This document shows, one piece after another, positions 1 through 26,164 of a DNA stretch of 26,164 nt. Positions within the stretch are counted from its first letter, which is position 1. Each line of letters begins with the position of its first letter. The notes beneath the pieces are model-generated. The model was not told the origin of the DNA, did no database searches, and saw only the letters and a list, made by a program, of their open reading frames with translations. Made by a program: the position numbers and the translations under genes. Source of the stretch: a virus; the IMG/VR virus record IMGVR_UViG_3300046516_000331, positions 1 through 26,164 of that record. One strand, written 5' to 3'.

Positions 1-553
1 GCGCCTGGGCAATCAGAAGATCGACCGGAATACCGGTTTCTTTCGACGCCTCCTCGAAATACGGCAACCACTCGGTCGGCGCCGAGGCACTCGCTCCAGG
101 CCCGCCAGTGCCGCGCGCCGGTATGGCCATTGGTGGCGCTGCGGCCCCTGAGGTGGTCCCAGGCGCTGCCGTGGAGGCGGTGTTGCTCGCGTTGGTGTAC
201 GCCTTGTTGGCCGTGAGGTTCTGCAGCCACTCGGCCTGTGTCTGGGCGGGAATGGTCTGAGCGACCAGCGAGCGTAGCGTGCTCTCGTCGGGCAGCGTCG
301 GGGGCGCATACTTCGCCAGGTTCTGCGCCTGCAGCATCCCCACCCCGCGGGAGTATAGCTCAGCCCGCTTGCCCAGGTCCGGCTCGTTCAGCAGCCCAGC
401 CGCAAGACGCCCGACCTGCTCGTGGTCCGCCGCGGTCAGATCGATCTGCTGCATCTGCAATTGGTTCGTCTGCGCCTGCTGCTTCCCCGCCATCAGCGGA
501 TCGAACAGCACGTTCGGGGTCGGTGAGACCTGCGGACTTGAGAACTCGGACAT
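1..553 (-). CDS. Ejection protein with start of a lytic transglycosylase (SLT) domain, partial
   Basis: The first 184 residues are visible and the C-terminus lies beyond the window. Residues 1-110 are Gln- and Leu-rich and probably helical. Residues 120-158 form an Ala/Thr/Pro/Gly linker. From residue 160 the text TEWLPYFEEASKETGIPVDL followed by LIAQA matches the first helices of SLT lytic transglycosylases, where a catalytic Glu normally follows just downstream, here outside the window. In podoviruses such domains are carried into the cell with the virion and open peptidoglycan for DNA entry (T7 gp16 is the classic case). The ATG shares one base with the TAA of the preceding gene (TAATG), so translation is probably coupled. 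The family call rests on about 25 residues, so it is good but not certain. Confidence 0.7.
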   Translation of the reverse strand, partial: MSEFSSPQVSPTPNVLFDPLMAGKQQAQTNQLQMQQIDLTAADHEQVGRLAAGLLNEPDLGKRAELYSRGVGMLQAQNLAKYAPPTLPDESTLRSLVAQTIPAQTQAEWLQNLTANKAYTNASNTASTAAPGTTSGAAAPPMAIPARGTGGPGASASAPTEWLPYFEEASKETGIPVDLLIAQA

Positions 554-1206
554 TAAAAGACCCCGCCAGACTGGAATGTGCCGGTATAGCCTGCCGAGAT
601 GCCTGGGGTTGGATTGTAGCCTGGGTTGTAATTCTGGTTGATGCCGCCGCTACTGCCACCACCTTTGATGTAGTTCTGGAAGTTCTGGTTGTTCAGCAAC
701 TGATTAGCGGAACCGCCAAGGCTGCCCGCGACGTTGCCATAGATGCTGCTATCCGCGCCCGCCGCGCCCCGATCGGTCGAGGCGATGTTGGAAGCCCCCC
801 CGGTCGCCGCGCCGGCAATGCCGCCCGCCGCTGTCAGGCCGCTCCCGCTGAGTTGCTGCAACCGGTTCCAGTAGCTGCCGAAGTCGCTGGCCGCCAACCC
901 GCTGCCGAACTCCTGCTCAGCCTGTAGCGCCGCCCCCGACCGCGCAAACCCCTTCGCCGCGGCCCCAGCATCCACCGCGCGCTCACCCTGGCTAAGCTGG
1001 AACTGATACCCCGGCGAACTTTGGAACTTCGCCATCGCCGCGTTCGCCGCGTCCTGCCCGTTCAGCCCGAGCAGGTCAGACTGGTCGGTGAGCGCCGGCT
1101 GCCCCGCCGTGGTCCATGGGCTCAACTGGTTCGTTGCCGTGTTGACGCCCTGCTGGACGGCCTGATTGGCCGCCGACTGGCCGCTCTTGATGGCTTGTTG
1201 TTGCAT
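553..1206 (-). CDS. Phage DNA ejection/transfer-like structural protein
   Basis: The protein is rich in Gly, Ala, Ser, Gln and Asn, with a Gly/Ser/Asn-rich C-terminal third. The core reads SPGYQFQLSQGERAVDAGAA followed by a GFARSGAALQAEQEFGSGLA-like stretch. I recognise this pattern from podovirus injection proteins of the P22 gp7 / DNA-transfer type. It sits between the cupin gene and the transglycosylase gene, as expected for an ejectosome component. The first in-frame ATG (1206) has no Shine-Dalgarno. The frame stays open for 24 more codons upstream and encodes a hydrophobic Gly/Ala segment (IPFAVAAAGIGAAGAIAGGV). That segment begins 8 bases after a perfect AAGGAG, so the true N-terminus is probably at 1266 on an ATA codon. 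Confidence 0.7.
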   Translation of the reverse strand: MQQQAIKSGQSAANQAVQQGVNTATNQLSPWTTAGQPALTDQSDLLGLNGQDAANAAMAKFQSSPGYQFQLSQGERAVDAGAAAKGFARSGAALQAEQEFGSGLAASDFGSYWNRLQQLSGSGLTAAGGIAGAATGGASNIASTDRGAAGADSSIYGNVAGSLGGSANQLLNNQNFQNYIKGGGSSGGINQNYNPGYNPTPGISAGYTGTFQSGGVF

Positions 1207-1263
1207 GACGCCGCCGGCAATTGCGCCAGCAGCACCGATCCCAGCGGCCGCAACTGCGAAGGG

Positions 1264-1281
1264 TATGGCACGTACTCCTTA
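1264..1281 (-). promoter_or_regulatory. Ribosome binding site pointing to an ATA start codon
   Basis: On the minus strand the sequence is TAAGGAG, 8 bases, then ATA CCC TTC. The TAA is the stop of the upstream cupin gene. No ATG, GTG or TTG lies in the reading frame of the ejection protein at this spacing. GTG at 1270 is in another frame. Related proteins, as I know them, start with Met followed by a short Gly/Ala hydrophobic segment, which matches what follows the ATA. A rare ATA start, a recent ATG-to-ATA mutation or a sequencing error would each explain it. Confidence 0.5.
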
Positions 1282-1626
1282 TTCCAACTCGAGGTGATGT
1301 TCCTCGGCCACCACGGGCTCGTCGGCCTCGAGGTGGTCCGCGTTGTGTATACAGGCGAGTACAACGCCCGGCGTGAGCGTTAGGAAGCTGTGCATCACGC
1401 GTGCGGGTATGCGGATCGTGGCCGGCGCGCAGTATTCGGTCGGGCCGTCGTCATCGCCCTCCCGCCACAGCCGAACGCGGCCTTGCAGCAGGGCCGTCAG
1501 GTGCCCAAATTCGTGCGCATGCTGCGGCAACAGCGTATCGGCGTCGGGGACGCGATAGACTTTATAGTAGATACCGGCGTATATACTGACGCTGATCGTC
1601 TCTGGCTGGTTGGCGGCGCGTTTCAT
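1279..1626 (-). CDS. Small single-domain cupin protein
   Basis: This 115-residue protein has one cupin barrel. Motif 1 is QHAHEFGHLTALLQG (H36, H38, H42, G49) and motif 2 is IRIPARVMHSFLTL (H79). These His residues would bind a metal, usually Fe, Mn or Ni. Cupins of this size can be sugar-nucleotide isomerases, dioxygenases or ligand sensors, and the sequence does not tell which. I chose the ATG at 1626 because it forms an ATGA overlap with the oxygenase stop and has GAGG five bases upstream; a GTG at 1632 is possible. It lies between the oxygenase and the ejection genes, so it is probably co-translated with the oxygenase. Confidence 0.75.
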   Translation of the reverse strand: MKRAANQPETISVSIYAGIYYKVYRVPDADTLLPQHAHEFGHLTALLQGRVRLWREGDDDGPTEYCAPATIRIPARVMHSFLTLTPGVVLACIHNADHLEADEPVVAEEHHLELE

Positions 1627-2174
1627 TCGCACCTCATGCTCACGATGAGCGTCACACGATCCGTCTGGCCCTCGTTCACCGTGCTATGAACCTGCAGGTT
1701 GTCGAACAACCAAGCGTCACCGACGTTCATCACCACGCGCTCATCCCCGCATGTGTTGAAGCACCCAGGATTTGTCGCCAGCGGAAGATATGCTTTCGTC
1801 TGGAACCACTCGCTGTGCCATCGCCCCTTGTCGTCGTGCGGCGCAACCTGGCCTCCTGCGGAAACGCGTGTTATGAGGATGCCACCGAGCTGCACGGCCT
1901 CAACGCGAGACATCAACCCGAACACGATCGGACGGAGATGCGGCAGCGCGTGCCATGCGGGATAGAACACAGGCACATGCGGCTCAGCGAATGCCTCCAC
2001 GTCGTTGAGCTGATCAGGCGCCCTGAACCGCACCCAGATGTCATCTGTTCCTACAAACGAGCCAGCGCCACCCGTGCGCGCGGTGTGCTGGTTCCACAAC
2101 TCCGGTTGCCGGTATAAATCCAGCGCGAGCGGCAGTACCTCGACGCCAGCAGCGATCTTCACGAAGTTCCGCAT
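1623..2174 (-). CDS. 2-oxoglutarate/Fe(II) oxygenase, aspartyl/asparaginyl beta-hydroxylase-like
   Basis: The 183-residue protein has the fold signature of the Asp/Asn beta-hydroxylase group. The HxD iron motif lies in APHDDKGRW (H113, D115), followed by MNVGDAWLFDNLQVHSTVNE with distal H163, and DRV with R173 as the expected 2-oxoglutarate anchor. The family hydroxylates Asp, Asn or Pro, in peptides or as free amino acids. The substrate here is unknown. It lies downstream of the tail genes, several of which encode collagen-like GPP/GPT repeats, so a virion protein is a possible target; that is inference. The ATG at 2174 shares its A with the preceding TGA (TGATG) and has AGGA seven bases upstream. 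The adjacent GTG at 2177 is an alternative. Confidence 0.8.
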   Translation of the reverse strand: MRNFVKIAAGVEVLPLALDLYRQPELWNQHTARTGGAGSFVGTDDIWVRFRAPDQLNDVEAFAEPHVPVFYPAWHALPHLRPIVFGLMSRVEAVQLGGILITRVSAGGQVAPHDDKGRWHSEWFQTKAYLPLATNPGCFNTCGDERVVMNVGDAWLFDNLQVHSTVNEGQTDRVTLIVSMRCE

Positions 2175-2725
2175 CACCGCATCCTACGAGCCCTGATCGT
2201 GCCACTGGCCGTCATGCTGCCGGTGAAGCCCGCCTGCGCCACCAGCCACACGGTCACGGTCGCTGTCTCGCTGTAGCGCCGCGTCGCAGTCGAGAGGCCC
2301 TGCGTGACCGCTCCAGTCGACACAGTTGCGTTGATCTGCGTCTCAAGGCCATCAATGGCACCAACGGCGGCGGCATAGAAGTTGTGCGTGCCAGCCCCGG
2401 CATTGAACTGCACATGGCCAGACACGTCCCAGTCGCCCGCCGTCAGAGCCAGCGATACGATGTTCACAGCCGCGTTGTTCGTCAGCGCAATGCCGCTGGC
2501 TGTCGCGGTCAGGTACTCCCCGATCTGGCCGGCTGCCGCATCCGAGCCGTCGGTCACGCCGGCGCCAGCGCCAACCTTGGCCGCCAGCTTGTTGACCTGA
2601 TCCGCGACGCTCTGGTGATACTCGGTCCATGCCTGCGAGTGCTGCTGGCCCGATGCATCGGCCACGATCGGCGCATCATAAAATGGTGGATCGACCAGCT
2701 TCTGCGCGGTGACGGAGGATGACAT
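2174..2725 (-). CDS. Phage structural protein with C-terminal beta-sandwich-like domain
   Basis: The 183-residue protein has two parts. Residues 1-50 (SSSVTAQKLVDPPFYDAP, then a segment with HSQAWTEYHQ) form a helical N-terminus that I know from phage tail-associated proteins. Residues 60-183 are beta-rich, with the pattern GEYLTATASGIALTNNAAVN followed by ALTAGDWDVSG. That pattern recurs as a C-terminal domain in capsid and tail-fibre proteins of many phages. The ATG overlaps the gp10-like stop by one base (TGATG), so it is made together with the tail hub. A role as tail appendage or decoration is likely; the exact position in the particle is not known. Confidence 0.65.
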   Translation of the reverse strand: MSSSVTAQKLVDPPFYDAPIVADASGQQHSQAWTEYHQSVADQVNKLAAKVGAGAGVTDGSDAAAGQIGEYLTATASGIALTNNAAVNIVSLALTAGDWDVSGHVQFNAGAGTHNFYAAAVGAIDGLETQINATVSTGAVTQGLSTATRRYSETATVTVWLVAQAGFTGSMTASGTIRARRMR

Positions 2726-4203
2726 CAGGATGCACCAGCGGTGATGTCCGCATCGACAGCGTATATACGCGTCAACCCGTGGCACGTCAGCCGGAACGTG
2801 CGCTGCCGAAAGCTGCCCAGCCGCGTCGTATATACACGCTTGCGGAGTTCGCTCGGCAGCCCCGCCGACATGGTGCGCTGTGGCCCCCACGTCCTCGAGC
2901 CGTCATCGCTCCACTCAAGCAGCACGTCGCCCGGGGTGTTGGTGCCGCCCACCTCCATCTCGATCTCGACGCGAGCGCAGAACGCGCGCCTGGTGGCGGC
3001 CCAGAGTGGCGGCAGCGTCGCCTGGCGGATCACATCGATGTTGATGTCGTTCGCCCCCATGGCGAGCGTGTAGAGCCAGCCTGTCGTCCGGTCGCCATAC
3101 AGATGGAGTGAATTGTTGTCGGTGGCGGCCACCGTCGTCCCCCACGGCGCTGATCCATCGGTGCTGGTGGAACGCTCGTGCCAGTTGCCGGTGGCCACGT
3201 CATACACCAGCGTTCGGTTATCGATCGTCGTCAGGCTATAGAACCAGTGGCCGCGATAGGCGTGCGTCAGCGCCCACAGGGCCACCGTGCTGGGACCGAT
3301 GATCGCCTCGATGGCGTGCGTAGAAACCCGCTGCTGCGTATAGCCCTTCGAGCGGTAGACAATCCCGTCTAGGCCGACCCACCACACCGATCCATCGGCG
3401 CGGCAGACCGACATGGGCGAACCCGTGCCGGTCCAGATCACACCGCCTGAGGCCCGGCGGAACGGGAAGAAGCTCTCGCCCGCGGTCAATTCCAGCCCGG
3501 ACGAACCGGCATCATACCAGACCTCGAAGCCGCTCTCGCCCACCGTCCAGATTTGTCCGCGGTGGCTGATCACCCGGCGGATGACGTTAGGCAGTGCATC
3601 GGAGAATACAAAGTCGAGTGCAGCAAACGCTGACGGATCGAGTAACCGGGAGATGAACCATTGCGCGCTGTCACCTAGCGCCGAGAAGGCGAAATACCCA
3701 TCGACATAACAGACGCTCGTGGCACCCGGATAATCCGGGTCGGTGATCTGGTTGAGGGTGTCGGTGGGCAAGTGTCCGCAGGTATAGGCATTCGGCGCAG
3801 AGCAGACGACAACCGCGGTCGGCCCGGCGGCAATCGTCACGAAGGAGTTCCACGGGCTGGTGCCGGCGTCGGGCACACCGACGGCGCCGATTGGCGTAGC
3901 TGTCGGGTTGCCGCCGAGATCGAATGTCACGCGGAACGCCTCGACCCCGCTCACCACGTAGATACAGCCTGGCTGGTCGTCGTTCATCGCCAGGATAGGG
4001 CCAGTGCCGACCGGGATGTAGGGCACCAGTCCTGGCGTCGAGACCAGGGCAGCCGCCACACGAGCGTCGTCTGGCGCCTTCTCGGCCATCAGGTTCACGA
4101 GGCGTTTAGCGACCAGCGGCAGCGACGGATGCTCATAGCTTTCCAGCGGAAACGGTATCCGCTGCATGCCGGCCGGCGCGGCCTGGGTGGTTTGTCCGCT
4201 CAT
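2725..4203 (-). CDS. Packaged DNA stabilisation protein, P22 gp10-like tail hub
   Basis: The 492 residues are close to the length of P22 gp10 (about 470). The family signature is present throughout: LPLVAKRLVNLMAE near residue 30, a TPGLVPY segment, ITDPDYPGATSVCYVDGYFA followed by FISRLLDPSAFAALDF, then PFRRASGGVIWTG and VWWVGLDGIVYRSKGY with RVSTHAIE. In P22 this protein sits below gp4 in the tail machine, closes the DNA channel after packaging and carries the tailspikes. Its place next to the tailspike gene agrees. The ATG is fixed by an ATGA overlap with the upstream spike gene. A longer upstream reading in the same frame would lie inside the spike gene and has no Shine-Dalgarno. Confidence 0.88.
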   Translation of the reverse strand: MSGQTTQAAPAGMQRIPFPLESYEHPSLPLVAKRLVNLMAEKAPDDARVAAALVSTPGLVPYIPVGTGPILAMNDDQPGCIYVVSGVEAFRVTFDLGGNPTATPIGAVGVPDAGTSPWNSFVTIAAGPTAVVVCSAPNAYTCGHLPTDTLNQITDPDYPGATSVCYVDGYFAFSALGDSAQWFISRLLDPSAFAALDFVFSDALPNVIRRVISHRGQIWTVGESGFEVWYDAGSSGLELTAGESFFPFRRASGGVIWTGTGSPMSVCRADGSVWWVGLDGIVYRSKGYTQQRVSTHAIEAIIGPSTVALWALTHAYRGHWFYSLTTIDNRTLVYDVATGNWHERSTSTDGSAPWGTTVAATDNNSLHLYGDRTTGWLYTLAMGANDINIDVIRQATLPPLWAATRRAFCARVEIEMEVGGTNTPGDVLLEWSDDGSRTWGPQRTMSAGLPSELRKRVYTTRLGSFRQRTFRLTCHGLTRIYAVDADITAGAS

Positions 4204-5624
4204 GCGACGTTGTTGGCGAACACGCGGGTCGTGCCAGGGATGCTGGCGGCCCAGCCGCCGAACACGTTGCCGCAGACGTTGTGCGCGCCGTCCAGGCTGA
4301 CGGAGAGCACGGCACCAGAGGCGGCGCCCTTCGGGGTAAACCGGCACCCGTTCATGGTCAGCAATACAGCGTCGGTGATGGACACAGCCGCGAGGGTCCG
4401 TGTGGTCTGCGGCATGTTGAAGTGGCAGCCGTTCAGGATGACGATGCCGTTGGTGAAACTCGCCACCGCTGAGTGATTGGTACTGGCGGCCATATCAAAG
4501 CGGGATGCCGAAATTTGCAGCGTTATCCCGACACTAGCGGATGTCTGGATCATCCCGCCGGCCAGCGTCACGGTTGCCAGGAACCAGCACGCCGACATCG
4601 ACAGGTTGCCGCCCGCCATCTCCACGGCGTAGCCGGTGGATGCTCCCATAGTGAAGTCACACCCCGACACTTCCAGGTTGCCGGCCGCTATGTTGATCCC
4701 TGCATAGGTGTCAAAATCGCAATTCGTCACATTGCCGATTGTTGAGCTGGTGCCATCGGCGCTGACGATCAACTGAATGCCCAGAGAACAATAGAACAGG
4801 CAGCCGATGACGTGCAGGTCATCGCAGCGACCGCTCAGAATGCCGCGCGCGGCCCCATGGTAGATCGTGGTTTGATTGGCGGTCAGCAAATCCGGCTCGA
4901 ACCGGCAGGACTGCACAGTGATGCTGTCGGCCTCGCCATCCAGGTAGATGTGCCAGTCGAAGCAACATAGCTCGCAGTCGACAATCGATGCGCCAGCGGC
5001 ATTCAAGCGCAGATCGATCCCGACCATCGCGGCGTTGATTTTGATCCGGTGCCAGGTGGCGCGTGCGACTGACTGGCAATAGAAAGCTGCGGGGTAGTGA
5101 ACGAGCGCGCTGGTGTCCGTCGTGTCGGGTTGGGCGAAGTTGATCTGGAAATCGCGGAACTGCGGCCCCGGCACCCACGGGCCTCCTGGACAGACGAACA
5201 CACCCTGCGCCGAGAGGTTGAAGCTGCTTGGGATGGCGATGATGGTGACGCCCTTGCCGTCGCCCTCGATCACCTGGCCTGGGGTTGTGCAGTTGATGGC
5301 GTTGGTAATGCGGAAGGCGACGGGCGGGCGTGGCATATAGACCCGCTTACCTGTGGCGATCGCGGCCTGAAACGCGGCGGTATCGTCGTGAACATTGTCG
5401 CCGATCGCGCCGTAGTCGAGCACGTTGGCAATGGTGCTCCAGCGGTCAGCGTTCGAGCGCGGTGTGGTCGACCCGGTTGCGGTGACCATGTTGGTGTAGT
5501 CGCGGAATTGCGTCGCCGCGAACCGCCCGGAACCGGCGCGCTCGCCGACCACGGACGAGCTGTCGTTGACCGCGCCGAGGTCGGGCATGTCGGCAATGCG
5601 GACGCCGCCGATCGTGGTGCTCAT
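4200..5624 (-). CDS. Tailspike with pectate-lyase-like right-handed beta-helix
   Basis: Residues 6-37 are an attachment module nearly identical to one in the collagen-like fibre at 6613-7398. Residues 60-100 (ANVLDYGAIGDNVHDDTAAF, then VYMP) are the typical entry of Pectate_lyase_3 beta-helices. Residues 105-470 are regular short coils with alternating Asn/Cys/Ser ladders, such as ISASRF, LNGCHF, MNGCRF and VSGCDF, ending in a short cap. Such spikes bind and often cut surface polysaccharide. No catalytic residues can be assigned by eye. The start has AGGAG ten bases upstream, formed by the stop of the preceding gene (TAGGAG). It overlaps the gp10-like gene by ATGA, which fits a spike docking on the hub. 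Confidence 0.85.
   Translation of the reverse strand: MSTTIGGVRIADMPDLGAVNDSSSVVGERAGSGRFAATQFRDYTNMVTATGSTTPRSNADRWSTIANVLDYGAIGDNVHDDTAAFQAAIATGKRVYMPRPPVAFRITNAINCTTPGQVIEGDGKGVTIIAIPSSFNLSAQGVFVCPGGPWVPGPQFRDFQINFAQPDTTDTSALVHYPAAFYCQSVARATWHRIKINAAMVGIDLRLNAAGASIVDCELCCFDWHIYLDGEADSITVQSCRFEPDLLTANQTTIYHGAARGILSGRCDDLHVIGCLFYCSLGIQLIVSADGTSSTIGNVTNCDFDTYAGINIAAGNLEVSGCDFTMGASTGYAVEMAGGNLSMSACWFLATVTLAGGMIQTSASVGITLQISASRFDMAASTNHSAVASFTNGIVILNGCHFNMPQTTRTLAAVSITDAVLLTMNGCRFTPKGAASGAVLSVSLDGAHNVCGNVFGGWAASIPGTTRVFANNVA
5514..5609 (-). repeat. Attachment module, copy 1 (coding repeat)
   Basis: This segment encodes residues 6-37 of the tailspike and matches 7219-7314 in the collagen-like fibre at 31 of 32 residues (Arg versus Lys). 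The DNA differs at many, mostly third, codon positions, so the protein sequence has been held constant while the DNA drifted. The simplest reading is a shared docking peptide for one site on the tail. Confidence 0.75.
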
Positions 5625-5637
5625 GCCAGTAGTGCTC

Positions 5638-6612
5638 CTATCCGATCATCGTGACGATGGGGCCGTTGCGCACAGCCGTGGTGTAAGTAATGACAATGAT
5701 GCCCTGCGCGCCACCAGCAGCGAGTCTGCCGGTTCCAAAGTTGCAGGCTCCGCCGCCGCCGCCATACAAACCGCCTACGCCGCCAAATATAACCGCTGTT
5801 GTGCCAGCCCCGCCACCACCACCACCACCACCGCCAGGGCCAGCTACCGCACTATTGCTGGTCTGAACATAACCAACGCCTGCGCCACCGGCTCCGCCCG
5901 CACCACCTGAGGCACCGCCGCCACCGCCACCACCAGAACCGTGCGAGCCGGTGCCGCCGGTTGAACCACTGGCGCCTCCCGTTCCGCCTGCGGTGCTATC
6001 ATGTGCGGTTCCACCCGCACCGCCAATCAAGCTACCAGCAACACTGGCGGCAGTATTGCCAGCACCGCCACCGTCCGATGCACCCCCACCGTTTGCATTG
6101 GCACTTGCGCCAGCGTTGCTTGCCGCTCCCACCGCTCCTGCACCATTTGGACCACCTGCACCACCGCCGCCGCCGCCGCCAAAACCCGCAGCGACCGTGA
6201 AAGCCGCGCCATCACCGCCCGAGTGCGCGCCCGTTGTTGGTGTGCAGGCTGAAGCAAGGCCACCAGCGCCCTTAGTATTCCCTGCCGCCCGACCGCCGCC
6301 GCCAGCTTTAGCAACAACAGTGTTAGAAGTGGTATCGAAGATAGTGTCTGTGCCAGCGCCACCGTTGGCACCGGTTGCTCCAGCCGCACCGCCTTGGCCG
6401 ATCTGGATGTTGATAACGCTCGACGGCGTAAGAGTGACATTTGGCTTCACTGCGTAAGCACCGCCGCCGCCGCCAGACGAGTCAAAAGAGCCGACGTTAT
6501 TGTTCGAACCACCAGCACCACCGCCGCCAATGCACTCGACCGTATTGGCCGCCGAGTTCCAGTCACTTGGAACGGTCCACGTCGTGCCGCTGGTGAGGAA
6601 TACGACGGCCAT
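5638..6612 (-). CDS. Glycine-rich tail adhesin
   Basis: The 324 residues start with a domain reading TTWTVPSDWNSAANTVECIG, which I know from glycine-rich phage tail proteins. About 230 residues follow that are dominated by long Gly runs broken by Ala, Ser, Thr and Asn. The chain ends in a strand-like tail (QGIIVITYTT). Glycine-rich loops of this kind form polyglycine-II lattices in phage receptor-binding adhesins such as the S16 gp38 type; that this protein does the same is inference. The ATG follows the TAG of the preceding gene without a gap, with GGAG four bases upstream. The repetitive glycine codons make it prone to recombination and length change. A proline-rich reading on the opposite strand is only its shadow. 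Confidence 0.75.
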   Translation of the reverse strand: MAVVFLTSGTTWTVPSDWNSAANTVECIGGGGAGGSNNNVGSFDSSGGGGGAYAVKPNVTLTPSSVINIQIGQGGAAGATGANGGAGTDTIFDTTSNTVVAKAGGGGRAAGNTKGAGGLASACTPTTGAHSGGDGAAFTVAAGFGGGGGGGAGGPNGAGAVGAASNAGASANANGGGASDGGGAGNTAASVAGSLIGGAGGTAHDSTAGGTGGASGSTGGTGSHGSGGGGGGGASGGAGGAGGAGVGYVQTSNSAVAGPGGGGGGGGGAGTTAVIFGGVGGLYGGGGGACNFGTGRLAAGGAQGIIVITYTTAVRNGPIVTMIG

Positions 6613-7398
6613 CTAGCTCCACGTCACGGCAAGCGACAGCAGCGCATCTGTCGGGCTGCCGGTCGCTGATGTGATCACTGCGGTGATGCGCTGGCCTGCT
6701 GTGAAGGTGTTCGCCGCCGTTGCATTGGTGGTCGCAGGTGTTGCACTGCTCACTGCCACTGCGCTCAGTCCTGTCACGTTGGTGCCGTTGATCTGGATCG
6801 CGACGCTGAACGAGCCGTTGCCGGTGAAGTAGGTCAGCGCATTGACGGTGCCGTTATATGGTGCGTCGTAGGCCAGCCAGACGGTGTCGTTGCTGACAAT
6901 GGCGCCGGTCACCCACTGGGCTTGCAGGCGTGCCGTGTTGCGGGAAGTGGCTGGCGTGCCTGGAACGCCCTGCGGGCCTTGCGGCCCTGTGGCACCCGTT
7001 GGGCCGGTGGCACCTGTCGCGCCGGTCGCTCCAGCGGCTCCGGCGGCGCCAGTAGACCCGGTCGGTCCTGCCGGTCCAGTAGGCCCTGCCGGTCCTGTGG
7101 CCCCCGTAGGCCCCGTTGGTCCTGGTGGCCCCCCTGATGGCCCAACCGGCCCTTGAGGCCCTGGAGGGCCCTGCAAGGTGTCTGGCAAGCCATCTGAGAT
7201 GTAACTGAGCAGCGCGCTCGCAGCGAACCGCCCGGACCCTGCCTTCTCGCCAACCACCGAGGAGCTATCGTTCACAGCGCCGAGGTCTGGCATGTCCGCG
7301 ATACGAACACCGCCGCTGAACGGCACATCAGTGCTGGCCGGCGTCCTGACCTCTATCGTCATCCCGGCAGGCAACACAACCGGCGTGATCACCGTCAT
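6613..7398 (-). CDS. Collagen-like tail fibre with shared attachment module
   Basis: The 261-residue protein has a short N-terminal strand, the shared attachment module at residues 29-60 and a linker to about residue 74. Residues 75-152 are an almost unbroken Gly-X-Y stretch rich in GPP, GPT, GAT and GPA triplets. A beta-rich C-terminal domain of about 105 residues follows ([15 protein letters not shown] and [20 protein letters not shown]). This is the layout of a trimeric collagen-like fibre: docking peptide, triple-helical shaft, tip. It overlaps the upstream gene by ATGA. Pro in the Y position of some triplets makes it a conceivable substrate for the oxygenase at 1623-2174. Confidence 0.8.
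7219..7314 (-). repeat. Attachment module, copy 2 (coding repeat)
   Basis: This segment encodes residues 29-60 of the collagen-like fibre and is the partner of the tailspike module at 5514-5609. In the spike the module lies at the very N-terminus; here a 28-residue extension precedes it. Confidence 0.75.
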
Positions 7399-7937
7399 GG
7401 AATGCGGCCCTCGAGCACAATCACGCTGTCATCATCGGTCAGCACGGGCGGTGTCGGATCGGTCAGCAGGATGACCGGCGCCCCGATGGCACGCGGAATG
7501 CTGTAGGCCAGATGCAGATGCCCCTCGGCCAGCAGGTCGGTGCCACCGCCGCCGTCATAGTCGAGCTGCAGGGCGTAGGCGCAGCGGCGCGGCCAGCCTG
7601 CCATGGTGGCGGTGGGGAAGCTGATGTCGAACGCCCCGAGTGCATCGGAGATGACACCGGTCCCCACCCACAGCACGGTCTGCGGGCATTGCGGCCAGTG
7701 CCAGTAGGCACCGTAGTCCCACGACGAGCGGCCGTGCTGATCCGGCCAGACGAGCATTTGCAGCGCCGGACCGCCGATGCCGCCGGTCAGGTCGATGCCC
7801 TGGGCGCAGACGCTGTCGCTGTCGACCACGGTGACGCGCAGGAATAGGCTGTCGGCGCGTCCGAGCACCAGGTCGCGGCGCGGGATGTGGACCGGCGAGG
7901 TGCGCATGTAGGGCACTGTCATGGCGAATGAGGGCAT
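7395..7937 (-). CDS. Phage tail-associated beta-sandwich protein, unassigned
   Basis: The 180-residue protein is predicted to be mostly beta-strand. It contains [20 protein letters not shown], then ALQMLVWPD, and [20 protein letters not shown] followed by [14 protein letters not shown]. The order of a polar-strand opening, an LTGG-like turn and a closing strand ending in a charged HLHLA resembles the Ig-like N-terminal domains of phage baseplate and fibre proteins (BppU type), but I cannot name a family with confidence. The start is clear: AGGAG lies six bases upstream and arises from the TAG of a 14-codon remnant. It overlaps the collagen-like fibre by ATGA, so it is probably an adaptor or small fibre component. 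Confidence 0.6.
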
Positions 7938-7946
7938 GCTGTGCTC

Positions 7947-7991
7947 CTACCGGCGGTTGGGTTCGATCGGCTGCATGTCCATGTCAGACAC
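7947..7991 (-). pseudogene. Truncated second copy of the small gene at 8171-8371
   Basis: A GTG at 7991 opens a 14-codon frame whose first 11 codons match the start of the 66-residue gene upstream (MSDMDMQPIEP). It then runs into Asn-Arg-Arg and a TAG that forms part of the next ribosome binding site. It lies inside a repeat 380 bases from the intact copy. It is best seen as a remnant of a cassette duplication; it may still serve translational coupling. Confidence 0.6.
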
Positions 7992-8019
7992 CACTGACCG
8001 CAGCCCATGTGCCGCCGCC
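7961..8019. repeat. Direct repeat, downstream copy of fibre-tip/small-gene junction
   Basis: About 59 bases match 8341-8399 with a handful of differences, at an offset of exactly 380. The repeat covers the last codons of a fibre-tip protein (GGGTWAAV-Gly-Val-stop), the GTGTCTGA overlap and the first codons of the small helical protein. Confidence 0.85.
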
Positions 8020-8178
8020 AGCCGACACGTAAAGTCGTGAGCCAACGGGCGGTCCAGGCACTCCCTGTGCGCCAGGTGGTCCGCGCCAGCCGTCGCCCGT
8101 GGGATCGCACGGCACGTCAGCCGGCTGCGGGAAGCCGATGAACACCGGGCCGCCGGGGATGCTCACACCGTCAGGCAT
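7984..8178 (-). CDS. Small collagen-like fibre-tip protein
   Basis: The 64-residue product has a short N-terminus, a collagen-like stretch (GWRGPPGAQGVPGPP) and a C-terminus reading LYVSAGGGTWAAVSGV. That C-terminus is nearly the same as the last residues of the large fibre at 8364-10019. I chose the ATG at 8178 because GGAGG lies nine bases upstream and it overlaps the preceding stop as ATGCCTGA. The ATG at 8187 sits directly on the Shine-Dalgarno. It looks like a miniature fibre left after duplication and internal deletion of a larger one. It may be functional, since its frame is intact and coupled on both sides. Confidence 0.6.
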   Translation of the reverse strand: MPDGVSIPGGPVFIGFPQPADVPCDPTGDGWRGPPGAQGVPGPPVGSRLYVSAGGGTWAAVSGV

Positions 8179-8371
8179 TGTCGGCATCCTCCATGGCGAA
8201 CCGTGGCTGCGACTGCTGCTGTAGCTGCTGCATCAGCGCGTCGATGATGGGGCGCACCACGCGATGCTGGCCCATGTCCAGATGCTGCATCACAGCGTTC
8301 CACTGCTCGGCGGTGAGCGTGGCGGAGAGTTGGCGCGATGGCTCGATCGGCTGCATGTCCATGTCAGACAC
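8171..8371 (-). CDS. Small helical phage protein, function unknown
   Basis: The 66-residue protein has a central LSATLTAEQWNAVMQHLDMG followed by a second helix (VVRPIIDALMQQLQQQSQ). Small proteins with a LTAxEWN-type start followed by two helices are common directly after fibre genes in phages of GC-rich bacteria, and I know of no assigned role. The GTG start overlaps the fibre stop as GTGTCTGA; an internal ATG at 8362 is an alternative. A truncated copy of its first codons lies at 7947-7991. Confidence 0.6.
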   Translation of the reverse strand: MSDMDMQPIEPSRQLSATLTAEQWNAVMQHLDMGQHRVVRPIIDALMQQLQQQSQPRFAMEDADNA

Positions 8372-8399
8372 CCGCCACCGCAGCCCATGTGCCGCCGCC
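8341..8399. repeat. Direct repeat, upstream copy of fibre-tip/small-gene junction
   Basis: Partner of 7961-8019. It spans the end of the large fibre gene and the beginning of the intact 66-residue gene. Confidence 0.85.
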
Positions 8400-10019
8400 G
8401 CGTGAGACGTAGAGTGTAGCTCCTACTGCGCCGCCTACCCGTGAGTAGAGCGAGCCGACCGGCTGTGTGGATGCGGGCGCTGCGCTGCCGGTGGTCCAAG
8501 ACGGACCAGCGCCACCACCGATGAAAAGAGCACCGGTATTGACCACCAATCCGCCCGCATTAAAGTATCCAATGATGCTGCTGCCAGAATAGAACAGATG
8601 GGCAGAACTGACGACATAATTCACACCTGAACTGGTAACAGTAATACCAGCGCCGCCGCCCCAAAGATCGATGTGTTTGCTGAAGTCGTTGTATGCCGAG
8701 GCGTTCTGAGAGCCAAAATGCAAACCGCCAACATTACAGTTGATACCGCCAGCATTACAGCTAATTGCGGCACTCACATGCAATCCGTTGGTATCAAATG
8801 ATGCTACGTTCGTCCCAGCACAGTAAATCGTATGCCCCGAGCCGCTGATATAGTTCAGACTGCCTGGAGTAACACTGAACCCAGCATAACCACCGCCATA
8901 AAGTTCGATGTGGCGCGACAGATCGGTGGGGCCGCCTGAAGCCGTCGTCGATCCGAAATGCAAACCGCCGTTCATTGTGCCGCCCGCTGCGGTCAGCAGT
9001 CCGGTGCCATCCACGCTGAACCCGATGGAGTTTAGAAATTGACCGCTGAATGTGACGTGGCTGAAGTCAATACCGGACAGTGCGGTTCGCGCCGGTCCCC
9101 CTGTGCTGCCGACCCCAGGATCGGCATAGATCATAATCCCCTGCGTTGGGTTCATCGGCCACCAGCCATTTGGTCCGCTGAACACCAGCCCCCGCCGCCA
9201 CCCATTTGACAGCGGACTATCCGGGCTGATCCCCACCGAATAGGCATAGCTCGGCTCGCTCGACTCAACAGCGTCGTTGCCTTGCAGTGTTGCCTGATAG
9301 GCTCCCTTAGTGACCGATGAACTGCCGGGTTGCATGGAGACATCTACTTCCAGCCCTGCGACCCCTGCGAGGTATTTGGCGTTGCCGGTAGCAACTGACG
9401 TGAAGTTGGCACCAAAGATCACGCCGCCATAAGTTGTGCTCGTGCCGCCGAGTGTGCCGTTCGCCTCCGCATTAAGACACAGCCCTTGATGCCAGTTAAA
9501 ATTGCTTGGACCGTCAGTCGTGTTCCCGACAACAAAGCTAATCTGCTGTGCGATACGAGGCCCTTTGGTGCCGCTGCAATTATAATAGTTCGCCACATGC
9601 GCAACCGAGTTGGCATTCGGCGCCTGCACGCTGTCGGTTCCGAGGAACAGATTGAACTGCGGCTGGCCGCTGTCCGTGATCGTGCCGCTGTACTGGCCAT
9701 TGATCTGCACTGATTGGCCGCCGTGCGTAGCGTAGGTCGGATTGTTCGCCACATAGAGCGGCGTGGAACCGTCGAACAGCGTTGGACTGCCGCCCTGCGT
9801 GCCGAACGATGCACGCCACGCTTCGACGTTGCCATGGGTCAGGATGTTGCCCGTCACTGTGCCACCGGTCAGCGGCAGGAACGGGCCTCCGGGCGGCATC
9901 GGACCCGCAGGCCCAACCGGTCCAGGCGGCCCCATAGGACCAGGCGGGCCGACCCACGACGCCGGATCAGGCGGCCCGGAGGCCGTGCTATAATCGGAAT
10001 AATTGAGACGATAGGCCAT
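8364..10019 (-). CDS. Large tail fibre protein
   Basis: The 551 residues comprise a short N-terminal anchor (YRLNYSDYSTASGP), a collagen-like shaft at about 15-46 ([17 protein letters not shown]) and the segment LPLTGGTVTGNI, which is the usual phage fibre repeat motif. A long beta-rich middle follows. Near the C-terminus are two tandem repeats of about 80 residues starting at 351 and 431, each opening GGLHFGS and containing HIELYGGG or HIDLWGGG. The end reads LYVSRGGGTWAAVAGV, a C-terminal tip I know from many phage fibres. It does not carry the attachment module of the spike and the collagen-like fibre, so it probably docks elsewhere. GGAG lies ten bases before the ATG. Confidence 0.8.
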   Translation of the reverse strand: MAYRLNYSDYSTASGPPDPASWVGPPGPMGPPGPVGPAGPMPPGGPFLPLTGGTVTGNILTHGNVEAWRASFGTQGGSPTLFDGSTPLYVANNPTYATHGGQSVQINGQYSGTITDSGQPQFNLFLGTDSVQAPNANSVAHVANYYNCSGTKGPRIAQQISFVVGNTTDGPSNFNWHQGLCLNAEANGTLGGTSTTYGGVIFGANFTSVATGNAKYLAGVAGLEVDVSMQPGSSSVTKGAYQATLQGNDAVESSEPSYAYSVGISPDSPLSNGWRRGLVFSGPNGWWPMNPTQGIMIYADPGVGSTGGPARTALSGIDFSHVTFSGQFLNSIGFSVDGTGLLTAAGGTMNGGLHFGSTTASGGPTDLSRHIELYGGGYAGFSVTPGSLNYISGSGHTIYCAGTNVASFDTNGLHVSAAISCNAGGINCNVGGLHFGSQNASAYNDFSKHIDLWGGGAGITVTSSGVNYVVSSAHLFYSGSSIIGYFNAGGLVVNTGALFIGGGAGPSWTTGSAAPASTQPVGSLYSRVGGAVGATLYVSRGGGTWAAVAGV

Positions 10020-10040
10020 GAGGAGCGTGCTCCACTGGTG

Positions 10041-10685
10041 TTAGAAGTACGCGGTCGACACCGTCTCGCCGCTGCTGGGCAGTGCGATGTAGCGGTAGAT
10101 CGCCACCATCGCGTCCTGGGTATCGCGTGGGTCGGTATCGCCACCGAACAGCGGTGCCAGCGCATCGGCCGCCAGCGTGGCGTACGGGTCGGCCAGAGGG
10201 TCTGGAATATCGAGCGAGGTCCACCGAGCAATGCCGCGCATCACCAGATCGTCGTGGACATTCGTCACCGCCTGCTGCGCGTTGGTGTCGGCCGAAAGCA
10301 CCATGGCACCCTTGCGGATGCGCGCCTCGAGCAGCGCGACGATCGCCGGGTCGATGGATTTGCCGAAGGACGACCCCGCCATCGCCGCGGTGAGCTTGGT
10401 GTACTCCTCGACGAACGCGCGCGGGACGCTGCCGACCGGCCACCACACCACGCCCTGCGCATCGAGCGCCGCATGCACGCTCGACACCTTGTCGCGCATG
10501 AAGTCCATGTCGGACGGGATGGGCGTTTCATCCGAGGCGATGACGCCCAGTTCGATCAGGGCACCAATCGCGACGGTGTCGAATGAAACCATCTCGGTGA
10601 GGGTGGGTGAGTCATCGAGCGGCACCACGCGCACGCCAAGACGACGCAGGGCAATCTGCGCAATGGTGCCGACCGATGTCGTCAT
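10041..10685 (-). CDS. Head-tail connector, P22 gp4-like DNA stabilisation protein
   Basis: The 214-residue protein begins TTSVGTIAQIALRRLGV. It continues with the helical pattern EMVSFDTVAIGALIELGVIA, VSSVHAALDAQGVVWWPVG and VPRAFVEEYTKLTAAMAGSS, with IALLEARIRKG-like spacing after that. I associate this with the P22 gp4 family of tail accessory factors, which form the ring below the portal. P22 gp4 is about 166 residues, so this one is longer at the C-terminus. It lies between the head genes and the fibres, as expected. The ATG is one base after the TGA of the preceding gene. Confidence 0.7.
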   Translation of the reverse strand: MTTSVGTIAQIALRRLGVRVVPLDDSPTLTEMVSFDTVAIGALIELGVIASDETPIPSDMDFMRDKVSSVHAALDAQGVVWWPVGSVPRAFVEEYTKLTAAMAGSSFGKSIDPAIVALLEARIRKGAMVLSADTNAQQAVTNVHDDLVMRGIARWTSLDIPDPLADPYATLAADALAPLFGGDTDPRDTQDAMVAIYRYIALPSSGETVSTAYF

Positions 10686-10686
10686 C

Positions 10687-11469
10687 TCAGGCCACCACGA
10701 CGCCGACTGACGGAGGCGCTGCCGCCGAGCCTGCCGCGTTGGTCGCAGTCACGGTGCAGGTAGCGTTCTTACCGACATCGCCGGCCTGCACGTCGTAGGT
10801 CGCAGCGTCGCTGCCGGCTGCCGCGTCGTCGAGCTTCCAGGCGTAGCTGTAGGACGTGGGCTCGCCCGACCATTCGCCCTGCGTGCAGTTCAGCGTCGTG
10901 CCGCTCTGCGTGACCTGCGGCACGGTGGTGTTGGTAGGCGCCGTAGCACCGCCTCCACCGCCCTCTGGAGGCGGCGGTGTGGCCTCGTTGCCGGTGAGGA
11001 TGCCAGCGGCCAGGGAGGTCATCCGGGTGGCCTTGCTGGAGATTGGCGGCGCGTTGCTTCTGGCACGCTCCGGCGGCGGCTCCAGCGGTGCCATCGGCGG
11101 CGGTCCGCTTGGGTTCTGCGGATCGAGGCCCACCGCAGCAAGGCCCTCGTCGCGGACCATCTGGTTCTCCTCGATGGTGCCGGCAGCGCCGCCGCGCGCT
11201 CCGAGACCGGCCTCGGAGTTGTAGTCGAGGATGATCTGCGCGCCGATGCTGCTGACCGCCTGCGCCTCCTTGCGCTCGGCCTCCATCTTCTGATCGACGG
11301 CCGGTGCGGCACGCGCCTCCGATGGTGGGCGCCAGCCCGGCTGACCTGGCTCCGGTGGTCCTGCCGGATACCCGGCCCGCTGCTCACCTGGCCCGGGCGG
11401 TGGGAGTTGCGACTGCTGGCTGGGATGCACGCCATGCATCTCGCCGTGCTGGTTCTTGTCACTCGGCAT
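10687..11469 (-). CDS. Putative head decoration protein with C-terminal Ig-like domain
   Basis: Of 260 residues, 1-75 are Pro/Gly/Gln-rich and disordered and 76-170 are Ala-rich with predicted helices. Residues 178-260 form an Ig-like domain: VPQVTQSGTTLNCTQGEW, a YSYAWKLDD strand, then ATCTVTATNAAGSAA. This domain type is frequent on phage capsid and tail surfaces, where it helps the virion hold to carbohydrate. The position directly after the major capsid gene favours a head protein. The start at 11469 has AGGAG (as TAGGAG) eight bases upstream. A reading that begins 15 codons earlier has no Shine-Dalgarno. Confidence 0.65.
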   Translation of the reverse strand: MPSDKNQHGEMHGVHPSQQSQLPPPGPGEQRAGYPAGPPEPGQPGWRPPSEARAAPAVDQKMEAERKEAQAVSSIGAQIILDYNSEAGLGARGGAAGTIEENQMVRDEGLAAVGLDPQNPSGPPPMAPLEPPPERARSNAPPISSKATRMTSLAAGILTGNEATPPPPEGGGGGATAPTNTTVPQVTQSGTTLNCTQGEWSGEPTSYSYAWKLDDAAAGSDAATYDVQAGDVGKNATCTVTATNAAGSAAAPPSVGVVVA

Positions 11470-11518
11470 ATCTGGTCTCCTAGAAGTATAGCGCAAGAAA
11501 TAGCTGATGATCACACAG

Positions 11519-12628
11519 TTATGCGTCAGCTACAGCCGCACTCCAAACTGTGACCACGCCGTTGTCCACTGGTTTTGTTGTATCAACAGTGGGATCAACA
11601 CCAAAGCGGAGCTTCTGCACGCCGCGGATCTCCTCCACGCCAACGCCGTTGAAGAACCCATAGTCGCGTCGGTTCTCGATCACTTTGGTGCGCTGAGCCC
11701 AGGCAATGCCGATCGCCTGCGCGCCGCAGAGATACGACGCAGCGACATCGGTGGTGCCCCCAGAGCCAGCGCCCGCCAGCACCGGCAGTTCAGGGATTTC
11801 GCGGATGATGACGCCGTCGTAGAGGATGTCACCAGCGGTGAACAACGGATTGTCGGAGCCGCGGTTCCAGGCATATTGCAGGGCGTTGATGATGACCGGA
11901 TCGAGCATCAGGTCGCGAAACGCCATGCTAGGCACGAACATCACGTACCACTCCTCATCCCGGCTGACCCTGATCGGCCGGATCTTGGGCGTGGCGGTGC
12001 GCGCGATCCGCTTGGCCAGCGTGACCTGGGCGGCGGTCAGCTTGTCGGCGGTGTTGTCGACGTTGGTCAGCGAGGTGGCATAGACGCCAGTGTTGTTGGA
12101 TTTGCTGGCACCAAACAGCACGCGATCGGAGTTGTTCACCAGCCAGGTGTTGCGCTGTGCTGCGGTGGCCGCCGCGTAGGTGATCTGCACATTGCCGTCT
12201 GCCGTGATGGCACCGAGCGATGTGATGATGTCGGCCCTGAGCTTGTTGGCGGCCCAGTTCTTGAGCACCTGGCGACCGGCCTGGAGCAGATCGATGATGC
12301 TCTTCTGCTCGTCCCATTCACTGACCGCGACCGCGTGGCGGATGACGCCGACGGTGACGTTCAGCGAGCGGGCGTTCAGTATCTCCTCGTTGCCCTCGAG
12401 CACCGTGTTGCCCGTTACGCCGGCGCCGACCAGATTGCGCACGGTGGGGAAGACGACGGTGTCGCCTCGTTTGCGCGTAAGATCCGTCTGTAATTGGATC
12501 ATCGCGTCCATTGTGGTGCCGAAATAAACGCTGAATTGATTTTCGCGCAAGTACTCGACCCAGAAATCACTTTGCCAAATTATTGGCGTTAGTCCTGGTC
12601 TACTCGGCGTGACATTCATGTCGGCCAT
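11519..12628 (-). CDS. Major capsid protein, N4-gp56 family
   Basis: The 369 residues carry the family pattern: WSEYL-like WVEYLRENQFSVYFG, RKRGDTVVFPTVRNLVGAGV followed by LEGNEEIL, SEWDEQKSIIDLL, VSRDEEWYVMFVPSMAFRDL, then GDILYDGVIIREIPEL and a closing RDYGFFNGVGVEEIRGVQKL with RFG. These capsid proteins form HK97-fold shells in N4-like phages and in many uncultured podoviruses. It follows the scaffold gene, with an HNH gene inserted between them on the other strand. The ATG at 12628 has AGGAG nine bases upstream. A second ATG three codons on (MNV) is less well placed. Confidence 0.9.
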   Translation of the reverse strand: MADMNVTPSRPGLTPIIWQSDFWVEYLRENQFSVYFGTTMDAMIQLQTDLTRKRGDTVVFPTVRNLVGAGVTGNTVLEGNEEILNARSLNVTVGVIRHAVAVSEWDEQKSIIDLLQAGRQVLKNWAANKLRADIITSLGAITADGNVQITYAAATAAQRNTWLVNNSDRVLFGASKSNNTGVYATSLTNVDNTADKLTAAQVTLAKRIARTATPKIRPIRVSRDEEWYVMFVPSMAFRDLMLDPVIINALQYAWNRGSDNPLFTAGDILYDGVIIREIPELPVLAGAGSGGTTDVAASYLCGAQAIGIAWAQRTKVIENRRDYGFFNGVGVEEIRGVQKLRFGVDPTVDTTKPVDNGVVTVWSAAVADA

Positions 12629-12676
12629 TGCCGAACACTCCTATACTTGGATTGATCTTGCTCCTTTCGCTGGATC

Positions 12677-12768
12677 ACGCCCGGTATAGGCTCGGCGGCA
12701 GCCACGTACGCCCGTTAAATCGGTCGGCGGCACCTGGGTAAGCACGAACGCCCGTAACCTCGGCGGCA
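12677..12768. repeat. Three imperfect direct repeats upstream of the capsid gene
   Basis: On the plus strand ACGCCCG, a few variable bases and TCGGCGGCA recur at 12677-12700, 12708-12732 and 12748-12768. An 11-base repeat CTTTCGCTGGA lies on both sides (12664-12674 and 12803-12813). The stretch 12629-12898 otherwise holds no gene with a usable start. The minus strand reads open for about 40 codons here but has no start codon. Function unknown: a protein-binding array or a decayed repeat-protein end are both possible. Confidence 0.5.
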
Positions 12769-12836
12769 GGAAAATATGCGTGGCGTATGCGCTTCTAAGC
12801 TGCTTTCGCTGGACATATTTTGTGGTAGAAGGGCGA

Positions 12837-12877
12837 GGCCCAGGCCGCTTGCAGGCGGTTGACTGGGCCTCTGACCA
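12837..12877 (+). promoter_or_regulatory. Structured leader of the first HNH gene
   Basis: GGCCCAG (12837-12843) pairs with CTGGGCC (12863-12869) and encloses a second small stem (GCCGC with GCGGT, six-base loop). It is followed by GCCTCTGACCA, which ends 21 bases before the HNH start codon. The same 11 bases follow a hairpin before the second HNH gene. This suggests a shared RNA element or a shared insertion boundary. Confidence 0.5.
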
Positions 12878-12898
12878 CCGAGTGAGGAAACCACCCAG

Positions 12899-13462
12899 AT
12901 GGCTAAATCTTACGTTACAGACCTAACGGCAGAGCAGCTACGCGCGTTGCTCCACTACGATCCCGATACCGGCTTCTTCCGGTGGCACGAAGGGATCGAC
13001 CATTGGCGAGCAGGCTTGCCGGCAGGGACGCTCTATAAGCAGAGGCCGAACGGCCCCAAGCGTGTTGCGATCGGCATCGGCACCACGTCAGAAGAGAAAT
13101 ACAAGGTCATCGGCGTTCGCAAGCGTGTCTATAAGGCGCACAGGTTGGCGTGGCTCTATGTCTACGGCGAATGGCCAGATGGCCAGATCGACCACATCAA
13201 CGGCGACCCCACCGACAACCGTATCGTCAATCTGCGCTTAGCTACTCTAGCTGAGAACTCCAGAAATCGCGGCCTGCGCGCAGACAACACGTCGGGCATC
13301 AAAGGCGTTTCTTGGTCCAAGAAGAGCAATAGATGGCTAGCACACTTGGGACACAACGGAAGACTGCTCCACCTTGGCCTGTTCGACACTATCGAGGAAG
13401 CCAGAGCGGTTCGTGAAGAAGCCGCACGGCGCCTACAAGGCCAATTCTACCGAGCCACGTAA
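12899..13462 (+). CDS. HNH homing endonuclease with C-terminal AP2 domain
   Basis: The 187-residue protein starts with a short segment (LTAEQLRALLHYDPDTGFF) typical of this group. An HNH nuclease core follows at about 80-125 (HRLAWLYVYGEWPDGQIDHI, with D98-H99 in the first part and N111 and N120 further on). An AP2 DNA-binding domain lies at about 132-184 (SGIKGVSW, WLAHLGHNGR, GLFDTIEEARAVREEA). Freestanding enzymes of this type cut related phages that lack the gene and spread by repair. It is placed on the strand opposite to the structural operon, exactly between scaffold and capsid genes. Ribosome binding is probably GAGG eleven bases before ATG, which is rather distant. Confidence 0.9.
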   Translation: MAKSYVTDLTAEQLRALLHYDPDTGFFRWHEGIDHWRAGLPAGTLYKQRPNGPKRVAIGIGTTSEEKYKVIGVRKRVYKAHRLAWLYVYGEWPDGQIDHINGDPTDNRIVNLRLATLAENSRNRGLRADNTSGIKGVSWSKKSNRWLAHLGHNGRLLHLGLFDTIEEARAVREEAARRLQGQFYRAT

Positions 13463-13475
13463 TGCCCCTGCACCA

Positions 13476-14348
13476 CTAGTAGCGCACCTGCCCGCTGCCG
13501 TTCGTGTTGCGTCTGTTCTGTACCGGCGCGAGCACGTCCTCGAGGCTCGGTTCGCCGGACCACGCCCCCGCCGTGCGCCCTGCGACGCTGCGGGCGGTGC
13601 CAAGCGATGGCTGCATGCCGGCGGCGGGTGATGGGACGGGCGCCGGCTTGGCTTCCTGCTCCCACTGTGCGCGGCCCTCGGCCAGTATCTTCTCGCGGTA
13701 TGCGGCCGGATCGTCCCCGACATCGCGCACCAGGCGCAGGCGATCGACCTCGCGGGTGAGCCAGGCATAGGGGTGCGGCTGGCTGTAGAGCTTGCCGAAC
13801 AGCGTCGGGTCGGCGTTCGCCAGGTTGCGGAACTCCTGCACGTACTCGGACAATTTCTCTTGCCCGATCTTATCCGCCAGCATCATCTCGGAGTTGTTCA
13901 ACCGCTCGTTGAGCAGCGCGGCCTGTTGCTGCTGGACGAGATGCTGGGCGAAGCCGCGGGGGTCGGCGGCAGGGTCTGGCGGCGGCTGTGGTGGTGCTTG
14001 TTGCTGCGGCGGCGGAGCTGTGGCGCGGCGTTGGGCGTCCTCGAACTGACGCTGCAGCTCCTTGTGCTTGGTTTCGGCCTCGACCGCACGCGCTTTCCAA
14101 TCCTGCCGCTTCCGCCGCTCGTCCTCGTAGGCGCGGCGCGGGATGACCGGCTCGCCCTCGAGCGCTTCCGGTGGGTCGGTGTCCTCCTCGGGCTCCGGCT
14201 TGGCTGCGGCGGGCTTGGCGGCCGGTTCGGCCTTTGCCTCGGGCTTCGGCGCCGGCGCCTCTGGCGCTGCCTGCGGGGCCTCTGGCGGGGCTTCGGTGAC
14301 GGTCGCGGTCTCGCCCTTGAGGAACGACTCAAGTTGCTCGTTGGCCAT
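13476..14348 (-). CDS. Capsid scaffolding protein
   Basis: The 290 residues have the usual make-up of a podovirus scaffold. Residues 15-65 are low complexity with Ala, Pro, Glu and Lys. A charged coiled coil lies at about 70-112 (RRAYEDERRKRQDWKARAVE and on). A Pro/Gln stretch and a helical region to about 220 follow (MMLADKIGQEKLSEYVQEFR), and the C-terminus is basic (PVQNRRNTN, VRY), as is typical for shell-binding ends. The position two genes before the capsid gene on the same strand supports the call. AGGA lies seven bases before ATG. No sequence family is identified beyond this architecture. Confidence 0.75.
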   Translation of the reverse strand: MANEQLESFLKGETATVTEAPPEAPQAAPEAPAPKPEAKAEPAAKPAAAKPEPEEDTDPPEALEGEPVIPRRAYEDERRKRQDWKARAVEAETKHKELQRQFEDAQRRATAPPPQQQAPPQPPPDPAADPRGFAQHLVQQQQAALLNERLNNSEMMLADKIGQEKLSEYVQEFRNLANADPTLFGKLYSQPHPYAWLTREVDRLRLVRDVGDDPAAYREKILAEGRAQWEQEAKPAPVPSPAAGMQPSLGTARSVAGRTAGAWSGEPSLEDVLAPVQNRRNTNGSGQVRY

Positions 14349-14378
14349 GGTGATGTCCTGTGGTGACCCCTGGGGGGA

Positions 14379-14663
14379 TTAGTCGTGCTGCAACTCACTC
14401 GGCAGCGGCGGCAGCGTGCGGGCGCCGGGTCGCAGCGGTTGTGGTGGTCGTTGGCGTGGTTCCGGTGGTGGCACCTCGCCGGGCTGCTGCCGCATCTTCG
14501 GCAGGTGCAGCGCCTGCGTCTGCTTGGTGACGCTGTATTTGCTGCGCCCCAGCAGGCGCCCGATCAGCACGGGCCCCATGCCGTTCTCCCACATGCGGCG
14601 CAGCGTGGTGCGCTCCTCGTCCGTCCAGGGGACGCTGACCACGTGCTTCATGCTGGCTGGCAT
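14379..14663 (-). CDS. GcrA-like helix-turn-helix protein
   Basis: Residues 10-57 (VPWTDEERTTLRRMWENGMG, then LIGRLLGRSKYSVTKQTQAL) follow the pattern of the GcrA N-terminal DNA-binding domain: WTDE, a helix, a short turn, then a recognition helix. GcrA is a cell-cycle transcription factor of Alphaproteobacteria, and phages often carry short relatives. The C-terminal 35 residues are Pro/Arg-rich, and the C-terminal RNA-polymerase-binding part of true GcrA is missing. It may act on phage late promoters or host genes; the target is unknown. GGAG lies seven bases before the chosen ATG at 14663; a later ATG (14651) is less well placed. Confidence 0.6.
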   Translation of the reverse strand: MPASMKHVVSVPWTDEERTTLRRMWENGMGPVLIGRLLGRSKYSVTKQTQALHLPKMRQQPGEVPPPEPRQRPPQPLRPGARTLPPLPSELQHD

Positions 14664-14857
14664 GGCGGCTCTCCGCTACGCTGGGGTTCTGCGTCAGGGG
14701 TCAGGCCGCTGTGTCGACAGCCTGATCTTGCCCGTGCGGCCGGTCACAGCGGCACGCTCGGGAAGTTGGGGAATGGGGCGGGGAAAAGCCGCGTAGCCCG
14801 CCGACCTGGAGACGGGTGCCGATCTACGGTGGCGCAGACAAATTGTGGCGTGCTATG
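14664..14857. other. Non-coding stretch upstream of the GcrA-like gene
   Basis: I see no convincing gene on either strand. Near its right end (14851-14859) TGCTATGCT resembles an extended -10 element on the plus strand, without a good -35. Promoters for the minus-strand GcrA-like and head genes should also lie here, but none can be picked by eye. Confidence 0.4.
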
Positions 14858-14925
14858 CTGAGTTCCGCGATAAGTCCGAGAACTTCAGCGCCCCGTATCT
14901 CCCATGTGAGTGCGGGGCCTTTTCT
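14858..14925 (+). terminator. Rho-independent terminator preceded by a second hairpin
   Basis: CTGAGTTC (14858-14865) pairs with GAACTTCAG (14880-14888, one bulged base). Right after it GCCCCG (14890-14895) pairs with CGGGGC (14913-14918), followed by CCTTTTCTT. The T-run is on the plus strand only. No plus-strand gene ends here, so this is either a leader that controls the three plus-strand genes downstream or the end of a small RNA. Confidence 0.65.
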
Positions 14926-14986
14926 TATGCCCGGAGGCCGGTGAATTGTGGCAACTGGCACCTGACTGGGGGTAGCTATCGGAAAT

Positions 14987-15002
14987 GGGCATTTTGAAGA
15001 GT
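14987..15002 (+). repeat. Leader direct repeat, copy 1
   Basis: GGGCATTTTGAAGAGT is repeated exactly at 15192-15207. Each copy lies just before the ribosome binding site of a small plus-strand gene. Confidence 0.8.
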
Positions 15003-15013
15003 TGGAGGTGGCC

Positions 15014-15190
15014 ATGACCGCTTGGGAACGCCGGATGCAGGCCGCATTGCTAGACGCCGCCGACCAGTTCGCGCGCTATGCCGACTATCATCTGGCCAAG
15101 AACCCGCCGGATCGCGAGAAGGCGGCGACGAACACCGAGTGCGCAGCGTTCTGCCGGAAAGCCGCAACGGAGCCAGACAGCGTGGCGTGA
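15014..15190 (+). CDS. Small conserved-type phage protein, function unknown
   Basis: The 58-residue helical protein has the pattern ADQFARYADYHLAKNPPDRE followed by KAATN and CRKA. I know this pattern from small proteins in many phages of GC-rich bacteria, without a known role. The ATG at 15014 has GGAGG five bases upstream. A TTG four codons earlier overlaps the Shine-Dalgarno and is unlikely. It is the first of three small plus-strand genes. Confidence 0.65.
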   Translation: MTAWERRMQAALLDAADQFARYADYHLAKNPPDREKAATNTECAAFCRKAATEPDSVA

Positions 15191-15191
15191 G

Positions 15192-15207
15192 GGGCATTTT
15201 GAAGAGT
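15192..15207 (+). repeat. Leader direct repeat, copy 2
   Basis: Exact copy of 14987-15002 at an offset of 205. It directly precedes TAGGA and the ATG of the zinc-ribbon gene. Confidence 0.8.
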
Positions 15208-15216
15208 AGGAACCCG

Positions 15217-15390
15217 ATGTTCGATCCTCGCCGACAATGCCACTGGTGCGGCAGCGCCAATTTCCGCAGCGTCACCGGCTATGCTGGCGAGCGCCAGTGC
15301 CTCACCTGTGGCTGGGGTGGCGAGGGCGAACCCGACGTGCCGTGCATGTTCTACAAGCTGATCCGGCTTGAGGGGCAGGTTGATGAGTAG
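15217..15390 (+). CDS. Small zinc-ribbon protein
   Basis: The 57-residue product carries two Cys pairs, C8-C11 (CHWCG) and C28-C31 (CLTCGWGG), spaced as in a zinc ribbon, followed by a short tail with one more Cys (PDVPCMF). Such proteins bind zinc for structure and usually contact nucleic acid or another protein. Nothing shows the partner here. TAGGA lies five bases before the ATG. It follows the 58-residue gene by 26 bases that include the leader repeat. Confidence 0.65.
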   Translation: MFDPRRQCHWCGSANFRSVTGYAGERQCLTCGWGGEGEPDVPCMFYKLIRLEGQVDE

Positions 15391-15398
15391 GAGGCGGC

Positions 15399-15605
15399 AT
15401 GGCCCACGAATGGCTGGCGATTACGGCCCCGAACGGGGAGCAGGGATATCAGTGCCAGCGGTGCAGGCTCACCGCGATCCATCTCCCGGTCCGCTCCTCC
15501 TGCCCCCCGAAGCTGATACCGACGCTGGCAGAATTGCTCGATAAGGTACACCGCGAGCAGGAGGCGGCTATGGCCTCAGCAGACACTTCTCCACGATCCG
15601 GTTGA
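15399..15605 (+). CDS. Small Cys-containing protein, function unknown
   Basis: The 68-residue product begins with a short WLAITAPNGEQGYQCQRCRL segment whose CxxC pair and a later Cys before Pro-Pro suggest a half zinc ribbon. A short helix with TLAELLDKVHREQEAAM follows. AGGAGG lies four bases before the ATG, so translation should be strong. The last 38 bases overlap the convergent membrane-protein gene at 15568-15768. The C-terminal residues inside that overlap are probably little constrained. Confidence 0.6.
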   Translation: MAHEWLAITAPNGEQGYQCQRCRLTAIHLPVRSSCPPKLIPTLAELLDKVHREQEAAMASADTSPRSG

Positions 15606-15768
15606 GCAGCTCGGTGCGCGCCGAGACGTTGTGGTCGAACACCCACCAGAACACGCCAAGGAACACGATGTTGAGCACGATCAGCATCAGGAACGCTGGC
15701 GGCAACACCCGGATCAGACGCTCCGAGATCCCCGCCAGCAGCCCGTTGGCGCGCTCCTGCTCGGTCAC
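15568..15768 (-). CDS. Small single-span membrane protein
   Basis: The 66 residues have an amphipathic N-terminal helix, one hydrophobic span at about 24-44 (AFLMLIVLNIVFLGVFWWVF) and a charged C-terminal helix. The length and single span are compatible with a pinholin-like or spanin-like lysis protein, or with a membrane partner of the two upstream proteins. There is no lipobox or endolysin nearby to favour lysis. The GTG start overlaps the upstream TGA as GTGA, so it is coupled to the 68-residue gene and through it to the PEP-CTERM gene. Confidence 0.65.
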   Translation of the reverse strand: MTEQERANGLLAGISERLIRVLPPAFLMLIVLNIVFLGVFWWVFDHNVSARTELLNRIVEKCLLRP

Positions 15769-15971
15769 CGTTCTTTAGGCATCTCATAGGCCCGATACAC
15801 CGCAGCCGGATCAGCGATCTCCTGCTTGAACGTCGCGGCATATTCGTAAAGCAGCTCGATCGCTTTGATCGCGGTCTCATTCACATAGAAATGCGAACGC
15901 TCCACCGTCGCCTGCTTGCGCAGGCTCTCGAGGTGATCAATCACGGTGAAGATCCTAGCAACGTTATTCAC
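15765..15971 (-). CDS. Small helical protein coupled to the PEP-CTERM gene
   Basis: The 68-residue protein is predicted to be all-helical (IFTVIDHLESLRKQATVERS and AIKAIELLYEYAATFKQEIA). It has no signal or membrane segment, and I do not recognise it. The GTG start overlaps the PEP-CTERM stop (GTGA) and its own stop overlaps the next start (GTGA), so three proteins are made from one coupled unit. That argues for a joint role or at least joint dosage. Confidence 0.6.
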   Translation of the reverse strand: MNNVARIFTVIDHLESLRKQATVERSHFYVNETAIKAIELLYEYAATFKQEIADPAAVYRAYEMPKER

Positions 15972-16609
15972 GCGCGCCGAGGCCGCACCAGCCCCAATCC
16001 CAGCAGCCCGACGCCAAGCAGCGCCAGGCTCGCCGGCTCCGGTACCGCGGCAGGCGATGCTGAGAACGTCCCCGACACGGACGCGGTGAACGAGCCAATA
16101 CTGGTGCCAACGATCTGGAATGCCGGCGTGATGCCAGCGAACGCCAACCCCACCGCGCTCGGATTGAACAGGTCGGTGATCACGTCGGATGTCAGTGTCA
16201 GGCTGTCAGGCGGGGCACCAACGGCGAGCGCGCCACCGGCCCCACTGCCGAACGTCACGTCGGCGAATGTGCCCGACAGGTAGTTGGTGCCGCCGCCGCC
16301 CGCCGCGCTGGTAATGCTGAACGTGCCGCTGAACTTCTGCGCGGATCCACCAAGGATCGGTTGGGCGGCACCCACCGAGGCCGCACTCAGGTCGAAGAAG
16401 GCCGCGGTCGGGCTGCCATTCTCGATCTGTGTGATGCTGATCGACGCATCGGTCGCGCTCAGCGTGGTGGCGGTCTGCGCGCCGTTCTCCGTCGCCGTGA
16501 TCGGCGTGCCGGCAGTCTGGCCGAACGAGAGAACGACAACGGCATTGGCCGGCGCGTGGAAGAACATGGCGGCCGCGATGATGCTGACGCCGAGCAGTGC
16601 GTGTTTCAT
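15968..16609 (-). CDS. PEP-CTERM sorting-signal protein encoded by the phage
   Basis: The 213 residues begin with a clear signal peptide (MKHALLGVSIIAAAMFFHAP, then ANA as the likely cleavage site at 23). A Ser/Thr/Gly/Ala-rich beta-type body follows. The C-terminus is a textbook PEP-CTERM tail: VPEPASLALLGVGLLGLGL (from 189), then RPRRA. In bacteria this tail is cut by exosortase, and the proteins go to the surface or into exopolysaccharide. Presence in a phage implies a host with exosortase. The body matches no enzyme I know. The ATG at 16609 is set by the signal peptide; the ribosome binding site (AGGGG) is only moderate. Readings further upstream are arginine-rich and have no signal. Confidence 0.85.
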   Translation of the reverse strand: MKHALLGVSIIAAAMFFHAPANAVVVLSFGQTAGTPITATENGAQTATTLSATDASISITQIENGSPTAAFFDLSAASVGAAQPILGGSAQKFSGTFSITSAAGGGGTNYLSGTFADVTFGSGAGGALAVGAPPDSLTLTSDVITDLFNPSAVGLAFAGITPAFQIVGTSIGSFTASVSGTFSASPAAVPEPASLALLGVGLLGLGLVRPRRA

Positions 16610-16637
16610 GACGTGAAGCCCCTGTGGGTTTGTTGTT

Positions 16638-17129
16638 CTACTTGTGCGGCGTTGGCGTGGGCTGTGGAGCCGGAGGCTCAGCGTTGATCTCCAGACTTGG
16701 ATCGATGACGACATATTTCCAACCGAAGCCCGGTAGATACACGAGGCACCAGTATGTGCCCGACGCGATTGGGTGCGACGGGTGCGGGTCCATGCCGGTA
16801 GGAGGCAACGTCTGATCAGGGCGCGGCGGCGAGCCACCGGGAGCTATCGGATGGGTGGCTGTAGGTGGTGCCCCGCCAGGCGCAATCGGATGCGCTGGAT
16901 GGCCAGGGCTGGGCCAGATCGTGCCAGGCGGCGGCTTGCTGCCTCCAGGTGGGATCGGCACTATGGGATGCGCAGGCACCGGAGGCGGCCATATGCCAGG
17001 CGGTGGCGGCGGGATTGGCAACGAGTTGTCGATGCCTGGCTGATCGCCCGGGAGCCCTTGGTCCGGATATTCGCCGCTCATCCCCTCGACGTTCAAATAG
17101 CCGCCCATGACGTGAACTCTAGCCATCAT
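16638..17129 (-). CDS. Proline-rich repeat protein, function unknown
   Basis: Residues 8-22 have a short GGYLNVEGMSGEYPDQGLPG segment. The middle is built of degenerate units such as HPIAPGG, PPGIWPPP and PGTIWPSPG. The C-terminus reads GTYWCLVYLPGFGWKYVVID, a compact strand pair with Trp and Cys. I know proteins of this pattern (PDQGLPG, IWPPP, HPIVP with a YW-G-W tail) from many phages of Alphaproteobacteria, without an assigned role. The long Pro arm with a folded end would suit a flexible virion decoration; that is inference. GGAG lies four or seven bases before the two adjacent ATGs. Confidence 0.65.
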   Translation of the reverse strand: MMARVHVMGGYLNVEGMSGEYPDQGLPGDQPGIDNSLPIPPPPPGIWPPPVPAHPIVPIPPGGSKPPPGTIWPSPGHPAHPIAPGGAPPTATHPIAPGGSPPRPDQTLPPTGMDPHPSHPIASGTYWCLVYLPGFGWKYVVIDPSLEINAEPPAPQPTPTPHK

Positions 17130-17150
17130 AATTCTCCATGTGTTGATGTC

Positions 17151-17190
17151 GTTGCGTCGTTACGTCGTTGCGTCGTTGCGTCGTTGCGTC
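17151..17190. repeat. Tandem repeat of an 8-base unit
   Basis: Five units of GTTGCGTC (one reads GTTACGTC) stand head to tail, with degenerate units on both sides (GTTGATGTC before, GTTACATG after). The last unit runs into the stop codon of the beta-helix gene. It lies between that stop and the ribosome binding site of the proline-rich gene. Confidence 0.9.
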
Positions 17191-17191
17191 G

Positions 17192-18274
17192 TTACATGTG
17201 CGGCGCCAGAAAGTCCCGCAGCGCAGCAGCGAGCTGATGGTGGTGCCCCATGTGCCCATGCACGGGCGGCGGCACAGGCGGCGGCTCTGGCGGGGGCGGC
17301 AGCGGCGGTGGCTCGGGTGGTGGCAATGGCGGCGGTGGCGCCGGGGGTGGCTCAGAGACCGGCGGTGGGGCGGGTGGCGGATCACCACCCGGATTGCTGA
17401 TGAAGCTGAGCGAGCTGGTATCGAGAGTGGGCCGGCTGGCCAGCAGCACAGTGTCGCCGGCCGCGGGAAGCCCCCAGACGCTGTTGCCGCTCAGCGTCGG
17501 CTGGGTCGCAGCGTCAAGCAGGAACCTACCGGACGGATCGTCGTTGATGATGGTGTTGCCGGCGATCGCAAAGCTGGTGCCGGGGTTGGATGCGCCCTCT
17601 TCTCCATAGGCCACGATAAACGGGTTCTGGGTGTTGGGCCCCTGCTCGATCGTGTTGCCGCTGATCGTGGCGTTGCCGCCGTTCGGTAGGTCAATCGAGT
17701 AGCTGGCGCTGCCGCCGTTGTCGAAGATGCGGTTGCCGGTGATGGTGTTGCTGACAGCCCGGGATTTGATCTCATGACCTACGATCGCGTCGTGGACGTA
17801 GGAGTTCGTGAGGGTGAAGGATGCAATAGCACCGACGTAGATGTTATGAGTCGATCCAGATCCATCGCCATTGTTGGCAAACTCTGAATGGTCGATGGCA
17901 ATTGAACCGTTGCTATCAGCGGCGCCGAGCAATCCTTCTTGGTTGTCGTGGAAGTAGTCGTTCGACAGCGAGAGGCTGCCGCCCTCGTAGCGGATCGCAG
18001 CGCCATTTCCGTCCGGTACAGCCACCCCGCTAATGTCGAACCCATTGATCGCGACATTGGCGCCACTCTCCGTGATCATCGCCTTGCCGTTGGGCGGGCT
18101 GGTGGTCTCCCGCATCAGCACCTCGCCGCCCACCGCCTGCAGCGTGATCGAGGTGCGAATGGTGAGGAACTGGTCGACATACGTCCCGGCCTGCACGTCG
18201 ATCGTGTCACCGGATGCCGCGGCGTTGATCGCGTCCTGAATGCTCTGCCCGTTGCTGACCGTCAGGATTGCCAT
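17192..18274 (-). CDS. Right-handed beta-helix protein with Pro/His-rich C-terminus
   Basis: Residues 1-40 (AILTVSNGQSIQDAINAAAS then GDTIDVQAGTY) are the standard opening of parallel beta-helix proteins of the NosD/pectate-lyase-like superfamily. Residues 40-290 show coil repeats (ITGNRIFDNGG, ISGNTIEQG, IAGNTIINDD, LSGNSVWG). Residues 298-340 are polyproline with Glu, Ser and Leu. The end has HGHMGHHHQLAAALRDFLAP. No signal peptide or phage docking module is seen. Very similar layouts occur in chromosomes of Acetobacteraceae and Methylobacteria as far as I know, so capture from a host is plausible. It could be a virion polysaccharide-binding protein. GAGG lies four bases before ATG. Confidence 0.75.
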   Translation of the reverse strand: MAILTVSNGQSIQDAINAAASGDTIDVQAGTYVDQFLTIRTSITLQAVGGEVLMRETTSPPNGKAMITESGANVAINGFDISGVAVPDGNGAAIRYEGGSLSLSNDYFHDNQEGLLGAADSNGSIAIDHSEFANNGDGSGSTHNIYVGAIASFTLTNSYVHDAIVGHEIKSRAVSNTITGNRIFDNGGSASYSIDLPNGGNATISGNTIEQGPNTQNPFIVAYGEEGASNPGTSFAIAGNTIINDDPSGRFLLDAATQPTLSGNSVWGLPAAGDTVLLASRPTLDTSSLSFISNPGGDPPPAPPPVSEPPPAPPPPLPPPEPPPLPPPPEPPPVPPPVHGHMGHHHQLAAALRDFLAPHM

Positions 18275-18390
18275 TGGACCTCAGTATGTCGTTGCGGGTT
18301 GGACTCGACCGTGCTGTGGTGGTGCACCGCGTCCGTGCAAGGCGCGCGGGAGAGTAGCGGGCGGTAACCGCCAGAAGCCGCCCCTACTCG

Positions 18391-18579
18391 CTATCCCTGC
18401 CTGTCGTCACGCAACGTTGGTGTTACGCGCTGAAAGTCGGCCACGGTCGGTCCCAACTCATCGATGTCACGCAGGCAACGGCCATTCGGTAGGGCGCCGC
18501 AGACAGGGCACACAACGCCCACACGGACAATCCAGAGCCCACCTGCACAAACCCATCCATCCCCAAGAGGTTGGGTCAT
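18391..18579 (-). CDS. Small Cys-motif protein, tentative
   Basis: The 62-residue frame includes VGVVCPVCGALPNGRCLRD, a CPxCGA...C pattern that I know from small zinc-binding phage proteins. The ATG overlaps the stop of the preceding 23-codon frame as ATGA, which supports translation. There is no own Shine-Dalgarno. A gene is more likely than not, but composition alone would also allow chance. Confidence 0.5.
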   Translation of the reverse strand: MTQPLGDGWVCAGGLWIVRVGVVCPVCGALPNGRCLRDIDELGPTVADFQRVTPTLRDDRQG

Positions 18580-18647
18580 GTGACAGCGGTGATTAGCAGC
18601 ACGACCAGCGCCAGCACCATGATCCCGAGCAGCGCCCCGTGGCTCAC
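18576..18647 (-). CDS. 23-residue membrane peptide
   Basis: GTG opens a frame encoding SHGALLGIMVLALVVLLITA, then Val-Thr and stop, which is almost entirely one hydrophobic span. It overlaps the upstream stop (GTGA) and the downstream start (ATGA), so it sits as a coupled middle gene. Peptides this short are easily missed; membrane-active or regulatory roles are possible. Real expression is not shown by the sequence alone. Confidence 0.5.
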   Translation of the reverse strand: MSHGALLGIMVLALVVLLITAVT

Positions 18648-18823
18648 CAGTAAGGCCCGCGCCCGATGCCGAACAGAAGGAACAGGACGATTATCAGGAG
18701 GACAACGGCACCTATTCCGCCAAACCCGCCATAACCATAATACCCACGGTTATAGCCCACGTACCCGCCTCCCAGTCCTCCGAATAACAGAATGACCAGG
18801 ATTATTATGACTAGCAAAGACAT
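18644..18823 (-). CDS. Small two-span membrane protein, DUF3309-like
   Basis: The 59 residues have a hydrophobic span at 2-14 (SLLVIIILVILLF), a Gly/Tyr-rich loop at 15-38 (GYNRGYYGYGG) and a second span at 39-53, ending GRGPYW. The pattern resembles small DUF3309-type proteins found in proteobacterial genomes and phages, whose function is unknown. The start has only a weak AGGG seven bases upstream. Its stop overlaps the next GTG. It is the first gene after the HNH insertion downstream of the portal. Confidence 0.6.
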   Translation of the reverse strand: MSLLVIIILVILLFGGLGGGYVGYNRGYYGYGGFGGIGAVVLLIIVLFLLFGIGRGPYW

Positions 18824-18847
18824 CTGACTGCCCTATGCTGCGAGACA

Positions 18848-18884
18848 CCGCCAGTGCTGCAAACACCGGCGGCGCCTCTGACCA
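18848..18884 (+). promoter_or_regulatory. Structured leader of the second HNH gene
   Basis: CCGCC (18848-18852) pairs with GGCGG (18868-18872) and holds an inner GTG/CAC pair around a CTGCAAA loop. It is followed almost at once by GCCTCTGACCA (18874-18884), the same 11 bases found before the first HNH gene. The start codon is 23 bases further on, compared with 21 at the first gene. Confidence 0.5.
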
Positions 18885-18907
18885 TCACGCTATCTGGAGT
18901 AAGCGAC

Positions 18908-19432
18908 ATGGCTGATAAGAACCTACGCAATTCGTTGACCGCTGAGCAACTTCGCGCTGCTCTGACCTATGACCCGGAAACGGGTGTTTTTACGTGGCGT
19001 CGCCGGGCCGACATGACGAACTCATGGAACACGCGCTGGGCAGGCAAGGTGGCCGGCTATCCTAGCGGTGGATACACGGTGATCATGATCTATAACGTTA
19101 ACCAGCGCGCCAATCGTCTTGCGTGGCTGTGGACGACCGGCGAATGGCCTCCTGGCGGCGAAGTGGATCACATCGACACCGACAGAAGCAACAATGCCTG
19201 GACGAACCTCCGAGACTCAACCCGACAGCAGAATAGCTGCAACGGCCCTATGAGATCGACGAACACCAGCGGATTTAAGGGCGTCACCAGATGCGGAAAC
19301 AGATGGACGGCCTATATCACAGCGAACTATCGGCGTACCCACATCGGATGTTTCGGTACCCCGGAAGAGGCTCACGCAGCCTATGTCGAGGCTGCTAAAC
19401 GGCTTCACGGGGAGTTTGCGCGTGTCGACTAG
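18908..19432 (+). CDS. HNH homing endonuclease with C-terminal AP2 domain
   Basis: The 174-residue protein is a clear relative of the one at 12899-13462. It shares the opening LTAEQLRAALTYDPETGVF, the HNH core at about 69-112 (ANRLAWLWTTGEWPPGGEVD with D87-H88, then N96, N100) and an AP2 domain at about 120-172 (SGFKGVTR, NRWTAYITANYRR, CFGTPEEAHAAYVEAA). GGAG lies eight bases before the ATG at 18908. Its TAG and the TAG of the convergent portal gene overlap in one CTAG (19429-19432). The insertion thus abuts the portal gene without loss of reading frame, as expected for a homing gene that settled beside a conserved target. Confidence 0.9.
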   Translation: MADKNLRNSLTAEQLRAALTYDPETGVFTWRRRADMTNSWNTRWAGKVAGYPSGGYTVIMIYNVNQRANRLAWLWTTGEWPPGGEVDHIDTDRSNNAWTNLRDSTRQQNSCNGPMRSTNTSGFKGVTRCGNRWTAYITANYRRTHIGCFGTPEEAHAAYVEAAKRLHGEFARVD

Positions 19433-21639
19433 GGCGCTCCACCGGGCGGGGCGGGCTCCGGGATCGGAGTACGCATCAACCTGTTGGTGGTCGTTGCCAC
19501 GTTGTGAGCCTGGTGGACTGTATGGATCGTCTGCGCGGCAGTATGCAGCGTGCTCTGCGCTGTGGCCGGGATCTTCGCGGCTGTCAGTAATGTCTCCGCG
19601 TGGGTTTTCTCGGTATCGGCTCGCTTCTGCGACAGGTCAGCTAAATGGTGCGCCAACTGAAGATCGGGAGCCATCTGCTCCGGGTTCTCGGCCTGCGGCG
19701 GATTGACCTGGGTGGCATTATCGTCCGGGAGACCCATGAAAGTTCTGTGGGCATCGTGAATGGTCGAGGCCGCGCTCACGTTGCGTTCTTTGGCGAGAGC
19801 CATGTTTGCAGCAGCTTTAGATTGCAGATCCGCTATCTGGGCCTGCCCATGCTGGGCTGCAATCTGCCCTGCCTGTTGTTGGGCTTGCTGTTGCTGTTGT
19901 TGATGTTCCTTCATCCGTTGCAATATCATATCTTTATCCCGAAGCCCTGAGGCCGCGATCAAGACATCGCCAGGGATCAATCCAGGCTGCACCGAAGCCA
20001 GTTGGACTAGCGACTGAAATTCTTCCGCCTGTAGCGATGGAATATCAATTCCCTCTTCAATGGTGATATCTACATCCAAATCCGAAATGTCATGCTCAAT
20101 CCCCACGACCTGCTGCAATCTCGGATCACCTGGTTGTAGTTGCATTTGTTGCATAACCATAGCCCGATGTTGCTCCGGCATATCGGCCAAGCGATCCATC
20201 AGTCTGACGGGTCGGTTAATCCCAACCCATCTTGTCTCCCCCAGGTCATCCGTGACCCTGACCCATTTCCCCCCAGTCCAGTATTCCCGAGCTGCTTGCC
20301 ACGCCGTCTCATAAACCCGCCTGCTCCAGAACCGCAGCGCGTCGGCCAGCGGCTCGTTCTGCGCTGCGCCGCCGGCTTGCATCGCCAGCACGGCCCTGCC
20401 GCTCAGCTCGCGCGGATCAGTGCCTGACATGGCTGCATTCGGCCCGCTGAGCTGCATCTCGGCGGTTGCGTGCTGCAGCAGTTGGAACTGACCGGCGGCA
20501 AGGTCGGCGGTCTGCTCGATCTCGAACTTCAGCCCCGGCATCACCTCGATGTAGCCATCGGGCTTGGCAACCTCACGCCGCGCCTTGTCCACGTCCGGCA
20601 CCGCGCCCTGCTCTGCGATGACCTGGCGCACGGACAACAGATGCAGCGCCTTGCTACGCCGCTTGTTGATCTCGTCCTGCAGGCTGATGAGCCCACGTAC
20701 CATCCCATACCGCTGGTTCTCGCGATTGATGTAGCTGGATTGCAGCAGCAGCCCGCTGCACGACTTGCCCTTGCGGTCCTTGAACTTGGAGCGCTGTGGT
20801 GCAGCCAGCAGCCCGCTCTTGGTGAAGGTCGCGCGCCACCACGTCCCACGCTCGGACCAGTCGCACTGGACGAGGCGAATGCGCGTGCGGTTGTTGTCGG
20901 TCCAGAACGCGGTCTCGGGCCGGTCGTTGTACTGGTAGTCCGTGCTGCTGAAGCTGCTCTCGATTACGTCCTGCACATCCTCGCCGGGATACATCTCCTC
21001 GAGTGCATCGCGGTCGGTCCAGATGACCATGCCCTTGTAGCGCGCATCGCTGAAGTCATACGAGCGGCTGTGCGGATCGTACCAGATGCGATCCCACGGG
21101 ATGGTGGTGATGGTGATGTTGCACGAGCCCTGCCCGTCGTCCTCGAGGCCCAGGTCAGCGCCACCAGCGCCCTCGATGAGCATGTTGGAGAACACTTCGC
21201 TGCGCACGATGGAGAAGTCGTTGTCGTCCGCGATATAGCGCAGTGCCTGCGTGGCGGCGTCGGCGCGATCCTCCTCGGCCGGCGTTCTCGCAAATGCCTT
21301 CGGATCCGTGCGCGCCTTGCGCTCCATGCCGCACAGCAGTTGCACTTTATCTGCGACCTTGTTGATGACGATCGCTGGCTGGCCGCGTTCCTTCAGCAGC
21401 TTCAGCTCGTCGCGCGTCCACTGGGAGCCGTCGAAATACTCGCGGTCGCGCTGTGCGAGGTCGATCTCGTCTTGGCGCGCCAGCTCGCTCTCCTCGAACC
21501 AGCGGATCAGGCGGGCGTGGAGGTCGTCCAGATCCCTCGGGTAAGCGTCCGGATCGCCAGGCGTCAGGTCACGGATCGCCGGCGGCGTGTCGGGGCCGCG
21601 GTCGCCGTGTATGTGGAGATGGATGGCGGTATCACTCAT
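19429..21639 (-). CDS. Portal protein, P22 type
   Basis: The 736 residues are close to P22 gp1 (725). Family features include REYFDGSQWTRDELKLLKER followed by GQPAIVINKV, IEGAGGADLGLEDD, TIPWDRIWYDPHSRSYDFSD, the SGRAVLAMQ segment and a long helical C-terminal barrel region with a Gln run near residue 605. It forms the twelve-fold ring through which TerL pumps DNA and on which gp4-type connectors sit. No Shine-Dalgarno precedes the ATG; the bases before it are CCTCCCTCACATCCC. Translation may be leaderless or rely on a nearby internal promoter. The 3' part (about 19640-20300) is visibly poorer in GC than the rest. A GTG 26 codons upstream is rejected because it lies in the divergent gene and encodes a basic non-family extension. 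Confidence 0.9.
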   Translation of the reverse strand: MSDTAIHLHIHGDRGPDTPPAIRDLTPGDPDAYPRDLDDLHARLIRWFEESELARQDEIDLAQRDREYFDGSQWTRDELKLLKERGQPAIVINKVADKVQLLCGMERKARTDPKAFARTPAEEDRADAATQALRYIADDNDFSIVRSEVFSNMLIEGAGGADLGLEDDGQGSCNITITTIPWDRIWYDPHSRSYDFSDARYKGMVIWTDRDALEEMYPGEDVQDVIESSFSSTDYQYNDRPETAFWTDNNRTRIRLVQCDWSERGTWWRATFTKSGLLAAPQRSKFKDRKGKSCSGLLLQSSYINRENQRYGMVRGLISLQDEINKRRSKALHLLSVRQVIAEQGAVPDVDKARREVAKPDGYIEVMPGLKFEIEQTADLAAGQFQLLQHATAEMQLSGPNAAMSGTDPRELSGRAVLAMQAGGAAQNEPLADALRFWSRRVYETAWQAAREYWTGGKWVRVTDDLGETRWVGINRPVRLMDRLADMPEQHRAMVMQQMQLQPGDPRLQQVVGIEHDISDLDVDITIEEGIDIPSLQAEEFQSLVQLASVQPGLIPGDVLIAASGLRDKDMILQRMKEHQQQQQQAQQQAGQIAAQHGQAQIADLQSKAAANMALAKERNVSAASTIHDAHRTFMGLPDDNATQVNPPQAENPEQMAPDLQLAHHLADLSQKRADTEKTHAETLLTAAKIPATAQSTLHTAAQTIHTVHQAHNVATTTNRLMRTPIPEPAPPGGAP

Positions 21640-21659
21640 GGGATGTGAGGGAGGTTCCG

Positions 21660-22127
21660 ATGTCGGATGATCCGGAGCGGGAATACATCGAGGCGAAGGC
21701 TGCTTATGACGCGGCACTGGTCAGGCTGGCTGCGGCGAAGAAGGCGCGTCCGAAGCAGACACTGAAATCCGATCTACGGCGGGCTGAGAACCAGCGGATC
21801 GGTGAGGCTGTGTGGCAGGCGTATGTCGAGGGCGCGCGGGACTATCATCTGCTGGCAGATCGCTTCGGCCGCTCCCGGTCCTGGGTTAATAGCCACATCC
21901 TGTCGGTTCTGTATCAACGCCGCTTCGGCCCTGAAACGCTGCGTGAATACGAGGAGCGCAAGTGGTGGGAAGATGAACCCTTGCGTCAGAAGGCTGAGCG
22001 TGAGCGGCGAGAGGAGCTCGCGCGCCGCGCCTCTCTCTCAGTCGATCCCAAGCACAGCGAGGCGTGGCACCAAGCGTATCAGATGTATGAAAACCAGCGA
22101 AAGGCCGAAGAGCAGTCGGACGGGTGA
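21660..22127 (+). CDS. Helix-turn-helix protein on the opposite strand, function unknown
   Basis: The 155-residue protein has a coiled N-terminus (EREYIEAKAAYDAALVRLAA), a helix-turn-helix at about 60-82 (RDYHLLADRFGRSRSWVNSH) and a long charged helix with REYEERKWWEDEPLRQKAER. The helix-turn-helix resembles resolvase- or small-terminase-type DNA recognition, but no family is certain. A GGGAGG five bases before the ATG makes a strong start. The start lies only 20 bases from the divergent portal start, so any promoter must lie inside the portal gene. It could regulate late genes or be the small terminase placed in an odd position. Confidence 0.7.
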   Translation: MSDDPEREYIEAKAAYDAALVRLAAAKKARPKQTLKSDLRRAENQRIGEAVWQAYVEGARDYHLLADRFGRSRSWVNSHILSVLYQRRFGPETLREYEERKWWEDEPLRQKAERERREELARRASLSVDPKHSEAWHQAYQMYENQRKAEEQSDG

Positions 22128-22132
22128 TGCCG

Positions 22133-22270
22133 TCAGTTCGCCTTACGTGCGGCCTTGAGGCGTTGGAACTCGGCCCACTGGCGCAGGAACTCGGCCCAGG
22201 TGATGCGCGGGTTGATGCGGCGCGCCACGTCCCACCACTCCAGCCGGTCGAAATCGTCGAGGCGGGTCAC
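22133..22270 (-). CDS. 45-residue protein coupled to the ART gene
   Basis: GTG overlaps the TGA of the ART gene (GTGA) and opens a 45-codon frame with FDRLEWWDVARRINPRITWA and a following EFLRQWAEFQRLK helix. I recognise this Trp-rich pattern from short proteins near portal or terminase genes of other phages; no role is known. Tight coupling to a predicted toxin-like enzyme makes an accessory or immunity role worth considering, as does simple virion function. It ends five bases from the convergent helix-turn-helix gene. Confidence 0.6.
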   Translation of the reverse strand: MTRLDDFDRLEWWDVARRINPRITWAEFLRQWAEFQRLKAARKAN

Positions 22271-23460
22271 TGGCTCGGCTGCTGTTGCTGGGTTCCGGCG
22301 GCTGCGGCGCCCCCGCCTGCGATCAGGCCGGCGAGGCCATACTTGCGGAGTATCTCGATCGTGGCGGGGTCGAACACGACGTAGTTGTGCGTGCCTTGGC
22401 CAGCGCCGCGGCTGCCTTGGTCGAGGTAGCGAATGCCGGGAATGCCAGCGGCTTGCATCTGCTCAGCGGGCGCTGCTGGTGCGCCTGGGTTATTCTTAGC
22501 TAGGTAGCTATGCAAGTCAGAACCGGTCCAATTCGACGTGTTCCCTAGATCGTCTCGCATCGTCTTGCTGACATATTGCGCGGTAGACATATCCGGCCAA
22601 CCATCAGGGCGTCCGATGACGTTGCCGTTTAATGTTGTCCCCCAGCGTCCATTTGGCAGGCGCGTCACGCCGTCAGGCACTTGGGGAACGAGAGATTGCA
22701 CCGCCGGATGCTGCTCGCTGAGCGGCTTGTCCCAGTCGAGGAAATGCTCCGGATCAGCGCCGATGTTCACCTGATACATGTGGCCACCAGCAGGTTTTAA
22801 GTCGCCGCCCGATTTGAGATACTGAATTGCCTGATTGATCTTATCCGCTTCGCCTGGCGGATAATTATTAGGGTATTGGTCTATCTGGCGTTGCACGAAC
22901 TCAAGATGGGAAATCCCTCCTTCATGCCCGCCCTGCATATTTGCCCAGAACTTCGCCACCCCTTCAGGCGTATCCGTTTCGGATCGACTCGCTAAGACAT
23001 CGCGATACTGCCGCGCCACACCCTCGCCCTCCGCGAAGTAAAGCCCTCTGCCGTATGCCTGCGCGCCCTCGCCTGTGCCGATGAAGCGGTCGTCAAAGCG
23101 GTTAAAGTCTGCTGGTGATCCGTGATACGCCACGATGCCCGGGGGCGGCACGTCACCCGGCGCGGTGGTGCCCATCATGACGCCCTGTGCGGTCTGTCCG
23201 ACCCCCTGGATGAGGCCCTTCTGCGTTGGCAGGCCGGTGTCTGGATCGAGCAGGCCCTGGCGCGTGCTCTCGGCGCGCTGGTCCTGCAGCCACTGCCACG
23301 CCTGCCGGCCCGCTGCTGCCACGCCTGCGCCCTGGCTCGTGGGGCTGGGTGGCGCGGCATAGTTGAGCATCGGCGGCCCGAGGCCGTTGGGTTGGCCCAC
23401 GGGGCTGTTGGGCTGCCACAGCCACGGCATGTTCGGTGGTGCTAGGCTGTTGTCTGGCAT
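22267..23460 (-). CDS. Predicted ADP-ribosyltransferase (ART-PolyVal type)
   Basis: The 397-residue protein has a Pro/Gln-rich N-terminal arm (1-105) and an ART domain from 109. VAYHGSPADFNRFDD supplies the conserved His. TGEGAQAYGRGLYFAEGEGV is the typical second block. The closing AAGIPGIRYLDQGSRGAGQG followed by THNYVVFDPATIEILRKYG is the hallmark end of the ART domain found in large polyvalent proteins of phages and plasmids. These enzymes are expected to use NAD+ to modify a host target; the target is unknown. Residues 376-389 are Gly/Ala/Ile-rich and could be membrane-active. No Shine-Dalgarno precedes the ATG. The location between terminase and portal genes suggests that it may be packaged with the virion. 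Confidence 0.8.
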   Translation of the reverse strand: MPDNSLAPPNMPWLWQPNSPVGQPNGLGPPMLNYAAPPSPTSQGAGVAAAGRQAWQWLQDQRAESTRQGLLDPDTGLPTQKGLIQGVGQTAQGVMMGTTAPGDVPPPGIVAYHGSPADFNRFDDRFIGTGEGAQAYGRGLYFAEGEGVARQYRDVLASRSETDTPEGVAKFWANMQGGHEGGISHLEFVQRQIDQYPNNYPPGEADKINQAIQYLKSGGDLKPAGGHMYQVNIGADPEHFLDWDKPLSEQHPAVQSLVPQVPDGVTRLPNGRWGTTLNGNVIGRPDGWPDMSTAQYVSKTMRDDLGNTSNWTGSDLHSYLAKNNPGAPAAPAEQMQAAGIPGIRYLDQGSRGAGQGTHNYVVFDPATIEILRKYGLAGLIAGGGAAAAGTQQQQPSQ

Positions 23461-23531
23461 GGTGCATTGCTGCCGTTATGAACCGAACTGCCGTTTTAAA
23501 TTCGCAGTCGGCCCTGTTTTCCGACGCCTCG

Positions 23532-23555
23532 CCAATCGTGCGATTGGTCTAGACC
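23532..23555. promoter_or_regulatory. Two overlapping palindromes upstream of the ART gene
   Basis: CCAATCGTGCGATTGG (23532-23547) is symmetric around a two-base centre, and GGTCTAGACC (23546-23555) is a perfect palindrome sharing its first GG. They lie in the gene-free gap 23461-23598, about 75-95 bases before the ART start. Such a layout suits an operator. No clear -35/-10 pair was found; TATTAT occurs near 23583 on the minus strand. Confidence 0.45.
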
Positions 23556-23598
23556 TTAGCGCTGCGGTTGTTCCGACCGATAATATCCCTTTGTGGAC

Positions 23599-23754
23599 TC
23601 AATCCTTGTGCTGGCGGTCCCATTCATCAAGCGCCTCGTAGAGCCTGCGATACAACTCCCATCGCATGACGGCCCACTTGGCCTCCTCGATCAGCTCCAC
23701 GACCGTCTTTTGCGCGCACCAGTCGAGCACAGGGCGCCCCGCGTCAGTCGTCAT
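23599..23754 (-). CDS. Small acidic helical protein, function unknown
   Basis: The 51 residues (TTDAGRPVLDWCAQKTVVEL then a helix rich in Trp, Tyr and Leu ending ALDEWDRQHKD) suggest one long helix. I recognise no family. The start overlaps the previous gene by 11 bases and has no strong Shine-Dalgarno, so coupled translation is likely. It is the last gene before the ART upstream gap. Confidence 0.55.
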   Translation of the reverse strand: MTTDAGRPVLDWCAQKTVVELIEEAKWAVMRWELYRRLYEALDEWDRQHKD

Positions 23755-23914
23755 GCCGCACCGCTTTGAGTATCGCCGCAACCTCGGCAGATACGACACG
23801 CATCTCGTCGAGCGTCGGGTGTGCAGGATCGCGGCAGTAGTTGGTCATGAGCGCGCCGATCACCAGTTCCACTGCTGCGGCGCGGCCTTCGTGGTCGGGT
23901 GCCTCACTCGTCAT
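23744..23914 (-). CDS. Small helical protein, function unknown
   Basis: The 56 residues (TSEAPDHEGRAAAVELVIGA, then DEMRVVSAEVAAILKAVRHDD) are mostly helical, without Cys pairs or membrane segments. GGGGTGAG precedes the ATG at 23914, five bases after the stop of the 82-residue gene. The frame upstream of this ATG encodes arginine-rich text and was not used. Confidence 0.55.
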   Translation of the reverse strand: MTSEAPDHEGRAAAVELVIGALMTNYCRDPAHPTLDEMRVVSAEVAAILKAVRHDD

Positions 23915-23919
23915 GCTAC

Positions 23920-24168
23920 TCACCCCTGCCCCGGCCCCAGTCTGTCCCGACCAGCGACGATCGGAGCGGTGACGCGCCCCACCTCCTCGGCCACGCACAC
24001 CTCAGCGTAGTCTCGGAACCACGGCGTGACCCACGACGCGCGCTCCAGGATCTCGGCCTCACTCATCTCGCCAGCGGTTGAGCGCACGAACGCCTCAGCC
24101 CACTTGGCTGGATCGGTGCCAACCGCGCGCTGGAACTGCGCGCCGCTCATCGTGGTGGTGTCAGTCAT
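23920..24168 (-). CDS. Small phage protein, function unknown
   Basis: The 82 residues include MSGAQFQRAVGTDPAKWAEA followed by a helix and ASWVTPWFRDYAEVCVAEE. I know similar FxxAVGTDPxKWAxAF proteins from other phages, without function. GGAG lies five bases before the ATG, which overlaps the upstream stop as ATGA. Confidence 0.6.
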   Translation of the reverse strand: MTDTTTMSGAQFQRAVGTDPAKWAEAFVRSTAGEMSEAEILERASWVTPWFRDYAEVCVAEEVGRVTAPIVAGRDRLGPGQG

Positions 24169-24401
24169 GGCCGCTCCATCACGCTCATCTTCCTGGTGAT
24201 CCACCACCACGCTGTCGGATGGGACGATTGGCAATCAGGATGAGGCATTCGGTAAGGCACGCAGGAGGCGCAGCGGCCAACGCCAGCGGGTGCCTTCGGA
24301 TAGAACCAGAGCCTTCCTATTTGGCTCATAACCACGCTGGCGATTGTGTCGGGCGGCCGCTGGGCAGGCAGCGTGGTGGTGTCTGGCTTGTCGTCGCTCA
24401 T
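24165..24401 (-). CDS. Small protein with Cys/His cluster, function unknown
   Basis: The 78 residues have a polar N-terminus and then GRCASCVPYRMPHPDCQSSH, a Cys/His-rich stretch that could bind one zinc. The end is basic with Trp (TAWWWITRKM). GAGG lies five bases before the ATG. It overlaps both neighbours by ATGA. Confidence 0.55.
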   Translation of the reverse strand: MSDDKPDTTTLPAQRPPDTIASVVMSQIGRLWFYPKAPAGVGRCASCVPYRMPHPDCQSSHPTAWWWITRKMSVMERP

Positions 24402-24661
24402 GCGTCCCTCACTGGCAGCAGGTATCGCAGCGACCGCTGGGCCCTCTGCACGTCTCCCCCAGCCGCGTCCAGCACGCCGGCCAGTGAGGAGCCGCGCGCC
24501 GTGCGTGGGTAGTCGGCACAGAACCGGCGCCACGCCTGCGGCATCTCATCGAACGCCGCCATCGACGCCCTGGCTCGTAAGACCTGTGCCCAGTCCGCCT
24601 TGGTCAGCCGCACGCGGAGCGGCTTTGCGGGAGCGACGGTTGCGCGACGACGCCTCCTCAT
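24398..24661 (-). CDS. Small basic protein, function unknown
   Basis: The 87 residues start with five Arg and continue LRVRLTKADWAQVLRARASM and then AWRRFCADYPRTARGSSLAG, two helices with a basic face that could bind DNA. GGAGG lies nine bases before the ATG. The first 116 bases lie inside the end of the zinc-ribbon gene in another frame, an unusually long overlap for this genome. It overlaps the next gene by ATGA. Confidence 0.55.
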   Translation of the reverse strand: MRRRRRATVAPAKPLRVRLTKADWAQVLRARASMAAFDEMPQAWRRFCADYPRTARGSSLAGVLDAAGGDVQRAQRSLRYLLPVRDA

Positions 24662-24860
24662 TCCACCATTCCTCCATCATCGCGCGCAGACGCGCCACAT
24701 CACCGCGACCAATGGCTAAACTGCGATAGCCTGCGCCGCACTCGCATTTGAGGCTGCGACAGAACGCATCAGGGCTCTCCCTTGGCACAGACACAGGCCA
24801 ACGGCGGCGAGTCCAGCACTTATGGCAGGAAATAAGCACGACCCTATCATCGTCGCTCAT
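24546..24860 (-). CDS. Zinc-ribbon protein downstream of the terminase gene
   Basis: The 104 residues begin SDDDRVVLISCHKCWTRRRW with one Cys pair and continue with FCRSLKCECGAGYRSL as a second Cys cluster, which together look like a zinc ribbon. A short helix (RLRAMMEEWWNEE) follows. The last 35 residues are Arg/Gly-rich and overlap the next gene, so the folded part is probably residues 1-70. The start overlaps the TerL stop as ATGA. Zinc-ribbon proteins beside terminases often help DNA handling, but nothing proves that here. Confidence 0.6.
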   Translation of the reverse strand: MSDDDRVVLISCHKCWTRRRWPVSVPRESPDAFCRSLKCECGAGYRSLAIGRGDVARLRAMMEEWWNEEASSRNRRSRKAAPRAADQGGLGTGLTSQGVDGGVR

Positions 24861-26164
24861 GCTACGCGCCACGACTCAACTGTGCTCTGCGATGCGCGGG
24901 CGAAGGCGCGGTCCCATGAGTCCTCGGGCGGCTTCGGCGGCTTCTCAGGCTGCATCTGGCGCCAGGCGAGACCGAGGTAGCGGAACGCGTCGGCGCCATG
25001 CGAGGCCCAGTCATGTCGGGGTCGGTCGGTGAACGCCTTGCGCTTGTCGTCGTAGTCGGCGCGATAGGCACGCAGCGCCTCGAGGCCGTCATGACACTTG
25101 TATGCATCGAACCAGCAGGACGCGATGCTGATGCGCGCGGCGTTAATGCCATCCATGAGGTTCTGTTGCGCGAGCACGCGCGGGATGCGGTTGGTGAGGC
25201 TGTGCAGCGTTTCCCACAGCGATCTGCCAGTGCCGAGCTGTCGCGCCTGGGCGTCGTGCGGCAGGTAGTCGGTGCCGTAGGTGTAGCCGCGCGAGGTGAG
25301 CACTGCGGCGTAGTGTGGGAGGCCGTAGCCGGATGCCTCGTAGTAGTCGATCACACGCACCTCGGCGCGGGAGACCTGAAAGAACCAGATGGCGGTGCTG
25401 TCTCCGACGCCCAGATCCCAGGCGGTGTGAACGGGGAGCAGCGGATCGTAGGGCACGTCACCGATGCGACCGGCGTTCTGCGCCTCGTCCAGCTCCTTCG
25501 CGAAGTAAGCGCCGACGATGGCGGCGTCGAAGCTGCAGAGGAACTCTTGGGCGAACTGTTCCGGCGTAAGAACGCGACGCGCGCTTTCGAGTTCCTCCCG
25601 ATCGAGGATGCCGGTTTCGTCGGCACGCAGCTCGAGCGAGAACCATTCATCGGGGTTTTTACGTGCGTAGTCGTAGATCTCAAAGAAGGAGTTGCGGCCC
25701 TTCGGTGTGCCGATGAATGTTGCCCAGCCTTTGCGGTCAGCGAGCGCTGGTCGAATAACCTGTGCCCAGGCTTGCGGCGCCATATCGGCGTATTCATCCA
25801 TCACAACGCCATCGAGATAGATGCCGCGTAACCTGTCGTGGTTGTCAGAGCCATACAAACGTATACGCGCGCCGGTCGGAAAGATAACGGACAGGTCACT
25901 CTCACGAAGCTCAACGCCTGGTATGCGGTGTGTATACTCTTTGAGATACGACCAGACGACATCCTTGGCCTGTGTATACGTCGGTGCGACGTAGCCGAAG
26001 CGCGCGTCCTTCTTCTTAGACTTCAGAGTCGCATGGATAAGATCCATGATGCAGGCTACGGATTTTCCAGCTCTGCGATGAGCAACAATGCAAGCCCAGC
26101 GCTGGCGCCGCTTGTGGTAGGCGACGAACTGTGGGCGCGGCTTATAGCCGAGAGTGATGGGTTG
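24857..26164 (-). CDS. Terminase large subunit, N-terminus beyond the window
   Basis: 435 residues are visible and the frame stays open to the window edge. The Walker A motif is VAHRRAGKS at visible residues 27-35, so a start at the Met codon at 26047 would remove the ATPase site and is wrong. Walker B is GVVMDEYADM (D123, E124), and the coupling motif lies in FIGTPKGRNS. The RNase-H-like nuclease has its first Asp in HTAWDLGVGDSTAIW (D250), a later Asp in YGTDYLPHDAQ, and a final one in WASHGADAFRYL. The enzyme cuts concatemeric DNA and pumps it through the portal. It belongs to the broad Terminase_6-type group seen in P22-like and other podoviruses. Downstream genes follow by ATGA overlap. 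Confidence 0.93.
   Translation of the reverse strand, partial: QPITLGYKPRPQFVAYHKRRQRWACIVAHRRAGKSVACIMDLIHATLKSKKKDARFGYVAPTYTQAKDVVWSYLKEYTHRIPGVELRESDLSVIFPTGARIRLYGSDNHDRLRGIYLDGVVMDEYADMAPQAWAQVIRPALADRKGWATFIGTPKGRNSFFEIYDYARKNPDEWFSLELRADETGILDREELESARRVLTPEQFAQEFLCSFDAAIVGAYFAKELDEAQNAGRIGDVPYDPLLPVHTAWDLGVGDSTAIWFFQVSRAEVRVIDYYEASGYGLPHYAAVLTSRGYTYGTDYLPHDAQARQLGTGRSLWETLHSLTNRIPRVLAQQNLMDGINAARISIASCWFDAYKCHDGLEALRAYRADYDDKRKAFTDRPRHDWASHGADAFRYLGLAWRQMQPEKPPKPPEDSWDRAFARASQSTVESWRVA

Follow-up and report, generated by a model that had tools for sequence, protein, structure and literature searches.

A virus-borne PEP-CTERM protein family and its membrane neighbour TM66 in an accessory cassette of tailed phages

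Introduction

Exosortase substrates are known as surface and matrix proteins of bacteria. According to the published model of the PEP-CTERM system, Sec exports them and the tail retains them until exosortase cleaves them, after which they reach the outer envelope or matrix (PMC1569441, PMC12188702). The bacterial PEP-CTERM protein PepA keeps EPS bound to cells (PMC9850573), and deletion of exosortase changes the exoproteome and adhesion (PMC12188702). One paper mentions viral horizontal transfer of TIGR03118 proteins, in which a domain is present that putatively interacts with exosortase (PMC11003980). A literature search for phage-encoded PEP-CTERM proteins found no paper.

The DNA analysed here, termed the window, is the whole 26,164-nucleotide stretch of IMG/VR virus record IMGVR_UViG_3300046516_000331. 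It codes on the minus strand for a 213-residue protein (15968..16609, read from 16609 to 15968) that shares with the PEP-CTERM/exosortase (EpsH) system (PMC1569441) a signal peptide, a PEP motif, a hydrophobic helix and a basic C-terminus, as well as a mature domain of no recognisable family. Two features set it apart from the bacterial system: the phage carriers tested have no exosortase gene of their own, and a single family is conserved across phages whereas each bacterium has many paralogues.

The PEP-CTERM protein

The signal peptide MKHALLGVSIIAAAMFFHAPANA (residues ~1-23), read as such from its charged-hydrophobic-AxA sequence, is followed by the mature domain (~24-186) and by the C-terminal tail AVPEPASLALLGVGLLGLGLVRPRRA. 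The tail, residues 188-212, matches Pfam PF07589 (E=6.4e-6, 26.5 bits, cut-off 20.7) and NCBIfam TIGR02595 (21.2 bits, cut-off 16), both above threshold. The signal peptide and PEP-CTERM tail that an earlier note had recognised are confirmed once the gene is placed on the minus strand. The pattern of PEP, hydrophobic stretch and basic end is found in 1 of the 505 ORFs of the window against 2 in 506,000 shuffled ORFs. The best NCBIfam match of the whole protein is the flocculation PEP-CTERM protein PepA (NF033554, E=5.5e-11; PMC9850573), but its 42.8 bits lie under the cut-off of 80 and the match vanishes when the tail is removed.

The mature domain has no family match. A first structural model built with close homologues only was poor (pLDDT 52.5), while the model from an alignment of 43 family members was good (pLDDT 81.8), with a helix on either side of a beta-rich domain. 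The protein is thus predicted to carry a compact beta-rich domain between the signal peptide and the PEP motif with its hydrophobic helix and basic tail. Foldseek searches with the 43-member model returned nothing at E<=0.001, and VIA-align gave middling Z scores, the highest 8.7, to various small beta-barrels with no confident fold match. The mature domain, having neither a family nor a confident fold match, therefore gives no pointer to a particular surface function.

Position in the phage genome

The PEP-CTERM gene forms a unit with two smaller genes, also on the minus strand, coding a 68-residue helical protein (15765..15971) and TM66, a 66-residue single-span membrane protein (15568..15768). 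The unit lies between the portal gene (19429-21717) and the scaffold (13476-14348) and major capsid (11519-12628) genes, all on the same strand. The portal-to-capsid stretch is broken up by small plus-strand genes and by HNH genes, so that the unit has been inserted among the head genes and does not belong to a clean structural operon. Both GTGA overlaps described there are real (15968-15971 between the PEP-CTERM and 68-residue genes, 15765-15768 between the latter and TM66). Such four-base overlaps are ordinary, being found in 9 of 41 adjacent same-strand pairs of G001, a 41.9-kb phage that is a close copy of the window and whose PEP-CTERM protein is 100% identical, and they are not special evidence of coupling. 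A search for a clear promoter or terminator found none.

Immediately upstream of the PEP-CTERM gene a Pro-rich 163-residue protein is encoded (16638..17129, minus), whose phmmer matches in most cassette loci are merely suggestive because of low complexity. It is preceded by the gene of a right-handed beta-helix protein with a Pro-rich C-terminus (17192..18274, minus; PF13229, E=5.9e-9), relatives of which occur in some cassettes. The downstream end of the cassette is marked by a GcrA-like helix-turn-helix protein of 94 residues (14379..14663, minus; PF07750, E=2.4e-4, below cut-off), whose relatives served as cassette anchor in the census given below. Two mutually similar HNH endonuclease genes (12899-13462 and 18854-19432) flank the cassette region on the opposite, plus strand and could aid its movement; the first was tested and carries HNH_3 plus AP2.

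The location between portal and scaffold, with beta-helix and collagen-like proteins among the neighbours, is what a virion or tail-associated structural protein could have, but such a role is highly improbable for a protein with a signal peptide and a sorting tail. The phages that carry the family moreover have head modules of at least three kinds: G001 combines a phrog_156 portal with a phrog_334 capsid (assigned on the window's copies), the head of G004 is of phrog_1216/phrog_1328 type, G008 codes a head-protease/capsid-type protein, and G002 has a phrog_156 portal, though no homologue of the G001 capsid was found among its called genes. Family members are also found at other positions, some outside head genes. 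The Pseudanabaena phages Pam5, Pan3 and Pam1 (capsid 37-42% identical to that of the window) and Burkholderiales prophages (50-53%) have the same P22-like order of portal, scaffold and capsid genes, but unlike in the window the PEP/TM66 cassette was not detected in the head regions examined. Pam5, CBW1004C-Prop1 and most examined bacterial prophage relatives, in which the portal gene is near the scaffold and capsid genes, lack it, which also counts against a structural role.

A virus-restricted family under purifying selection

The PEP-CTERM protein family, first scanned as 36 loci, grew in a broader scan to 86 confirmed loci, of which 80 were kept (38-100% identity). In that one scan all 86 were in viral contigs. 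Every member with a readable 3' end has a PEP-CTERM-like tail, which is degenerate in two of them (L347 and L366). Although column identity averages only 47% over the 43 diverse members aligned, none departs from E191 or P192, and P190 is kept in at least 90%; PEP is intact in 41 of 43, the basic end is present in all 43 and a simple rule detects a hydrophobic N-terminal core in 41. The tail might serve as a membrane anchor only, exosortase playing no part and the product being an inner-membrane or periplasmic protein that acts with TM66, for example to keep DNA from entering or to tune lysis. The linkage of the gene to that of a membrane protein is in line with this reading, as is the capacity of PEP-CTERM tails to hold unprocessed proteins in the inner membrane (PMC12188702). 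It is nevertheless judged unlikely, because invariance of Glu-Pro and near-invariance of Pro-Glu-Pro at this level of divergence is more than plain membrane anchoring would require.

The gene is under purifying selection, with median dN/dS of 0.16 for the mature domain, 0.17 for the tail and 0.40 for the signal peptide. The 95 loci with tblastn hits, a number that includes overlapping loci of the same contigs, showed no in-frame stop and no split or interrupted gene. The reading of a phage-borne, selected PEP-CTERM protein is thereby supported, and absence from related phages or decay, which would have spoken against it, is the opposite of what was found. Different mature types have exchanged signal peptides; L053, for instance, joins a leader of the window type to the mature domain of the other subfamily. 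Several phages (L363, L373, L387, L388, L390, L391 and L393) code for a second, tandem PEP-CTERM protein. Within a phage, the similarity of the two tails exceeds expectation (p=0.011, n=7, a small sample in which relatedness confounds), which would fit tails matched to a single host enzyme.

Constraint on the tail equals that on the mature domain, the tail is retained while signal peptides are exchanged, and some phages have two tagged proteins. These traits would suit a decoy that saturates or inhibits the host exosortase, leaving host PEP-CTERM proteins or EPS undisplayed and so easing lysis, spread or evasion of matrix defences. The equal conservation of the mature domain, superfluous for a pure decoy, makes this explanation doubtful, somewhat more so than simple anchoring.

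Cellular genomes yielded no close homologue. Tail-only or partial matches came from 385 alphaproteobacterial, 300 Burkholderiales and 398 Pseudomonadota genomes searched, an absence that rests mainly on profile searches (~1,080 genomes), the genome scan for the PEP-CTERM gene having used narrow patterns. A distant cellular PEP-CTERM protein (L394) aligns at 40 bits over residues 73-213. Searches of cultured phages gave no match to the PEP-CTERM protein, three of its divergent members, TM66 or the 76-residue slot protein described below, and a search of plasmids for the PEP-CTERM protein returned nothing.

TM66 and the variable slot of the cassette

In the phage group of the window, TM66 is a regular neighbour of the PEP-CTERM gene. 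Of 25 non-redundant loci anchored on the capsid gene, 11 have both genes, 3 have TM66 alone, none has the PEP-CTERM gene alone and 11 have neither. TM66 is thus found in 11/11 phages with the PEP-CTERM gene versus 3/14 without it (Fisher p=1.2e-4, merely indicative because the loci share ancestry). Two of the contigs counted as having neither (L070 and L111) bear the PEP-CTERM gene elsewhere, with TM66 just upstream of it (L350 and L351); the same flipped arrangement is found in the distant members L353 and L362. Membership of TM66 homologues of the L010/L074 type is less certain because they are distant (~30% identity), and many distant PEP-CTERM members have no detectable TM66 neighbour.

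Among the 33 cassettes anchored on the GcrA-like protein, 31 code for TM66, 25 for the PEP-CTERM protein, 24 for both of these and 1 for the 68-residue protein. Of the two small proteins put forward earlier as partners of the PEP-CTERM protein, the membrane protein is therefore upheld by co-occurrence in both locus sets, while the helical one, like its expected joint occurrence, is not: it exists only in near-identical copies of the window's phage, and elsewhere its slot between the PEP-CTERM and TM66 genes holds unrelated or Acb2/Tad1-hairpin proteins. The slot protein L048 (86 residues, 7201-7461) matches Acb2_Tad1_hairpin PF24729 (E=1e-12, 48.4 bits, cut-off 27). L053 (7774-8004; E=2.7e-5) and L009 (E=2.6e-5), which represent the commoner type of 76-78 residues, reach 24.7 bits, just under the cut-off. 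In the slot census the 76-80-residue hairpin type is nearby in 12 cassettes and the 86-residue type in 3; other contents are a 62-residue protein, a Cys-rich 56-residue protein or nothing. The PEP-CTERM and TM66 genes are thus commonly paired in the cassette, and in the window's phage group the middle slot is often of the Acb2/Tad1-hairpin kind. By family resemblance, these slot proteins would have a role of anti-CBASS/anti-Thoeris, cyclic-nucleotide-sponge type (review PMC12043709), the likeness lying in sequence alone. The window's own 68-residue protein differs in having no match to PF24729, nor any family match in Pfam (up to E=1), PHROGs, NCBIfam or PADLOC.

Given its variable slot contents, the best interpretation of the cassette is an accessory module for host takeover and anti-defence, of which the helical protein is one interchangeable occupant. 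It is also a place to seek further anti-defence genes, among TM66 and the slot proteins without assignment. The PEP-CTERM gene, missing from 8 of the 33 cassettes, is itself accessory. This, with the hint of cellular ancestry given by L394, could fit the recent capture of a host gene as neutral or selfish cargo; such an origin has very little probability, being largely refuted by the dN/dS values and breadth of the family, with no decay, deep virus-restricted diversity and no close cellular homologue. The gene is not a stray acquisition.

Exosortase and host

No exosortase gene was found in the phages tested, which would therefore rely on that of the host. Of 13 genomes with MCP-related prophages, only 4 have exosortase. 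Scanning genome contigs for the capsid found relatives at 37-53% identity only, in mixed hosts, and a tetranucleotide classifier assigned sister phages to different classes. Neither the window nor five relatives contain tRNA genes, and the phage tail is equally like alphaproteobacterial and Burkholderiales PEP-CTERM tails. A comparison of 20 kb of window DNA with 385 alphaproteobacterial and 399 Burkholderiales genomes gave no convincing spacer; it matched terminase and collagen-like or low-complexity sequence. A short tandem repeat of ~TTGCGTCG lies at 17147-17193, upstream of the Pro-rich gene, and simple repeats similar to it explain two 39-base matches in one Burkholderiales genome.

Proposed role during infection

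Most likely the product is a viral envelope protein sorted by exosortase and encoded within a cassette for host takeover and anti-defence. Of the new results, the strongest are that the viral family is broad and constrained and that TM66 is linked to it. During infection Sec would export the protein and its tail would keep it in the inner membrane, where TM66 may assist; the host exosortase would recognise the PEP motif and cut the protein, which would then move to the outer envelope or matrix. Dependence on exosortase is presumed. Less certainly, the surface protein might alter adsorption or the extracellular matrix in favour of the infecting phage, its simplest forms being superinfection exclusion, offered here as conjecture, or progeny kept from re-adsorbing to infected cells. 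That the phage gene is viral cargo of the host PEP-CTERM/exosortase pathway, with export, sorting and surface change as proposed, is judged marginally more likely than not. The chances are about even for the wider picture of virus-restricted exosortase substrates with which tailed phages of different heads decorate the infected cell, packaged together with a membrane partner and with exchangeable anti-defence genes of the cyclic-nucleotide-sponge kind. The observation made earlier on the window is thus confirmed and its interpretation partly supported. If true, phages would have a further, new means of remodelling the envelope of the infected cell, and the family would provide a natural panel of tail variants for the study of exosortase specificity.

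Other genes of the window

Three further minus-strand genes were noted. The one at 18644-18823 codes for a small Gly/Tyr-rich membrane protein, a relative of which (L039, 6169-6339) matches DUF3309 above cut-off. Between the terminase and portal genes, 22267-23460 gives a partial ADP-ribosyltransferase (ART-PolyVal) match, just under cut-off (E=1e-5). The gene at 1623-2177, near tail genes with collagen-like repeats, codes for an aspartyl/asparaginyl beta-hydroxylase domain (PF05118, E=5e-13) and its product is a possible modifier of the collagen-like tail proteins.
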